Part shown: one piece after another, positions 1 to 64,000 of the stretch | How the letters are laid out: every line of letters begins with the position of its first letter | Numbering within the stretch: the stretch's first letter is position 1 | Source of the DNA: Alphaproteobacteria bacterium | Lineage (GTDB): Bacteria; Pseudomonadota; Alphaproteobacteria; Micropepsales; Micropepsaceae | Reading direction: 5' to 3' | Assembly: GCA_947474645.1 (NCBI GenBank) | Contig: CANJJD010000014.1 | Location: forward strand, 1 to 64,000 | DNA: 64,000 nucleotides | Position numbers and translations under genes: made by a program | The notes under the pieces: generated by a model | Databases searched by the model: none | Seen by the model: the letters and a program-made list of their open reading frames with translations, nothing else | Told to the model about the DNA's origin: nothing

Positions 1-1
1 C

Positions 2-889
2 AAGGAAAAGCCCAAGGGCTGGTTCGCCGAGATCGCCGCCAGCATCAAGGGCGTGTCGGAAGAAACCACCACCGGCGTGCATCGCCTGTACCTGATGGAA
101 AAGGACGGCAAGCTGCTGTTCCCCGCCATCAACGTGAACGACAGCGTCACCAAGTCCAAGTTCGACAACCTGTATGGCTGCCGCGAATCGCTGGTGGACG
201 GCATCCGCCGCGGCACCGACGTGATGATGTCGGGCAAGGTCGCCATGGTCGCCGGCTTCGGCGATGTGGGCAAAGGCTCGGCCGCTTCGCTGCGCCAGGC
301 CGGCTGCCGCGTGATGGTGTCGGAAATCGATCCCATCTGCGCCCTGCAGGCCGCCATGGAAGGCTATGAAGTCGTTACCATGGAAATGGCGGCGCCCAAG
401 GCCGACATCTTCGTCACCGCCACCGGCAACGTGGACGTCATCACCATCGAGCATATGCGGGCCATGAAGGACCGCGCCATCGTCTGCAACATCGGCCACT
501 TCGACAGCGAGATCCAGATCGCCGCCACCAAGAACCTGAAGTGGCACAACATCAAGCCGCAGGTGGACGAGATCGAGTTCGCCGACGGCAAGCGCATCAT
601 CATGCTGTCGGAAGGCCGCCTGGTGAATCTGGGCAACGCCATGGGCCATCCCAGCTTCGTGATGAGCGCCTCCTTCACCAACCAGACCCTGGCGCAGATC
701 GAGCTGTGGCAGAACACCGGCAAGTACGAGAAGAAGGTCTATGTCCTGCCCAAGGTGCTGGACGAGAAGGTCGCCCGCCTGCATCTGGGCAAGGTCGGCG
801 CCACCTTGACCGAACTGTCCAAGAAGCAGTCCGACTACATCACCATCCCGCAGGCCGGCCCCTACAAGCCGGACACCTACCGCTACTAA
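2..889 (+). CDS. ahcY: Adenosylhomocysteinase, 3' part
   Basis: This is the C-terminal 295 residues of S-adenosylhomocysteine hydrolase, the cytoplasmic NAD-dependent enzyme that splits SAH into adenosine and homocysteine and so relieves product inhibition of methyltransferases. The frame is open from base 2 and the true start lies outside the window. The NAD-binding Rossmann motif [11 protein letters not shown], the family signature [10 protein letters not shown] and the conserved C-terminus ending KPDTYRY are all visible. The GTG at 53 is internal Val, not a start. The gene is followed by a strong terminator. In alphaproteobacteria ahcY is often beside a divL-like kinase gene, as here. Identity is very secure. 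Confidence 0.97.
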
Positions 890-912
890 AGCGACCCTTA
901 TCGCTTCGAAGA

Positions 913-940
913 GGCGCGCTGCATCGCAGCGCGCCTTTTT
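913..940 (+). terminator. Rho-independent terminator of ahcY
   Basis: A perfect 10-bp stem (GGCGCGCTGC / GCAGCGCGCC) with a three-base loop is followed at once by five T, 23 bases after the ahcY stop codon. Confidence 0.9.
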
Positions 941-978
941 CGTATGGGACGCGCACCGGCGGCGGAACCGCCGGTAAG

Positions 979-1128
979 GACTCATTAACGATTTGATTTG
1001 ACTCACAAAATATCCACAGGCCGCAAAATATAGGCCTGTGAGCCGCATCTGGTTTTTAGGAATTTATTAACCACAATCCCTAGTCGGACTCGGACTCGCC
1101 AGCTATCTTCTTGATTCCAAAGTGATTC
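979..1128. promoter_or_regulatory. Cluster of six GANTC (CcrM methylation) sites upstream of divL
   Basis: GACTC or GATTC occurs at 979, 1000, 1087, 1093, 1113 and 1124, six copies in 150 bases of the divL upstream region. By chance about one per 256 bases would be expected, fewer in GC-rich DNA. GANTC is the target of the cell-cycle methyltransferase CcrM in alphaproteobacteria. That the cluster controls divL transcription is inference. Confidence 0.6.
1056..1071 (+). promoter_or_regulatory. Candidate CtrA box upstream of divL
   Basis: TTAG at 1056-1059, seven bases, then TTAAC at 1067-1071 matches the CtrA consensus TTAA-N7-TTAAC with one mismatch. It lies between the GANTC sites, about 95 bases before the divL start. 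Binding is not shown by sequence alone. Confidence 0.4.
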
Positions 1129-1163
1129 GCCGAAAAGGCGGGTAGTTAACGGGGGCTGGCGGC

Positions 1164-3605
1164 ATGCGTCCCAAAACGGGACAGGGCAGAAGGCCGGGGG
1201 CATCTGGACGGGTCTGGCGGGGGTTCCTGCTGGGAACCGTTCCGTGTGCCCTCCTGCCCCAGCCTGCCTTCGCCGCGGATGCCCTCACTCTCCAGAACGG
1301 CAATATCGTCGTCCTGTCGGCGCTGGCCTGTGGCGGCGTGGCGCTGGCCATCGCCGCGGCCCTGTGGGCGCTGGCGGAACAGCGCGATGCGCGGCGGCTG
1401 CGCCGCTCGCTGCGCTCCGTGGGCGCCAAGACAAAAGCAGCACTGGGCGAACGCGAGGCGCTGCTCAGCGCCGGCCGCGAGGCGCTGGTGGTGTGGGGCC
1501 GCGACGGCTCCGGCCCCTACTCTTATGGCGGCGGCGACGAGACGCTCCAATCCTGCCTCAAGGGCGCCGATGCCCTGGCCCTGTCCGGCGCCATTGACGG
1601 CCTGTCTGATCGCGGCGCGCCGTTCCAGCTTGCGGTGCATGACGCGCATGGCCGGCTGCTGCTGGCGCGCGGCCGCGCCGTGGGCGGCATGGCGGCGGTG
1701 TGGATCGAAGAGCCGCGCGCCGGCACCGTGGAACAGGGCGCCGAATATCGCGCCATCCTGGACGCACTGCCCATTCCGATCTGGCTGCGCGACAAGGGCC
1801 TGGCGCTGAGCTGGGGCAATCATGCCTTCCTGAAGGGCGCCGGCGCCGCCGATCTTGAGTCCGCGCGCCGCGAGCAGGTGGCGCTGGACAAGGGCGAGCG
1901 CGAATTGGCCGCCGAAGCCCGTGCGCAAAACGCCACCCAGGAGTCGCGCCGCTTCTCGGTGGTCAGCGGCCAGCGCCGGGCGCTGAGCTTCACCGAAATT
2001 CCGCTGGGCGATGCCGGCGTGATCGGCACCGCGGTGGACGTGACCGAGGTGGCGGCCGCCGAAGCCAAGCTGCAGCAGCATGCCGATGCCCATGCCGATA
2101 CCTTGGACAAGCTGCAGACCGCGGTCGCGATCTTCGGCAAGGACCAGAAGCTGTGCTTCTACAACAAGGCCTTTGTGAAGCTGTGGGGTCTGCCGGAAAG
2201 CGTGCTGGACAAGCACCCCAGCGACGGCGAGATCCTGGACCGGCTGCGCGATGCCCGCAAATTGCCCGAGCAGCGCGACTACCAGGCCTGGAAACGTTCA
2301 CGCATGGCGCTGTACGCCGACGGCCAGCGTGAAACCGCCGGTGAGGAGGCGTGGCACCTGCCGGGCGGCCAGACCATCCGGGTCGTCACCCAACCCCATC
2401 CCTTTGGCGGCCTGACCTTCCTGTATGAAGACGTCACCGCGCGCATCGCGCTGGAGAGCGACTACAACACCTTGATGAAGGTGCAGTCGGCCACGCTGGA
2501 CACGCTGAGCGAAGGCGTGGCGGTGTTCGGGCCCGACGGCAAGCTGAAGCTGCACAATGCCGCCTTCACCCGCATCTGGGAGTTCGAGGCCGACGACCTG
2601 GAAGGCGAGCCGCATGTGCGCACCATCGCCGCGCTGTCCCGCGACAAGTTCGGCGACAGCGCCATCTGGGACCAGTTGATCCAGGCCATCGTGGTCGGCG
2701 CCACGGCGCGCGACCTGGGCGATGTGGAACGCTCCGACCGCTCCATCCTGTCGCTGTCCACTTCGCCGCTGCCCGACGGCGCCACCTTGGTGACCTTCAA
2801 CGACGTCACCGACCGTTTCCGCATCGAGAATGCACTGCGCGACCGCAATGAAGGGCTGGAAGCCGCCGACCGCCTCAAGTCCGACTTCATCAAGCATGTC
2901 AGTTACGAGCTGCGCACGCCGCTCAACACTATTTTGGGCTTCTCCGAGCATCTCGCCTCGGGCGTGCCCGGCACGCTGAATCCCCAACAGGACGAATATG
3001 TCCAGGCCATCGTGCAGGGCGGCAACACCCTCAAGAGCCTTGTCAACGACATTCTCGACCTGGCGCTGGTGGAATCGGGCGCTCTGCGGCTGGAATTGGA
3101 ACGCATCGACCTGAACGAAGTGATCAACGACATCGCTTCCCATGCCCGCGAATGGGCGACCAAGATGGGGCTGACGCTTACAGTTGACGTGCCACTGGAT
3201 GGCGGCCGCTTCCTGGCCGATGCGCGGCGGCTGCGCCAGATCGTGTTCAACCTGTTGTCCAATTCCTTCAAGTTCACCCCGCGCGGCGGCACCATCACCC
3301 TGTCGGCCAAAATCGTGGGCGAGGATGTGCAGATCGCTGTGGCCGACAACGGCCCGGGCCTGTCGCCCGAAGTGAAGGCCAATGTGTTCGAGCGTTTCTC
3401 GGCCAAGAGCCAGGCCGGCAACCGCGCCGGCGCAGGGCTGGGCCTGGCGCTGGTCAACCGCTTCCTGGAACTGCATGACGGCTGGGTGGAAATTGAATCC
3501 AGCGCCGGCGGCGGCACGCTTGTGCGTTGCCACCTGCCGCGCCGGATTCACGACGGCGAGCCGCATCCCGAACAGAGCGATGATCGCAAGACGGCGTATC
3601 TCTAG
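1164..3605 (+). CDS. divL: DivL-like PAS sensor (pseudo)kinase with Tyr at the phospho-acceptor site
   Basis: An 813-residue membrane sensor kinase homologue. A signal-like segment (residues about 18-38) and a membrane helix (about 49-70) are followed by PAS-like regions, a dimerisation domain and a HATPase domain. The H-box reads KHVSYELRTPLN, so the residue before ELRTPL is Tyr581 rather than the usual His. This is the hallmark of DivL, which in Caulobacter controls CckA and hence CtrA. The ATPase part looks intact: N-box NLLSNSFKF (about 695), G1 ADNGPGL (about 727), G2 GAGLGLALV (about 755). It follows ahcY and its terminator and has GANTC and CtrA-like sites upstream. No response regulator is adjacent. 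Assignment to DivL rests on the Tyr and architecture; a related pseudokinase remains possible. Confidence 0.82.
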   Translation: MRPKTGQGRRPGASGRVWRGFLLGTVPCALLPQPAFAADALTLQNGNIVVLSALACGGVALAIAAALWALAEQRDARRLRRSLRSVGAKTKAALGEREALLSAGREALVVWGRDGSGPYSYGGGDETLQSCLKGADALALSGAIDGLSDRGAPFQLAVHDAHGRLLLARGRAVGGMAAVWIEEPRAGTVEQGAEYRAILDALPIPIWLRDKGLALSWGNHAFLKGAGAADLESARREQVALDKGERELAAEARAQNATQESRRFSVVSGQRRALSFTEIPLGDAGVIGTAVDVTEVAAAEAKLQQHADAHADTLDKLQTAVAIFGKDQKLCFYNKAFVKLWGLPESVLDKHPSDGEILDRLRDARKLPEQRDYQAWKRSRMALYADGQRETAGEEAWHLPGGQTIRVVTQPHPFGGLTFLYEDVTARIALESDYNTLMKVQSATLDTLSEGVAVFGPDGKLKLHNAAFTRIWEFEADDLEGEPHVRTIAALSRDKFGDSAIWDQLIQAIVVGATARDLGDVERSDRSILSLSTSPLPDGATLVTFNDVTDRFRIENALRDRNEGLEAADRLKSDFIKHVSYELRTPLNTILGFSEHLASGVPGTLNPQQDEYVQAIVQGGNTLKSLVNDILDLALVESGALRLELERIDLNEVINDIASHAREWATKMGLTLTVDVPLDGGRFLADARRLRQIVFNLLSNSFKFTPRGGTITLSAKIVGEDVQIAVADNGPGLSPEVKANVFERFSAKSQAGNRAGAGLGLALVNRFLELHDGWVEIESSAGGGTLVRCHLPRRIHDGEPHPEQSDDRKTAYL

Positions 3606-3629
3606 CCTGCATTGCAGCCCTGCACTTGA

Positions 3630-3757
3630 TGTCATCCGGCCGAGCGCAGCGAAACTGCGCGAGGGGAAGGGAATCCAGGCTGTAAAAGCGGGCCAGGTCG
3701 TGCCAACCTGGATTCCCTTCCCTCGCATCGCTCGCGCGATGCTCGCCGGGAATGACA
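3630..3757. repeat. Double-hairpin intergenic repeat, copy 1
   Basis: The outer ends are TGTCAT (3630) and ATGACA (3752-3757). Inner arms at 3661-3679 and 3707-3724 (GGGAATCCAGG / CCTGGATTCCC) form a long inverted repeat, and each half carries its own smaller palindrome. It fills the gap between the convergent divL and ferredoxin genes. Related elements lie at 14362-14487 and 43711-43783. A role as a two-way terminator or REP-like element is inference. Confidence 0.6.
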
Positions 3758-3763
3758 AGCGGG

Positions 3764-4087
3764 TTAGTGCTGGCTTTTGGGCAAATTGAGCACGATGCCG
3801 TCCAGTTCCGCTTCCATGCGCAACTGGCAGGACAGGCGGCTGGTGGGTTTCACATCCGGCGCGAAGTCCAGCATGGTTTCTTCCATCTCGCTCTTGGGCG
3901 GCAGCTTGGCCTGCCATTCCGGCGCGATATAAACCTGGCAGGTGGCGCAGGCGCAGGCGCCGCCGCAATCAGCGTCAATGCCGGGGATCAGGTGCTTGAC
4001 CGCGCCTTCCATCAGGGACCAGCCCTCGGCCAGCTCGACGGTGTGGGCCTTGCCACTGTCTTCTATGTAAGTGACCTTGTACTTCAC
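3764..4087 (-). CDS. 2Fe-2S ferredoxin, adrenodoxin type
   Basis: A 107-residue plant/adrenodoxin-type ferredoxin. The cluster ligands are visible as C41-x5-C47-x2-C50 and C86 (RLSCQL), the vertebrate/bacterial adrenodoxin spacing. It is a soluble one-electron carrier. The start is GTG at 4087, overlapping the TGA of the upstream reductase (GTGA), so the two are translationally coupled and almost surely partners. Such pairs feed cytochrome P450s or ring-hydroxylating oxygenases, but no such enzyme is present in this window, so the final acceptor is unknown. Confidence 0.9.
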   Translation of the reverse strand: MKYKVTYIEDSGKAHTVELAEGWSLMEGAVKHLIPGIDADCGGACACATCQVYIAPEWQAKLPPKSEMEETMLDFAPDVKPTSRLSCQLRMEAELDGIVLNLPKSQH

Positions 4088-5292
4088 GCCATCTGCTTCA
4101 TGGGAATGGAAAGGTCAGCCAGGGTCTCAGCAGCCACCGCCTTGCCCTCAGCCACCAGCTTCTTGCCGATCATGTATTCCGGCGCGGCATTCACCGCCTC
4201 CACCGCCGCCACTTTGCCGTCGCGCAAATGGAACACGGCGAACTTGCGCGTGGCGGGATCGCCGCGCAGCACCAGCGTGTCGGTAGGCCGCGCCAGGCCG
4301 GCAATCTGCAGCTTCAAATCATACTGGTCGGACCAGAACCACGGCACTTCGCTGTAGGTCTTGTGCTTGTCCGTCATGCTCAGCGCCGCATGCTTGGCCT
4401 GGTCAATGGCGTTCTGCACGCATTCCAGGCGGATTTCCTGGCCCTCGCGCCCTGTGTGGCGAGTGCAATCGCCCGCCGCCCAGATATGGGGATCGGCGGT
4501 GCGCGCATTCTGGTCCACCACGATGCCGTCGGTGCAGGCCAGGCCTGCGTCTTGCGCCAGTTCCTGGCAGGGGATCACGCCAATGCCCACCAGCACGATG
4601 TCGGCGTCATAGGCCTTGCCGCCGGCGATGACGCGCTCGACCTTGCCATTGCCTTCAAACCCTTCCACGCCGGTGTTAAGCTTCAGCTTGACGCCGGCCT
4701 TTTCATGTTCGCGGGCATAGAAGTCCGACAGCACAGGCGAAACGGCACGGGCCATCAGCCGGTCCATCGCCTCGAACACTGTCACGTCCAGGCCACGCTT
4801 GGCCCCGACCGCCGCCACTTCCAGACCGATATAGCCGCCGCCGACGATGGCGATGCGCTTGCCGGCCTGGAACACGGCCTGCAGCCCGTCCACATCGGCG
4901 ATGGTCTTGAGATAATGCACGCCGGGCAGATCGGCGCCCGGGCAGCGCAGCTTCCTCACCCGCGCCCCGGTGGCCAGCAGCAGCTTGTCGTAAGCGAGCT
5001 TCCTGCCATCATTCAGTTCCACCATGCGCTCGGCGCGGTGGATGGCCTTGGCGCTGGTGTTCAGGATCAGCTCGCAGCCGGCCTCGGCGTAATAATTGTC
5101 GGCCTTGAGGAACAGCCGCGCGCGCTCGAAGGCGCCCAGCAGATAGGCCTTGGACAGCGGCGGGCGCTGATAGGGCGGATAGGCCTCGTCGCCCACCATG
5201 GTGATGGGACCGGTGAAGCCTTCCTTGCGCAGCGATTCCACGGCCTGGATGCCCGCCTGCCCGGCGCCGATGATGACGATGTTTTCGGCCAT
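4084..5292 (-). CDS. FAD-dependent ferredoxin reductase
   Basis: A 402-residue pyridine nucleotide-disulphide oxidoreductase fold protein of the putidaredoxin/rhodocoxin reductase (BphA4-like) group. It has the N-terminal FAD motif GAGQAGIQAVESLR, the NAD(P)H motif VGGGYIGLEVAAVG (about 151-164) and the second FAD motif IWAAGDCTRH. It would pass electrons from NAD(P)H to the 2Fe-2S ferredoxin encoded next to it with a 4-base overlap. Length and domain order are normal for the family. It is divergent from tsaE, with about 100 bases between them for both promoters. Confidence 0.9.
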   Translation of the reverse strand: MAENIVIIGAGQAGIQAVESLRKEGFTGPITMVGDEAYPPYQRPPLSKAYLLGAFERARLFLKADNYYAEAGCELILNTSAKAIHRAERMVELNDGRKLAYDKLLLATGARVRKLRCPGADLPGVHYLKTIADVDGLQAVFQAGKRIAIVGGGYIGLEVAAVGAKRGLDVTVFEAMDRLMARAVSPVLSDFYAREHEKAGVKLKLNTGVEGFEGNGKVERVIAGGKAYDADIVLVGIGVIPCQELAQDAGLACTDGIVVDQNARTADPHIWAAGDCTRHTGREGQEIRLECVQNAIDQAKHAALSMTDKHKTYSEVPWFWSDQYDLKLQIAGLARPTDTLVLRGDPATRKFAVFHLRDGKVAAVEAVNAAPEYMIGKKLVAEGKAVAAETLADLSIPMKQMA

Positions 5293-5391
5293 TTTATGAG
5301 CGATATTCCGTAATCCGGGCGCGGGGTTAGCACGGCGGTGGATGGGCTACAACCGGGCCCTTCCGGTGGCCCAAAGGCCGGGCTAAAAGCG

Positions 5392-5871
5392 ATGCTTATG
5401 GCCCAAATCAGCGAGACGTTCCGCGGGGAGTTTGCCCTGCCCGACTTGAATGCCACCACAGCGCTGGGGCGGGCCATAGCGGGCGGTCTTTGTGTCGGCG
5501 ATGCCGTGGCGCTGTGGGGCGATCTGGGCGCCGGCAAGACCACCCTGGCGCGCGCCATCCTGCAGGCGCTGGGCGTGACCGAGGATGTGCCCAGCCCCAC
5601 CTTCACCCTGGTGCAGAGCTATGACACCGCCCCGCCGGTGGCGCATTACGATCTGTATCGCCTGAAGCACGCGCGCGAGATGCAGGAGCTGGGCTTGGAC
5701 GATGCGCTGGATACTGGCGCGGTGCTGGTGGAATGGCCCGAGCGCGCGCCCGAAGCCTTGCCGCCCGAGGCGCTGCATGTGCGCCTGGCGCTGAAGGACG
5801 GCGCGCGTACCGCGCGGCTGACCGGGCCAGCGCGCTGGGCCGAAGGCATGAAAAGCCTGTTGCATGTCTGA
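5392..5871 (+). CDS. tsaE: tRNA threonylcarbamoyladenosine biosynthesis ATPase TsaE
   Basis: TsaE (YjeE) is the P-loop ATPase that works with TsaB and TsaD to make the t6A37 modification of ANN-decoding tRNAs. The Walker A motif GDLGAGKTTLARAI and the family motifs SPTFTLVQSY, HYDLYRL and VEWPER are present. I chose ATG 5392 (MLMAQIS); ATG 5398 is equally possible and a GTG at 5338 would add a non-conserved leader. It is the first gene of a coupled operon and overlaps the next gene by 8 bases. Length, 159 residues, is normal. Confidence 0.93.
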   Translation: MLMAQISETFRGEFALPDLNATTALGRAIAGGLCVGDAVALWGDLGAGKTTLARAILQALGVTEDVPSPTFTLVQSYDTAPPVAHYDLYRLKHAREMQELGLDDALDTGAVLVEWPERAPEALPPEALHVRLALKDGARTARLTGPARWAEGMKSLLHV

Positions 5872-6964
5872 CCGGCAAAGCGAGATGCAGGATTTCTTGA
5901 AGCGGGCCGGATGGGGCGATGCCACCGTCACGCCGCTGCCGGGCGATGCCTCCACCCGCCGCTATGCCCGGCTGGCGATGGGCGGGCGCAAGGCCATGCT
6001 GATGGACCAGCCGCAGGGCGCCGAGGCGCCTACCGCGCCTGCCGATGCCAGCGAAGAGACCCGTCGCGCCCTGGGATACAACGCGCTGGCGCGGCTGGCC
6101 GGCGCGGACTGCGCCCGCTTCGCCGCCGCCGCCGCCTGGTTGCGCGGCCACGGGCTGGCGGCGCCGGACATCTATGCCGCCGATCACGGTTGCGGCTTTG
6201 TCATCCTGGAAGATCTGGGCGACGCGCTGTTTGCCGATGTGCTGGCCGATGGCGGCGATGAAGAACAGCTCTACAAGGCCGCCGTGGAAGTGCTGGCCAG
6301 AATTCATGCCAAAGACGCGCCCGCCGCACTATCGGCCGACAAGCCGTTATTTGCCTATGACCAGGCGGCGCATGTCGCCGAGACCGATCTGCTGGTGGAA
6401 TGGTTCCTGCCGCTGGCCTTGGGCCGCAAGGCGACCGATAGCGAGATCGAACAACACCGCAGCTTGTGGCGCGCCGCCCTGGCCGGCATCGGCAGCAGCC
6501 GCCGCGTGTTCGTGCACCGCGATTACCATGCACAAAACCTGCTGTGGCTGCCGGAGCGCGACGGCGTCGCCAAGGTCGGGCTGATTGATTTCCAGGACGC
6601 GGTGGCGGGCAGCCCCGCTTATGACCTGATCTCCCTCACCGAGGATGCGCGGCGCGATGTCTCGCCGGAACTGGCCCAGATCGCCACCGCTCATTACCTC
6701 GCCGCCATGGCGGCGCAAGGCACGCCGCTGAACGAAACCCAATTCCGCCACGAGATGGCGGTGATGGCGGCCCAGCGCAACGCCAAGATCGTCGGCATCT
6801 TCGCCCGCCTCGCCAAGCGCGACGGCAAGGAACGCTATCTCGCCTTCCTGCCGCGGGTGTGGAACTATCTGGAACGCGACCTGGCCCATCCGGCGCTGGC
6901 CGATTTGCGGGCATGGTATGATCGCGTGATTGCGAAAGACAAACGCGCACTGGAGCAGGCGTGA
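5864..6964 (+). CDS. amgK: Anomeric MurNAc/GlcNAc kinase (aminoglycoside phosphotransferase fold)
   Basis: A 366-residue APH-fold kinase. The catalytic loop is HRDYHAQN (H218, D220) and the metal-binding Asp is in LIDFQDA (D242). AmgK phosphorylates MurNAc and GlcNAc at the anomeric position in the peptidoglycan-recycling route that bypasses de novo UDP-MurNAc synthesis, described in Pseudomonas and Caulobacter. The assignment over a generic APH protein rests on its place between tsaE and a MurU-like nucleotidyltransferase, the arrangement known for this pathway. The stop overlaps the GTG start of murU (GTGA). Confidence 0.85.
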   Translation: MSDRQSEMQDFLKRAGWGDATVTPLPGDASTRRYARLAMGGRKAMLMDQPQGAEAPTAPADASEETRRALGYNALARLAGADCARFAAAAAWLRGHGLAAPDIYAADHGCGFVILEDLGDALFADVLADGGDEEQLYKAAVEVLARIHAKDAPAALSADKPLFAYDQAAHVAETDLLVEWFLPLALGRKATDSEIEQHRSLWRAALAGIGSSRRVFVHRDYHAQNLLWLPERDGVAKVGLIDFQDAVAGSPAYDLISLTEDARRDVSPELAQIATAHYLAAMAAQGTPLNETQFRHEMAVMAAQRNAKIVGIFARLAKRDGKERYLAFLPRVWNYLERDLAHPALADLRAWYDRVIAKDKRALEQA

Positions 6965-7677
6965 GCAAGGTCACCGCCGCGATGATCATGGGCGCGGGGC
7001 TTGGCACCCGCATGCGCCCCCTGACCGACGACCGGCCCAAGCCGCTGGTGATGGTGGGCGGCAAGACGCTGGTCGATCATTCCATTGACCGGCTGGTCGC
7101 GGCTGGGGTCACGCGCATTGTCGTGAACCTGCACTACAAGGCCGATATGCTGCGCGCCCATCTGGCGCAGCGCCGGAATGTGGAAATCGTCTTTTCCGAT
7201 GAGACCGAGGAATTGCTGGATACCGGCGGCGGCGTGGTCAAGGCCATGCCGCATTTCGCGGACGCGCCATTCTTCGTGATCAATTCCGATTCCATCTGGG
7301 TGGAAGGCAAGAATGCCGCCCTGCCCGCCATGCTGGCCGCCTGGGACGAACGCCGCATGGACGGCCTGTTGCTGTTGGCGCAGATGAAGACCGCCATGGG
7401 CTATGAAGGCACCGGCGATTTCGCCCTCACGCCGGACGGCCACATCGCCCGCGCCCGCGATGCTGCCCCACCGCACTACGCCTATCCGGGCGTCCAGATC
7501 GTGCATCCGCGCCTGTTCGCGGGCGCGCCCACGGGCGCCTTTTCCACCAACCTGATGTGGGACCGCGCCATCGCTGCCGGCCGGTTGCACGGCACGGTGA
7601 TGGACGGGGTGTGGATTCATGTCGGCACGCCGCAGGCGCGCGATGAGGCGGAAGCCTATCTAAGGGCGCCCGCTTGA
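6961..7677 (+). CDS. murU: MurNAc-1-phosphate uridylyltransferase
   Basis: A 238-residue nucleotidyltransferase with the classic N-terminal motif GAGLGTRMRPLTDDRPKPL (residues 11-29). MurU turns MurNAc-1-phosphate, the AmgK product, into UDP-MurNAc. GTG start at 6961 overlaps the amgK stop; its own TGA overlaps the TTG start of addB. The short length, without a left-handed beta-helix, fits MurU rather than GlmU. A mannose-1-phosphate guanylyltransferase is a less likely alternative because of the neighbour amgK. Confidence 0.87.
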   Translation: MSKVTAAMIMGAGLGTRMRPLTDDRPKPLVMVGGKTLVDHSIDRLVAAGVTRIVVNLHYKADMLRAHLAQRRNVEIVFSDETEELLDTGGGVVKAMPHFADAPFFVINSDSIWVEGKNAALPAMLAAWDERRMDGLLLLAQMKTAMGYEGTGDFALTPDGHIARARDAAPPHYAYPGVQIVHPRLFAGAPTGAFSTNLMWDRAIAAGRLHGTVMDGVWIHVGTPQARDEAEAYLRAPA

Positions 7678-10628
7678 AGCATCCGAGCGTCTTCAGCATC
7701 CCGCCCAGCGCGCATTTTGCGCGCGAGCTGGCGCGGGGCCTGATCGCGCGCGCCGGTGATAATCCCCTGGCCCTGTCCTCGGCGGTGATCTACCTGCCCA
7801 CCCGGCGCGCGGCGCGCAGCTTCGGCGATGCCTTCGCGCACCAGACGGGCGGCGCGGCGCTGTTGCCGCAGTTCCGCCCGCTGGGCGACAGCGACGAAGA
7901 AGAATTGCTGTTCGACGCCGCCAGCGAAGGGCTGGAGCTGGCGCCAGCCATCGCGCCCTTGCGGCGGCAATTGCTGCTGGCGCGGCTGGTACGGCAATGG
8001 GACCGCAAGGCGCGCGGCGGCGCCCTGTCCTTCGCGCAATGCGCGGCTCTGGCCGACAGCCTGGCCAAGGTGATGGACGAGGTCGAAAACCAGGGCTGCG
8101 ACCTGGGGAAGCTGAAAGACCTGGCGCCCGATCACCTGGCCGAACATTGGGAAGGCGTCACCCGCTTCCTGGATGTGATCCGCAAGCAATGGCCCAAAAT
8201 CCTGGCCGAGGAAAAGCTGCTCAACCCCGCCGCCCGCCGCGCGCAGGCAATGCGCGACCTGGCCAGGCGATTGGAAGAGACGCCGCCGCAAGGCTGGGTG
8301 ATCGCCGCCGGCTCTACCGGCTCGCTGCCCGCCACCGCCGAATTGCTGGCGGTGATCGCGCGCCTGCCGCGCGGCGCGGTGGTGTTGCCGGGCCTGGACA
8401 AGGACCTGGATGCGCAAAGCTGGTCGGAATTGGACCCTGGCCATCCGCAGTTCGGCCTGCGCCAGGTGCTGCAGACCATCGGCGCCGAGCGCGAGGATGT
8501 GCAGGACTGGAGCGGGCCCGCGCCCAATGCGGCGCGCGAGGCGTTGCTGCGCGAGACGTTGCGCCCGGCCCCCACCACCGATGCCTGGCGGGCGTTGGCG
8601 GAAGAAGGCGGCGCGGAGATCGGGGCCGGTTTGAAGAACCTTGCACTGGTCGAAGCAGCGGACCCGGCGCAGGAAGCGCTCGCCATCGCGCTGGCGCTGC
8701 GCCAGGCGCTGGAGACACCGGGACGCACCGCCGCGCTGGTGACGCCGGATCGAAACCTGGCGCGGAGGGTGGCGTCGGAAATGGCGCGCTGGGGCGTCAC
8801 CATCGACGATTCCGCCGGCCGGCCGCTGGCCCATGCCGCCGCGGGCACTTTCCTGTGCCTGGTGGCCGAAGCCGCCGAAGCGCAGTTCGCGCCGGTGCCG
8901 CTGCTGGCGCTGCTCAAGCATCCTTTCGCGCGGCGCGGCCAGGACAGCGCCACCTTCCGCGCCCGGGCGCGCGAACTGGACCGCTGGTGCCTGCGCGGGC
9001 CTCGCCCTGATGTCGGGCTTGCCGGCATCACAACCGCGATCGAGAAGGCCGCCCTCGCCCGCGTACCGCCGCCGGCAGAGGCGCTGAAACAGCTTTCGGA
9101 CTGGTGGCAGCAAATCGCCGCCCTGCTGGCGCCCCTGGAGCAGTTGTTCGCACAAAAAGACGTATCGCTTCTAACGTTGCTCGATACCCATGTCGCGGCG
9201 GCAGAAGCGCTGGCCTGCGATGAAGCAACCACCTGCATCCTGTGGGCCGGTGACGACGGCCAGGCGGCATTCGAACTGGTGGCGGCGTTGCGGCTGGCGT
9301 CGGAGGATCTGGACGCAATCGAACCCGGCTCCTGGCCGCCCTTGTTCCGCAGCCTCGCCATGAAGACGCCGGTGCGGGCCGCTTTCGGGCGCCATCCGCG
9401 CCTGGCGATCCTGGGTCCGCTGGAAGCCCGCTTGCAGCATTTCGACCTGACGGTTTTGGGCAGCCTGAATGAAGGCGCATGGCCGCAAGGCGCGGGCGCC
9501 GATCCCTGGTTCTCGCGTCCCATGCGCACCACGCTGGGGCTGGAACAGCCGGAGCGCAGCATCGGCCTTTCGGCGCATGACTTCGCCATGCTGGCGGCAG
9601 GCCCCAATGTGCTGCTCACCCGCAGCCTGAAGGCGGAGGGCACGCCGACCCTGCCCTCGCGCTGGCTGCAACGCATGCTGCAACTGGTCCAGGGGCTGGA
9701 CCTGAAACAAGCCTTGGCGCCCCCGCTGGATTATGCCGGGCTGGCGGCGCAGGTCATGGATGTGCCGCTTGGCGAGCGCCTGAAGCGGCCCGCGCCCACC
9801 CCACCGGTCGATTTGCGTCCCCGCCGGCTATCGGTGACCGAGATCGAAACCTGGTTGCGCGATCCTTATGCGATCTACGCCAAGCATGTGCTGAAGCTGC
9901 GGCCGCTGGATGCGCTGGACGAAGCGATCGGCCCCTTGGAACGCGGCACCGCCCTGCACAAGGCGCTGGAAATCTTTATCCGCGACGTCAAAGGCGAATC
10001 GCCGCCCAACGCGCTGGACCAATTGATCGCCGTGGCCGACGATGTCTTCACCCAAGCCGGCATTCCCAGGGCCGCGCTGGCGTTGTGGCGGCCGCGCTTC
10101 CTGGCCGCGGCGCGGGGCTTCATCGCGTTTGAGCGCGAGCGCCGCGCCGCCATCGCCACTTCGCACCTGGAGATCAAGGGCACCCTGCCCATCGGCGCCT
10201 TCACCCTGTCGGGCATCGCCGACCGCATTGATTTGCTGACCAACGGCGATGCCGCGATCCTGGACTACAAGACCGGCGCCGCGCCCAGCAAGAAGCAGGT
10301 TGAGAATTTGCTGTCGCCGCAATTGCCGCTGGAAGCCGCCATCCTGGCCGGCGGCGGCTTTGGCGAGATCGGCAGCCGCGCCACCCAGGACCTGATCTAT
10401 CTCAGTCTCTCCAGCGAGAAGTCGGCCCGCACGCCGCGCTACATCGAAGGCGATGACCTGCCCAAGAGGGCGGTCGACGCCCTGCAGCGCCGCATCGCCT
10501 GGTTTGCCGAAAAGGACACGCCCTATCGCTCGCGCGTGCGGCCCTACCGCGCCGACATCGCCGGCGATTACGACCATCTGGCGCGGGTGCGCGAATGGTC
10601 GCCCTCCGGCTGGACGGAGGAGGAGTGA
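7674..10628 (+). CDS. addB: Double-strand break repair protein AddB (alpha type)
   Basis: A 984-residue AddB subunit of the AddAB helicase-nuclease, which processes broken DNA ends for RecA-mediated repair. The C-terminal PD-(D/E)xK nuclease motif is seen as ILDYKTGAAPSKKQVEN with the following Q and Y-rich helix. The N-terminus (IYLPTRRAARSFGDAF) matches alphaproteobacterial AddB, in which a true helicase motor is degenerate. Start is TTG at 7674, in a TTGA overlap with murU; no in-frame ATG lies near. The stop overlaps the addA start by one base. Confidence 0.93.
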   Translation: MKHPSVFSIPPSAHFARELARGLIARAGDNPLALSSAVIYLPTRRAARSFGDAFAHQTGGAALLPQFRPLGDSDEEELLFDAASEGLELAPAIAPLRRQLLLARLVRQWDRKARGGALSFAQCAALADSLAKVMDEVENQGCDLGKLKDLAPDHLAEHWEGVTRFLDVIRKQWPKILAEEKLLNPAARRAQAMRDLARRLEETPPQGWVIAAGSTGSLPATAELLAVIARLPRGAVVLPGLDKDLDAQSWSELDPGHPQFGLRQVLQTIGAEREDVQDWSGPAPNAAREALLRETLRPAPTTDAWRALAEEGGAEIGAGLKNLALVEAADPAQEALAIALALRQALETPGRTAALVTPDRNLARRVASEMARWGVTIDDSAGRPLAHAAAGTFLCLVAEAAEAQFAPVPLLALLKHPFARRGQDSATFRARARELDRWCLRGPRPDVGLAGITTAIEKAALARVPPPAEALKQLSDWWQQIAALLAPLEQLFAQKDVSLLTLLDTHVAAAEALACDEATTCILWAGDDGQAAFELVAALRLASEDLDAIEPGSWPPLFRSLAMKTPVRAAFGRHPRLAILGPLEARLQHFDLTVLGSLNEGAWPQGAGADPWFSRPMRTTLGLEQPERSIGLSAHDFAMLAAGPNVLLTRSLKAEGTPTLPSRWLQRMLQLVQGLDLKQALAPPLDYAGLAAQVMDVPLGERLKRPAPTPPVDLRPRRLSVTEIETWLRDPYAIYAKHVLKLRPLDALDEAIGPLERGTALHKALEIFIRDVKGESPPNALDQLIAVADDVFTQAGIPRAALALWRPRFLAAARGFIAFERERRAAIATSHLEIKGTLPIGAFTLSGIADRIDLLTNGDAAILDYKTGAAPSKKQVENLLSPQLPLEAAILAGGGFGEIGSRATQDLIYLSLSSEKSARTPRYIEGDDLPKRAVDALQRRIAWFAEKDTPYRSRVRPYRADIAGDYDHLARVREWSPSGWTEEE

Positions 10629-13600
10629 TGCGCGATCCCTCCATGGTCGCCTCCGATCCGGAGATTTCCGCCTGGGTCGCCGCCAATGCCGGCGCCGGCA
10701 AGACCTATACCTTGGCCAACCGGGTGGCGCGGCTGCTGCTGGCCGATGCCAAGCCGCAGAAAATTCTCTGCCTCACCTTCACCAAGGCCGCCGCGGCCGA
10801 GATGCAGGACCGTCTGTTCAAGCAGTTGGGCGCCTGGGCCATGCTGCCCGACGAAAAACTGCGCCAGGAGATCGTCAAGATCGGCGGCGATGCCCATGCC
10901 GATTTGCGCAAGGCGCGGCGGCTGTTCGCGGGCGCGTTGGAGACGCCCGGTGGATTGAAGGTGCTGACCCTGCATGCCTTCTGCCAGGTGGTGCTGTCGC
11001 GCTTTCCGCTGGAGGCCGGCATCCCGCCCGCCTTCGAAATCCTGGACGACCAGTCGTCGCGCGAACTGATCGGCGAGGCGCGCCAGCATGTGCTGGAACG
11101 CGCCGGGTCGGGCGATGCGGTGCTGCGTGACGCCGTGGCGCTGCTGGTGACCGAGACCAGCGAATTCACCCTCACCCGCATCCTGGATGCGGCGCTGGGC
11201 GGCGACCGCCGCAAGCTGGAGCGCTTTTTTGCAGGCGCCGCCGATCTGGCGGACACCGTGTTCGCCGCGCATGGCGTGGCCAAAGGCGAAACGGCGCAAG
11301 GCATCGGCGAGGATTTCTGCGCCGCCCTGGCGCGCGACATCAAGCAGCTCAAAACCATCCAGACCTGGCTGGCCGGCGGCGGCAAGACTGACATCGAGGC
11401 GGCGGCCAGGCTGGGCGCGGCGTTCGACGGCGACATCGGCGCCAGCTTCGCCGCCCTGGACAGCTTCTTCCTCACCACCAAGGGCGAGCCGCGCCTGAAA
11501 CTGGCCAGCAAGGCCTTGGCCGACGCCCAGCCCGGCCTGCTTGCCGCCCTCACGCAGTTGCAGGCGCAATTCTGCCAGGTGGCCGAACGCCGCCGCGCCG
11601 CGCGCGCCGCCCAGCTCGCCCACGCCGCCCTGACCGTGATCCGCGCCATGAGCACGCGGTACCAGGACGCCAAGCGCATGCGCGGGGTGCTGGATTATGA
11701 CGACCTGATCGTGGAAACAAAAAAACTTTTGTCCAACGGCAACGCCGCGCAATGGGTGCTCTACAAGCTGGATGGCGGCATCGATCACGTCCTGATCGAC
11801 GAGGCCCAGGACACCAGCCCCGAACAATGGGAGATTGTGCGCAAGCTCACCGAGGAATTCTTCGCCGGTGTCGGGCGAGACCGCGCGCAATTGCGCACCA
11901 TCTTCGCGGTGGGCGACGAAAAGCAATCCATCTTCAGCTTCCAGGGCGCCGATCCCGGCCAGTTCGACATCAACCGTCGGCATTTCGCCGAAGTGATCGC
12001 CGGGACCGAACAGCGCCTGCATGAAGTCAAGCTGGAAACCTCCCGCCGCTCGGCGCCGGAAGTCCTGTCGTTCGTGGACAAGGTGTTTGAAAGCGAGGCG
12101 GCGCGCGCCGGGTTGACGGTCAGCGGCGGCGAAATCCTGCATCGCGCCCATCGCGACACCGCCAAAGGCGGCATCGAATTCTGGCCGGCGCTGGCGCCCG
12201 AGGACGAAGAAGAGGTTGATTACTACGCCCCCGTGGACACGGTGCAGAAAGAAAGCCCGGTCGCCCGGCTGGCGGGACAGATCGCCGACAAGATCGCGGG
12301 CTGGCTGAACAGCGGCGCGCGCCTGCCCGATCACGCTTCCCCCATTGCACCGCGCGACATCATGATCCTGCTGCCGCGCCGCGAACCCTTCGGCGGCGAA
12401 GTGATCCGCCAGCTCAAGCTGCGCCGCATTCCGGTGGCCGGCGCCGACCGGGTGCGGCTGACCGAGCAGATCGCGGCCATGGACCTGATCGCGCTGGGGC
12501 GTTTTGTGCTGCAGCGGGAAGATGATCTGACCCTCGCGGCGCTGCTGCGCTCGCCGCTATGCGGCCTCGGCGAAGAGACGCTGTTCGAACTGGCGCATGG
12601 CCGCAAGGGCGACCTGTGGAGCGCGCTGGTGGCGCGAGCCCGCGACTTCCCGGCGGCGCATGGCTTTTTATCGGCCATGCTGGAGCGCGCCGACTTTGCC
12701 CCGCCGTTTGAATTTTATTCCCATGCCCTCACCGGCCTGGGCGCCAAGGAAAAGCTGCTGGCGCGGCTGGGGGCGGAATCCGCCGATGCGATTGACGAGT
12801 TTCTCTCCCTCACCCTGACCCACGAGAAAAGCCATTCCCCCTCGCTGGAAGGGTTCCTCGACTGGGTCGAGCGCGGCGGCACCGAGATCAAGCGCGACAT
12901 GGAACGCGGCCGCAACGAAGTGCGGGTGATGACGGTGCACGGCGCCAAGGGCCTGGAAGCCGATATCGTCATCCTGCCCGACACCACCTCCCTGCCCGAA
13001 CCGCCCAGCCGCAAGGGGCACCTCTTGTACGACGAAGGCGGCGTGCTGTTTCCCTTGTCCAACGAGGACGCACCGGATGTTGTGAAACGCGCCAAGAACC
13101 GCGCCGAAGCCGAAACCCTGCGCGAGCATCGCCGGCTGTTGTACGTGGCGCTGACCCGTGCCCGTGACCGGCTCTATGTCTGCGGCTTTGAAAGCAAAAA
13201 GGGCGTCAAGGACGGCTCCTGGTATCAACTGACGCAAGCCGCCGCGGAAAGCCTGGGCGCCAGCGTGACGCGCGGCGACGGCACCATCACCACCTTCGGC
13301 ACATTGGATGATGAAAAGGGCGCCGTGACCAAGGAAGCGGCGAAGCCGCAAGCGCTGCCGGGCTGGATCGCCGCCACCGCGCCGGACGAACCGGCGCTGC
13401 CCCGCCTGATCCGCCCTTCGGATGCGGTCGGCGTCACGCCGCCCACCTTTTCGCCGCTGGGCAACGGGGCGCAACGCTTCCGCCGCGGCAATGCGGTGCA
13501 TGCGCTGCTGGCGCGGCTGCCCGACATCGCGCCCGGCAAGCGCCGCGCCGTGGCGCTGAAGTTCATCCAGGCCAGCGGGTTGAAGGATGCCGAAGCACTG

Positions 13601-14005
13601 GCGGACGAAGTGCTGGCCGTGCTGGACGATCCCCAGTTTGCCGCCGCGTTCGCGCCCGGCAGCCAGGCCGAAGCGGGCCTGCTCGCCGAACTGCCGGAAC
13701 TGGGCGAGGGCGCGCGGGTCAATGGCCGCATCGACCGGCTGGCGGTGACGAAAGAACAAGTGTTGATTCTGGACTTCAAGACCAACCGCCCCGCGCCCAA
13801 AAGCGAGGGTGAGGTTGCCCCCGTCTATCTGGCCCAGATGGCGCTCTACCGCGCCGCAGCGCGCCTGATCTTTCCCGGGAAGCGCATTGTTTGCGGCCTG
13901 GTCTTCACCGATGGCCCCCGCCTTTTACAGCTTTCCGATGTGGTTCTGGACGCCCAGATGGCGGGGATTTCCGCCCGCCTTGACCCGGCGGGGTCGCGTT
14001 CCTAG
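10628..14005 (+). CDS. addA: Double-strand break repair helicase-nuclease AddA (alpha type)
   Basis: A UvrD-like superfamily 1 helicase of about 1125 residues with a C-terminal nuclease. Walker A is AANAGAGKTYTLANRV near residue 20; the motif II region reads LIDEAQDTSPEQWEI, then a late motif MTVHGAKGLEADIVILP, and a RecB-like nuclease motif LILDFKTNRPAP. It forms AddAB with the gene just upstream. I chose ATG 10628, in a TGATG overlap with the addB stop and preceded by GGAGGAGG, rather than the earlier in-frame GTG at 10595. It ends the coupled run that began with tsaE. Confidence 0.94.
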   Translation: MRDPSMVASDPEISAWVAANAGAGKTYTLANRVARLLLADAKPQKILCLTFTKAAAAEMQDRLFKQLGAWAMLPDEKLRQEIVKIGGDAHADLRKARRLFAGALETPGGLKVLTLHAFCQVVLSRFPLEAGIPPAFEILDDQSSRELIGEARQHVLERAGSGDAVLRDAVALLVTETSEFTLTRILDAALGGDRRKLERFFAGAADLADTVFAAHGVAKGETAQGIGEDFCAALARDIKQLKTIQTWLAGGGKTDIEAAARLGAAFDGDIGASFAALDSFFLTTKGEPRLKLASKALADAQPGLLAALTQLQAQFCQVAERRRAARAAQLAHAALTVIRAMSTRYQDAKRMRGVLDYDDLIVETKKLLSNGNAAQWVLYKLDGGIDHVLIDEAQDTSPEQWEIVRKLTEEFFAGVGRDRAQLRTIFAVGDEKQSIFSFQGADPGQFDINRRHFAEVIAGTEQRLHEVKLETSRRSAPEVLSFVDKVFESEAARAGLTVSGGEILHRAHRDTAKGGIEFWPALAPEDEEEVDYYAPVDTVQKESPVARLAGQIADKIAGWLNSGARLPDHASPIAPRDIMILLPRREPFGGEVIRQLKLRRIPVAGADRVRLTEQIAAMDLIALGRFVLQREDDLTLAALLRSPLCGLGEETLFELAHGRKGDLWSALVARARDFPAAHGFLSAMLERADFAPPFEFYSHALTGLGAKEKLLARLGAESADAIDEFLSLTLTHEKSHSPSLEGFLDWVERGGTEIKRDMERGRNEVRVMTVHGAKGLEADIVILPDTTSLPEPPSRKGHLLYDEGGVLFPLSNEDAPDVVKRAKNRAEAETLREHRRLLYVALTRARDRLYVCGFESKKGVKDGSWYQLTQAAAESLGASVTRGDGTITTFGTLDDEKGAVTKEAAKPQALPGWIAATAPDEPALPRLIRPSDAVGVTPPTFSPLGNGAQRFRRGNAVHALLARLPDIAPGKRRAVALKFIQASGLKDAEALADEVLAVLDDPQFAAAFAPGSQAEAGLLAELPELGEGARVNGRIDRLAVTKEQVLILDFKTNRPAPKSEGEVAPVYLAQMALYRAAARLIFPGKRIVCGLVFTDGPRLLQLSDVVLDAQMAGISARLDPAGSRS

Positions 14006-14035
14006 ATATGGTGCCGCTACATCAGGAATCACATC

Positions 14036-14353
14036 ATGCCCCTTAAAGTGTCCGATGCCTCGTTCCAGGCCGATGTCCTGGATGCCAAGAAGCCCGTGCT
14101 GGTGGATTTCTGGGCCGAATGGTGCGGACCCTGCCGCATGATCGCGCCGGCGCTGGATGAACTGTCGGCCGAGCTGGGCGACAAGGTCACCATCGCCAAG
14201 CTGAACATCGACGAGAACCCGCATGTTCCCACCAAGTATGGCGTGCGCGGCATTCCCACCATGATGATCTTCCAGGGCGGCCAGGTCGCGGCGACCAAGG
14301 TCGGCGCCCTGCCCAAGTCGAAGATCAAGGAATGGATCGAAAGCTCGATCTGA
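14036..14353 (+). CDS. trxA: Thioredoxin 1
   Basis: A 105-residue cytoplasmic thioredoxin with the active site WCGPC (C30, C33) and the cis-Pro loop GIPTMMIF. It reduces disulphides in ribonucleotide reductase, PAPS reductase and others. It follows addA by 30 bases, an order common in alphaproteobacteria, and is followed by a hairpin-T terminator inside a repeat. Confidence 0.97.
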   Translation: MPLKVSDASFQADVLDAKKPVLVDFWAEWCGPCRMIAPALDELSAELGDKVTIAKLNIDENPHVPTKYGVRGIPTMMIFQGGQVAATKVGALPKSKIKEWIESSI

Positions 14354-14361
14354 GCCCTCAG

Positions 14362-14487
14362 TGTCATGGCCCGCCGGAGTGCGGGCCATCCAGTTGATAG
14401 CGGCGTTCTCCTTCAAAAGAGAACGCCGTTCCTTTTTGTAGATTGAGGAAGCGTCGTCTGGATGGCCCGCATTTGCGGGCCATGACA
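14362..14487. repeat. Double-hairpin intergenic repeat, copy 2
   Basis: Left unit 14362-14393 and right unit 14458-14487 are inverted copies of each other (TGTCATGGCCCGC ... GCGGGCCATCCAG), differing only in the loop. Each unit is itself a hairpin. Between them lies the trxA terminator. The element sits between convergent trxA and folC. It shares its TGTCAT and ATCCAG ends with the copies at 3630 and 43711. Confidence 0.7.
14402..14437 (+). terminator. Rho-independent terminator of trxA
   Basis: Stem GGCGTTCTC (14402-14410) and GAGAACGCC (14419-14427) with an eight-base loop, followed by GTTCCTTTTT. It lies 48 bases after the trxA stop. Confidence 0.85.
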
Positions 14488-14494
14488 GTTGGGG

Positions 14495-15814
14495 CTAGCT
14501 ATTTTCAGCTAGAACCTTGCCCGCCAGGTAAAGCGACCCGCAGATCAAGATCCGCGGCGGCACGTCCGTGTCATCCAGCCGCGTCCACGCATGGATCTGC
14601 AGCATGGCATCGTCCAGATCTTCGGCGGGCGCGCTGTCAAGCCCGGCGCGCCGCGCCACATCGTACAGAGCGCCCGCGCCCATGCTGGCTTCCTCGCCGG
14701 GAATGCCCACCGTCACCACATGCCGCACCAAGCCGTCAAAGGCGCGCAGATAACCAAGCGCATCCTTGTTCGCCAGCATGCCGCAGATCAGATAAAGCGG
14801 CCGCTCACCATGTTCTTCCATGTCGGCCATGGCGCGCGACACCGCATCGGCGCCGTGCGGATTGTGGCCGCCGTCCAGCCAGACTTCGGCGCCGCGTGGC
14901 GCGGCTTCTGTCAGCGGGCCCTTGGTCAGCCGCTGCAGCCGCGCCGGCCATTCCACCGTGAGCAACCCACGTTCGATGCCGGCATCCGTGCCCCAACCCT
15001 CATTGGCATGACGCAAGGCGGCGATGGCGACACCGGCATTCTCGATCTGGTGACGGCCGACCAGTTTGGGCAGCGGCAGATCCAGCAGGCCCTGCTGGTC
15101 CTCATAGACCATGCGGCCATGCTCGAGCCGGCTGGAAAAATCCTGGCCGAATTCATAGACCGGCACGCCCAGCCGGTCGGCCCGCGCCAGGATGACGTCG
15201 CGCGCGATGTCGCTTTGCGGTCCCACCACCAGCGGCGCGCCTTTCTTGATAATGCCGGCCTTCTCGGCGGCGATGCCGGCCAGGTCGTCGCCCAGGAATT
15301 CCTTGTGATCCAGGCCCACCGGCTGGATCACCGTCATGGCGGGATGCAGGATCACATTGGTGGCGTCATAGGTGCCGCCCAAACCCACTTCCAGAATGGT
15401 GGCGTCGGCGGGATGGCGGGCAAAAGCCAGGAACATGGCGGCGGCGGTGATCTCAAAAAACGTGATCTCGCGCCCGGCATTGATCTGTTCGACCTCTTCC
15501 AGCAGCGACACCAGCCCCCCTTCCGAGATCAGCTTGCCGGCAATGCGGATGCGTTCATGAAAGCGCACCAGATGCGGCGAAGTGTGGACATGCACTTTCA
15601 GCCCCTGTGCCTCCAGCATGGCGCGGGCGAAGGCGCAGGCGCTGCCCTTGCCGTTGGTGCCCGCGACATGGATCACCGGCGGCAGGCGCAAATGCGGATT
15701 GCCCAGGTCGGCCAGCAGCCGCAGGATGCGGTCCAGCGCCAGGTCTATCTTCTTGGGATGCAGCGACAGCAGGCGCCGCAGCACCGTATCGCTGCGCGTG
15801 GTTTCCGAAAGCAT
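14495..15814 (-). CDS. folC: Bifunctional folylpolyglutamate/dihydrofolate synthase
   Basis: A 439-residue Mur-ligase-fold enzyme that adds Glu to dihydropteroate and to folates. The ATP loop HVAGTNGKGSACAF (about residues 48-61) and the motif EVGLGGTYDATNV are clear, as is LDGGHNPHGADAV. It is the last gene of the trp-accD-folC operon; its ATG shares one base with the accD stop (TAATG). Length and motifs are normal. Confidence 0.95.
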   Translation of the reverse strand: MLSETTRSDTVLRRLLSLHPKKIDLALDRILRLLADLGNPHLRLPPVIHVAGTNGKGSACAFARAMLEAQGLKVHVHTSPHLVRFHERIRIAGKLISEGGLVSLLEEVEQINAGREITFFEITAAAMFLAFARHPADATILEVGLGGTYDATNVILHPAMTVIQPVGLDHKEFLGDDLAGIAAEKAGIIKKGAPLVVGPQSDIARDVILARADRLGVPVYEFGQDFSSRLEHGRMVYEDQQGLLDLPLPKLVGRHQIENAGVAIAALRHANEGWGTDAGIERGLLTVEWPARLQRLTKGPLTEAAPRGAEVWLDGGHNPHGADAVSRAMADMEEHGERPLYLICGMLANKDALGYLRAFDGLVRHVVTVGIPGEEASMGAGALYDVARRAGLDSAPAEDLDDAMLQIHAWTRLDDTDVPPRILICGSLYLAGKVLAENS

Positions 15815-16734
15815 TACGGGGCCGCGGTGGCGTTGCCGTTACGCTTGGGCATATTGAGCACCTTGCTGCGCGGCTTGCCCTCTTTCATCAACAGATGCAG
15901 CAGCCGCGACAGGGTGGCCCGCAATTCCTTGCGATGGGTGACCATGTCCAGCATGCCGTGTTCCAGCAGGTATTCGGCGCGCTGGAAACCTTCGGGCAGC
16001 TTCTCGCGGATGGTCTGGGCGATCACCCGCGCGCCGGTGAAGCCGATCTGGGCGCCCGGCTCGGCGATCTGGACGTCGCCCAGCATGGCATAGGAAGCGC
16101 TGACCCCGCCGAAAGTGGGATCGGTCAGCACCACGACATAAGGCAACCCCGCCTCGCGCAGCATGTCCACGCAGATGGTGGCGCGCGGCATCTGCATCAG
16201 GGAAAGAATGCCTTCCTGCATGCGCGCGCCGCCCGAAGCGACGAACAGGATGTAGGGCCGCTTTTCCTTGGCCGCCGCCTGCAGGCTTTCCACCAGCGCC
16301 TCGCCCACGCCCATCCCCAGGCTGCCGCCCAGGAAGTCGAAAGGCTGCACGCCGATCATCACCGGCAAACCGTCAATCGTGCCGCGCGCGGCAGTGAAGG
16401 CTTCGGGCCGCCCGGTCTTGGCGCGGGCGCCCTTGATCTCGTCGGCATAGCGCTTCTCGCCGCGGAAGCGCAGCGGATCGGCGGCAACGGTCGGCGGCAC
16501 CAGCTCGGTGAAACTGCCGGCGTCGAAGGTATAGGCGAAACGCTCGGCCGGGCCGATGCGCATATGATGGCCGCAATTGGGGCAGACGTTCAGGTTGCTG
16601 ACCAGGTCGCGGTGGAAAACCATCTCCCCGCAGGACGGGCACTTTTTCCAAAGATTCTCCGGCGTATCGCCGCGATCCTTGCCGCCCATCAGGCCCTTGA
16701 TGCGGGGCCGGACGATGTTGGTGATCCAGTTCAT
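15814..16734 (-). CDS. accD: Acetyl-CoA carboxylase carboxyltransferase subunit beta
   Basis: A 306-residue beta subunit of the carboxyltransferase that makes malonyl-CoA for fatty acid synthesis. The N-terminal zinc ribbon has C32, C35, C51 and C54. The crotonase-like core shows [18 protein letters not shown] and [16 protein letters not shown] overlap with trpA upstream and TAATG with folC downstream. The trpA-accD-folC order is common in alphaproteobacteria. Confidence 0.97.
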
Positions 16735-17557
16735 GCCGGCACCTTACCATGGCGGGCTGCATGGGTGGAACCGGCCAAAGTGCGGCTCAGCTCCAGGACT
16801 TCGGCGATAACCTTGTCCTTTCCGGCGTTAAGGTTTGCGGCGACCTGGCCAACAATGGCCGACCCCACCACCACCCCGTCGGCCAGCAGCGCGATGGCGG
16901 CGGCCTGTTCCTGGGTGCGGATGCCGAAGCCCACGGTGCAAGGCAGATCGGTGATGGCGCGGACCCGCGCCATGGCGGCGCGCACTTCGTCTTCCGGCAC
17001 CGCCTTGGTGCCGGTCACCCCAGCCACCGAGACATAATAAAGATAGCCCGACGCATCGGCGACAATGCGCTTGAGACGCGCGTCATCGGTGGTGGGGGTC
17101 ACGAAGCGGATCAGGTCCACGCCCTGGGCTCTCGCGGGAATGCGCAGCACTTCGTCTTCTTCCACCGGCAAGTCCACCACGATCAGACCGTCAACGCCGG
17201 CCGCCGCCACATCCTTGGCGAAGCGCGCCGTGCCATGGGCATGGATGGGATTGTAGTAGCCCATCAGCACGATGGGCGTGGTCTTGTCGGTCTTGCGGAA
17301 TTTCTCGACCATCTTGAGCACCTTGGCCATGGTGGCGCCGGATTTCAGGGCGCGCACCGACGAGGCCTGCACCGCCGGGCCGTCGGCCATGGGATCGGTG
17401 AAGGGCATGCCCAGCTCGATGATGTCGGCACCCGCAGCCGGCAGCTTCGCCAGGATGGCGAAGCTGGTTTCCATGTCGGGATCGCCGGCGGTGATAAAGG
17501 GCACGAAGGCAGCGCGGCCTTCCTTTTTCAGGCGGGCGAAAGTGTCGGAAAGCCGGC

Positions 17558-17561
<4 letters not shown>
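16731..17561 (-). CDS. trpA: Tryptophan synthase alpha subunit
   Basis: A 276-residue TIM-barrel lyase that cleaves indole-3-glycerol phosphate and passes indole to TrpB. The active-site Glu is in [15 protein letters not shown], and the catalytic Asp region in [14 protein letters not shown]. Start is GTG at 17561, overlapping the trpB stop (GTGA); its own stop overlaps the accD start. The chain is normal in length. Confidence 0.97.
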
Positions 17562-18768
<1,207 letters not shown>

Positions 18769-18772
<4 letters not shown>

Positions 18773-19419
18773 GCGCGCACCAAGGTTTTTGTAGCGTTGA
18801 CGAAATCGGCGATGCGGGTCGCATCCTTCACGCCGGGCGCGCTTTCCACGCCGGAGGAAACATCCACCATTTGGGCGCCCGACAAGGTGATGGCGCGCGC
18901 GACATTTTCCGGATCAAGGCCGCCGGCCAGGAACCAGGGTTTGGTGAAACTGCGGCCGTGCAAAATCTTCCAGTCGAAGGCGGCGCCATGGCCGCCGGGA
19001 CGGCTGGCGCCTTTGGGCGGGCGGGCATCGAACATCAGCATGTCGGTCGTGGATTCATATTCCGCCGCGGCCGCCAGATCGGAGACTTCCGCCACCGGTA
19101 GCGCCTTGATCACCGGCACGCCGAACTTGCCGCGGATATAGGCGGTGCGCCGCGCGCTTTCGCTGCCATGCAGTTGCAGGAAGTCGGGCTTCACCGCCGC
19201 AATCACCGCCTCGATCCCGGCATCGTCCATGTCGGTGATCAGCGCCACGATCTTCAGCCGCCCGCGCATGGCATCCGCCAGCACGCGCGCCTGCTCCAGC
19301 GCGACGTAGCGCGGCGACTTGGGATGGAACACCAGCCCGCCATAGGACGCGCCGGCGCGCACCGCCGCCTCAATGGCGTCGGGGCTGGTGAGGCCGCAGA
19401 TTTTGACCGCGATGGGCAT
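18769..19419 (-). CDS. trpF: Phosphoribosylanthranilate isomerase
   Basis: A 216-residue TIM barrel catalysing step three of tryptophan synthesis. The catalytic Cys is in [11 protein letters not shown] (C8) and the Asp in LLMFDAR-type context ([10 protein letters not shown]). The C-terminal phosphate site appears as [10 protein letters not shown] and [13 protein letters not shown] chose ATG 19419 ([10 protein letters not shown]); the open frame extends 27 codons further up without conservation. trpC, trpD and trpE are not in this window. Confidence 0.95.
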
Positions 19420-19468
19420 GGTTGTGGGGTGTATGGGCGCAGGAGCCGCCAAAATCAAGCAAACGCGG

Positions 19469-20191
19469 TTAAGCGGCTGAAATGCCCAAGCTTTCGGCAA
19501 TGGCCCGGGCCGCTTGGGCCGGGTCCTGCGCCCCTGTGATGGGACGCCCGATTACCAGCCGGCTGGCGCCCGCCGCAATGGCCTCGGCGGGGCCCATGAC
19601 GCGCTTCTGGTCGCCCACATCGCTGCCGGCGGGACGGATGCCCGGCACCACCAGCAGGAAGTCCGGTCCCAGTTCTTTGCGCAGCCGCGCGATCTCATGC
19701 GCCGAACACACCACGCCATCCAGGCCGCACTGCTGGGTGAGCGACGCCAGCCGCAGCACCTGGTCGCCCACCGGCGGCGTCAGTCCGACGGAGGGCAGGT
19801 CTTCATCCGACAGGCTGGTCAGCATGGTGACGGCGATCAACTGGGTGGACGGCGACACGCTTTTCACCGCGTCCAATGCGGCGCGCATCATCGCCGCCCC
19901 GCCCTGGGCATGGACATTGAGGATCGAAACGCCCAGCGCGGCGGCGGCACGGGCCGCCCCGGCCACAGTGTTGGGAATGTCGTGGTATTTCAGGTCCAGG
20001 AAGACCGGCATGCCCATCTCAAGGAACGGGCGCACGCCATCGGGGCCATGGGCGTTGAAAAATTCCAGCCCCAGCTTCAGCCCGCCGACAGAGCCGCGCA
20101 CACGCTCCGCCAGTTCGCGGGCATAGTCGGAATCGGTGGTGTCTAGAGCAACAAGTATTGGATTCAGAAGAGGGGCCGGATTCGCTGTCAC
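19469..20191 (-). CDS. pyrF: Orotidine 5'-phosphate decarboxylase
   Basis: A 240-residue OMP decarboxylase, last step to UMP. The catalytic signature [16 protein letters not shown] (Asp-Lys-x-x-Asp) and the phosphate site [13 protein letters not shown] are seen. GTG start at 20191 overlaps the ihfB stop (GTGA); upstream in-frame residues belong to the ihfB region and are not conserved. It is 49 bases ahead of trpF in one transcript direction. Confidence 0.95.
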
Positions 20192-20481
20192 GCTTCCGGC
20201 GTACCGCCATTCAGGCGCTCGCGCAATTCCTTGCCGGTGCGGAAGAAGGGCGCGCGCTTCTGGCCCACGGAAACCGGCTCGCCGGTGCGCGGATTGCGGC
20301 CCATGCGGCTGGGACGGACCTTGACGCTGAAAGCGCCAAAGCCGCGAAGTTCCACGCGATGGCCGTCGGCCAGCGCCTTGCTGATGGAATCCAGCACTGT
20401 GGTCACGATGCGTTCGACATCGCGGTGGTACAGGTGCGGATAACGAGCGGTGAGCCGCGCAACCAGTTCTGACTTGATCAT
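20188..20481 (-). CDS. ihfB: Integration host factor subunit beta
   Basis: A 97-residue HU/IHF-family DNA-bending protein. The sequence [17 protein letters not shown] and the arm [10 protein letters not shown] with the following [14 protein letters not shown] are typical for IHF-beta rather than HU. It bends DNA at specific sites with IHF-alpha, in transcription, replication and recombination. It heads the pyrF-trp-accD-folC run. In related genomes rpsA is usually near; here rpsA is 14 kb away. Confidence 0.92.
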
Positions 20482-20724
20482 CCCCAGCCCCTTTGAGGGA
20501 CACGCCGTGGGGTTTTGCCCCCGCGGCTGGGGGTAACCTGTCATGACAAGTTCCCGCCCGTCAACGGGAAGCATCTGAAAAACCAGCCTTTTTCGCTTCC
20601 AGACCCCGGTTTTCATCCGTGGGCGATGCATTTTGGCCGCTTCCCCGCCCGCCTTGAAGCGGCTTGCGCACCTTGGGGGGCCAATGGAAAGTCGTCCCAA
20701 CCAATAAAGTGCGGGGAACGGGAC

Positions 20725-22047
20725 ATGAAAATTCGCCAATTTGCCTTGGGTTTGGCCCTGATTCTGGCCGGCGTGAGCGCTGCCGAGTCGGCGCCCCCCA
20801 AGGAGACCTGGATCGGCGCCTGGGGCTTTGTCCCCACCCCGCTGCCGCCGGGCTTCGTCCCGCCCGTCCCCGCACCCACGCCCAATGCCGTGCCGCTCGC
20901 CGCCGCGCCGGCGCTGGCGGTGACGCCGCCGCCCGGGCCGCCGCTGCTCGACAATCCCGGCAACCTGGCCCTGGCCGTGCCCGAGTTCGATCCCTCCAAC
21001 ATCACCATCCGACAGCTCGTGCGGGTGGCGGTGGCGGGCAAGCGCCTGCGCATCCGCATCAGCAATGAAGGCGGCAGCGACGCAATGGTGCTGGGCGCGG
21101 TGCATGTCGGCGCCGCGGGTCCCGACGGCACGGTGCTGCCCGGCAGCGATCATGCCGTGACATTCGACGGCAAGAGCGGCGTGGTGGTGCCCGCCGGGGC
21201 GCCGCTTCTGTCCGACGCCGTGGCGATGCGGACCGGCGCGCTGCAAAAGCTGGTGATTTCCATCCATGTGCCGGGCGTGATGTCCCGCACCGGCCATGCG
21301 CTCTACCAGTATGTCGCGGGAACCCCCGGCGACCACACCGCCATGGCCACCTTGCCGTCTTCGCGCATCATGCGCCTGCCCGCCTTGGTCACCCAGGTCG
21401 AGACCGATCCCGTCAGCGCCGACAGCGTGGTCGTGGCCTTCGGCGATTCCATCACCGAAGGCGCCGCCTCCACCAACAACGCCTTCCGCGGCTGGCCCGA
21501 CCGGCTGGCCGAGCGCCTGGCCGCCGCCAAAAGCAAATGGTCGGTGGTCAATGCCGGCATCGGCGGCAACCGCCTGCTGCGCACCGGCACCGGTCCGGGC
21601 GCGCTGGCGCGGCTGGACCGCGACGTGTTCAGCGTGGCGGGCGTGAAGGCCGTGATCCTGCTGGAAGGCATCAACGATATCGGCCGCGGCTTTACACCCA
21701 CCGGCACGCAGGACCCCGCCACCCTGGAAGCCCTGATCGCCGCCGACAAGCAGTTCATCGCCCGCTGTCATGCCCATGGCATCAAGGTCTATGGCGCGCT
21801 GCTGACGCCCTATGGCGGCGCGGGATATGCCTCGCCCGCAGGGGAAGCGGTGCGCACCGGCCTCAACAACTGGATCAGGACGTCGGGCGCCTTTGACGGG
21901 GTGGTGGACTTCGCCACGCCGACCGGCGATCCGGCCAATCCCCTCACCTTCCGCGCCGACTACAATCTGCGCGACAAGCTGCATCCCAATGATGCGGGTT
22001 ATGAGGCAATGGCCAACGCCATAGACCTGGGATTGTTCGGCCGCTAG
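20725..22047 (+). CDS. Exported SGNH/GDSL hydrolase
   Basis: A 440-residue esterase of the SGNH family with an N-terminal signal peptide (residues 1-23, cleavage near AESA) and an unusual Pro/Ala-rich stretch at about 36-75. Catalytic blocks are block [12 protein letters not shown] (Ser near 239), block II around [10 protein letters not shown], block [15 protein letters not shown] and block [10 protein letters not shown] with Asp and His. Members deacetylate sugars, lipids or polysaccharides; substrate cannot be told. ATG 20725 is chosen because GGGGAACGGGAC precedes it and the signal peptide starts there. The 3' end overlaps the convergent SnoaL-like gene by 4 bases. Confidence 0.85.
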
Positions 22048-22484
22048 GCCGCGGCGGTAATATCGCCCTGCTGCAGCAGCACGCCGGCGGTGTCCCAGAT
22101 GCCCTGGTGTTCGGTGATCTTGCCGTCCTTGACCGTCCAGCGGATGGAGACATCCGTGGTGACATACTTGCCGCTGGGGCTGTGCAGCGCTTCGGCCTCG
22201 AACAGGCCCCAGATCTGGTCGCCCTGGGCGGTGATGGTCTTGGGCTCGAAGCGCACGAAGCTGTAACGCGAGCACAACAGGGCGGTATATTCCTTCATCC
22301 CCGCCATGCCGCGATGGGTGCCGCCAAAGCGGAAGAGTTCGCGCGGCGCCGTCGCCTTCCACACAATGTCGGGGCTCAAGGCATCGAACAGCGGCTGAAG
22401 ATCGTTCTTCTTGAAGGCGGCGATCACCGTCAGCATCAAGGTCCTGTTTGCCTTTTCCTGTGTCATCAAACGATCTGCCTTCAT
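22044..22484 (-). CDS. SnoaL/NTF2-like protein
   Basis: A 146-residue protein of the NTF2-like cone fold (SnoaL-like group), judged from the pattern [22 protein letters not shown] followed by VWKATA and the late beta-strands [19 protein letters not shown]. Members are small polyketide cyclases, isomerases or binding proteins, often of unknown job. Start could be ATG 22484 (MKADRLM) or ATG 22466 (MTQEKAN); neither has a clear ribosome site. Its end overlaps the convergent hydrolase gene. No function is assigned. Confidence 0.75.
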
Positions 22485-22948
22485 GGCGGGCGCATCACAC
22501 CGGCCGATTTGAAAATGGGATGAAAGAAAAGGGCGCGCGAATCGATATTGCGCGCCATGTGAAATCGGCGCGTGGCTACAGGCGCGAACAGCCCAAGTCA
22601 ACGCATAACAGCCACCCCGCATGCGCATGGCGCCGACACATCATCTGGAATGTCACAGAAGCGGGAAGCGGCCACAAAGCCGCCATAGTCTGCGCAGGTT
22701 GGCCTCACATTGTGAGGCCCGCGACCGGCGCACATTTGGGCATGGGATAAAAGGCGGCATCTGGGAGAGGCGGCGCTCCCACCCGTCGCGCCGTTGCCTG
22801 ATTGCGCAAACGCCCCATTCCAGGGGCATTTGCCGCGCCGCACCATGCCGGCAATCCGCGCCAGCGCGACATATTGTATACAAAACTTGCCGTCCGTACC
22901 TGCGCCACTTACGGTCACGAAATCGCGAATTTCCGGGGACGAACAAGT
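22485..22948. other. 464-base intergenic region with several palindromes
   Basis: This gap lies between the divergent SnoaL-like and PQQ-dehydrogenase genes and no convincing gene is seen. It holds a near-palindrome of about 25 bases near 22532-22556 centred on ATCGAT, a perfect 9-bp inverted repeat GGCCTCACA/TGTGAGGCC at 22701-22719, and the TTGTATACAA palindrome at 22874. Open frames here have no ribosome sites or recognisable domains. Confidence 0.5.
22874..22883. promoter_or_regulatory. Candidate GntR-type operator upstream of the PQQ dehydrogenase
   Basis: TTGTATACAA is a perfect 10-base palindrome, 66 bases before the start codon. It resembles operators of FadR/FCD-group GntR repressors, many of which sense sugar acids. 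No GntR gene is in the window, so the regulator is unknown. Confidence 0.4.
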
Positions 22949-25018
22949 ATGATTCACCGCAGACAGATGCTGGCCACCGCGTCAGCCATGGCCCTGATGG
23001 GCAGCAGCATCGCCCGGGCCGCAGTCGATCCCGTGGCAAAGCCCGGCGAAACCAACTGGCTGCATTACGCCAACGATCTCAAGAGCACCCGCTATGCACC
23101 GCTGGACCAGATCAACGGCGCCAACTTCAACCAGTTGGAACTGGTTTGGCGCTTCAGCACCAATTCGCTGGGCCCGCGCCTGGATGCCGACTACCAGTCC
23201 ACCCCGCTGGTGGTGAACGGGCGCATCTATTGCACCGCCGGATTTCGCCGCGCCGTGGTCTGCCTGGACGCGGGCACCGGCGAACATCTGTGGCTGCACA
23301 ACCATGACGAAGGCGAACGCATCGGGTCGCGCGGCGGCCCGGGCCTGGGTGTCGGCTATTGGACCGACGGCACCGCCGAGCGCATCATCTATGTCACGCG
23401 CGGCTACACCATGTTCTCGCTGGACGCCAAGACCGGCCTGCCCGATCCGAACTTCGGTCCCGGCGGCTCCATCGACCTGCGCCAGAACAACGACCAGGAT
23501 ATGGACCTGGTCAAAGGCGTGATCGGCATCCATGCGCCGCCGCTGGTGGTGCGCGACACCGTGGTGGTGGGCTGCGCCCCCACCGCCGCCTCCAAGGGTT
23601 ATCTGCGCGGCTTCGATGTGAAGACCGGCAAGCGCAAATGGATCTTCCACACCATCCCGCTGAAGGGCGAGTTCGGCTACGAGACCTGGACCACGCCCGG
23701 CCAGGCGGAAGCCGCCGGCAATATGGGCGTGTGGGCGCCGATGTCGGCCGATCCCGAGTTGGGACTTGTTTATGCCGGCGTGGAATCCCCGCCCACCGAT
23801 CTGTTGGGCGTCAGCCGCACGGGCGATCATCTGTTCGCCGAAAGCCTGGTGGCGCTGGACATCGAGACCGGCGTGCGCAAATGGCACTATCAGATGATCC
23901 ATCACGGCATCTGGGACCGCGACGTGTCCTGTGCCGCCGTGATTTGCGACATCCCCCACAGGGGCCGGATCATCAAGGCGATCGCCCAGCCCACCAAGCA
24001 GGGTTACGTCTATGTGCTGGACCGCGCCACCGGAAAGCCGGTCTGGCCGATCCCCGAAAGGCCGGTCGCCAAGGGCAATGTGCCGGGCGAATATTACTCG
24101 CCCACCCAGCCCATCCCCACCGTGCCGCCGCCCTTCGCCAAGCAGGGCATGACGGCCAACGACCTGGTGGACTGGACGCCGCAGATCAAGGCGCGGGCGC
24201 TGGAGATCGCCAGCCATTATCACATGGGCCCGCTCTACGATCCGCCGCCCATGGTGGACGACAAGATTTTCGGCATGCTCAATCTTCCGGGCCTGCAGGG
24301 CGGCATCAACTGGCCCGGTGCGTCCTACGATCCCGAAACCCACATGCTCTACCTGTTCTCCAAGACCCAGATCGAGGTCAGCGGCGTGACCAGGACGGCC
24401 GACGGCAAGCTGGTCCAGCGCGGCGGCCAGCCGGCGGCCGGCAGCGCCGACGCCAATGGCGGCGCCTTTGGCGGTGTCGCCAGCCTGAAGGGCGCGACGG
24501 GACCGGGGCGCGGCTCGGTGAGCAAGGACGGCTTCAACGATCCCATCGTGCCGGGCATGATCTCCATCGAGGGCATCCCCCTGATGAAGCCGCCTTACGG
24601 CACCATCACCGCCATGGACCTGAGCAAGGGCACCCTGGCCTGGCAGATCGTGCATGGCGAAACGCCCGATCACATCAAGAACCATCGCCTGCTCAAGGGC
24701 GTCACCATTCCGCGCACCGGCCAGACCGGCATCCTGGGCACCTTGACGACCAAGACGCTGATCATCATCGGCGATTGCGGTCTCTTCACCGACGAGACGG
24801 GGCGCAAGGGTGCGCGGCTGCGCGCCTATGACAAGGCGACCGGCGAGCAGAAGGGCGCGGTGTTCATGGACAAGGTGCAGACCGGCGCCACCATGACCTA
24901 CCTGCACCAGGGCAAGCAGTATCTGGTCTGCGCCCAGGGCGGCTCCTATGGCGCCGACCTGGTGGCCTATGCCCTGCCCGGCGCGCCACCGGCCGGAGTG
25001 CGGCCCGAGGAGCGCTGA
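22949..25018 (+). CDS. PQQ-dependent dehydrogenase, Tat-exported, gluco/quinate type
   Basis: A 689-residue periplasmic quinoprotein with an eight-bladed propeller. The N-terminus HRRQMLATAS followed by a hydrophobic run looks like a Tat signal, cleaved near IARA (about 25). The mature chain starts with the family pattern NWLHYANDLKSTRYAPLDQI, and AGVESPPTD, HHGIWDRDVSC and QGYVYVLDRATG place it with membrane glucose/quinate-type PQQ dehydrogenases, but without their five N-terminal helices. It should oxidise a sugar or alcohol and pass electrons to ubiquinone. No pqq synthesis genes are nearby. ATG 22949 is chosen because the signal peptide begins there. A strong terminator follows. Confidence 0.85.
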   Translation: MIHRRQMLATASAMALMGSSIARAAVDPVAKPGETNWLHYANDLKSTRYAPLDQINGANFNQLELVWRFSTNSLGPRLDADYQSTPLVVNGRIYCTAGFRRAVVCLDAGTGEHLWLHNHDEGERIGSRGGPGLGVGYWTDGTAERIIYVTRGYTMFSLDAKTGLPDPNFGPGGSIDLRQNNDQDMDLVKGVIGIHAPPLVVRDTVVVGCAPTAASKGYLRGFDVKTGKRKWIFHTIPLKGEFGYETWTTPGQAEAAGNMGVWAPMSADPELGLVYAGVESPPTDLLGVSRTGDHLFAESLVALDIETGVRKWHYQMIHHGIWDRDVSCAAVICDIPHRGRIIKAIAQPTKQGYVYVLDRATGKPVWPIPERPVAKGNVPGEYYSPTQPIPTVPPPFAKQGMTANDLVDWTPQIKARALEIASHYHMGPLYDPPPMVDDKIFGMLNLPGLQGGINWPGASYDPETHMLYLFSKTQIEVSGVTRTADGKLVQRGGQPAAGSADANGGAFGGVASLKGATGPGRGSVSKDGFNDPIVPGMISIEGIPLMKPPYGTITAMDLSKGTLAWQIVHGETPDHIKNHRLLKGVTIPRTGQTGILGTLTTKTLIIIGDCGLFTDETGRKGARLRAYDKATGEQKGAVFMDKVQTGATMTYLHQGKQYLVCAQGGSYGADLVAYALPGAPPAGVRPEER

Positions 25019-25034
25019 GAGCATTTGGGAAACG

Positions 25035-25059
25035 GGCCGGTGGTGACACCGGCCTTTTT
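25035..25059 (+). terminator. Rho-independent terminator of the PQQ dehydrogenase gene
   Basis: Perfect 8-bp stem GGCCGGTG/CACCGGCC with a GTGA loop and five T, 17 bases past the stop codon. Confidence 0.9.
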
Positions 25060-25080
25060 CTTTCGAGCTGGGGAGCCGAG

Positions 25081-27024
25081 ATGCCGAATTGGATCACGCG
25101 TTGCGCGCTGGGAACGCTTGCCCTCCTGGCCTGGGCGACATGCGCTGCAACCGCGCAAGGCCCGAGCGGCACGGTCGCGGGCCGGTTCACGGTCGAGCAT
25201 CCCACCCTGGAAAATCTGGGCTTCGAATGGGCCATCACGGGCGACGCCAACCGCAATGCCGCCGTCGCGGTGGAATTCCGCCGCGCGGGCGAGCCCGCCT
25301 GGCGCAAGGCGCTGCCGCTGGTGCGGATCGGCAGCGAGCGCATCTTCCGCGATGTCGAACATCTCAGCTACATCGTCCCTGACGGCTTCGCCGGCAGCAT
25401 CCTGGGCCTGCAGCCTGGCACGGAATACGAGGCCCGCTTCACCCTGAGCGATCCCGACGGCACCTCGGGCCAGGCCACCCAGAGTGTGCGGGTCAAGACG
25501 CGCGTCGAACCGCAGCCCTATGCCGGCGGCCGTACGCTTCATGTCTATCCCCCCGGCTACAAGGGCGAGAAGAAGCAGCCCGCCTTCGACAGCCTGCTGC
25601 AGGCCTATTACGGCGCCGGCCTTGGCGACTGGAGCGTGGTGTGGGAGCGCCGCGCGCAAGCTGGCGACACCATCCTGATGCATGCCGGCCTCTACCGGAA
25701 CGAACGCATGAACTATGTCGACCCGATGGTGACGCCGTTTGACGGCACCATGTGGCTGACCCTGAAAGGCACGGCGGAAAAGCCCATCACCATCAAGGCG
25801 GCCGGGGACGGCGATGTGGTGATCGACGGCGCGGGCAATGCCAAGCTGTTCGACGTCCAGGCCTCGACCCATCACATCTTTGACGGGATCACATTCCGCG
25901 GCACCGATGTGGCGATTTTCGCCGGGATGAAGGAAGTCGGCGGCGCGGTCGGCCTGACGGTCCGCAATTGCCGCTTCGAAGATGTCGGCTTCGGCATCTG
26001 GACCGAATATGCGGGATCGAGCGACTTCACCATCACCGACAATGTCTTTCTGGGCCGCCTGCCCCGCAATCTGCTGATCGGCTGGAACCGGCAGTTTCGC
26101 CAGCCGGATGAGGCGAACGGCGCGGCCGGCATCTATGGCTCCCATGAAATGCGCAGCTATTACGCCATCAAGGTCTATGGCCCCGGCCATGTGATCGCCC
26201 ACAATGCCATCGCCTTTTTCCATGACGGCATCGGCATCTCCACCTATGGCACGCCGCCGGATGATCCGGACCGCCGTGCCTCGGCGATCGACATCTATGG
26301 CAACGACATTCACATGTCCGGCGACGATTTCGTGGAAAGTGACGGCGGGGTGCACAATATCCGCGTCTATCAGAACCGTGGCGTGAACGCCGCTCATTCC
26401 GGTTACAGTTCACAGCCGGTATTCGGCGGCCCGGTCTATTTCATTCGCAATATTTCCTTCAATGCCGGGAACGCGTTCAAGATCAACGCCAATCCCGCCG
26501 GCATCTTCATGTGGCACAACACCCTGATCGGCGAGCAGACCGGCGGGGCGGCGTCCAACATGCATTACCGCAACAACCTGTTCATCGGCCGCGGCGCGCC
26601 TCAAGGCGTCATGCGATGGGTGAATGTCACGAACGCCTACAGTTCGGACTATAACGGCTACCGGCCCAACAAGGGCGCGACCGAGCAATATCGCTGGGAG
26701 GCGCCGGGCCGCACCGCGAACTTCCCGACCCTGGCGTCCTTCCGCGCCGCAACCGGCCAGGAACGCCACGGTATCGAGCTCGACACCGACGCGTTCGAGA
26801 AGATCACCCTGCCCGACCCGGCCACGCGGCACCAAGTCTATCATGCCATGGACCTGACATTCCGCCTCAGGCCGGGCGGCAAGGCGGTGGATGCCGGCGA
26901 GCGCATTCCCACGGTCAATGACGGGTTTGCCGGCGCCGCGCCGGACCTGGGCGCGCTGGAACTGGGCCAGCCCGAACCGCACTATGGACCGCGCGGACTG
27001 GATACCCAGCCCTTTTACCGCTGA
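25081..27024 (+). CDS. Exported right-handed parallel beta-helix protein
   Basis: A 647-residue protein with a signal peptide (1-26, cleavage near ATAQ). Residues about 30-140 look like a fibronectin-III-like domain (LQPGTEYEARFTLSD). From about 180 a right-handed beta-helix is suggested by repeated units such as ITFRGTDVAIFAG, LTVRNCRFEDVGFGIW and FTITDNVFLG, with a C-terminal DLGALELGQPEP typical for secreted pectate-lyase-like proteins. Such folds are polysaccharide lyases or hydrolases; no catalytic residues can be assigned. Ribosome site GGGGAG precedes ATG 25081. It follows the PQQ dehydrogenase after a terminator. Confidence 0.8.
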   Translation: MPNWITRCALGTLALLAWATCAATAQGPSGTVAGRFTVEHPTLENLGFEWAITGDANRNAAVAVEFRRAGEPAWRKALPLVRIGSERIFRDVEHLSYIVPDGFAGSILGLQPGTEYEARFTLSDPDGTSGQATQSVRVKTRVEPQPYAGGRTLHVYPPGYKGEKKQPAFDSLLQAYYGAGLGDWSVVWERRAQAGDTILMHAGLYRNERMNYVDPMVTPFDGTMWLTLKGTAEKPITIKAAGDGDVVIDGAGNAKLFDVQASTHHIFDGITFRGTDVAIFAGMKEVGGAVGLTVRNCRFEDVGFGIWTEYAGSSDFTITDNVFLGRLPRNLLIGWNRQFRQPDEANGAAGIYGSHEMRSYYAIKVYGPGHVIAHNAIAFFHDGIGISTYGTPPDDPDRRASAIDIYGNDIHMSGDDFVESDGGVHNIRVYQNRGVNAAHSGYSSQPVFGGPVYFIRNISFNAGNAFKINANPAGIFMWHNTLIGEQTGGAASNMHYRNNLFIGRGAPQGVMRWVNVTNAYSSDYNGYRPNKGATEQYRWEAPGRTANFPTLASFRAATGQERHGIELDTDAFEKITLPDPATRHQVYHAMDLTFRLRPGGKAVDAGERIPTVNDGFAGAAPDLGALELGQPEPHYGPRGLDTQPFYR

Positions 27025-27026
27025 CG

Positions 27027-27040
27027 TTCGCAATTGCGAA
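27027..27040. promoter_or_regulatory. 14-base palindrome between beta-helix and isomerase genes
   Basis: TTCGCAATTGCGAA is a perfect 14-base palindrome two bases after the beta-helix stop codon and 68 bases before the next start. Without a T-run it is more like an operator than a terminator. No regulator can be named. Confidence 0.35.
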
Positions 27041-27108
27041 ACATTCTGCCGGTAGCGCGACGATCAAATCCGTAGCAGGATCACGTCAAACACAAACAGG
27101 GGTTCCTC

Positions 27109-28170
27109 ATGTTCACGCGCCGCCATTTCCTCGTCACCAGCACCGCCCTTGCCGCATCGCCGGCGCTCGCCGCGCTGGACGCCAAGAACGCCGACATCAA
27201 GTTCGGCACCACCGGCTCGATTTTCGGCGTGTGGGACAAGGACGGCAACATGATCAAGTCCAAGAACATGCGCATGATGCTGCAGGACATCAAACATTAT
27301 GGGTTGGAAGGCTTCGAGCCTTACTCCGACCAGGCCGCGCCCTGGTACAACAAGCCGGCCGAACTGAAAGCGCTGGCCAGGGAGATCGGCGTCGAGATCG
27401 CCAGCGTCGGCGATCTGCCCATCAAGCCCGGCACGCCGCCTGCGCCCAAGCCCGCGCCCGGCGCGGCGCCCAACTATGCCTGGCTGGGCGGCGCGGGCCA
27501 AAAGAAGCTGATCGCCGACATGGAGGCCTGTGCCCGCGACTTCCTGCAGCCTTTGGGTGTAGATCACTGGAAGAACAATATGGGCCCGCGCCCGCCGGGC
27601 GGCCCCAACAAGGACCAGCTCAAGGGCCTGTCCGACACCGCCAACGAGATCGGCATGCGCACCAAGAAATACGGCGTGCGCCTGTCGCTGCATCCGCACA
27701 TGTGGGGCCCGATGGAGCGCGAGTCCGACTTCCGCTTCGTGATGGAGAACACCGATCCCAATTACGTCTATCTGATCATGGATACCGGCCATAACGTGCT
27801 GGGCGGCATGGATGTGGTGAAGATCAGCGACGAGTTTTTCTCCCGCATCACCGAATTCCACCTGAAAGACACGTTCCCGCAATATCGCTTCAACAAGGGC
27901 GGCGTCACACCAGCCGACCACAAGAAAAAAAGCGTCTATGCCTCGGTCGGCCAGGGCAAGGGCGTGGATTTCCCCGGCGTGTTCGGCGTCATGCGCAAGA
28001 AGCGCTTCAAGGGCTGGGCGGTGTTCGACATTGACGCGCCGCGCCCGGGCGACGGCACCGGCAGCGTGGACGACAATATCGCGGCCAGCGTCAATTACAT
28101 GCGTTCGGCGCTGGGCGTGAAGCTGCCCGTCGCCACCGGCAAGGGCGGGCTCTTTACCGAGAAGGGTTAA
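27109..28170 (+). CDS. Tat-exported sugar phosphate isomerase/epimerase-like protein
   Basis: A 353-residue xylose-isomerase-like TIM barrel. The N-terminus TRRHFLVTSTALAASPALAA is a clear Tat signal with RRxFL and an Ala cleavage site near 22. The barrel shows FGTTGSIFGVWDK, YGLEGFEPYSDQ, VRLSLHPHMWG, YLIMDTGHNVLGG and FHLKDTF, where Glu, His and Asp could bind a metal as in the family. Family enzymes are mainly cytoplasmic; exported versions occur in polysaccharide users. The substrate is not known. It follows the beta-helix gene by 84 bases in the same direction. Confidence 0.8.
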   Translation: MFTRRHFLVTSTALAASPALAALDAKNADIKFGTTGSIFGVWDKDGNMIKSKNMRMMLQDIKHYGLEGFEPYSDQAAPWYNKPAELKALAREIGVEIASVGDLPIKPGTPPAPKPAPGAAPNYAWLGGAGQKKLIADMEACARDFLQPLGVDHWKNNMGPRPPGGPNKDQLKGLSDTANEIGMRTKKYGVRLSLHPHMWGPMERESDFRFVMENTDPNYVYLIMDTGHNVLGGMDVVKISDEFFSRITEFHLKDTFPQYRFNKGGVTPADHKKKSVYASVGQGKGVDFPGVFGVMRKKRFKGWAVFDIDAPRPGDGTGSVDDNIAASVNYMRSALGVKLPVATGKGGLFTEKG

Positions 28171-28178
28171 GTCGCGCC

Positions 28179-28210
28179 CCTCCCCCGGACGCGAGCGCCG
28201 AAGGGGGAGG
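28179..28210. terminator. GC-rich hairpin between convergent genes
   Basis: CCTCCCCC (28179-28186) and GGGGGAGG (28203-28210) form an 8-bp stem around a 16-base loop, between the isomerase-like gene and the convergent TauE gene. There is no T-run, so termination is a guess. Confidence 0.4.
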
Positions 28211-28232
28211 TCAGCCGGCTACAGCCGACGGA

Positions 28233-28991
28233 TCAAGGCGCGCGGACGAACAGCCCGATCGTCAGGGCGATGCCGATCAGCACGGCGGCGATGCGCAAGG
28301 CGTTTTGATTCACTTTGGTGACCATATGGCCGCCGATCACACCGCCGATGGCGGCGCCGACACAGGCGATGCCCGCCTGCAGCCAATAGACCTGCGGCGA
28401 AAAGACGAACAGCGCCACGGCGCTGGCGTTCATTACGCCGGCCAGCACATTCTTGGTGGCATTGGCGCTGCGGATGGCCAGGCCCGCCGCGGTCAGCGCC
28501 GCCAGCATCAGAAAACCGATGCCGCCGCCGAAATAACCGCCATAGATCGAGATCACGAATTGCGCCACGCCCGCGCCCATGGTGCCCAGCACCGGCGGAC
28601 GGTCGGCCTTGCGCGGCATGAAGCTGCCCCAGGCGAAGATGCTGGTGGCGAACAGCACCAGCCAGGGCACCAGCGCCTTGAAGATGTCGGACGGCGTCAC
28701 CAGCAGCAGGATGGCGCCCAGTATGCCGCCCGCCAGGCTGATGATGACCAGCGCCTTGAAAGACAATCCCCCGGCGCCAGAGACATGCCCGCGCCCGCCC
28801 CAGCTTGACGTGATCTGGCCGGGGAACAGCGCAATGGTCGATGTGATGTTGGCGGCCAGCGCGCTCATGTTCGTCACCATCAGCGCCGGCAGCATCAAAA
28901 AGGTGCCGCCGCCCGCCAGCGCATTCTGGATGCCCGCCCAGATCGAGACGATGAAAAGGATGACGAAGGACATGGTCATGGCGTTCGCCAT
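28233..28991 (-). CDS. Sulfite exporter TauE/SafE family permease
   Basis: A 252-residue inner-membrane protein with about eight hydrophobic helices and the family patterns GIQNALAGGGTFLMLPAL near the N-terminus and IYGGYFGGGIGFLMLAAL in the second half, an internal duplication typical of TauE/SafE. Substrates in the family are sulfite, sulfoacetate or other small organic acids; none can be assigned here. ATG 28991 is chosen; the open frame upstream runs into the end of the dipZ gene. It lies 29 bases behind the DipZ-type gene and may be co-transcribed. Confidence 0.85.
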   Translation of the reverse strand: MANAMTMSFVILFIVSIWAGIQNALAGGGTFLMLPALMVTNMSALAANITSTIALFPGQITSSWGGRGHVSGAGGLSFKALVIISLAGGILGAILLLVTPSDIFKALVPWLVLFATSIFAWGSFMPRKADRPPVLGTMGAGVAQFVISIYGGYFGGGIGFLMLAALTAAGLAIRSANATKNVLAGVMNASAVALFVFSPQVYWLQAGIACVGAAIGGVIGGHMVTKVNQNALRIAAVLIGIALTIGLFVRAP

Positions 28992-29020
28992 GCCAGTTCC
29001 TGGGCCGAACGTAAAGTTCT

Positions 29021-30745
29021 TTAGCCGAAGGTAAAGGCGAAGGCTTCCACGCCGGGGTCCAGGAACTGGATGGTGAAAGTGTGGTCGCCCGGCGCCTTCG
29101 CCCGCACCAACTGGTAGAGGCGCTGGCCGGTGACGGTGCCGTTGCCTTGCGCATCCGTGTCCATGCCATGGGCGCCCTGCGGCGGCTGGCCGTCCACGGT
29201 GACCTTGAAGCGCACCGGCTTGTTGTCCAGCCCCGGCCCCAGCACCAGGTGCAGGTCGCGGGCATGGAACAGGAACGTGATCTTGCCGCCCGCCGCAACC
29301 AGGGTCGAGCTTTCCTGGCCGATGATCCAGCGCCCGGTCAGGCCCCATTGATTGGGCCGCAACGGATAGGGCGTCTCATATGACGCCACGACATCGGGAT
29401 GCGGCGCACCGGAGGCGAAGTTGGCGCCGCGGCCATAGCCCAGATAGGTCTCGGGCGACGTGGTGCTGTCCGGCGGCGTGGCAGCGGCCTGCACGCCCTT
29501 TGCCTTGGGATCCACGATGCCGCCGGGCACATCGGTGCGTCCCGCCTCGCGCAGCAATTGCTGGATGACACGCTCGGAAGCGTCGTATTCGCCTTCGCCG
29601 AAATGGTGATGGCGGATGCGCCCCTGCGCATCGATGAAATAATGCGCCGGCCAATACTGGTTGTTGAAGGCCTGCCAGATGGCGAGGTTGTTATCCAGCG
29701 CCACCGGATAGGTCACGCCCAACTCCTTCACCGCCTGCTTGACGTTGGCGGGAATTTTCTCGAAGGCGAATTCCGGCGCATGCACCCCGATCACCACCAG
29801 GCCGTGATCCTTGTACTTGGCGGCCCAGGCATTGGTGTAGGGCAGCGCGCGCAGGCAGTTGATGCAGGAGTAAGTCCAGAAATCCACCAGCACCACCTTG
29901 CCGCGCAATGCGCTGCGGGTCAGCGGCGGCGAGTTCAGCCATTCCACCGCGCCCTTCAACTCCGGCATGGTGCCTTCGGTCGGCAGGTCGCTGCCGGCCA
30001 CGGCGATGTTCTGGGTCTTGCGCTCCAGCCCGACTTTTTCCAGCAGCGATTGCTCGATGCCGGTGGTGCGGGTCAGCGACAATTGGGTGAGAAGGCCGGT
30101 GTCCAGCCCCAGCGCGATGGCGACGACACCCGCCAGCACCAGCACGCCCAGCACCCGGCGAATCCATTCGCCGGCGCCCAGCGACCGCTTCATGGCGGCG
30201 AACAGGCGCCCGCCGATCAGCAACGCGGCGGCCAGCGATGTGGCCGCGCCCGCGGCATAGGCCAGCAGCAACAGGCTGGTGGAGGCGCTGGCGCCCTTGA
30301 TCGCCGCGCCGGTCAGGATCAGCCCCAGGATCGGTCCGGCGCAGGGCGCCCATAACAGGCCGGTGGCCACGCCCAGCAGCAGCGAGGCGCCGATACTGCC
30401 GCGCTCCGCCTCGTTGGCCTGGTTGGAAAGGCGCGAGCCCAGCGCCACCAAGGGCCGCGTCAGCCGGTCGGCCAGGGACGGCAACAGCAAGGTCAGGCCG
30501 AACAGGGTCAGCAGCACCATGGCGGCGATGCGGCCCCATTGATTGGCATGCACCGCCCAGCTTCCGCCCAAGGTAGCCAGAGTGGCGATGGCGGCGAAGG
30601 TCACGGCCATGCCCAGCAGCAGCGGCAGGCCTGAGCGCACAAAGGGCTGGTCGGAGCGCGCGAACACAAACGGCAGCACCGGCAGGATGCAGGGACTGAG
30701 GATGGTCAGCACACCGCCCAGATAGGACAGCAGGAACAGGATCAT
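29021..30745 (-). CDS. DipZ-type thiol-disulphide protein (CcdA + TlpA-like + C-terminal beta domain)
   Basis: A 574-residue membrane protein. Residues about 1-225 are a CcdA/DsbD-beta helix bundle with the reactive Cys in LSPCILPVLP and LLWAPCAGPI. Residues about 260-410 are a thioredoxin-like TlpA/AhpC domain in the periplasm with the CxxC pair C294-x-x-C297 (YSCINCLRA) and HAPEFAFE. The C-terminal 150 residues form the beta-rich domain seen in DipZ proteins. Electrons from cytoplasmic thioredoxin would pass through the bundle to periplasmic substrates. The TauE-like gene lies just downstream. Confidence 0.88.
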   Translation of the reverse strand: MILFLLSYLGGVLTILSPCILPVLPFVFARSDQPFVRSGLPLLLGMAVTFAAIATLATLGGSWAVHANQWGRIAAMVLLTLFGLTLLLPSLADRLTRPLVALGSRLSNQANEAERGSIGASLLLGVATGLLWAPCAGPILGLILTGAAIKGASASTSLLLLAYAAGAATSLAAALLIGGRLFAAMKRSLGAGEWIRRVLGVLVLAGVVAIALGLDTGLLTQLSLTRTTGIEQSLLEKVGLERKTQNIAVAGSDLPTEGTMPELKGAVEWLNSPPLTRSALRGKVVLVDFWTYSCINCLRALPYTNAWAAKYKDHGLVVIGVHAPEFAFEKIPANVKQAVKELGVTYPVALDNNLAIWQAFNNQYWPAHYFIDAQGRIRHHHFGEGEYDASERVIQQLLREAGRTDVPGGIVDPKAKGVQAAATPPDSTTSPETYLGYGRGANFASGAPHPDVVASYETPYPLRPNQWGLTGRWIIGQESSTLVAAGGKITFLFHARDLHLVLGPGLDNKPVRFKVTVDGQPPQGAHGMDTDAQGNGTVTGQRLYQLVRAKAPGDHTFTIQFLDPGVEAFAFTFG

Positions 30746-30792
30746 GGACGCATTACTCCCGCCGCGCTTCTAGCACAAAGACGGGGTTTGCG

Positions 30793-30948
30793 TCAGGCGT
30801 TGGCGTGGACGCTGTCGGCCAGGGCAGCCACCGCCGGGTCATCTTCCGGCACCGGCACCACCTTGTCAGGCACCTTGCCGTCCTGTGTCTGGGACATGGG
30901 CAGTTCGACCGGGATCGGCGCGGATTTGTCAGTCTTGAGATCGCTCAT
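30793..30948 (-). CDS. Small hypothetical protein, 51 residues
   Basis: An ATG-to-TGA frame of 51 codons on the strand of dipZ, starting MSDLKTDKSAPIPVELP and ending ADSVHANA. It is acidic and Pro/Val-rich, with no membrane segment or motif known to me. No clear ribosome site is seen before it. It ends 47 bases before the DipZ-type gene and would share its transcript. It may be a real small protein or chance. Confidence 0.4.
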   Translation of the reverse strand: MSDLKTDKSAPIPVELPMSQTQDGKVPDKVVPVPEDDPAVAALADSVHANA

Positions 30949-31261
30949 GGCATCACAACGCGCCAACCGGCCATGCGGCTACAGAAAACCTGGCGAGGCA
31001 GGCCACCAGACATGGCGCACCTTGCGCTCCTTGTGGACGGGAGAGCCGAACAGGGCTGCAAGCATGTGAAGAAAATTCATGGCTGGTACCGGATGTGAAT
31101 GGACCTGATATGCCAATGCCCTCGCCGCCCGCCGGTTTCACCCGCCTTTGAAATGCCTTCAAATACCCCGGCAAACCGCCCGCAAACTGGGGTCCGCCAT
31201 GCCGCATTTGCGCATCGGGCCTTTGAAGGGAACCTTTATAGTGGCCCGACTCGGGGGTCCT

Positions 31262-32158
31262 ATGTCACCGCAGCTTTCCTGGCGCGACGCATTGCTGGCG
31301 GTGGGAATCGTCTTTGTGTGGGGCACCAATTTCGTGGTGATCCGGGTGGGGCTCGATGCCCTGCCGCCTTTGTTCTTCGCCGCCTTGCGCTTTCTGTTCG
31401 TCTGCCTGCCGCTCGTTTTCTTTCTGCCGCGCCCAAATGTGGCTTGGAGAAATCTGGCGGCCTATGGCGTCGCCATCGGGGCCGGCCAATTCGGCCTGCT
31501 GTTCATCGCCATGAACGGGCATATCCCGCCGGGCCTGGCCTCGGCGGTGGTGCAGATGCAGGTCTTCTTCACCATCGGGCTGGCCATGTGGCGCACCGGC
31601 GAGCGGATCAAGCCGCACCAGATCCTGGCCTTTGTCCTGGCGCTGGCCGGCATGGGCGTGGTCGCGGCCCATAATGGCCAAGGCGTCACCCTGCTGGGGC
31701 TGGGGCTGGTGCTGGTGGCGGCGATGAGCTGGGCGGTGGGCAACCAGGTCTCCCGCGAGGCCGGCCAGGTGAACATGCTGGGTTATGTGGTTTGGGCGGC
31801 GCTGTTTTCAGTGCCGCCGCTGCTGATCCTGTCGCTGCTGCTGGAAGGACCCGGCGCCATCGCCGCCGGGATCGCCCGCGCCACCCCGGTCACCTGGGCG
31901 GCGGTGCTGTGGCAATCGGTGGGCAACACCATGTTCGGCTATGCCTGCTGGGGCTGGCTGCTGTCGCGTTATCCCGCCGCCACGGTGGCGCCCATGTCGC
32001 TGCTGGTGCCGGTGTTCGGCTTCGGCGCCAGCGCCATCCTGCTGCACGAACCCCTGCCCCTGTGGAAGATCGCCGCCGCGTTGCTGGTCATGGGCGGGCT
32101 GGCGGTGAATTTGCTGTGGCGTCCGCGCAAGCGCCTGATCGGCGGGGAGCCGGCATGA
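31262..32158 (+). CDS. EamA-family (DMT) exporter, copy 1
   Basis: A 298-residue inner-membrane protein with ten predicted helices in two EamA repeats. The N-terminus FVWGTNFVVIRVGLDALPP and the late segment TVAPMSLLVPVFGFGAS closely resemble E. coli EamA, an exporter of cysteine and O-acetylserine, so metabolite efflux is likely but the substrate is not proven. ATG 31262 is chosen as the point where similarity begins. Its TGA overlaps the ATG of a second, paralogous gene (ATGA). Confidence 0.87.
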   Translation: MSPQLSWRDALLAVGIVFVWGTNFVVIRVGLDALPPLFFAALRFLFVCLPLVFFLPRPNVAWRNLAAYGVAIGAGQFGLLFIAMNGHIPPGLASAVVQMQVFFTIGLAMWRTGERIKPHQILAFVLALAGMGVVAAHNGQGVTLLGLGLVLVAAMSWAVGNQVSREAGQVNMLGYVVWAALFSVPPLLILSLLLEGPGAIAAGIARATPVTWAAVLWQSVGNTMFGYACWGWLLSRYPAATVAPMSLLVPVFGFGASAILLHEPLPLWKIAAALLVMGGLAVNLLWRPRKRLIGGEPA

Positions 32159-33081
32159 CCCAACCCTCCCAACTTTCCCCGCGCGACATGGCCCTCGGGC
32201 TTCTGGTCGTTTTCGTCTGGGGCACCAACTTCGTGGTGGTGAGCTGGGGCCTGGGCATGCTGCCGCCGCTGCTGATGGCGGGCATCCGTTTTTCGCTGAC
32301 CTTGTTTCCCGCCATCCTGTTTCTCAAGAAGCCCGACATCTCCTGGGGCAGCCTGGCGCTCTATGGCGCCTGCGTGGGCACGGGACAGTTCGGGCTGCTC
32401 TATATCGCCATGGATGGCTACATCACGCCCGGCGTCGCTTCGCTGGTGATGCAGCTCCAGGTTTTCTTCACCATCGCCCTGGCCGCCCGGCGCACCGGCG
32501 AAAAGCCGAAGCCTCATCACCTTGTCGGCCTGGTGCTGGCGCTGGTCGGCATCGGCGTGATCCTGCGGCACACCGGCCATGACATCACACTCACCGGGCT
32601 GGCCCTGACTTTGGGCGGCGCCCTGTGCTGGGCCATCAGCAACCAGACCACCCGCGAAGCGGCGCGCGCCGCCGCCGCCAGGGGCACGCCGCTCAATCCC
32701 GTTGCCTTTGTGGTGTGGGCCAGCCTGTTCGCCATGCCGGGCCTGTTCGCCGCCTCAGCTCTGCTGGAAGGCCCCACCCGCATCGTGGCGGGGGTGACCG
32801 GCTCGGCCTGGATCATCTGGCCGACCCTGATCTGGCAAAGCGCCGCCAATACCCTGTTCGGCTACACCATGTGGGCCTGGCTCCTGACCCGCTATCCCGC
32901 CGGTACGGTGGCGCCCATGTCGCTGCTGGTGCCGGTGTTCGGCATCGGCGCCTCGGCGCTGTTCCTGCACGAGCCCCTGCCCCTGTGGAAGATCAGCGCC
33001 TGCCTGCTGATCATGGCAGGGCTGGCGGTGAACCTGCTGTGGCGGCCCCGCAAGGACGTGCTGAGCGGCGAACCCGACTGA
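32155..33081 (+). CDS. EamA-family (DMT) exporter, copy 2
   Basis: A 308-residue paralogue of the gene just before it, with ten helices and the same FVWGTNFVVVSWGLGMLPP and TVAPMSLLVPVFGIGAS segments. Parts of the two genes are identical over nearly 40 bases (around 31979-32020 and 32909-32944), pointing to a tandem duplication with possible gene conversion. Overlapping ATGA coupling suggests that both proteins are made together, perhaps as a heterodimer as in some paired DMT carriers. The stop abuts the convergent cupin gene. Confidence 0.87.
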   Translation: MTQPSQLSPRDMALGLLVVFVWGTNFVVVSWGLGMLPPLLMAGIRFSLTLFPAILFLKKPDISWGSLALYGACVGTGQFGLLYIAMDGYITPGVASLVMQLQVFFTIALAARRTGEKPKPHHLVGLVLALVGIGVILRHTGHDITLTGLALTLGGALCWAISNQTTREAARAAAARGTPLNPVAFVVWASLFAMPGLFAASALLEGPTRIVAGVTGSAWIIWPTLIWQSAANTLFGYTMWAWLLTRYPAGTVAPMSLLVPVFGIGASALFLHEPLPLWKISACLLIMAGLAVNLLWRPRKDVLSGEPD

Positions 33082-33576
33082 TTACTTGTGCGTCTTGAAG
33101 GCGATGAAGCGGATGCGCTTGCCCGCGGGCACCAGCATCTGATGGGTGGTCCCGGCGGGAACGAAGAAATAATCGCCTGCGCGCATGGTCATGGTGCTGC
33201 CGCCCTTGACCGAGGTGCCGCGGGTCTCCCCTGGAGCGGTCGTCTTGCCATCGACAGGCGTACCGCCGGTGACGAAATTGGCCTCGCCTTCCTGGACGAA
33301 CAGATTGTCGTTCCAGTCGGCATGGACTTCGGCCTGGCCGTCCTTGTCGCGGATGGTGTTGATGATCTGGTAGCCGTCATGCTTGGACAGCAGGATCTGC
33401 GAATAGAAAGCCCCCGGGGTCATGCCCTTCTTCAGGGTGGCGCCCAGCTCCTGGCCGCTGATGTGGCGCACGCTCTTTTCCGATGAAAGCTGCTCCACGG
33501 CGGTGAAGGGCGTCTTGGCGGTCTGCGCCAGGACAGGGGTGGCGGCCAGGATGGCCACGGCAATGAGAAGACGCAT
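33082..33576 (-). CDS. Exported cupin-domain protein 1
   Basis: A 164-residue protein with a signal peptide (MRLLIAVAILAATPVLAQ, cleavage near 18) and one cupin barrel. The two cupin motifs are loosely seen as EVHADWNDNLFVQEGEANF and MRAGDYFFVPAGTTHQM, with His residues in both that could bind a metal. Possible roles are a small dioxygenase, isomerase or binding protein in the periplasm. A second exported cupin gene lies 19 bases upstream on the same strand. I cannot assign a substrate. Confidence 0.78.
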   Translation of the reverse strand: MRLLIAVAILAATPVLAQTAKTPFTAVEQLSSEKSVRHISGQELGATLKKGMTPGAFYSQILLSKHDGYQIINTIRDKDGQAEVHADWNDNLFVQEGEANFVTGGTPVDGKTTAPGETRGTSVKGGSTMTMRAGDYFFVPAGTTHQMLVPAGKRIRFIAFKTHK

Positions 33577-33595
33577 GCGAAGAACTCCCTTTGGG

Positions 33596-34075
33596 TTAAG
33601 CCTTATGCTTGAAGATCAGGTAGGTGAAAGTGTGGCCCTGGGTGGCGGTAAAGATGTGCGGCATGCCGGGCGGGATCACCAGCCGGTCGCCTGGCTTCAG
33701 GATCTGGAATTTGCCGCCCACCAGCTTGCCGCCACGGATTTCGCCGTTGCCGGTATCGGCGGCGCCGTCCTGGGTCCCGCCATAGGTGATGCTGCCTTCG
33801 CCATCCAGGACATGAATGTAGTCGTACCAATGATTATGGGCCTCGGCATTGGTGTTGATCACCCGGGTGACATATTCGACGAAATAGCTTTCGTGATCGA
33901 TCACGATCTTGGACTGGGGCTTGCCGTCGCTGCGGTGGGTCATCGCCTCCACCTCCGCCGCCGGCTGGTAGACAAAGGCATCGGGGGGCTGGGTGTGCGG
34001 CGCGGCCGTCTGGGCCGATGCGTCAAGCGGCAGGACCGCCAATGCGGCCAGCGCCCAGAATCTCCGGTAGGTCAT
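33596..34075 (-). CDS. Exported cupin-domain protein 2
   Basis: A 159-residue relative of the next gene, with a signal peptide ending near DASAQ (about 20). Cupin motifs appear as EAHNHWYDYIHVLDGEGSI and LKPGDRLVIPPGMPHIF, with His in both, so a metal site is likely. ATG 34075 is taken as start because the signal peptide begins there; a further 17 in-frame codons lack conservation. The pair presumably forms one operon. Function is unknown. Confidence 0.78.
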   Translation of the reverse strand: MTYRRFWALAALAVLPLDASAQTAAPHTQPPDAFVYQPAAEVEAMTHRSDGKPQSKIVIDHESYFVEYVTRVINTNAEAHNHWYDYIHVLDGEGSITYGGTQDGAADTGNGEIRGGKLVGGKFQILKPGDRLVIPPGMPHIFTATQGHTFTYLIFKHKA

Positions 34076-34146
34076 GCAGTCCCCCCTTGTTGTTATTTTG
34101 GGGAACTCTAGCGGGCCCCTGCACAAAAGGAAGGGCCCAAAAGAAA

Positions 34147-34174
34147 GAGGCGCCGCCCGTCAGGGCAGCGCCTC
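34147..34174 (-). terminator. Terminator of the H1-like gene
   Basis: Arms 34147-34158 and 34163-34174 pair over 12 bp with one mismatch. Read on the - strand the hairpin is followed by TTTCTTTT. It lies 18 bases after the H1-like stop codon. Confidence 0.75.
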
Positions 34175-34191
34175 TCGCCGATGCGAAATGA

Positions 34192-34407
34192 CTACTTCTT
34201 CTTGCGCTTGGCCTTCTTGACCGCCTTTTTGACGGCCTTCTTGGCCTTCTTCACGGTCTTCTTGACGGCCTTCACGACCTTGGCCTTCTTGGACTTCTTG
34301 CGCTTTTTCTTCTTCGCCGGCGCGGCAGGTTTACCGCTGAACAGGCCCGCGACTGCGGCTTCCAGTTCGGCGGCGCGCTTGGCCAGCTTGCTCTTCTTCT
34401 TCGCCAT
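34192..34407 (-). CDS. Histone H1-like lysine-rich protein
   Basis: A 71-residue, extremely basic protein. Residues 1-25 could form a short helix (LAKRAAELEAAVAGLF); from about 27 on it is nearly all Lys, Ala, Val and Arg with repeats such as KKAVKKAVKKAK. Such chains bind DNA or RNA without sequence preference, like bacterial H1-like HC2/AlgP proteins. A strong ribosome site (GAGGAG, 6-10 bases before ATG 34407) and a terminator after it support a real gene despite low complexity. The opposite strand frame of Leu/Phe repeats is a shadow. Confidence 0.72.
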   Translation of the reverse strand: MAKKKSKLAKRAAELEAAVAGLFSGKPAAPAKKKKRKKSKKAKVVKAVKKTVKKAKKAVKKAVKKAKRKKK

Positions 34408-34527
34408 GATTCAACTCCTCATCAGTGATGGGGTGATTGCTAGAGTGATTCTGAAAAACCCCCAACCTTTGTCTGTACGCTTGAGCGCCCAATGGGTTCA
34501 CCCGCGCCGCAAGCGGCCCAACAAAAA

Positions 34528-34560
34528 GGGCGCGGACATCGCTGTCCGCGCCCTGTTTTT
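34528..34560. terminator. Bidirectional terminator after rpsA
   Basis: A perfect 11-bp stem (34528-34538 with 34543-34553) around TCGC, flanked by AAAAA on the left and TTTTT on the right. On the - strand it ends rpsA 16 bases after its stop codon. Confidence 0.88.
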
Positions 34561-34575
34561 GCAATGAGTTGAGGA

Positions 34576-36354
34576 TTACTCCTCTTCCTTCTCTTCCTTG
34601 GCGGCGCCCTTCTTCTTGGGGGTCTTCTTCTTGAGCGCGGCGCCCAGGATGTCGCCAAGGCTGGCGCCGGAGTCCGAAGACCCGAACTGCGCCACCGCTT
34701 CCTTCTCTTCCGAGATTTCGCGGGCCTTGATGGACAGGCTGACCTTGCGGCTGGCCTTGTCGATGCTGGTCACCAGCGCATCCACCTTGTCGCCCTTGCC
34801 GAAGCGTTCGGGGCGCTGGTCGTTGCGGTCGCGGGCCAGGTCGGCGCGGCGGATGAAGGCCTTCACGCCGCCTCCGATTTCCACCTCGATGCCGCCGTCA
34901 TTCACTTCCGTGACCGAACCGGTGACAACCGAGCCCTTGCGCAGGCCGCCGCCAGAGGGGCCGGCCTTCTGGATCGGATCGCTTTCGAGCTGCTTGATGC
35001 CGAGCGAAACGCGCTCCTTCTCGATATCGATATCCAGCACCTGGGCCTTCACGATCTGGCCCTTTTCATAGGTCTTGATCGCTTCCTCGCCCGGAGTGTT
35101 CCAGGACAGGTCGGACAGGTGGACCATGCCGTCAATGTCCGAATCCAGGCCGATGAACAGGCCGAATTCGGTGATGGACTTGATCTCGCCTTCGATCACG
35201 GTGCCCGCCGGATGGTTGGCGGTGAAGGCGTTCCAGGGATTTTCCTGGGTCTGCTTCAGGCCCAGGCTGATGCGGCGCTTGTTGGAATCCACTTCCAGCA
35301 CCGCGACGTCCACTTCCGTGCCGGGATTGACCAGCTTGGAGGGGGCCATGTTCTTCTTGACCCAGGACATTTCGCTGACATGGACCAGGCCTTCGACACC
35401 CGGCTCCAGCTCCACGAAGGCGCCGTAATCGGTGACGTTGGTGACCTTGCCCTTGAACTGCACGCCCACCGGATACTTGACGGCGACGCCTTCCCAGGGA
35501 TCGGTCTGGAGCTGCTTCATGCCCAGGCTGATGCGCTGGGTTTCGTGGTTGATCTTGATGATCTGCACGGTGACGGTCTGGCCGACATTCAGCACTTCGG
35601 TGGGATGCGAGACGCGGCGCCAGGCGATGTCGGTGACATGCAACAGGCCGTCCACGCCGCCCAGGTCCACGAAGGCGCCATAGTCGGTGATGTTCTTGAC
35701 CACGCCTTCGACGATCTGCTTTTCCTGCAGGCTCGCGACCAGCGAGGTGCGTTCCTCGGCGCGGCGTTCTTCCAGAACGGCGCGGCGCGACACCACGATG
35801 TTGCCGCGGCGGCGGTCCATCTTGAGGATCTGGAACAGTTGCGGCTGGTTCATCAGCGGGCCGACATCGCGCATCGGACGCACGTCAACCTGGCTGCCGG
35901 GCAAGAAGGCCACGGCGCCGTCGAGATCGACGGTGAAGCCGCCCTTGACGCGGCCGAAGATCACGCCGGTGACGCGGGTCACATCGGTGAAAGCCTTTTC
36001 CAGCTTGATCCAGCTTTCCTCGCGGCGAGCCTTGTCGCGGCTCAGGACAGCTTCACCGAGCGCATTCTCGACGCGCTCCAGGTAAACTTCCACCGTGTCG
36101 CCCACCTTGATGTCGGCGGGGATGCCCGGCATGGCGAATTCTTTGAGGCTGATGCGGCCTTCGGTCTTCAGGCCGACATCCACCATGGCGAAGTCGTTCT
36201 CAATGGCGACGATGGTGCCCTTGATGACCTGGCCTTCCTGGGGGGATTGGGTTTCGAAGCTCTGCTCCAGCATCGCCGCGAAATCTTCGCGGGAGGGGGC
36301 GGCCATCGAGTCGGTGGCGGCGGGGGTACGTTCTTTGGTTGCGGCGCGAGCCAT
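34576..36354 (-). CDS. rpsA: 30S ribosomal protein S1
   Basis: A 592-residue S1 protein with six OB-fold S1 domains. The repeats are easily seen from VIKGTIVAIENDFAMVDVG through VVKNITDYGAFVDLGGVDG, VTNVTDYGAFVELEPGVEG and IKSITEFGLFIGLDSDIDG. S1 brings mRNA to the 30S subunit. The C-terminus ends in a Lys/Glu-rich tail (KKKTPKKKGAAKEEKEEE), longer and more charged than usual. It is the third gene of aroA-cmk-rpsA; the 128-base leader before it may hold the autoregulatory site known for rpsA, though I could not identify it. Confidence 0.97.
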   Translation of the reverse strand: MARAATKERTPAATDSMAAPSREDFAAMLEQSFETQSPQEGQVIKGTIVAIENDFAMVDVGLKTEGRISLKEFAMPGIPADIKVGDTVEVYLERVENALGEAVLSRDKARREESWIKLEKAFTDVTRVTGVIFGRVKGGFTVDLDGAVAFLPGSQVDVRPMRDVGPLMNQPQLFQILKMDRRRGNIVVSRRAVLEERRAEERTSLVASLQEKQIVEGVVKNITDYGAFVDLGGVDGLLHVTDIAWRRVSHPTEVLNVGQTVTVQIIKINHETQRISLGMKQLQTDPWEGVAVKYPVGVQFKGKVTNVTDYGAFVELEPGVEGLVHVSEMSWVKKNMAPSKLVNPGTEVDVAVLEVDSNKRRISLGLKQTQENPWNAFTANHPAGTVIEGEIKSITEFGLFIGLDSDIDGMVHLSDLSWNTPGEEAIKTYEKGQIVKAQVLDIDIEKERVSLGIKQLESDPIQKAGPSGGGLRKGSVVTGSVTEVNDGGIEVEIGGGVKAFIRRADLARDRNDQRPERFGKGDKVDALVTSIDKASRKVSLSIKAREISEEKEAVAQFGSSDSGASLGDILGAALKKKTPKKKGAAKEEKEEE

Positions 36355-36482
36355 GAGGGTAGTTCCTATACGTCATGCATGCCGACCGGGCCGGATGGCT
36401 GCGGCGGACTTCCCAGGCGGATGCCCGGGCGATTGGGTTTTTGGATAAGTAAGCGGTATGCCCTTTAGGCCGCCGGGCCTCC

Positions 36483-37181
36483 TTAGCCCCTGTGGCGGTC
36501 CTTGAGCGCGCCGTCCACCTTGGGAGAGACCAAAGCGAGGGCTGCCGCGAACGCGGCGTCTATACCCAAATCGGAGGTATCCAGCAAGTCGGCGTCCGCG
36601 GCCTGTTTCAGGGGAGAAACCGGGCGGGACTTGTCGGCCGCGTCCCGGGCCTCCAGTTCGGCCACAACATCCTGTTCGGCCCGGCGAATTCCCATGGCCT
36701 TGAGTTCCGTCCAGCGGCGGCGGGCCCTTATATCCAGCCTGGCATCCACATAGAGCTTGGCGGCGGCGCTGGGGCAGATCACCGTGCCGATGTCGCGCCC
36801 GTCCATCACCGCGCCCGGGCTGCCGCCGGGGGGATGGGCCAGGAAATTCTGCTGGAAGTCCAAAAGCGCGTCACGCACCGCCGGGATGGCGGCGACCTGG
36901 GAGGCGGCCTTGCCGACAATGTCGGTGCGGATGGCCGGATCGCCGGCGCGATTGAAATCGATGGTCTGGGCGCCCTTGAGTGCGTCGGCCTCGTTGGACG
37001 GATCGCCATTCTTCTCCAGCACGCTGAGCGCGGTCAGGCGGTAGAGCGCGCCGGAGTCCAGATGGGCAAAACCGAAATGGGCCGCCAGCTTCTTGGCCAG
37101 GGTGCCCTTGCCGCTGGCTGCGGTGCCGTCCACCGCGATGACGATGCTGCGGATAGGGTCAGGCTTGGCGGTTTTGCTCAT
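36483..37181 (-). CDS. cmk: Cytidylate kinase
   Basis: A 232-residue (d)CMP kinase. The P-loop [18 protein letters not shown] (about residues 16-33), [12 protein letters not shown], and the CMP site [12 protein letters not shown] are present. It makes CDP for RNA, DNA and lipid synthesis. Its ATG overlaps the aroA stop (ATGA). The aroA-cmk-rpsA order is widespread in proteobacteria. Confidence 0.96.
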
Positions 37182-38518
37182 GGCGCTTCCATAATGGCGC
37201 CCAGGCCGCGCATCAACTCCTGATATTCGGGGAAAGACGTGGCGATCATGGTGACGTCATCCACCGTCACCGGTTTCTGCGACGCCAATCCCATCGTCAA
37301 AAAGCTCATGGCGATGCGGTGGTCCATGTGGGTGGTGACGGTGCCACCACCGGGGACTTCCGCCATGCCCTCCACCGTGAGGTCGTCGCCGGCAACCGAA
37401 TAGGCGACGCCGTTGGCCTTGAGCCCGGCGATGATCGCTTCCAGCCGGTCACTTTCCTTGACGCGCAGTTCTTCCAGCCCACGCATCACCGTCTTGCCAC
37501 GCGCAAAGGCGGCGGCCACCGACAGGATGGGATATTCGTCGATCATCGATGGGGCGCGCTCCGGCGGGACAGTGACGCCCTGCAATACGGAATGGCGGAC
37601 GACCAGATCACCGATCTCCTCGCCGCCGCTTTCGCGCTTGTTCTGGACTTCGATGTTCGCGCCCATTTCCAGCAGGGTCTGGATCAGGCCGGTGCGGCGG
37701 GGATTGAGCAGGATGGCCGGCAGGGAGATTTCCGAGCCCGGCACGATCAGGGCGGCCACCATCAGGAAGGCGGCGCTGGAAGGATCGCGCGGCACTTCCA
37801 CGCTGCAGCCGGTCAAAGTGGCGGGACCTTCGACGGTGATGACTTCGCCGCCTTCGCTGCGCGGCGACACGGTGATCCTGGCGCCAAAGGCGGCCAGCAT
37901 CTTTTCGCTGTGATCGCGGGTCAGGGCGTCCTGGGAAATTCTGCTCACGCCATTCGCATTCAGCGCCGCCAGCAGCAGCGCCGACTTCACCTGGGCCGAC
38001 GCAGTAGCGACATGGGCGGTGACGGCCTTGGCGTCCTTCGCCCCATGCAGGGTCAGCGGCATCAGCGCCTTGGCGCCCTGCCCTTCATAGGTGATGCCGA
38101 AGGCTTCCAGCGGCGCCACCACCCGCGCCATGGGGCGTGACTTCAGGCTGGCGTCGCCGGTGAAGATGGCGGTGATGGGCGTGGTGGCCATGGCCCCCAT
38201 CACCAGGCGCGAGCCGGTGCCGGAATTGCCGAAATCCAGTTCGGATTTGGGGCTTTTCCAGTTTCCCACCCCCGTCCCGACCACCCGCCAGCGGCCGGGG
38301 CCTTCCGCGGTCAGCTCGGCGCCGAAGCCGCGCAGGGCGCCGGCGGTGGAATGGACGTCGCCGGACTCCAAAAGCCCGGAAATGCGGGTTTCCCCGTTTG
38401 CCAGGGCGCCCAGGATAAGCGCCCGCTGGGAAATGGATTTATCCCCCGGCACCTGGGCCGTTCCCTTGAGGGGCCCGCCGCGGCGGGCGGCAAGCGGTGC
38501 GGAATTGCTGTTATGCAT
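37178..38518 (-). CDS. aroA: 3-phosphoshikimate 1-carboxyvinyltransferase (EPSP synthase)
   Basis: A 446-residue EPSP synthase, step six of the shikimate pathway. It has [18 protein letters not shown] near the N-terminus and [16 protein letters not shown] (about 100), plus [13 protein letters not shown] near 355. The Gly-Asn-Ser-Gly-Thr-Gly-Ser loop with Ala-type context suggests class II, as in CP4-like alphaproteobacterial enzymes. ATG 38518 is chosen; an in-frame TTG at 38530 is possible. It is divergent from the TIGR02300 gene with 85 bases between them. Confidence 0.95.
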
Positions 38519-38603
38519 CAGGGGCTTCAAATGACCTTTACAGCCGGGGCCAACCGTGGCAAACGCGCCCCTCCAATAACCCCTTCTTCACGGGAAGATC
38601 ATC

Positions 38604-39110
38604 TTGGTCAAGGCAGATCTTGGAACCAAACGGGCTTGCCCGAGCTGCGCGGCGCGGTTTTACGACCTCACCAAGCGGCCGATCGAGTGCCCCAAGTGCG
38701 GTTTCAGCTATGAGCCCGAAGCGCTGTTCAAGCAGCGCCGCAGCCGCGTCGTAGAGGCTGTGGCCGCCGGACCCGTCGCGGCCGCCGAGTCCGACGATGA
38801 AGAGGAAGAAGACGAGGACGAGGACGAAACCGCCGAGTCCGAAGAGGAAGAAGAAGCCGAGGCCGTGGTCGAGGCGCCGCTGAAGATCGCGGCGACCGGC
38901 GAGGACGAGGACGAGGACGCCGAGGAAGAAGAAGCCGAAGCGGAATCGGGCATGTCCGTTGTCGATGCCGACGAAGAAGTCGCCATCGAGGACATCGAGG
39001 TCGAGGACGACGAGGACGAAGAAGAGAACGACCTTCTGGGCGAAGTCGAGGACGAGGAAGACGATGTCAGCGGCATCATCGATCCCGGCATTGCCAAGGA
39101 CGAAGCCTAA
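38604..39110 (+). CDS. TIGR02300-family zinc-ribbon protein with acidic tail
   Basis: A 168-residue conserved alphaproteobacterial protein of unknown function. The N-terminal zinc ribbon has CPSC (C12, C15) and CPKC (about C30, C33) with the family core ARFYDLTKRPIECPKCG. The rest is a very acidic, low-complexity tail of Asp/Glu runs. Start is TTG at 38604, preceded by GGGAAG; homologues begin at the same point (MxKxxLGTKR). It lies between aroA and a tRNA-Ala gene, as is common in this class. Confidence 0.88.
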   Translation: MVKADLGTKRACPSCAARFYDLTKRPIECPKCGFSYEPEALFKQRRSRVVEAVAAGPVAAAESDDEEEEDEDEDETAESEEEEEAEAVVEAPLKIAATGEDEDEDAEEEEAEAESGMSVVDADEEVAIEDIEVEDDEDEEENDLLGEVEDEEDDVSGIIDPGIAKDEA

Positions 39111-39188
39111 CCTTTACAAGCTTTTTGAAGTCGCATTGCTGACGCAATGCAACGTGGGCCGGACACCAGACCGGTCCCCCATTGGTAC

Positions 39189-39264
39189 GGGGCCATAGCT
39201 CAGCTGGGAGAGCGCCTGCATGGCATGCAGGAGGTCAGCGGTTCGATCCCGCTTGGCTCCACCA
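39189..39264 (+). tRNA. tRNA-Ala (anticodon GGC)
   Basis: A 76-base cloverleaf. The acceptor arms GGGGCCA and TGGCTCC pair with one G-U, the D-stem is GCTC/GAGC, the anticodon stem CCTGC/GCAGG holds the loop ATGGCAT with anticodon GGC (39222-39224), the T-loop has GGTTCGATCC, and CCA is encoded (39262-39264). It reads GCC/GCU codons. The 3' end is part of an inverted repeat with downstream DNA. Confidence 0.96.
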
Positions 39265-39334
39265 ATTCCCGCCCCAGCCGGCGGATCTCAAATTTCACCC
39301 ACCACAAGCTCGCGGGAATTGGTGGAGCCAAGCG
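39250..39334. repeat. Inverted copy of the tRNA-Ala 3' end
   Basis: Bases 39250-39272 (last 15 bases of the tRNA plus eight more) recur perfectly, inverted, at 39312-39334: a 23-bp inverted repeat with a 39-base spacer. A weaker copy in the orientation of the second arm lies near 39463-39484. This could be a processing or terminator structure or the scar of an integration event; no integrase is nearby. Confidence 0.75.
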
Positions 39335-39340
39335 TCCGCA

Positions 39341-39393
39341 GCGACGTCAGGCTGCCCTTAGCGGCAGCGTAAGGGCAGCCGCCCGGACGTCGC
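39341..39393. repeat. Long stem-loop downstream of tRNA-Ala
   Basis: Nested perfect arms GCGACGTC/GACGTCGC (39341-39348, 39386-39393) and GGCTGCCCTTA/TAAGGGCAGCC (39350-39360, 39370-39380) make a stem of about 19 bp around a nine-base loop. It starts seven bases after the inverted tRNA end. It might be a small structured RNA, terminator or element end; there is no T-run. Confidence 0.6.
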
Positions 39394-39510
39394 GAAGGAG
39401 CGCAGGCGGGCCGCTGGGCTCGCTGCAAAGCAACCGCACTACTGCATCCGGAAAATCTCGCGCAGGAAATTGTTGGAGCCAGGCGACGCCCAGCGCTAGC
39501 CTGACGTTCC

Positions 39511-40119
39511 ATGCCGCGTACCCTCAAAACCTACATCACCAATCTGGGCTTTTTCGAGCTCGCCATCGCGGCGCCTTCGATGAAGGCGGCGCTGGAGGCC
39601 TGGGGCATGCGCCACAACGCCTTCCAGCAGGGCTTCGCCAAGGAGACGGATGATCCCAGGATCATTGCCGCCACCACGGCCCAGCCTGGCGTGGTGTTGA
39701 AGCGGGCGGTGGGCTCCAAAGGCGAATTTCGCAAGGACGCCAAATTGCCGGCGTCGCTGCCGGATGTCAGCCCGCCCAGGATCGAAGCGCGGAAGCCCAA
39801 ACGGCCTCAACCGGCCAAGGCGAAACCGGCCCGGAAAACAACCCGCGCCGAAATCATCTCCTTCGAGAAAGAGCGCGCCAAGCGCAAAAAACAAAAAGCC
39901 GCCGACCAGGCCAAGGTCGAAAAACAGCGCGCGGCCAAACGCCAGGTGAGCGACGCGGCCAAATATGCCCTGGACAAGGCGCGTATGCGCCATGAAGCCG
40001 AGCTGGCGGCGATTGCCCGCGAGCAGGACCGGCTGGACCAACGGGCCCACAAGGAAGATCTGCGCTGGACAGCCGAACACAAGAAGCTGCAGGCCGCTCT
40101 GGACAAAGCGGAACGCTAG
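39511..40119 (+). CDS. Conserved basic coiled-coil protein of unknown function
   Basis: A 202-residue protein. Residues 1-60 (TYITNLGFFELAIAAPSMKA and ALEAWGMRHNAFQQGF) match a conserved alphaproteobacterial N-terminus; residues about 60-110 are Pro/Lys-rich; from 115 on the chain is a long charged helix, probably coiled coil, rich in Lys, Ala, Arg and Gln. Databases sometimes label such proteins TolA-like because of the helix, but no membrane segment is present, so I do not adopt that. It follows the tRNA-Ala repeats. Confidence 0.65.
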   Translation: MPRTLKTYITNLGFFELAIAAPSMKAALEAWGMRHNAFQQGFAKETDDPRIIAATTAQPGVVLKRAVGSKGEFRKDAKLPASLPDVSPPRIEARKPKRPQPAKAKPARKTTRAEIISFEKERAKRKKQKAADQAKVEKQRAAKRQVSDAAKYALDKARMRHEAELAAIAREQDRLDQRAHKEDLRWTAEHKKLQAALDKAER

Positions 40120-40125
40120 CGCCCG

Positions 40126-40347
40126 TCAGGGCCAGACCTTGCGGCAATGCCCGTCCGCCTCCTGGACGCAGACCATCGCATCCAGGCCATGATCCTGATC
40201 GCGCCGCGCGGCGGCGGTCGCCAACGCGATCGCCGCCTGCACGTCATGAACGACCGAACCGATAAAGGCATCGTCGCGCTCGATATCCCAGCCGCCGGCA
40301 TGGGGAACGATATGATACTCGACCAGCGGCATGGGCCTGTCGGTCAT
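40126..40347 (-). CDS. DUF2188-like small protein
   Basis: A 73-residue protein beginning MTDRPMPLVEYHIVPHAGG and containing IERDDAFIGSVVHDVQAA and a final Val-Cys-Val-Gln-Glu-Ala segment, the pattern of DUF2188 proteins (YHV-x-GWxV ... A-x-A ... GxxI). No function is known. As sequenced it is in frame with the upstream basic protein, giving one 128-codon frame from 40512, but an ATG at 40347 just after the likely upstream stop (40350) and the family length argue for a separate gene. Confidence 0.6.
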   Translation of the reverse strand: MTDRPMPLVEYHIVPHAGGWDIERDDAFIGSVVHDVQAAIALATAAARRDQDHGLDAMVCVQEADGHCRKVWP

Positions 40348-40349
40348 GC

Positions 40350-40512
40350 CTAGCGCTTGCGCGCCTTGGTCTTGCGCTTGGCTTTCTTCTTCGCCTTGGT
40401 CTTCTTGGGGGGCGGGATTCATCATCCCCGACACCACTTTTTCAAAGTCGCGCATCGCCTTCAACAAGCTCGCCTGCGCGCGCTCGATCGTGCCTTTTTT
40501 CCTGGCTGCCAT
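40350..40512 (-). pseudogene. Histone H1/AlgP-like small basic protein with apparent frameshift
   Basis: The frame starts MAARKKGTIERAQASLLKAM behind an excellent ribosome site (AGGAG, six bases before ATG 40512). After NPAP the given frame reads on in Gln/Glu/Asp-rich sequence into the next gene. One base fewer in the six-C run (G-run 40407-40412 on the + strand) would give KKTKAKKKAKRKTKARKR and a TAG at 40350, a typical H1-like tail. A real indel, a sequencing error or programmed slippage could each explain this. DNA or RNA binding is inferred from composition. Confidence 0.5.
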
Positions 40513-40574
40513 GAGAGTCTCCTGGGTTGTGCCGCTAGGGAACTTTCGCCATGGCCAAACGGTTCCACGATCCG

Positions 40575-40856
40575 TCAGGGCGTCGTCGCCGGCGCCATCT
40601 GGGGACTCGCCTGCCCGTTGCCGCTGCTTCCCGCCGCCACGACCACCACCGCGACAATGGCCGCGCCCGCGCCGATCAGCGCCACGCCGGTATGGCGCCT
40701 TTGGGCGCCACGAACGCCCGCCGACTTGCCGGCCTTGAGGGGACCGCGATCAAGCGGCTTGGCATGGGCGGGCGGAAGCGGCTCTGCGGCGGCCACCGGC
40801 AATGCCGCCAGCAGCGAAAGGCCTGCCGCCGCCGTCATGAGTGTAAAAAGCCGCAT
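40575..40856 (-). CDS. Small exported or membrane protein of unknown function
   Basis: A 93-residue protein with a signal peptide (MRLFTLMTAAAGLSLLAALP, cleavage near VAAAEP) and a second hydrophobic helix near residues 58-76 (VALIGAGAAIVAVVVVAAG), then a short Gly/Pro/Ala tail. ATG 40856 is chosen because the signal peptide begins there; the longer open frame to 40904 adds nothing conserved. No family recognised. Confidence 0.6.
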   Translation of the reverse strand: MRLFTLMTAAAGLSLLAALPVAAAEPLPPAHAKPLDRGPLKAGKSAGVRGAQRRHTGVALIGAGAAIVAVVVVAAGSSGNGQASPQMAPATTP

Positions 40857-40970
40857 GCCCAACTCGTAGTACACATCTCCTAAGCACCTATTAAAGCTTG
40901 GCAATTTGACGAAATTGCGACCCCGCCAAAAGCCCTAGGCGGCGGGGCCGCCGCCACGCTATGAGGAAGC

Positions 40971-41675
40971 ATGCGATTTTCAGGCAAGCATGTGGCGGTA
41001 ACGGGCGCGGCCTCCGGGTTGGGGCTGGCGATCGCCAAGGCGGCAGAGGCCGAAGGCGCCACCATCATCGCCCTGGACCGCGTCGCGGCGCCCTTCGCGG
41101 ACAGCCGCATCTGCGACATCGCCCAGGAGGACCAGGTCAAAAACGCCCTGGCCGGCCTGCCGCGGCTGGACGCGCTAGTGAACAGCGCCGGCATCGCCCG
41201 CCGGGCCAAGGTGGACGAAACCGACATGGCCGACTTCGACGCGGTGATGGCAGTGAATGTGCGCGGCTCTTTCCTGACGTCCAAATATGCCCTGCCCTAC
41301 TTGCGCGTCCAGGGCGGTGCGATCGTGCATCTGTCGTCAGGTGTGGCCACCACCGGCACCCGCAACCGCGCCGCCTATACCGCCAGCAAGGGCGCGGTGC
41401 TGTCGCTGACCCTGAACATGGCGCTGGACTATGCCGCCGATAAAGTTCGGGTGAACTGCATCTGTCCCGGCTTCGTCAACACGCCGCTGCTGGCCAGCCT
41501 GCCGGCGGAGAAGAAGGCCAGGCTGGCCGCCCTGCATCCTCTGGGCCGGATGGGCGAGCCGGAGGAGATCGCGCACATGGCGCTGTTCCTGATCTCCGAC
41601 CAGGCCCAGTGGATCACCGGCCAGGCGATCGCGGTGGATGGCGGCTACAATATCGGCCACAGCGAGGACATCTAG
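40971..41675 (+). CDS. Short-chain dehydrogenase/reductase
   Basis: A 234-residue classical SDR with the NAD(P) motif TGAASGLG (residues 11-18), NSAG near 78, the catalytic Ser in HLSSGVA and YTASK (Tyr and Lys near 141-145), and the C-terminal ITGQAIAVDGGYNIG. These enzymes oxidise or reduce secondary alcohols; an Asp in ALDRVA after the second strand suggests NAD preference. The substrate is unknown. It is 186 bases ahead of a GMC oxidoreductase in the same direction. Confidence 0.9.
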   Translation: MRFSGKHVAVTGAASGLGLAIAKAAEAEGATIIALDRVAAPFADSRICDIAQEDQVKNALAGLPRLDALVNSAGIARRAKVDETDMADFDAVMAVNVRGSFLTSKYALPYLRVQGGAIVHLSSGVATTGTRNRAAYTASKGAVLSLTLNMALDYAADKVRVNCICPGFVNTPLLASLPAEKKARLAALHPLGRMGEPEEIAHMALFLISDQAQWITGQAIAVDGGYNIGHSEDI

Positions 41676-41683
41676 CGCTTGTC

Positions 41684-41762
41684 TTTTGGCCGCTGGCTGC
41701 GTTGCTCGTCGCTCATGGGCCTCTTGCCCACTTCGCTCCTCGCGCCTTGCCAGCAACCAAAA
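41684..41762. repeat. Intergenic inverted repeat
   Basis: Arms at 41684-41697 and 41749-41762 (TTTTGG-N2-GCTGGC / GCCAGC-N2-CCAAAA) pair over 12 of 14 bases around a 51-base centre. The element lies between the SDR and GMC genes. It is unlike the double-hairpin family elsewhere in the window. Nature unknown. Confidence 0.35.
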
Positions 41763-41860
41763 TCCTGCGCGCTGGTTCCTGACCCGGAACTCGACACAAT
41801 TAGGACAAGACACTCTTCCAGACAGGGCGTTACATTGGCCTTTTACCGGATCTTCCGTCC

Positions 41861-43366
41861 TTGACCGCCCTGATTGACGCACGCACGCTTGCCGACCGCA
41901 CCACCCTCGACACCGATCTTGTCATTATCGGCGGCGGGCCGGCCGGCATTTCGCTGGCGCTGTCGCTGGCGGGCAGCAAGCTGAAGGTGCTGCTGCTGGA
42001 ATCCGGCGGCGTGAATTTCGATCCCGCCATCCAGAAAATGTATTCCGGCGCCGAGGCCGGGGTGCGCTATGCGCCGCTGGATGCGGGGCGCCTGCGCCAG
42101 TTGGGCGGCGGCACCAATCATTGGGGCGGTTATTGCCGCCCCATGGACGCGATCGATTTCGAAACGCGCGATTGGGTGCCGCATTCGGGCTGGCCGATTT
42201 CGAAGCGGGCGCTGGAACCCTATTTCCCCCGGGCGCAGGCCCTGGTGGAAGCCGGTCCCTGGATCTATGACCAGAAAGGCGATGCCGAGAATGCCGGTGC
42301 AGGCTCGGTGCTGCCGCTGAACGGCGGCGGGCTTTACACGAGCTGGTTTCAATTCTCGAAGATGCGCGGCGATGTCCTGCCGACCCAGTTCGGCAACCGC
42401 TATCAGGAAGACTTGAAGCGCGCACCCAACATCACGCCGCTGCTGCACGCCAATGTCACCGCCATAAGGCTGGGCACCAACGGCAAGCAGGTCGAGCGGC
42501 TGGATGTGGCGACATTGACCGGCAAGCATTTCACCGTGACGCCGCGCTTTGTGGTGCTGGCCTGCGGCGGCGTCGAGAATGTGCGCCTGCTGTTGGCCTC
42601 TAACGACGTGATGAAAAACGGCATCGGCAACCAGAACGACCTGGTGGGCCGCTTCTTCGCCGACAATCCGATTCCGCGCGATGTCGCCACATTGGTGAGT
42701 TTCGCCGGGCCCCTGGCGCCCTTTTACGGCGCCAACCAGAAACTGCCCGACGGCGCCATCATGCGGGCCACCTTCGCCACCACCGCCAAGTTCTGCCGCA
42801 CCGCCAAGGTGGCCGGATCGCTCAGCACCATCGAGCAGCCGGTGGATCTGGACGAAACCGGCAAGGCGGCCGTCATCACAACCGCCATCGCGTTGGGGGT
42901 GGATGCCTCCAACGCCAGGACCTATTCGCTGGGTTGCGGCATGGAGCTGATGCCCGATCCCGACCGCCGCCTGACTTTGGCGGGACAGAAGGATGCCCTG
43001 GGCCTGCCGCGCCTGAAGCTGGAGATGCGCATCGCCGACGAGGATTTCGCCCGCTTCCGCCGCACCCTGGTGGAACTGGGGCGGCAATTGCTGGCCAGCA
43101 AGGCGGGGATGCTGCGCATCAACTGCCACAAGCGCGAAGACTGGCTGAAGAACATGGACTGGGGCCATCATCACCTGGGCACCACCCGGATGAGCGCCGA
43201 TCCCAAACAGGGCGTGGTGGATGGCGACGGCTTGGTGCATGGCATGGGCAACCTCTACATCGCCGGCAGCAGCGTGTTCCCCAGCTACAGCGCCTCCAAC
43301 CCCACCCTGAACCTGGTGGCGCTGACTTTGCGGCTGGGCGATCACCTGAAAAAGGTGATGGCATGA
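41861..43366 (+). CDS. GMC-family oxidoreductase
   Basis: A 501-residue FAD enzyme of the glucose-methanol-choline family. The ADP-binding motif VIIGGGPAGISLALSLAGSK lies near residue 24 and GGTNHWGGYCRPMD near 86. The C-terminal part has HHHLGTTRMS and NLYIAGSSVFPSYSASNPT, where active-site His and Asn/Asp would sit. Relatives are sugar or sugar-acid dehydrogenases. Start is TTG at 41861 since no ATG or GTG lies nearer. The next gene overlaps by ATGA and is probably its small Tat subunit. The enzyme lacks its own signal, so it may be carried across with that partner. Confidence 0.85.
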   Translation: MTALIDARTLADRTTLDTDLVIIGGGPAGISLALSLAGSKLKVLLLESGGVNFDPAIQKMYSGAEAGVRYAPLDAGRLRQLGGGTNHWGGYCRPMDAIDFETRDWVPHSGWPISKRALEPYFPRAQALVEAGPWIYDQKGDAENAGAGSVLPLNGGGLYTSWFQFSKMRGDVLPTQFGNRYQEDLKRAPNITPLLHANVTAIRLGTNGKQVERLDVATLTGKHFTVTPRFVVLACGGVENVRLLLASNDVMKNGIGNQNDLVGRFFADNPIPRDVATLVSFAGPLAPFYGANQKLPDGAIMRATFATTAKFCRTAKVAGSLSTIEQPVDLDETGKAAVITTAIALGVDASNARTYSLGCGMELMPDPDRRLTLAGQKDALGLPRLKLEMRIADEDFARFRRTLVELGRQLLASKAGMLRINCHKREDWLKNMDWGHHHLGTTRMSADPKQGVVDGDGLVHGMGNLYIAGSSVFPSYSASNPTLNLVALTLRLGDHLKKVMA

Positions 43367-43704
43367 AGCGCCGAAGCATCATCGCCGGTGTGGCCGGCGC
43401 GAGCGCAGCCGTGGCCGCGGGCCTGTACCGCTTCACCGACATTTTCGTAAAACATTACCCGCCCACGCCGTATGACGATCTGCTGGTGCAACTGGTGGAC
43501 CGGCAGCAAGCCGCAGCGCTGGGCGCGAAAGTGGCGAGACCCGATGCACCGTCCCTGGCGGCGGAGCTGCGGCGAGACTTGAAACCGGACAGCCTGGGCG
43601 CGACCACCGAGGCTGATGTCGCGGCAGGCCGCCTGATGGAAGTGGATGGCTGGTTGCTGCCACGCACCATCGCCTTGCTGTCGGCGCTGGCATCCAAGGT
43701 TTGA
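43363..43704 (+). CDS. Small Tat-signal protein, likely subunit of the GMC enzyme
   Basis: A 113-residue protein with an N-terminal twin-arginine signal (MKRRSIIAGVAGASAAVAAG). The rest is short and helical, with no Cys or cofactor motif. Position and ATGA coupling to the GMC gene suggest a small subunit analogous to the gamma subunit of gluconate or sorbitol dehydrogenases, but it is much shorter than those (about 240 residues). It is followed by the third double-hairpin repeat. Confidence 0.65.
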   Translation: MKRRSIIAGVAGASAAVAAGLYRFTDIFVKHYPPTPYDDLLVQLVDRQQAAALGAKVARPDAPSLAAELRRDLKPDSLGATTEADVAAGRLMEVDGWLLPRTIALLSALASKV

Positions 43705-43710
43705 TCCACT

Positions 43711-43783
43711 TGTCATTCCCGCGCAAGCGGGCATCCAGCGGCGCTTTTTTCAAAGATGGATTCCCGCTTTCGCGGGAATGACA
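43711..43783. repeat. Double-hairpin intergenic repeat, copy 3
   Basis: Left unit 43711-43737 (TGTCATTCCCGC, GCGGGCATCCA) and right unit 43757-43783 (TGGATTCCCGC, GCGGGAATGACA) are inverted relatives, each a hairpin. The unit ends TGTCAT and ATGACA match the copies at 3630 and 14362. It lies exactly between the convergent GMC subunit and pabBC genes. Confidence 0.72.
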
Positions 43784-43785
43784 GT

Positions 43786-45471
43786 TCATTTTCCTCTGAT
43801 GGCCAGGATCAACCCGCGCAGGGAATTGCCGAAATAAACCTCGCCTTTCAGGTCATCCGGCGTCAGCACCGCTTCGCGCGCCTGTCCCTGTGCGATCAGT
43901 TCGACGCGCAGCCGCCCATCCAGCACGCCCGCCTCCAGCGGCGGGGTGAGCAGAACGCCATCGCACCTGATAAAGATGTTGCTGCGCGCGCCTTCGGTGA
44001 GTTCGCCGCGCTGGTTGCAGAAGATAACTTCGTCTGTGCCCAGGCGTTTGACTTCGCTCTCATACAGGTCGCGCCAGCTTGTCTTGTGCCGCAGCAAGAG
44101 GTCGCTGCTATGGGTGCGTTCCGGCGAAACGGCGTACGTCCAATGGGAAGAGTTGGGCGGCAGGTCATAGGCGCCGGCCTGGTGGACGCCTGCTTCATTC
44201 AAAGTCAGGCGGACACGCAGCGGCCCTGCCCGTCCCGCCACCGCCTGCTCCAGCGCGGCTATGGCGGCACGCGTGTCGAAAGCCAATCCGAAAACCCGTG
44301 CCGAATGTTCCATTCGCGCCAGATGGCTTTCCAGCCGAACAAAGCCGTTTTCCCAGCGCAAGGTTTCAATCAGCTCCAGCGGCTGACGGCCCGCCTCGAA
44401 AAAGCGCGCCTTGAGCAGGCATTCGGCATACTCGCTTGCGCATTCCGAGTCCTGCACCACACCGCCGCCGATGCCCAACTCGCCCTGCCCGTCCGCGATG
44501 GTCAATGTGCGGATGGCGACATTAAAGCGCGCGCTGCCATCCGGTGAAAAATGCCCGATGGCGCCGCAATAGGCGCCGCGCCGCGAACACTCCAGTTGAC
44601 GCAAAATCTCCATGGCGCGGATCTTGGGCGCCCCGGTCACCGAGCCGCAGGGAAACAGCGCCCGCAGGATGTCGGCAATATCAGCGTCATCACGTTTCTT
44701 CGCCGTGACCGTGGAAACCATGGCATGCAAGGTGGGATAGCTTTCGACCTGAAACAGGTTTGAGACATCGACGCTGCCGTTCTCGGCAACCCGGCTGAGA
44801 TCGTTGCGGATCAAATCCACGATCATCAGATTTTCGGCGCGGTTCTTGGGTGACGCCGCCAGCGCAGCACGCTCAGCGTCGTCATTTCCGCCGCGCGCCG
44901 CGGTGCCTTTCATCGGCCGCACCGTCAGGGTGCCATCCGCCGCCAGATCGAAGAACAATTCCGGCGACAGGCTTACTATCTGGCGCTGTCCATCATCGAT
45001 GAAGCCGCAATGGCCTGCGCCGCTGGCAGCGCGCAAGCGCTCATACAGCGCCAGCGCCTCGCCGGCGAAGGCAAAGCGGGCACGGAAGCTGAGATTGGCC
45101 TGATAGATGTCACCGTCCGCGATGTACTCCTTCACGCGCGCGAAGCGGGCGGCATAGCTGGCTTCATCCCATTCAGGACGCAGCGGCCCGGCATAGGCGC
45201 GGCCCGGCACCGTTGACGCTTCTGCTTCAGATCCGGCAAACACTCCCAGCCGCAACAGCGGGCCTTGATCGGATAGGGAGGCCCCGCCCAGCCGTGGTTC
45301 CAGCGCATGGCCCAGCTCATACCCCAGCCAGCCGGCGACATGGCGGCCCTGCGCCAGCGCTGCCGCCACGGCCGCCAGGGCAGACGGCACCTGATCGGCG
45401 GAATCGGCGGCTATGACCGCCAGGGGCTCGCGGAAAACCCGCCGGGGGCCGTCGTCCAGGATGACCAGCAT
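43786..45471 (-). CDS. pabB: Aminodeoxychorismate synthase component I fused to 4-amino-4-deoxychorismate lyase
   Basis: A 561-residue fusion for p-aminobenzoate synthesis. Residues about 1-355 are the chorismate-binding PabB domain, with GDIYQANLSFRARFAF, VRPMKGTAARGG, IVDLIRNDLSRVAENG and GSVTGAPKIRAMEIL. Residues about 360-561 are a PLP class IV aminotransferase-fold PabC domain with LETLRWENG-type start (LIETLRWENGFVRLESHLAR) and DEVIFCNQRGELTEGARSNIF. Such fusions are known in proteobacteria. The glutaminase PabA is not encoded here. It supplies the folate pathway that also needs folC. Confidence 0.93.
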   Translation of the reverse strand: MLVILDDGPRRVFREPLAVIAADSADQVPSALAAVAAALAQGRHVAGWLGYELGHALEPRLGGASLSDQGPLLRLGVFAGSEAEASTVPGRAYAGPLRPEWDEASYAARFARVKEYIADGDIYQANLSFRARFAFAGEALALYERLRAASGAGHCGFIDDGQRQIVSLSPELFFDLAADGTLTVRPMKGTAARGGNDDAERAALAASPKNRAENLMIVDLIRNDLSRVAENGSVDVSNLFQVESYPTLHAMVSTVTAKKRDDADIADILRALFPCGSVTGAPKIRAMEILRQLECSRRGAYCGAIGHFSPDGSARFNVAIRTLTIADGQGELGIGGGVVQDSECASEYAECLLKARFFEAGRQPLELIETLRWENGFVRLESHLARMEHSARVFGLAFDTRAAIAALEQAVAGRAGPLRVRLTLNEAGVHQAGAYDLPPNSSHWTYAVSPERTHSSDLLLRHKTSWRDLYESEVKRLGTDEVIFCNQRGELTEGARSNIFIRCDGVLLTPPLEAGVLDGRLRVELIAQGQAREAVLTPDDLKGEVYFGNSLRGLILAIRGK

Positions 45472-45543
45472 GCCGCCTTGTGCCCGCCCAGGAACCCCGG
45501 TTCAACCGCTACAACCTGTGATTGTTTTCCCGCTAGGGCACAT

Positions 45544-45569
45544 CTTGAACGACCAAGGACGCACCCCAT
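45544..45569 (+). promoter_or_regulatory. Candidate sigma-32 (RpoH) heat-shock promoter
   Basis: CTTGAA (45544-45549) and CCCCAT (45564-45569), 14 bases apart and followed by CTTTATT, closely match the RpoH promoter consensus. It drives toward the hsp20 remnant and the DUF1150 gene. Confidence 0.6.
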
Positions 45570-45570
45570 C

Positions 45571-45714
45571 TTTATTCTACCGGCTCTGCCGGGTGAGAGC
45601 ATCGAAGTCAGCGCAGGCGCGTTGGAAAATGGATTGCAGAAGATCGATTTGGCCAGAAAACCGGTCCAACCGAGCGTGAGGGTCGTAAATAGCAATATGT
45701 GGAGTACACCATGA
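45571..45714 (+). pseudogene. Remnant of a small heat-shock protein (Hsp20) gene
   Basis: The frame ending at TGA 45714 encodes an Hsp20-like C-terminus: IEVSAGALENGLQKIDLAR with a short tail after it. In Hsp20 proteins the motif xxGAxLENGLLxIDL lies in the last strands of the alpha-crystallin domain. Upstream of about 45580 the frame has no Hsp20 character and no start codon, so about two thirds of the gene are missing. The TGA overlaps the ATG of the DUF1150 gene, the arrangement expected if it once was the 3' end of an hsp20-DUF1150 operon. A heat-shock promoter still lies directly before it. Confidence 0.6.
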
Positions 45715-45965
45715 CGGACAGATTTGAAGGCGACGAGATCGAGGACCGGAATTTCCTGGCCGGCCGCATCACCTATATCAAGCCCACGGGCAGCGACGAA
45801 GCGCACCGCCTTGGCCTGATCCCCGCCAATATCGATCTTCCCGCCGGCATGAAGCTGTATGTCCTGCATGCCGAGGATGGCAGCGTGCTGGGCTTCACCG
45901 ACGGCTATGCATCCGCCTATGGCGCGGCGCTGCAGAATGAGTTGACCCCGGTCAGCGTCCACTAG
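45711..45965 (+). CDS. DUF1150 family protein
   Basis: An 84-residue alphaproteobacterial protein of unknown function. It shows the family pattern AGRITYIKPT, LYVLHAEDGSVLGFTDGYA and a conserved C-terminal AALQNELTPVSVH. DUF1150 genes commonly follow hsp20 genes, and here an hsp20 remnant and an RpoH-like promoter are directly upstream, so heat induction is likely. ATG 45711 is chosen because GGAG precedes it at the right distance; an in-frame GTG at 45699 is less likely. A strong terminator follows. Confidence 0.88.
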   Translation: MTDRFEGDEIEDRNFLAGRITYIKPTGSDEAHRLGLIPANIDLPAGMKLYVLHAEDGSVLGFTDGYASAYGAALQNELTPVSVH

Positions 45966-45986
45966 CCGGACCCACCGAAAACAGAA

Positions 45987-46017
45987 AGCCGCGGGATTTC
46001 AGTCCCGCGGCTTTTTT
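45987..46017 (+). terminator. Rho-independent terminator of the DUF1150 gene
   Basis: Stem AGCCGCGGGA/TCCCGCGGCT with a six-base loop, followed by six T, 21 bases after the stop codon. Confidence 0.92.
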
Positions 46018-46032
46018 GTTTAGAGTGGCGTC

Positions 46033-46686
46033 ATGCGCCAGATACTCACACTCGCCGCCCTCGCCTTCCTTGCCACGCCTGCCTTTGCACAAGAGGCCCA
46101 ACCGGCCGTCCCGCCGGCGGATGCCGCACCCGTGCCGCTGGCGGTAACACAAGTGCCGTCCAATCCGCCGATGACCGGCCCGCGGCTGCTGATCTCCACC
46201 TCGATGGGCGACATCACCCTGCAGCTCGACGCGGTGCGCGCCCCCAAGAGCGTCGCCAATGTCCTGCGCTATGTGAAGAAGAAGCATTATGACGGCACGG
46301 TGTGGTACCGGGTCGCCAAGGGCTTTGTGATCCAGATGGGAAGCTGGGACGCAGCCGGCAAAGGGCGCGGCGTGGATCCCGCGCCGGTGCCGCTGGAAGC
46401 CAATAACGGGCTCTCCAATTTGCGCGGCACCGTGGCCCTGGGCCGCGAGGAGGCGCCCGACACCGCCAAGGCGGAGTTTTATATCAACCTGGTGGACAAC
46501 ACCCGGCTGGACCACAAGGCCGACGATCCCGGCAACAGCACCGGCTATGCCGTGTTTGGTCAGGTGACGTCGGGCATGGAAGTGGTGGACGCCATCGGCC
46601 AGGTGCCGACGGGCGACAATGGCCCCATGCCGGGACAGGCGCCGATTACGCCCATTGTCGTGACGAAAGTCAGCTTGCTGAAGTGA
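46033..46686 (+). CDS. Exported cyclophilin-type peptidyl-prolyl isomerase
   Basis: A 217-residue periplasmic cyclophilin with a signal peptide (residues 1-19, cleavage near AFAQ), a short Pro-rich linker and the catalytic fold. Visible are ISTSMGDITLQL at the start of the barrel, YDGTVWYRVAKGFVIQMG (the FHRV-like catalytic segment, here YRV) and AEFYINLVDN (for FFI-type). It speeds proline isomerisation during folding of exported proteins. The replacement of Phe-His by Trp-Tyr before Arg is seen in some bacterial members. Confidence 0.88.
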   Translation: MRQILTLAALAFLATPAFAQEAQPAVPPADAAPVPLAVTQVPSNPPMTGPRLLISTSMGDITLQLDAVRAPKSVANVLRYVKKKHYDGTVWYRVAKGFVIQMGSWDAAGKGRGVDPAPVPLEANNGLSNLRGTVALGREEAPDTAKAEFYINLVDNTRLDHKADDPGNSTGYAVFGQVTSGMEVVDAIGQVPTGDNGPMPGQAPITPIVVTKVSLLK

Positions 46687-46707
46687 GCCGCGACCGCCGG
46701 AGGCGGA

Positions 46708-46732
46708 CAAAACAGTCCAGTGGACTGTTTTG
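46708..46732. terminator. Palindromic terminator between cyclophilin and ptsN
   Basis: A perfect 12-bp palindrome (46708-46719 with 46721-46732, one base between) with A-run and T-run in its own arms. It lies between the convergent cyclophilin and ptsN genes and could serve both. Confidence 0.65.
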
Positions 46733-46769
46733 AGCGGCGAACGCGCGGAGCACAAGCGACGCGCTGACC

Positions 46770-47243
46770 TCAGGCGGCCGAAGACGCGGCGCCGTTCTTT
46801 TCGCCGGTGAGTATCGCGTACATCACTTCGGCGGATTTTGCGGCGCGCAGCTTTTCGCACACCGCCTTGTCGCGCAGCAGGCGCGAAACCCGCGCCAGCG
46901 CCTTGAGATGGTCGGCGCCGGCATTTTCCGGGGCCAGCAGCATGAACACCAGATCAACCGGCTGGCTGTCCACCGCTTCGTAATCGATCGCCGATTCCAG
47001 GCGCGCGAAAATGCCGGTGATGGTCTTGGCTTCGGTCATGCGGCCATGGGGAATGGCGATGCCGGTGCCCACGCCGGTGGTGCCCAGGCGTTCGCGTTCC
47101 ACCAGCGTCTCGAAAATCCGGCGCTCGGACAGGCGGGTCAGGCCATGGGCCCGCACCGCGAGTTCCTGCAGCAGCTGCTTCTTGGATTGCGCTTTCAGGC
47201 CGGCAACAACGGCATCGGGCGCGAGCAGATCGGCGATATTCAT
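46770..47243 (-). CDS. ptsN: PTS IIA-like nitrogen regulatory protein PtsN
   Basis: A 157-residue EIIA-Ntr protein. The phosphorylation site is His66 in GIAIPHGRM, and VDLVFMLLAPEN is typical. It takes phosphate from the NPr/EI-Ntr relay and controls potassium transport, stringent response and nitrogen functions. ATG 47243 is chosen over the in-frame TTG 47246. It lies downstream of rpoN; the usual hpf gene between rpoN and ptsN is not there. Confidence 0.94.
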   Translation of the reverse strand: MNIADLLAPDAVVAGLKAQSKKQLLQELAVRAHGLTRLSERRIFETLVERERLGTTGVGTGIAIPHGRMTEAKTITGIFARLESAIDYEAVDSQPVDLVFMLLAPENAGADHLKALARVSRLLRDKAVCEKLRAAKSAEVMYAILTGEKNGAASSAA

Positions 47244-47384
47244 CAAGGATCCCGGTGAGATTTATCCGACTGCCTTGTGCGGCGGCGGCGGTCTGTTTGC
47301 CCCGTTCCGCAGGGCCCTGCTCAAAAGCGGCGGGTTCATAGGCCGGTGCCCCGGCAATGTCAATCTTGACTTGAAAACAGCCGG

Positions 47385-48908
47385 TTAGCGGGTGGCATAG
47401 GCCGGAGATTCACCGGCCTTCAGCCGGCGGCGTTCCACCGAAGAAGGGATTCGCAGGGCCTCGCGATACTTGGCGACGGTGCGGCGCGCGATGTTCACAC
47501 CGTCGGCGGTGAGCAGCGCCACGATGCGGTCGTCGGACAGGATCTCGCGCGGCTCCTCATTCTCGATCATTTCGCGGATACGGTCGCGCACCGCTTCGGC
47601 CGAATGCGATTCGGCGCCGTTCATCGCCTGGATGGAGGCGGTGAAGAAGTATTTCAGCTCGAACAACCCGCGCGGGGTGGCGATATACTTGTTGGAGGTG
47701 ACGCGGCTGACCGTGGATTCATGCATGGAGATGGCGTCGGCGATGATGCGCAGGTTCAGGGGCCGCAGGTGGCGCACGCCATGGGTGAGGAAGGCGTCCT
47801 GGTGGCGCACGATCTCGCTGGCCACCTTCAGGATGGTGCGGGCGCGCTGGTCCAGGCTCTTGACCAGCCAGTTGGCGTTGTTGAGGCAGTCGGCCAGGTA
47901 ATTCTTGCTGTCCTTGTCGCGGGCGTTCCTGGACACGGTGCCGTAATAGCGGTTGTTGACCAGCAGGCGCGGCAAGGTGTCGGTGTTGAGTTCGATCAGC
48001 CAGCCGCCATCGGGTCCGACCTTTACGAACACGTCCGGCACCACCGGGGTCACCACTTCGCTGCCAAAGGCCAGGCCCGGCTTGGGATTGAGCTGGCGGA
48101 TCTCGGAAATCATGTCGGCGATGTCTTCGGCGTCCACGCCGCACAAGGCTGTGAGCTGGCCCATGTCGCGGCGCGCGACCAGGTCCAGCCGGGTCATCAG
48201 CGCTTCCATGGCCGGATCGAAGCGGTCCATGGCTTTGAGTTGCAGCGAAAGACATTCGGCCAGGTCGCGGGCGCCCACGCCCACCGGTTCGAAACCCTGC
48301 AGCACGCCGAGTACGGCCTGCACGTCCTCGATCTCGCAGCCCAGCCGGGTGGCGATATCCATCAGGTCGGCGCGCAGGTAACCGGTCTCGTCCACCGCAT
48401 CGATCAGCGCCAGCAGGATCATGCGATCCTCCGGCAGCAGGGCGGCAATGGAGAGCTGGCCTTCCAGGTGATCCTTGAGCGAGGCTTCGGCGGCGACCGA
48501 GGATTCCAGCCCGTCTTCGCCTTCATAGGCATTGCCGGACTTCACCGTGGTCCAGTCGGTCAGGGAGCCGGACTGCGGCCCTTCGGCGGACTTGGTGACC
48601 TGGTCGGCGTCATACATGTTGTCGCGAGCCGCCTCGTCCATGTCGGACGTCTTGGAGAAGTCCTCGCGGCTCAGCGCTTCGTCGGCGCGTTCGCCGATGG
48701 TATCGGCAACCGGGCCTTCGGCATCGCCCGTCACGGCCGCGGCGGCGTCATCGCGCTCCAGCAGCGGGTTCTTTTCCAGCTCGGCTTCGCAATATTCGGC
48801 CAGCTCGATGTTGGACAATTGCAGCAGCTTGATCGCCTGCTGCAACTGCGGCGTCATGACCAGCGACTGGCCCTGACGCATTTCCAATCTTTGACCAAAG
48901 CCAGCCAT
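47385..48908 (-). CDS. rpoN: RNA polymerase sigma-54 factor
   Basis: A 507-residue sigma-54. Region I is Gln/Leu-rich (SLVMTPQLQQAIKLLQLSN, residues about 14-33), followed by an acidic region II, the core-binding domain, the helix-turn-helix and the RpoN box ARRTVAKYRE near residue 475, which binds the -24 element. It needs AAA+ activators, none of which is in this window. It starts six bases after lptB stops and follows the lpt genes as in most proteobacteria. Confidence 0.97.
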   Translation of the reverse strand: MAGFGQRLEMRQGQSLVMTPQLQQAIKLLQLSNIELAEYCEAELEKNPLLERDDAAAAVTGDAEGPVADTIGERADEALSREDFSKTSDMDEAARDNMYDADQVTKSAEGPQSGSLTDWTTVKSGNAYEGEDGLESSVAAEASLKDHLEGQLSIAALLPEDRMILLALIDAVDETGYLRADLMDIATRLGCEIEDVQAVLGVLQGFEPVGVGARDLAECLSLQLKAMDRFDPAMEALMTRLDLVARRDMGQLTALCGVDAEDIADMISEIRQLNPKPGLAFGSEVVTPVVPDVFVKVGPDGGWLIELNTDTLPRLLVNNRYYGTVSRNARDKDSKNYLADCLNNANWLVKSLDQRARTILKVASEIVRHQDAFLTHGVRHLRPLNLRIIADAISMHESTVSRVTSNKYIATPRGLFELKYFFTASIQAMNGAESHSAEAVRDRIREMIENEEPREILSDDRIVALLTADGVNIARRTVAKYREALRIPSSVERRRLKAGESPAYATR

Positions 48909-48914
48909 GATGCC

Positions 48915-49712
48915 CTACAGGGAGAATTTTTCTCCGAGATAGACACGCCGCACATCGCGGTCGCTGACGATCTCGGCGGGGGTGCCTTCTTTCAGCACCT
49001 GGCCATCATGGAGAATATAGGCACGGTCGATCACATCCAGCGCATCGCGGACATTGTGATCGGTGATCAGCACGCCGATGCCGCGGTCCTTGAGATGCTT
49101 GACCAGGTCGCGGATTTCACCGACCGCGATGGGATCGATACCGGCAAAGGGTTCGTCCAGCAGGATGTAGGAAGGATGGGTAGAGAGGCAGCGCGCGATC
49201 TCGACGCGGCGGCGTTCGCCGCCCGACAGCGCCACGGCGGGCGTGTTGCGGATATGGGTGATGCCGAATTCGGCCAGCAGCGATTCCACCATGGCTTCCA
49301 GCCGGGCGCCATCCGGCTCCAGCAGTTCGGCGGTGGCGCGGATATTCTGTTCGGCGGTGAGGCCGCGAAAGATCGAGGCTTCCTGCGGCAGGTAACCGAT
49401 GCCCAACCGGGCGCGGCGATACATGGGCAGCCTGGTGATGTCATGGCCATCCACCGCGATCGAGCCGGTGTCGGTCGGGATCAGGCCGGTGATCATGTAG
49501 AAGCAGGTGGTCTTGCCGGCGCCGTTGGGACCGAGCAGGCCCACCGCTTCGCCGCGCTTTAACGAAAGACTAACCGAACGCACCACCGGCCGCTTGTTGA
49601 AGCTTTTGCCGATGCGCGACACCACCAGACCCTTGCCGCCTTCAACAAGGCGCAAGGACTCGGCGGTGTTTTCGCCGTCATTTTGCTGGTTTTCTGTGCT
49701 TTTGTCGGTCAT
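48915..49712 (-). CDS. lptB: LPS export ABC transporter ATP-binding protein
   Basis: A 265-residue ABC ATPase that powers LPS extraction by LptFG. Walker A GLLGPNGAGKTT, signature LSGGERRRVEIARCL, Walker B YILLDEPFAGIDP and the LptB-type motif GIGYLPQEASIFRGL are clear. ATG 49712 is chosen; the in-frame TTG at 49718 is less likely. A Ser/Asn/Glu-rich N-terminal extension of about 25 residues precedes the usual start of LptB. It lies 61 bases after lptA. Confidence 0.97.
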   Translation of the reverse strand: MTDKSTENQQNDGENTAESLRLVEGGKGLVVSRIGKSFNKRPVVRSVSLSLKRGEAVGLLGPNGAGKTTCFYMITGLIPTDTGSIAVDGHDITRLPMYRRARLGIGYLPQEASIFRGLTAEQNIRATAELLEPDGARLEAMVESLLAEFGITHIRNTPAVALSGGERRRVEIARCLSTHPSYILLDEPFAGIDPIAVGEIRDLVKHLKDRGIGVLITDHNVRDALDVIDRAYILHDGQVLKEGTPAEIVSDRDVRRVYLGEKFSL

Positions 49713-49773
49713 TGGCAAGAACCATGCCTGTTTGTGTTTAAGGAACCATGAAAGCTAGTTGGCCCACTTCGAA

Positions 49774-50265
49774 TTATTGAGAGTTTGGAATGAAGACGCC
49801 CTGCACCCGGCCCTTGTCCGAACCAGACGCCCTGACGCCGCCGCCCAGCACCGCCTGGCCGGTGTTGAGATTGACGGTGAGCTGGCCGCCGCGCATCACG
49901 TCCTTGCCCTTTTTCAGAACCACATTGCCCGTCATCACCACGGTGCGCGGGCCCACCGAATAAACGCCGGCATCGCCGGTGGCGGTGCCGGAAGCGGGCG
50001 AATCCACCACCACATTGCCGCTGGCCGTCACCTTGTCGGCCTTGCCGGCCACGGTGGAGACGCGCACCTGGTTGGCACGCAGCTTCATGTCGCCCTGGAC
50101 CAGCATCACGTTGCCGGAATAGGTGCCGGTCTTGGCATTGAGGTCGGCCTGGAAACTGTCCGAGGCGATGCTGATGGGGGCATTGTTGTCATGCTTGACC
50201 GGACCGGCGGCGAAAGCGGCGGTGGCGGACAGGCAGGCGGCCAGAACGGCGACAAGCGTCTTCAT
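49774..50265 (-). CDS. lptA: LPS transport periplasmic protein LptA
   Basis: A 163-residue protein with a signal peptide (cleavage near AFAA, about 19) and an OstA/LptA beta-jellyroll: ISIASDSFQADLNAKTG, GNVMLVQGDMKLRANQVRV, GNVVVDSPASGTATGD. It forms part of the periplasmic bridge carrying LPS. Its ATG overlaps the lptC stop (ATGA). Confidence 0.92.
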   Translation of the reverse strand: MKTLVAVLAACLSATAAFAAGPVKHDNNAPISIASDSFQADLNAKTGTYSGNVMLVQGDMKLRANQVRVSTVAGKADKVTASGNVVVDSPASGTATGDAGVYSVGPRTVVMTGNVVLKKGKDVMRGGQLTVNLNTGQAVLGGGVRASGSDKGRVQGVFIPNSQ

Positions 50266-50921
50266 TTTTTGGTTCCAAATAGCGTCATCTGCACATGGCC
50301 GCTGAGGGTGAGGGTGTTGGTGGTGCGGTCGGCATGGAATTCATCGGAGCGCAGCGTGCCGTCCGGCCCCTGCCCCGTCACCGGCTCATGGCCATGGATC
50401 ACGCTCTGCTTGAGGTTGGCCGAGGCGCTCTTGCTGTGCAGCTCATAGCCGGTGGCGGTGAAGACATCGATGCCGCCGGTCAGTTCCAACTGGCCGGTGG
50501 TCATGTCCACCATGCCGGTGCGGGCGCGGGCGTTGAGCCAGTTCTTGCTGTCCAGCGCCAGGTCGGCTTCCAGGTTCTTGAGGCTGGCCTTCTTGGGATT
50601 GTGGGCGTCCTGCACCGCCATGTCGGCGGTGATGACATAAGGATTGCCCTTGGCATCGGCGCCGCTCAGGCGCGGCTTCATCATCGCCAGGTCGTTCTCG
50701 ACATGGCCCAGCCGCTCATAGCTCATCTGGACCTGGCGCGGCAGGCGCTGGACGAAGAAGAATGCCAGCACAGCGGCGATGATCAGGAAGGCGCCCAGCG
50801 ACAGCAGCCGCTTCATCAAATGGACGAAGCGGGAGTAACGCAGTGCTTCCACGGCGGTGGTGCGCACACGCGCCGACCAGTCATAACCCGGCCTGGTGGG
50901 ATCGCGTTCCGCCATGCTCAT
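50262..50921 (-). CDS. lptC: LPS export protein LptC
   Basis: A 219-residue bitopic inner-membrane protein: a cytoplasmic N-terminus, one helix near residues 40-58 (LLSLGAFLIIAAVLAFFFV) and a periplasmic beta-jellyroll (YVITADMAVQDAHNP, GIDVFTATGYELHS). It links LptBFG to LptA. ATG 50921 (MSMAERD) is chosen because GAAGGG precedes it; ATG 50915 is possible. It starts ten bases after the kdsD stop. Confidence 0.9.
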   Translation of the reverse strand: MSMAERDPTRPGYDWSARVRTTAVEALRYSRFVHLMKRLLSLGAFLIIAAVLAFFFVQRLPRQVQMSYERLGHVENDLAMMKPRLSGADAKGNPYVITADMAVQDAHNPKKASLKNLEADLALDSKNWLNARARTGMVDMTTGQLELTGGIDVFTATGYELHSKSASANLKQSVIHGHEPVTGQGPDGTLRSDEFHADRTTNTLTLSGHVQMTLFGTKK

Positions 50922-50931
50922 GCCACACCCT

Positions 50932-51930
50932 TCATGCGAGCCCTGCACGCAGGCAGTCATGGATATGGATCACGCCCAATGGCCTGGGCGAGCTTGCGTC
51001 CAGCACGAAGAGCTGGGTGATCTTCTTTTCGGTCATCAGCGCCAGGGCTTCGGCGGCCAACTGGCCGGGTTGGGCGATCTTGGGATCAGATGTCATCACC
51101 TCGGATGCCTTGCGCTTGTCGATGCCGTCTCCGGCATGGCGGCGGATATCGCCGTCGGTGACGATGCCCAGAAGCGCGCCCTTTGTGTCCACGATGCCGA
51201 CACAGCCCAGGCGGCCCGAGGCCATGGTGAGCAGCAATTGCGGCACCGGCGTGTCCGGCGCGGCCAGCGGCAATTCATCGCCCGAATGCATCAGGTCGGA
51301 AACGCGCACCAAGGCGCGGCCCAGGCTGCCGCCCGGATGCAGGTCCCGGTACTGGTCGGATGAAAAGCCCTTGCGCTCCATCAGCGCCACCGCCAGCGCG
51401 TCGCCCAGGCTCAGCATCATGGTGGTGGAGGTGGTGGGGGCCAGCCCCATCGGACAGGCTTCGGGGGCGCGCGGCAGGACCAGCGCCACATCGGCCGCCT
51501 TGATCAGGGTGGAGTCCGCATTGGCGCCGATGGCGATGATGGGAATGCGATGGCGCTTGGCATAGGTCAGAAGATCGGACAGTTCCGCCGTCTCGCCGCC
51601 CCAGGACAGCAGCAGCAGCGCGTCCTGCCGGGTGATGGCGCCCATGTCGCCGTGACTGGCTTCGGCGGGATGGACGAAATAGGCGGGCGTGCCGGTGGAG
51701 GAAAGCGTGGCGGCGATCTTGCGCGCGACATGGCCGGACTTGCCCATGCCGCTGACGATGACGCGGCCTTTCGCGGCCAGTATCAGATCAATGGCGCGGG
51801 TGAAGTCGCCATCCAACTGTTCGGCCAGCAGCGACAGCGCCTGGCTGGCGGTGGCCAGCACCCGGCGCGCCGCGGTCAGGTCGGCCTCCGTGCCGGACAC
51901 CGCATGCAAGGGGGCTTTGGACACCGTCAT
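50932..51930 (-). CDS. kdsD: Arabinose-5-phosphate isomerase (Kdo pathway)
   Basis: A 332-residue KpsF/GutQ-type isomerase turning ribulose-5-phosphate into arabinose-5-phosphate, first step to Kdo. The SIS domain has GMGKSGHVARKIAATL, HPAEASHGDMGAI and SLGDALAVALMERKGF; two CBS domains follow from about 210 (VRVSDLMHSGDELP, ASEVMTSDPKIAQPG). ATG 51930 is chosen; the much longer open frame upstream overlaps the rnd gene and is not conserved. It heads kdsD-lptC-lptA-lptB-rpoN. Confidence 0.95.
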   Translation of the reverse strand: MTVSKAPLHAVSGTEADLTAARRVLATASQALSLLAEQLDGDFTRAIDLILAAKGRVIVSGMGKSGHVARKIAATLSSTGTPAYFVHPAEASHGDMGAITRQDALLLLSWGGETAELSDLLTYAKRHRIPIIAIGANADSTLIKAADVALVLPRAPEACPMGLAPTTSTTMMLSLGDALAVALMERKGFSSDQYRDLHPGGSLGRALVRVSDLMHSGDELPLAAPDTPVPQLLLTMASGRLGCVGIVDTKGALLGIVTDGDIRRHAGDGIDKRKASEVMTSDPKIAQPGQLAAEALALMTEKKITQLFVLDASSPRPLGVIHIHDCLRAGLA

Positions 51931-52052
51931 GTAAGCCTTTGGACTTGTTTCGCTATTTTCGGACAGGGCCGCGTTAAGCGAATTTCGTGCCAAGTTTCGC
52001 CCGAAACCGCACTTAGGGCAAGGCGGGGGCCAAGTCAGCCCGGGCGGCGGCC

Positions 52053-52664
52053 CTAGTGCGCGAAGATGTCCACTTCTTCCCAACCCTTGAGGTCGAGGGC
52101 GGCACGACTTGGCAGGAAGTCGAAACAGGCCTGGGCCAGTTCGGTGCGGCCCTCGCGCGCCAGCATGGCATCCAGCACGGTCTTGAGCTGGTGCAGATAG
52201 GCGACGTCGTTGGCGGCATAGGCGAGCTGCTTTTCCGTCAGCTCCCTGGCGCCCCAGTCCGAGGATTGCTGTTCCTTGGACAGGTCCACATTCAACAGCT
52301 CGCGCACCAGGTCTTTCAGGCCATGCTTGTCGGTATAGGTACGCACCAGCTTGGAGGCGATCTTGGTGCAATAGACCGGCTTGCAGTCCACCCCCAGATA
52401 TTGCCGGAACATGCCGATGTCGAAGCGGGCGAAATGGAACAGCTTGGTGACCTTCGCATCGGCCAGCAGCTTCTTGAGATTGGGCGCCGCATATTGGCCG
52501 GCCGCGAACTGCACCGCATGGCAGACCCCGTCGCCGGAGGACAATTGCGCCAGGCACAGCCGGTCGCGCTGGGGGTTTAGGCCCAGGGTCTCGGTGTCGA
52601 TGGCGACAAGGGGGCCGAGGTCCAGCCCGTCCGGCAAGTCGCCCTGGTGCAGCTTGATCTTCAT
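52053..52664 (-). CDS. RNase D-like 3'-5' exonuclease
   Basis: A 203-residue DEDDy exonuclease domain with ExoI AIDTETLGL (D23, E25), ExoII HFARFDIGMF and ExoIII YAANDVAYL (Tyr and Asp). It lacks the HRDC domains of full RNase D, as is usual for this short alphaproteobacterial form found ahead of kdsD. It probably trims structured RNA 3' ends. ATG 52664 is chosen; the open frame upstream overlaps the divergent TonB-like gene. Confidence 0.9.
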   Translation of the reverse strand: MKIKLHQGDLPDGLDLGPLVAIDTETLGLNPQRDRLCLAQLSSGDGVCHAVQFAAGQYAAPNLKKLLADAKVTKLFHFARFDIGMFRQYLGVDCKPVYCTKIASKLVRTYTDKHGLKDLVRELLNVDLSKEQQSSDWGARELTEKQLAYAANDVAYLHQLKTVLDAMLAREGRTELAQACFDFLPSRAALDLKGWEEVDIFAH

Positions 52665-52709
52665 GGCGCTCCAATAGCGCAGAGGGCCGTTAATTAATAG
52701 AGTAACCCC

Positions 52710-53414
52710 ATGCAGGTATGGGCACAAAAGCTGCGGAAAGACGGGGGGCCGGGGGCCCTGTTGTCGCTGTTGCTGCACGGCCTCCTGGTGCTGATGGCGC
52801 TGTGGTACGTCAGCCACCGCCCGGCCCTGATCCAGGACCCGCTCCGCACCCTGCCGGTGGAGCTGGTGATCGGCGGCACCATGGGCCAGGGCAACAATCC
52901 TGTGCCGGCGGCGCGGCTGCAGATTGCGCGGCCGCGGCCCGAAAGCGCGCCGACGGCGCAAGGCACCCGCCCCAATGCCATACGCGAGCCGGAAGATGAA
53001 CTGTCGGCCAAGCTGCGGGCGCTGGCGCAATTGAAAAGCAGCGACACCGCCCTGCCCAATGCCGACAACAGCGCAGCACCGGGCGGCGGCGGCGACAGCA
53101 GCGGCGAAGGCAATTATGCCCTCAAGGATTTCATCCGGGCGCAGATCCTGCGGCGCTGGCTACCGGACCTGTCCATTCCCGGGGCGCGCAACATGCCGGT
53201 GCTGGTGCGGATACGCCTGCTGAAAAGCGGGGTGATCGACGATGTGACCATTATGGACCAGCAGCGCTTCCAGGTGGATTCGGCCTTCCGCAATATGGCG
53301 CTGTCGGCGCGCGATGCCGCGCTGCTCGCCTCGCCCATCCAGATTCCTGGCGCGCGCTATGAGAAGACGCAGGTCCTGACGATCAACCTGGATCCCAAGG
53401 CCGTGCTGCGCTGA
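52710..53414 (+). CDS. TonB/TolA-like energy-transducing protein
   Basis: A 234-residue inner-membrane-anchored protein. One helix lies near residues 17-36 (LLSLLLHGLLVLMALWYVS), followed by a Pro/Ala-rich periplasmic linker and a C-terminal domain from about 140 that resembles TonB/TolA C-domains: IRAQILRRWLPDL, VLVRIRLLKSGVIDDVTIM and ALLASPIQIPGARY. No exbBD or tolQR gene is adjacent, so TonB-like versus TolA-like role is open. It is divergent from the exonuclease gene and its stop abuts the convergent RraA-like gene. Confidence 0.68.
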   Translation: MQVWAQKLRKDGGPGALLSLLLHGLLVLMALWYVSHRPALIQDPLRTLPVELVIGGTMGQGNNPVPAARLQIARPRPESAPTAQGTRPNAIREPEDELSAKLRALAQLKSSDTALPNADNSAAPGGGGDSSGEGNYALKDFIRAQILRRWLPDLSIPGARNMPVLVRIRLLKSGVIDDVTIMDQQRFQVDSAFRNMALSARDAALLASPIQIPGARYEKTQVLTINLDPKAVLR

Positions 53415-54182
53415 TTACAGGCGGCCGAAGCGCTTGACGGCTTCCTGGAGCGAACGCAGCTTTTCGATGTAGCCGTACATGGTGTGCTCGGTCTGATCGA
53501 GGGCCTGTGCCTTGATCAGCACCTCGGCGGCGAGGTCCCTGGGGATCGCCACCACGCCGTCGGCATCGCCGATGATCACATCGCCCGGATTGACGCGGAT
53601 GCCGCCGGCGGTCACCGGCACATTGCCCGTGGCGCGGTAATGCCCCAGCGAGGTGGACGGCACGACACTGGTGGCATAGACGGGAAATCCGATCTTCCGC
53701 AGATACGAGACGTCGCGCACACCGCCATCGATCACCGCGGCGGAAAATTCCCGCGCATGCATGGCAGTGGCCATCAACCCGCCGATCCCGGCAATGTCGT
53801 CACCATCCTGGACCGCCATCACATAGACCGAATGGGGCGGCGCCGTGTCGAGCACCACCTGCATCGGCGTCACTGCGGAGGCCGGGCTGCCTTCGATCTT
53901 GTCCATCTGTACCGTGACGGCGAAGCCCGCGAACTTGCCCTCCGAAATCGCGTGCATGCGGTGCGACATGAAGAAACGCTTGTTGTAAAGCTGTTCGACC
54001 GCATCCGAGACGGAGGAAACCTCCACATGACGATAGGCGGCGAGCAGAAGATCCGGATTGGCCGCATAGGTCTTGGCGTCCGGCAAGGGCTGGGCGGCAA
54101 CGGTGCCTACAAGGCAGACCAGCAGTCCACCCAAACCCAATGAGACGGACTTTTTTGTCCAAGACGCCGCGCGGTTTTGCAT
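53415..54182 (-). CDS. Exported RraA/HMG-aldolase-like protein
   Basis: A 255-residue protein. A signal peptide (about 1-32, hydrophobic core VSLGLGGLLVCLVGTVA, cleavage near AAQP) precedes an RraA-family fold. The family's metal-binding GGxRD is present as IDGGVRDVSYL, and IGDADGVVAIP follows. Cytoplasmic relatives are HMG/CHA aldolases, oxaloacetate decarboxylases or RNase E inhibitors; an exported form is unusual and its substrate unknown. ATG 54182 is chosen because GGAGG sits six bases before it; an earlier ATG at 54188 would touch that site. It lies 66 bases after the SUMF1-like gene's direction-mate. Confidence 0.8.
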   Translation of the reverse strand: MQNRAASWTKKSVSLGLGGLLVCLVGTVAAQPLPDAKTYAANPDLLLAAYRHVEVSSVSDAVEQLYNKRFFMSHRMHAISEGKFAGFAVTVQMDKIEGSPASAVTPMQVVLDTAPPHSVYVMAVQDGDDIAGIGGLMATAMHAREFSAAVIDGGVRDVSYLRKIGFPVYATSVVPSTSLGHYRATGNVPVTAGGIRVNPGDVIIGDADGVVAIPRDLAAEVLIKAQALDQTEHTMYGYIEKLRSLQEAVKRFGRL

Positions 54183-54248
54183 TTTCATCCTCCAATGACC
54201 GGTATTCCGGTTCAGCCAATGGCGCGGAGCATAGCGACCCTCGCGGGC

Positions 54249-55151
54249 TCAAGGCAAATCGCGCGCGATGCGAAATCCGGTCAGGGTCGAATAATCATAA
54301 TCCCGCTCGGCGCCGTTCTGCGCCGCCGCCGCCCGGGCGGCGCTGCGCACGAAAATGGGAATGTTGTTCCAGGCGCCGCCGCGAATGGCATGGCGGGTGC
54401 AGGCATTGTCGGTCCAGGCGCGGCCGTCCGTGGGGGCGCCGAGGTAAGAGGGATGCCAGCAATCGGCCGTCCATTCCCAGGCATTGCCCAGCATGCCCGA
54501 CAGGCCAAAGGCATTGGTCTCGAAAGCGTCAACCCGCCCGAGCAGCCTGTTGTCCCATTGGCTGCCACAGCCATTGCAGTTGGCATGGCCGCCGCCGATC
54601 CCGTCGCCCCACCAGCGCGAGGTGTTGGTGCCGGCGCGGGCGGCATATTCCCATTCCGCCTCGGATGGCAACCGATAGGGATTGCGCGCGCCGATCTCGG
54701 GACGGGCGGCGCGGGCGCGTGTGTTGATCCAGGCGATGAAGGCCTCGGCATCCTTCCAGTCGAGGCACACCGCCGGCCAGCGCGGCGGCTCGACATCGGT
54801 GGGCGTGGCGGCCTGGCCGCGATGCAGTTGTTTCCAGCCCAGGCCCAGCAGCGGATTGCAGGGCTTGGGCTGGTAGCCGGTGGCGCCGAGGAAATTGAGA
54901 AACTCTTCGCTGGTGACGGGATATTTGGCCAGGGCGAAGGCTTTCACGGTCACCACATGCTGCGGGCCTTCGGAATCGAAGCGCCCCGGCTCCTGCGCCG
55001 GACTGCCCATCAGGAACTTGCCTGCCGGAATGCCCACCATCTGCGGGCATTCGGGACATTCGGTGAAGCTGCGGTTCTCGATCTTTTCCGGGGCTTTCTG
55101 CCCGCCCAGAAGGACGGTCGCGGCCAGAATTGCGGCAATGCGGAATTTCAT
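54249..55151 (-). CDS. Exported SUMF1/formylglycine-generating-like protein
   Basis: A 300-residue protein with a short signal peptide ([17 protein letters not shown]) and an FGE-sulfatase fold: VGIPAGKFLMGSPAQEP, KYPVTSEEFLNFL, YRLPSEAEWEYAARAG, GLSGMLGNAWEWTADCW and the terminal RGGAWNN and GFRIARDLP. Such proteins are formylglycine generators, nonheme iron enzymes such as PvdO, or substrate-binding scaffolds. No sulfatase gene is nearby, so the role is open. It would be co-transcribed with the downstream RraA-like gene. Confidence 0.85.
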   Translation of the reverse strand: MKFRIAAILAATVLLGGQKAPEKIENRSFTECPECPQMVGIPAGKFLMGSPAQEPGRFDSEGPQHVVTVKAFALAKYPVTSEEFLNFLGATGYQPKPCNPLLGLGWKQLHRGQAATPTDVEPPRWPAVCLDWKDAEAFIAWINTRARAARPEIGARNPYRLPSEAEWEYAARAGTNTSRWWGDGIGGGHANCNGCGSQWDNRLLGRVDAFETNAFGLSGMLGNAWEWTADCWHPSYLGAPTDGRAWTDNACTRHAIRGGAWNNIPIFVRSAARAAAAQNGAERDYDYSTLTGFRIARDLP

Positions 55152-55179
55152 AGACCCATCAAATCATGTATCCAGCGAT

Positions 55180-56277
55180 ATGAACATTCTGGTTGCCTGC
55201 GACAGCTTCAAGGACGCCCTGCCCGCCGATGCGGTGTGCCGCGCCATTGCGGCGGGATTGCGCAAAAATCACGCGAACGCCGACATTATCGAGATGCCCC
55301 TGTCCGACGGCGGTGAAGGGCTGCTGGACGTGCTGGGCCAGGCGCTGGACCTGAGCTGGATCGAGATCAAGGCCTGCGATCCCCTGGGGCGGCCGGTGAT
55401 GGCGCGCTATGGGTTGTCAGCCGACGGCGCCACCGCCGTGGTGGAAATGGCGCGGGCGTCGGGCTTGCAGCTTCTCACCCAGGAGGAACGCGATCCCAGG
55501 CTGACCTCCACTTACGGCACTGGGCAGTTGCTGGCCCACGCGCGGGCACAGGGCGCCAAGCGCGCACTGCTCGCGATCGGCGGCAGCGCCACCAACGATG
55601 CCGGTATCGGCGCCGCGGCGGCGCTGGGCTGGAGTTTCCTGGATGCCAACAACCAGCCGGTGACGCCGGATGGCGGCCATATGAAGGACATTGTGCGGCT
55701 GGTCTCGGCGGAAGCACCGTTCGAAAGGATGGACGTGCTGTGCGACGTCACCAATCCCCTGTTTGGGCCAACCGGCGCGGCCTGGATCTATGGCCGCCAA
55801 AAAGGCGGCAGCGATGCGGTGCTGACCGAACTGGATGACGGCCTGCGCCACGTTGCCGAGGTGGTGAAGGCGCAAACCGGACGCGATGCGGCGCAGATGC
55901 CCGGCGCCGGTGCCGCCGGCGGGCTGGGCTATGGCGCGGTGGTGTTCCTGGGTGCGGAGCTGCGGCGCGGCATCGAGGTGGTGCTGGACATGACCGGCTT
56001 CGAGGCCGCCGCCAAGCGCGCCGACCTGATCATCACCGGCGAAGGCCATCTGGACGGCCAGAGCGCGCAGGGAAAACTGATCCAGGGCCTGTGCGGCCAC
56101 AGCGCCGGCAAACCGGTGATCGCTTTGTGCGGCAAGCTGTCGGCCTCGCCCGAACAGGTGAAGGCGATCGGGCTGACGGCGGCCTATTCGATCAACAAGG
56201 AAGAGCGGCCGCTGGCGGAGATGCTGGCGAACACGGCGATCAACCTGGAAAATACCGCAGCGGCGTTGCCGCTTTAG
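55180..56277 (+). CDS. Glycerate 2-kinase (GarK/GlxK type)
   Basis: A 365-residue class I glycerate kinase making 2-phosphoglycerate from glycerate. It has ILVACDSFKDALPADAVC at the start, LSDGGEGLLDVL, GGSATNDAGIGAAAALG, GAAGGLGYGAVVFLGA and ITGEGHLDGQSAQGK. ATG 55180 is chosen because similarity begins there. It would feed sugar-acid or glyoxylate breakdown into glycolysis. The 3' end overlaps the convergent phosphoesterase gene by four bases. Confidence 0.92.
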   Translation: MNILVACDSFKDALPADAVCRAIAAGLRKNHANADIIEMPLSDGGEGLLDVLGQALDLSWIEIKACDPLGRPVMARYGLSADGATAVVEMARASGLQLLTQEERDPRLTSTYGTGQLLAHARAQGAKRALLAIGGSATNDAGIGAAAALGWSFLDANNQPVTPDGGHMKDIVRLVSAEAPFERMDVLCDVTNPLFGPTGAAWIYGRQKGGSDAVLTELDDGLRHVAEVVKAQTGRDAAQMPGAGAAGGLGYGAVVFLGAELRRGIEVVLDMTGFEAAAKRADLIITGEGHLDGQSAQGKLIQGLCGHSAGKPVIALCGKLSASPEQVKAIGLTAAYSINKEERPLAEMLANTAINLENTAAALPL

Positions 56278-56969
56278 ATCGTCACGCCGAGCAATCCCAC
56301 TTCTTCCATGGGCGGGGTGGCGAAGGCCGGATCGATCCGCATGTCCAGCACCATGGGGTGATGATCGCTGGGGCCCTTGTCCAGCACTTCCGATGCCGAA
56401 CACACCAGGCCGCGCGCGATGCAGCGGTCCAGCCTGAGCGCGATGATGTTGCCGGCGCGATGGGTACGGCCGCGCGGGCCGATGTCGGAGAAGCCTTGGA
56501 AGCCCACCGGGCCCACCGCATTGAAGTCGCCGATGATGGCGGCGGGGCCGGTCATCTGCTCCATGATGTGGCGCAACTGGAAGCGGTTGAGAAACTGGCC
56601 ATGGCTGAGATGCACATTGGCGATGGTGATGCCGTGAAAGGCGATGATCTGCGCCAGGCGCGGCGGCACCCGGCCGGGCAGGATCGAGTAGGGCAAACGG
56701 ATGGCGGTGGATTGCGGAAAAGGATGCGGGCTCCAGGCCGCCAGGCCATAGATGCGCGCCTGCATGGGATGGCGGAAGAAATGGCCGCCCACCAGGCTGG
56801 GCAGGCTCATGATCTCTTCAGTGCATTCCTGCAACAGCAGAAGGTCGGGGTGATGGCTTTTGACCAGCTTGGCGACATCGTCCACGCCGGCACCCACCCG
56901 GCGCAGCAGATTCCAGCTCACCACGCGAAGGCGGCCTTCGCCGGATTGATTCGGGAAATTGGGCGACAT
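56274..56969 (-). CDS. Endonuclease/exonuclease/phosphatase family protein
   Basis: A 231-residue EEP-fold phosphoesterase without a signal peptide. The conserved metal and catalytic blocks are VVSWNLLRR, LLLLQECTEE, IANVHLS, IIGDFNAVG and PSDHHPMVLDM with the catalytic His pair. Substrates in the family range from DNA to phospholipids and phosphoinositides. It is divergent from cardiolipin synthase, and an EEP gene next to cls is common, which hints at phospholipid work but does not prove it. Confidence 0.87.
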   Translation of the reverse strand: MSPNFPNQSGEGRLRVVSWNLLRRVGAGVDDVAKLVKSHHPDLLLLQECTEEIMSLPSLVGGHFFRHPMQARIYGLAAWSPHPFPQSTAIRLPYSILPGRVPPRLAQIIAFHGITIANVHLSHGQFLNRFQLRHIMEQMTGPAAIIGDFNAVGPVGFQGFSDIGPRGRTHRAGNIIALRLDRCIARGLVCSASEVLDKGPSDHHPMVLDMRIDPAFATPPMEEVGLLGVTI

Positions 56970-57055
56970 GTTGTTTAAACCGGCAGAACGGGAACTGGTT
57001 TAAGGTCAAATCGTCTATAGTGCCGGTACCATAGGAAAAAAACGGTCCAGGGTCC

Positions 57056-58489
57056 ATGTTTGCCTTTTCCAGTCTTTGGTCAACGCCCCAGGTGGAGGCG
57101 GCGGTCGCCCTCGTCTATCTGCTGCTGTCGGTGACCGTCACCATCGACGTGCTGCTGAAGAAGAGCGACGTACGCGGGGCGCTGGGCTGGATCGGGCTGG
57201 TCTGGCTGGCGCCCATCCTGGGCTCGCTTCTGTATTACATGTTCGGGATCAACCGAGTGACCCGGCGTGCCCTGAAGTTTGGCCGGCTGGACCGCGCACC
57301 GATGCGGCGCGGCGCCACAGCCCGCCCCGCGGCGGCAGACCATATCGCGCATTTGTCGCAGGTCAGCGAAACCATCACCCAATGCCCGCTGACCGGGGGC
57401 AACGCGCTGGAGATCCTGGAAGGCGGTGACGCGGCCTATCCTCCGATGCTGGCGGCGATCGACGGCGCACGGCACACGATCGCCCTCAGCTCCTACATCT
57501 TCCGCAACGATGCGGTGGGAAATCAATTCGCCGATGCGCTGATCGCGGCGGCGCAGCGCGGTGTGAAGGTGCGGGTGCTGCTGGACAGCGTGGGCGCCGG
57601 CTATGTTTTTCCCGCGATCCTTTACCGCATGCAGCGCGGCGGGGTGGTGGGGTCGCGCTTCCTGCACACCTGGCTGCCCTGGCGCATGCCGTTCCTCAAT
57701 ATGCGCAATCACCGCAAGCTGTTGATCGTGGACGGCGTCAGCGGCTTTGTCGGCGGCATCAATATCGGGGTGGAAAATTCCGCGAAGGCCGCGGGCGAAC
57801 GCCGCATCCAGGACGTGCATTTCAGCCTCACCGGCCCGGCGGTGCGGATCGTGATGGACGCCTTCGCCCGCGACTGGGCCTTCACCACCGAGGAAACCCT
57901 GGACGATGAAGGCTGGTGGCCCGATCTTTCGGCGCAAGGCAAGGTGTTTGCGCGCGGGCTGCGCTCGGGCCCGGATGCCGACATCTACCGCCTGGAAGCC
58001 CTGCTGGGCGCGGCGCTGACATTGGCGCAAAAGCGGGTGCGCATCGTCACGCCCTATTTCCTGCCCGATTCCAGCCTGCAATTCGCCATCCACCAGGCGG
58101 GCCTGCGCGGTGTGGAGGTAGAAGTCATAATCCCCGCCAACAGCAACCAGCGGGTGATGCAATGGGCGATGCATGGACATTTGCGGTTCTTCCGCTATGT
58201 GCGCGCCACCGTCATTGCCCATCCACCCCCTTTCGATCACACCAAATTGTGCACCGTGGACGGGGAATGGTCGCTGATCGGCAGCTCAAACTGGGACGCG
58301 CGCAGCTTCCGGCTGAATTTCGAGTTCGACCTGGAAGTCATTGATCGCGATTTCACCGCAAGGCTGGACGCGCTGATTGACGCGCGTGTCGCGCGCGGCA
58401 AGGTCCTGACCCCGGACATGCTGGTGGCGGAGCCGGTGTGGAAACGCCTGCGCAACGCGGCCGCGCGGCTATTGATGCCGTATCTTTAG
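57056..58489 (+). CDS. cls: Cardiolipin synthase
   Basis: A 477-residue phospholipase D-superfamily enzyme in the inner membrane. Two N-terminal helices (about 14-33 and 43-64) and the phrase GALGWIGLVWLAPILGSLLY are typical of bacterial Cls. The two HKD motifs are HRKLLIVDG (about residue 220) and HTKLCTVDG (about 395), each followed by GG/GSSN elements. It makes cardiolipin from phosphatidylglycerol. Start ATG 57056. The 3' end overlaps the convergent MFS gene by 21 bases. Confidence 0.92.
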   Translation: MFAFSSLWSTPQVEAAVALVYLLLSVTVTIDVLLKKSDVRGALGWIGLVWLAPILGSLLYYMFGINRVTRRALKFGRLDRAPMRRGATARPAAADHIAHLSQVSETITQCPLTGGNALEILEGGDAAYPPMLAAIDGARHTIALSSYIFRNDAVGNQFADALIAAAQRGVKVRVLLDSVGAGYVFPAILYRMQRGGVVGSRFLHTWLPWRMPFLNMRNHRKLLIVDGVSGFVGGINIGVENSAKAAGERRIQDVHFSLTGPAVRIVMDAFARDWAFTTEETLDDEGWWPDLSAQGKVFARGLRSGPDADIYRLEALLGAALTLAQKRVRIVTPYFLPDSSLQFAIHQAGLRGVEVEVIIPANSNQRVMQWAMHGHLRFFRYVRATVIAHPPPFDHTKLCTVDGEWSLIGSSNWDARSFRLNFEFDLEVIDRDFTARLDALIDARVARGKVLTPDMLVAEPVWKRLRNAAARLLMPYL

Positions 58490-59587
58490 CGCCACCGCCC
58501 AGATCGCCAGCCCTGCCAGCGCCAGCGCGCTTCCGACCAGACCGGTAGACGACAAGCCCAGCCCATGGGCGATAGCGATGCCGCCCACCAAGGGGCCCAG
58601 CGCATTGGCGACATTGAAAGCGGAATGATTGAGGGCCGCCGCCAGTGTCTGCGCCTTGCCCGCCACATCCATCAGCCTTGTTTGCAGCACCGGGCCCAGC
58701 GCGCCGCCCAGCCCGATCAGGAACACAGCCAGTGTGATGGTCCAGGGATTGCCGGTCAGAAACGAATACAGCGCCATGGTGGCGGCGAACCATAACAGGC
58801 AGAGCCCTGCGACCTTCATCAACCGGCCATGGGCGAAGCGCGGCACCACCACCAGGCCCGTCATCATGCCGGCACCAAAAATGGCGAAGACCAGCGGCGT
58901 CAGGCTTTCCGGCATATGCGTGACGGTCAGAAGCGTATCGGCCAGATAGGTATAAATGGCGAAGAAGCCGCCAAAGCCGATGGCGCCGATGGCCAAGGTC
59001 AGCAGCACATCACGATTGCCCAGCGCCGACAGCTCGGTCATGGCGCTGGCGCCTTTTTCCGGTGGCTGGTGCGGCGCGAACAAGGCGACGAGCGTGGCAG
59101 TCAGCAGCGCCAGCACCGCCACCACGGCAAAGCCCCAGCGCCAGCCGATCGCCTGGCCCAGCCAGTTGGCGCATGGCACTCCGATGATGGTGGCCACCGT
59201 CAGGCCCATCAGCACCCGCGCCGAGGCCTGGGCGCGGCGTTCATGCGGCACCAGCGACGCGGCCACCAACATGGCCACGCCGAAATAGGCGCCATGGGGC
59301 AAACCGCTGAGAAAGCGGAACAGCATCATGCTGGTGTAGGACGGCGCCAGGCCCGTCAGGCCATTGCCCAGCGCAAAGACCAGCATCAACCCGATCAGCA
59401 AGGTGCGCCGGGCGATGCGCGCCGACAGCACCGCGATCAGCGGCGCGCCCAGCACCACGCCAACCGCATAGGCGCTGATGACATAGCCGGCGACCGGCGC
59501 GCTGATGCCCAGATCGTGCGCGAAATAGGGCAGCAGGCTCATGGTGGCGAACTCGGTGGTGCCGATGGCAAAACCGCCCACCGCCAA
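58469..59587 (-). CDS. MFS transporter, AraJ-like (DHA1 family)
   Basis: A 372-residue efflux-type carrier with twelve predicted helices. GGFAIGTTEFATMSLLPYFA, AVGVVLGAPLIAVLSARIARR and FLSGLPHGAYFGVAMLVAAS place it with AraJ/arabinose-efflux permeases. The start is uncertain: TTG 59587 is the first usual start in frame, while the open frame reaches back 15 codons (to about 59632) without ATG or GTG, so the first helix may be somewhat longer. Substrate unknown. Confidence 0.85.
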   Translation of the reverse strand: MAVGGFAIGTTEFATMSLLPYFAHDLGISAPVAGYVISAYAVGVVLGAPLIAVLSARIARRTLLIGLMLVFALGNGLTGLAPSYTSMMLFRFLSGLPHGAYFGVAMLVAASLVPHERRAQASARVLMGLTVATIIGVPCANWLGQAIGWRWGFAVVAVLALLTATLVALFAPHQPPEKGASAMTELSALGNRDVLLTLAIGAIGFGGFFAIYTYLADTLLTVTHMPESLTPLVFAIFGAGMMTGLVVVPRFAHGRLMKVAGLCLLWFAATMALYSFLTGNPWTITLAVFLIGLGGALGPVLQTRLMDVAGKAQTLAAALNHSAFNVANALGPLVGGIAIAHGLGLSSTGLVGSALALAGLAIWAVALKIRHQ

Positions 59588-59924
59588 CGCGAAGTGAACC
59601 AGGTCAGGATGCGAATCGCGGGCCAGTGGAATATCCCATCAAAGCAGTCGGCTATGAACATCCCTACAATGCCGCAAGGCATGGGTCCACCGGATGATGC
59701 GCAGCCCCCGTGCGGGCAAAAGACGTCAGAGAATCCAAGTCGGCTATCAGGAGAACGCGATGTGGCTGGAGCATCCCTCCAATCGCGAGAACAATCGCAA
59801 ACCCTGGCGCGCCGCGCCGCCATGAGCGGATTTACTTTTCATTCACCGCTTTTTTCGCGGCTTTGCTCGATGTGGCCAGGCGTCATGCCTTAAGGCTCCT
59901 CTCATCTTTGCCCGGCTACACTGG
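59588..59924. other. 337-base region between divergent genes
   Basis: No convincing gene fills this gap between the MFS and histidine kinase genes. It contains a repeated AGTCGGCTAT (about 59646 and 59737) and one short frame with a good ribosome site, listed separately. Promoters for both neighbours presumably lie here. Confidence 0.5.
59760..59825 (+). CDS. Possible 21-residue peptide
   Basis: ATG 59760 to TGA 59825 encodes MWLEHPSNRENNRKPWRAAP plus one Pro. AGGAG lies at a good distance before the ATG. The sequence is basic and unknown to me. It may be a leader peptide or chance. Confidence 0.25.
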   Translation: MWLEHPSNRENNRKPWRAAPP

Positions 59925-60631
59925 ATGTCCAGTCCGGGGCCCTTCGTGCAGCATTCCTTGTCCAAAACCTTGACCATCATCACCGGCCTTCTGGTGGTCG
60001 TGCTGGTGTCGGTGTTTGCGATTTTCGCGACGACCGCCTTTGAACGCCAGCAGGACGCGAACCGCATTCTTTCCATCGTCACCGTCAAGCGCGACATGCT
60101 GTCGGCGCAGCAGGCGCTGCGGGTGGAAGGCGGCAGTCTGGATTTGGCGGTGGAACGCGCAGCCCCCGCCAGCGCGGCCACCATTGCCGAGATTGCGGCG
60201 ATGCACGAACGCACGCGGGCCACCTTCGCGCATCTCAAGGCGCATGCCACCGGCCAGTTCACCTCCGGCTATGCCGAAATCCTGGAACTGGAGGCGCGCT
60301 ATGAGCGGCTGATGCCCGCCCTCCTGGACACCATCGCCAAGCCGCTGGATCAGCGTTCACCCGCGGTGCTCAAGGGACGGCTGGATAATGTCCTGCCTCT
60401 GCTCGCCCAGATGAAAGCCAAATCCAACTCGCTGTCGCGCAGCATCGCTTACAACGCGCCGCTGATCAACGAGATGCTGCGGGTCAACGACATCGCCTGG
60501 CAGGCCCGCAGCGATGCCGGCTTCGGCCGCCATGACATCATGCGCGCCATCCTGGCCGGTGGAACCGCCGGCCCCAAAGCGTTGCAGGGCTTCGCCAGAT
60601 CAAGGGCCGTGTCTCCGCAGCCTGGGTCATC

Positions 60632-61887
<1,256 letters not shown>

Positions 61888-61891
<4 letters not shown>

Positions 61892-63294
61892 TTGAAGGTC
61901 CTGCCGGCGAAACTCAGGAAGATAGGCCAGTTGGGCGCAGGGGTATGGCCCTGGTCATGCTGGCGAAAGCCGATATCCCCCAACAGCAGCGGCGTCAGCA
62001 TCTGCGGATACTGGTCAGTGCCCAAGCCTGTCTTGCCCAAAAGGCGATAGACCGGATTGGCGCCCGCCGCCGCCATGAACATGCCGCGGGAATCCACCCA
62101 GGCGTCGCCTTGCGACGATGACCCTGCCCCGATGAACAGAGGCCGCGGCGCGCACAGCGCCACCAGCGCATCCATGTCCACCGGCAGGTCCTTCACGCTC
62201 ATGGGATCGGCGGCGTATTTCAGGAAATTTCCCGCCATCCAGTGAAATTCATTGGCGGCGGCGACATTTTCCAAGGTCTCGCCGAAATAATGGTGAAACA
62301 GCTTGGCGCCGCCCGCGCCCGACGAGCTGATGAAGCCGATGGCGAGGCGCGGGTCATACGCCATGGCAAGGATCGCCGCCTTGCCATTGCGCGAATGGCC
62401 CATGATGCCGATCTTGCCCGCCGCGATTTTGGAATCGGTCTTCAGGTAATCCACGGCGCGGCTGGCGCCCCAAGCCCAGGCGCGCAATGCGCCCCAGTCA
62501 TCCATCTTGCGCGGCTGACACTTGTTGACCAGGCCGATGATGCCGATGTTGAGGCCCGCGCCATTGTCGGGCTGCACGCTGTTCGGATCGAGCACGGCAT
62601 AGCCCCAACCCTTGGCCAGGATTTGCGCCCGCCAGTCGGGACCCGGTGGCGGTGGCGGAGCGCCGGGAAAGGGCTGCGGATTGACCGCGCCGAACTGGAT
62701 GATCACCGGCACCTGGCCCTTCACAGCGGCGGGCAAGGTTACGGCCATGTCCAACACCACCGTGATGGCGGGACAAGCGGCATTGTCCACGCGGCCCTGC
62801 AGGCGGCGGATGACAGCAGCGGTGCCGCCGATAGTTTCGGTTTTGGTGTCCGTCACCACCCACACAACCTTGGGCGTGACTTTGGGGGCGCGGCCGAAGA
62901 TCTCGCGGTCGAAGGCTTCCACGATTTCGGGACGGCGCAGTTTCCACCATTGCGCGGCGCTTTTGGTCTGCTGGCCGTTGTTCAGCCACAGCACATCGGA
63001 GGTGTAGGGATAGGGCGCGGAAGCCGCCTCGTCATAATTGGGGACATTGGGCGCATCCACCGGGCTGTGGGAGTCCGGCACTTCGCGCAGCTTGCCCAGC
63101 TTCAGCACCGCCTGCTCGCGCAGATATTCCGCCCGGGTGGCGTCCAGGATGGACTGGCGCTCCGGCGTCATGGGGATTACCACCCGCGGCCCCAGGTAAG
63201 GCACGTCGGAATTCTTGTAGGTGATGGTTGCCGCAAAAGCCGGCGCCGCCAGCAACAGGGCGGCGGCCACTACAAGTCTGGTTGTCCTGATCAT
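61888..63294 (-). CDS. Exported CE15-type glucuronoyl esterase-like protein
   Basis: A 468-residue alpha/beta hydrolase with a signal peptide (1-21, cleavage near AFAA). The nucleophile elbow GHSRNGKA (Ser301) matches the G-C/H-S-R-x-G-K signature of carbohydrate esterase family 15, and QHDQGH near the C-terminus offers the catalytic His. CE15 enzymes cut esters between lignin and glucuronic acid on xylan. Bacterial CE15 members of similar length are known. An acetyl-xylan esterase role cannot be excluded. It is 76 bases upstream-side of nothing else on its transcript except the ArsC-like gene before it. Confidence 0.82.
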
Positions 63295-63370
63295 GACCGC
63301 CCCGAAATCTTTTGCCGCAAGCTACCAGCAATCGGCGCGGCAGACCAAGCGGGGCGCTGCCAACAACGCG

Positions 63371-64000
63371 CTAACGTTTCTTGGCTTTGCCTACCGCTTT
63401 TTTGGCGGGCTTGGGCGCGGCGGTTTTGGGCGCCGGCTTGGCCTTGGCAGCAGTTTTTGGCTTGGCCGGCGGCTTTACGGTCTTTGGCCTCACCGTGAGC
63501 ATGATCTTCTTAGCCGGCGGCGCTTCGACTTTGACTTGCGGTTTTTCGACCGGCGCTGCCTTGGGGGCCGGTGGCGGCGCGGCGTTGCCGCTCATCAGGC
63601 GGAGCAAGGCCGGCGACAAGGTTTTGCGCTTCGCCGGCTGATCGGAATCGGACAAGGACAGAAACTCCTTTGCGTCGGCCTTGGAGTGACAAAGCCTGGC
63701 CTTGAAGGCCGTCGCGATGATGGGGCCATTGATCAGCGCCGGATGTTCAAACACCGACGCCCAATATTCACCATCGCTGATGAAGCGGTCGTCCAGGCGA
63801 AGCGCATGAAACAGCGGTTCATACTTCTTGACCGCGCTTTGATCGGCGTCCCGCAGCATAAGGGAAAGCCGTTTGAGCTCCTCCTTGCTGGGCGGGGCGA
63901 CCATGTAATCCACTACAAGCGGCTCCTGGCCGGCCCGGCGCAGTTCGGCAAGCACCTCATCCGCCGCCGCGGCGTTCGGATCGACATAGAGTGTCAGCAC
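63371..64000 (-). CDS. ArsC-fold protein without catalytic Cys, with H1-like tail
   Basis: At least 209 residues reaching the window edge. Residues 1-115 align with arsenate reductase/Spx-type thioredoxin folds: LTLYVDPNAAAADEVLAEL, APPSKEELKRL and HPALINGPIIATAF with ARLC. The Cys that should follow the first strand (NPxC) is replaced by Ala. Residues about 130-209 form a low-complexity Pro/Ala/Lys tail like histone H1 (KPAKKAVGKAKKR). The GTG at 64000 may be the start or an internal Val; relatives begin within a few residues of it. Reductase activity is unlikely; DNA or RNA contact through the tail is a guess. Confidence 0.7.
   Translation of the reverse strand: MLTLYVDPNAAAADEVLAELRRAGQEPLVVDYMVAPPSKEELKRLSLMLRDADQSAVKKYEPLFHALRLDDRFISDGEYWASVFEHPALINGPIIATAFKARLCHSKADAKEFLSLSDSDQPAKRKTLSPALLRLMSGNAAPPPAPKAAPVEKPQVKVEAPPAKKIMLTVRPKTVKPPAKPKTAAKAKPAPKTAAPKPAKKAVGKAKKR

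Follow-up and report, generated by a model that had tools for sequence, protein, structure and literature searches.

Why should a heat-shock promoter stand directly ahead of a fragment of a small heat-shock gene and an intact gene of the DUF1150 family? The question is raised by a 64,000-nt stretch of an alphaproteobacterial genome (the window; genome G000), which an initial annotation had read as a deletion of hsp20 that placed DUF1150 under heat-shock control. LarA, which in Caulobacter is induced by sigma32 and activates Lon allosterically (PMC10665427), belongs to the DUF1150 family, and we refer to the gene as larA. We interpret the locus as a heat-shock operon, hsp20-larA, that was reduced to a solo larA unit, predicted to encode a Lon activator, after recurrent loss of the co-transcribed holdase. 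We give this reading a probability of about 0.82.

Anatomy of the larA unit

The promoter, of the sigma32 type (CTTGAA-N14-CCCCAT), lies at 45544..45569 on the plus strand, with CTTGAA at 45544-45549, a 14-nt spacer, and CCCCAT at 45564-45569. It is exactly the site that had been proposed as RpoH-like, and by a consensus score devised for this analysis it equals the best sites of intact relatives. When the 270-nt region was dinucleotide-shuffled 300 times, no shuffle beat or equalled it, and CTTGAA-N13-15-CCCCAT occurs once in the 2.64-Mb genome. Used as a marker for a regulon, both the exact and a slightly looser pattern of the sigma32 consensus matched only 45544-45569 genome-wide. The top sites ahead of dnaK, lon, and the second hsp20 have scores of 10.5-11.5; random 400-nt stretches of the window often equal these scores, which therefore prove nothing. 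Judging from the position of the -10 element, the remaining larA transcript would begin with a leader of about 135 nt (45576..45710, plus strand), whose fold is ordinary (z 0.47).

The larA gene itself (45711..45965, plus strand) is intact and encodes 84 amino acids ending in PVSVH. It matches Pfam PF06620 (E 1.9e-13) with 50.8 bits, above the cut-off of 25, and reaches 41.4 bits with the NCBIfam equivalog BQ00720_DUF1150, under its cut-off of 80; the equivalog is the narrower model, so membership in the wider DUF1150 family rests on Pfam. A Shine-Dalgarno-like GTGGAG at 45699..45704 (plus strand) is retained, as seen in the sequence and in alignment with relatives. The unit is ended by a terminator-like hairpin followed by a T run at 45985..46019 (plus strand); the hairpin scan listed the minus strand only (46014-45985), and the plus-strand T run was read from the sequence.

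On the minus strand upstream, a divergent gene at 43786..45471, which we take to be a pabB-like aminodeoxychorismate synthase, adjoins larA in many relatives. Downstream, on the plus strand, lies a gene at 46033..46686, presumably a cyclophilin-type peptidyl-prolyl isomerase. Since both of these synteny anchors also adjoin larA in nearer relatives, the locus is orthologous. In L094, L095, and L096, no pabB-like neighbour was found within 5 kb on the upstream side of larA.

Between promoter and larA lies the hsp20 remnant (45601..45714, plus strand), which comprises the last 37 codons and the TGA (45712-45714). This stop codon overlaps the larA ATG (45711-45713), as the initial annotation had noted. 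The stretch IEVSAGALENGLQKIDLARKPVQPSVRVVNSNMWSTP, inside a longer open frame, is the hsp20 tail; it begins 31 nt 3' of the promoter and ends at the TGA. When the larA-preceding Hsp20s of relatives were made into an HMM, the remnant was its best match (E 3e-7) among 1047 window ORFs, the runner-up having E 0.39, and BLASTP aligned it at 64% over 39 aa with the linked Hsp20 of G001 and at 57% over 21 aa with an Hsp20 paralogue of the same genome. Pfam gave no match to the frame, and NCBIfam gave only IbpB at E 0.14. A complete alpha-crystallin domain is absent from the remnant, as judged from the missing Pfam match and the missing start and core. The paralogue, retained separately on contig C17, is the further hsp20 copy that the initial annotation had proposed to look for, and the remnant is nearer to the larA-linked Hsp20s than to it. 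The HMM, BLASTP, alignment, and synteny together indicate that the remnant derives from the larA-linked hsp20. A sigma54-like GG-N10-GC, spotted by eye in the tail, was rejected as it is disrupted in L078; CGTTGGAAAATGG, considered as a repeated motif, proved single-copy in the genome.

In intact relatives the pair is longer by about 330 nt, which code for the remainder of Hsp20. In alignment with three of them (G001, L077, and L078), the approximate deletion junction falls at 45583..45600 (plus strand), and the missing part comprises the ribosome-binding site, the start, and about 100 codons of hsp20, which bears out the earlier claim that start and core are gone. The distance from the -35 element to the larA ATG is 167 nt here and 501 nt in G001. 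Directly 5' of larA, G000 thus has no complete hsp20; what remains, 37 of some 139 codons, is roughly the final quarter of the gene, somewhat less than the last third first estimated. The tail has also diverged: its dN is 0.18-0.19 between G000 and three intact neighbours, against 0.04-0.09 among those neighbours. As dS is also elevated, the corresponding dN/dS of 0.44-0.48 falls within the 0.21-0.52 of intact pairs, and it is the raw divergence alone that speaks for pseudogene decay.

This divergence also bears on whether an intact hsp20 was simply dropped from the locus during assembly. The genome is in 54 contigs, and two of its other features look like assembly gaps: dnaK is split over contigs, and a Cpn10/GroES search at E 0.001 found no match in an assembly with a completeness rating of 99.6%. 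Still, the junction is internal to a contig of 64.6 kb and the sequence read there has no N, the amino-acid-changing divergence of the tail is two to five times that of intact tails, and other genomes carry their own, differing lesions. We consider such an artefact very improbable.

Recurrent damage to hsp20 across the genus

Loci from the genus were collected via larA, and those that keep hsp20 without larA may therefore be under-sampled. The 48 assessable loci come from 34 of the 37 genus genomes, which have larA, together with 13 usable named loci and G061. A further 13 named loci were removed as duplicates of unnamed ones, L090 was left out of the 48 for having only 22 nt upstream, and L103 was left out as a Bacteroidales record with 35% identity. 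The contig of L103 encodes a DUF1150-like protein and may be mis-binned or transferred. Two different larA loci, L079 and L091, occur under one metagenome bin (JAICHV01) with differing contig coverage, reflecting either a mixed bin or a duplication. Lake names appear in the record titles of some clade members.

The loss of hsp20 is not a single oddity. With "intact" defined by sequence (frame open, N-terminal and PPYN/PPCN motifs present), hsp20 is open in 39 of the 48 loci and damaged in nine, six of them beyond doubt. Among these six, the 5' three quarters are deleted in G000, hsp20 is almost wholly lost with the promoter retained in G006 and in G008, a deletion extends into larA in G018, 36-nt and 4-nt deletions shift the frame in L081, and a scrambled remnant is left in L095. 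The frame is still open in the other three, where a stop codon cuts off the C-terminal extension (G015), deletions and a compensating shift replace the core (G036), or about 48 codons have been lost in frame relative to L085 (L083). The larA frame is open in eight of the nine damaged loci and broken in G018. There (L062, about 1284-1660), the deletion joins hsp20 to later larA; the joined frame meets a stop close to the junction and the start codon of hsp20 is altered, and both genes appear to be dead as a result.

On a tree built from three neighbouring proteins (33 rows; modest support, with 13 of 30 inner branches open), the nine damages require 8 changes; among the 1000 bootstrap trees, the first 300 give 7-8. 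The six unambiguous losses require 6 changes on the tree and 5-6 on all 1000 bootstrap trees; L090 was counted as intact in the bootstrap counts. A single origin of the damage was rejected (p-AU 1e-8). The tree favours separate whole-gene deletions in G006 and G008, as it places the intact L099 with G006, but a sister grouping of G006 and G008 is not rejected by the AU test (p 0.32), and two separate events were set aside. A link to small genome size was likewise set aside: six damaged genomes are smaller than 28 intact ones (one-sided p 0.0009), with p 0.052 within the clade and relatedness uncorrected.

No locus with linked hsp20 retained and larA lost was seen among these larA-collected loci, so the asymmetry of lost hsp20 and kept larA is only suggestive. 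The three genus genomes that lack larA also lack a linked-type hsp20, at a completeness of only 67-86%.

Of the 48 loci scanned for a promoter, 44 have a best site that opens with CTTGAA or CTTGAT and carries a CAT-like -10 rich in C/A; the exceptions are G018 (ATTGAA), L095, L090, where upstream sequence is missing, and G012, whose contig begins too late for a promoter to show. With a score and lengths of our own choosing (330 nt for G000, G006, and G008, otherwise 640 nt), the site was better than shuffles in seven damaged loci, namely G000, G006, G008, G015, G018, G036, and L083 (p 0.000-0.010), and no better in L081 (p 0.21) and L095 (p 0.39). The same promoter type precedes hsp20-DUF1150 in relatives, which speaks against a new heat-shock control of DUF1150: the deletion shortened an already existing heat-shock unit.

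The surviving tail could also have been kept for an element that larA needs, be it an internal promoter, an RNA element, or translational coupling. A candidate is AALENGL, codons 110-116 of hsp20 in relatives and 45616-45636 in the window. No other stretch of hsp20 in the clade is as conserved at synonymous sites, although the permutation p of 0.027 is weak and takes no account of relatedness, and the G000 and L095 remnants retain much of this stretch. In G006 and G008, however, the stretch is gone while promoter and larA remain. The fold is ordinary, and the window stretch had no Rfam match at the gathering score, with only four sub-threshold matches. An RNA thermometer or other Rfam element was rejected as well, since none reached the gathering score in the loci of four intact relatives either. 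We regard retention of the tail for larA's sake as very unlikely.

Selection on larA and predicted activation of Lon

The retained gene is under purifying selection. Its dN/dS is 0.07-0.09 between G000 and three intact neighbours and 0.08-0.12 among these neighbours. Across the genus, it is 0.04-0.21 in 13 pairs with a damaged member, compared with 0.08-0.23 in five intact pairs; two G018 pairs, with 2 alignable codons, were dropped as uninformative. H is the final residue in 47 of the 48 larA frames listed for the genus, all but the broken G018.

These values weigh on the idea that larA is a mere passenger beside a decaying hsp20, itself on the way out. The single G018 deletion that breaks both genes would fit this idea, as would the Caulobacter larA deletion, for which PMC10665427 reports no obvious growth phenotype under the conditions tested. 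Set against these are the open larA frames in eight of nine damaged loci, the dN/dS of pairs with a damaged member, and the retained degron. We find a passenger role unlikely.

What LarA may do is suggested by the Caulobacter crescentus operon shsp2-larA (CCNA_03706-CCNA_03707), as presented in PMC10665427. There, larA is the second gene, under direct sigma32 regulation, and LarA activates Lon allosterically through its last five residues, of which V86, V88, and H89 are critical. LarA and its small heat-shock protein were suggested to be functionally related on the basis of co-regulation, and PMC10662116 describes faster degradation of sigmaT by Lon in the presence of LarA. The window's larA unit resembles this operon in having a V-x-V-H DUF1150 protein 3' of a sigma32-type Hsp20 promoter, the PVSVH terminus fitting the critical valines and histidine and the promoter being assigned by sequence. 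It differs in that only the last 37 codons of hsp20 are left, and larA is the sole complete gene of the unit. Both organisms are alphaproteobacteria with Lon and RpoH; G000 retains lon, rpoH, and dnaK, the last in two contig pieces. By this analogy, we infer that sigma32 control and Lon activation by LarA hold in the window organism too.

Two statements of the initial annotation are thereby refined. DUF1150 does now stand directly 3' of the heat-shock-type promoter, but it was not newly placed under heat-shock control, as the Caulobacter gene is already second in a sigma32 operon (PMC10665427). Likewise, the chaperone gene is indeed lost, but its neighbour, as a member of the LarA family with a published Lon activator (same source), is not a mere partner.

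We propose the following course of events. A deletion of about 330 nt would have taken the ribosome-binding site, start, and core of hsp20. The sigma32-type promoter would have escaped it, as would the final 37 hsp20 codons and larA with its ribosome-binding site and terminator. Under proteotoxic stress, RpoH would then transcribe a short mRNA encoding LarA alone. LarA would bind Lon by its C-terminal V-x-V-H degron, activate it allosterically, and be degraded by it in turn. The shorter distance to the promoter may raise LarA output, and the missing upstream translation may lower it; translation of larA may be impaired without the upstream frame. Most likely, the linked Hsp20 became dispensable, perhaps covered by the other Hsp20 and DnaK, and we infer that Lon activation stayed useful.

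Repeated loss of Hsp20 with larA under purifying selection indicates that LarA is useful without that partner, and genomes with larA but without the linked hsp20 offer natural test cases for partner-free LarA. A more speculative possibility, about which we are rather doubtful, is that the clade repeatedly moved from holding unfolded proteins with the LarA-linked Hsp20 to degrading them with LarA-activated Lon. On this view, the operon could do without its holdase half, which was lost time after time, selection kept the Lon-activating half, and LarA acts without its Hsp20 partner. HspQ, as treated in the discussion of PMC10665427, from which alone we draw the likeness, is similarly a stand-alone heat-shock-induced Lon regulator that uses a C-terminal sequence; its protein family differs from LarA. 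A full-text search on DUF1150, LarA/Lon, sHSP2, and small heat-shock gene loss found no description of hsp20 loss with larA retention in the parts of the literature that it reached.

The pair across Alphaproteobacteria

In a sample of the class, DUF1150 was present in 61 of 114 genomes. Outside the genus, hsp20 lies upstream on the same strand in 52 of 59 larA loci, so the hsp20-larA pair is most likely ancestral, with uncoupling also elsewhere. In the remaining seven, hsp20 is absent upstream of larA within the 1.5 kb fetched; G085, G134, and G138 have no hsp20 match at all, and the other four genomes have hsp20 elsewhere. These orphans share with the window a larA without hsp20 upstream. They differ from it in that remnants were sought there by HMM search alone, and a good sigma32-like site occurs only in G143 (p 0.003) and perhaps in G085 (p 0.013).
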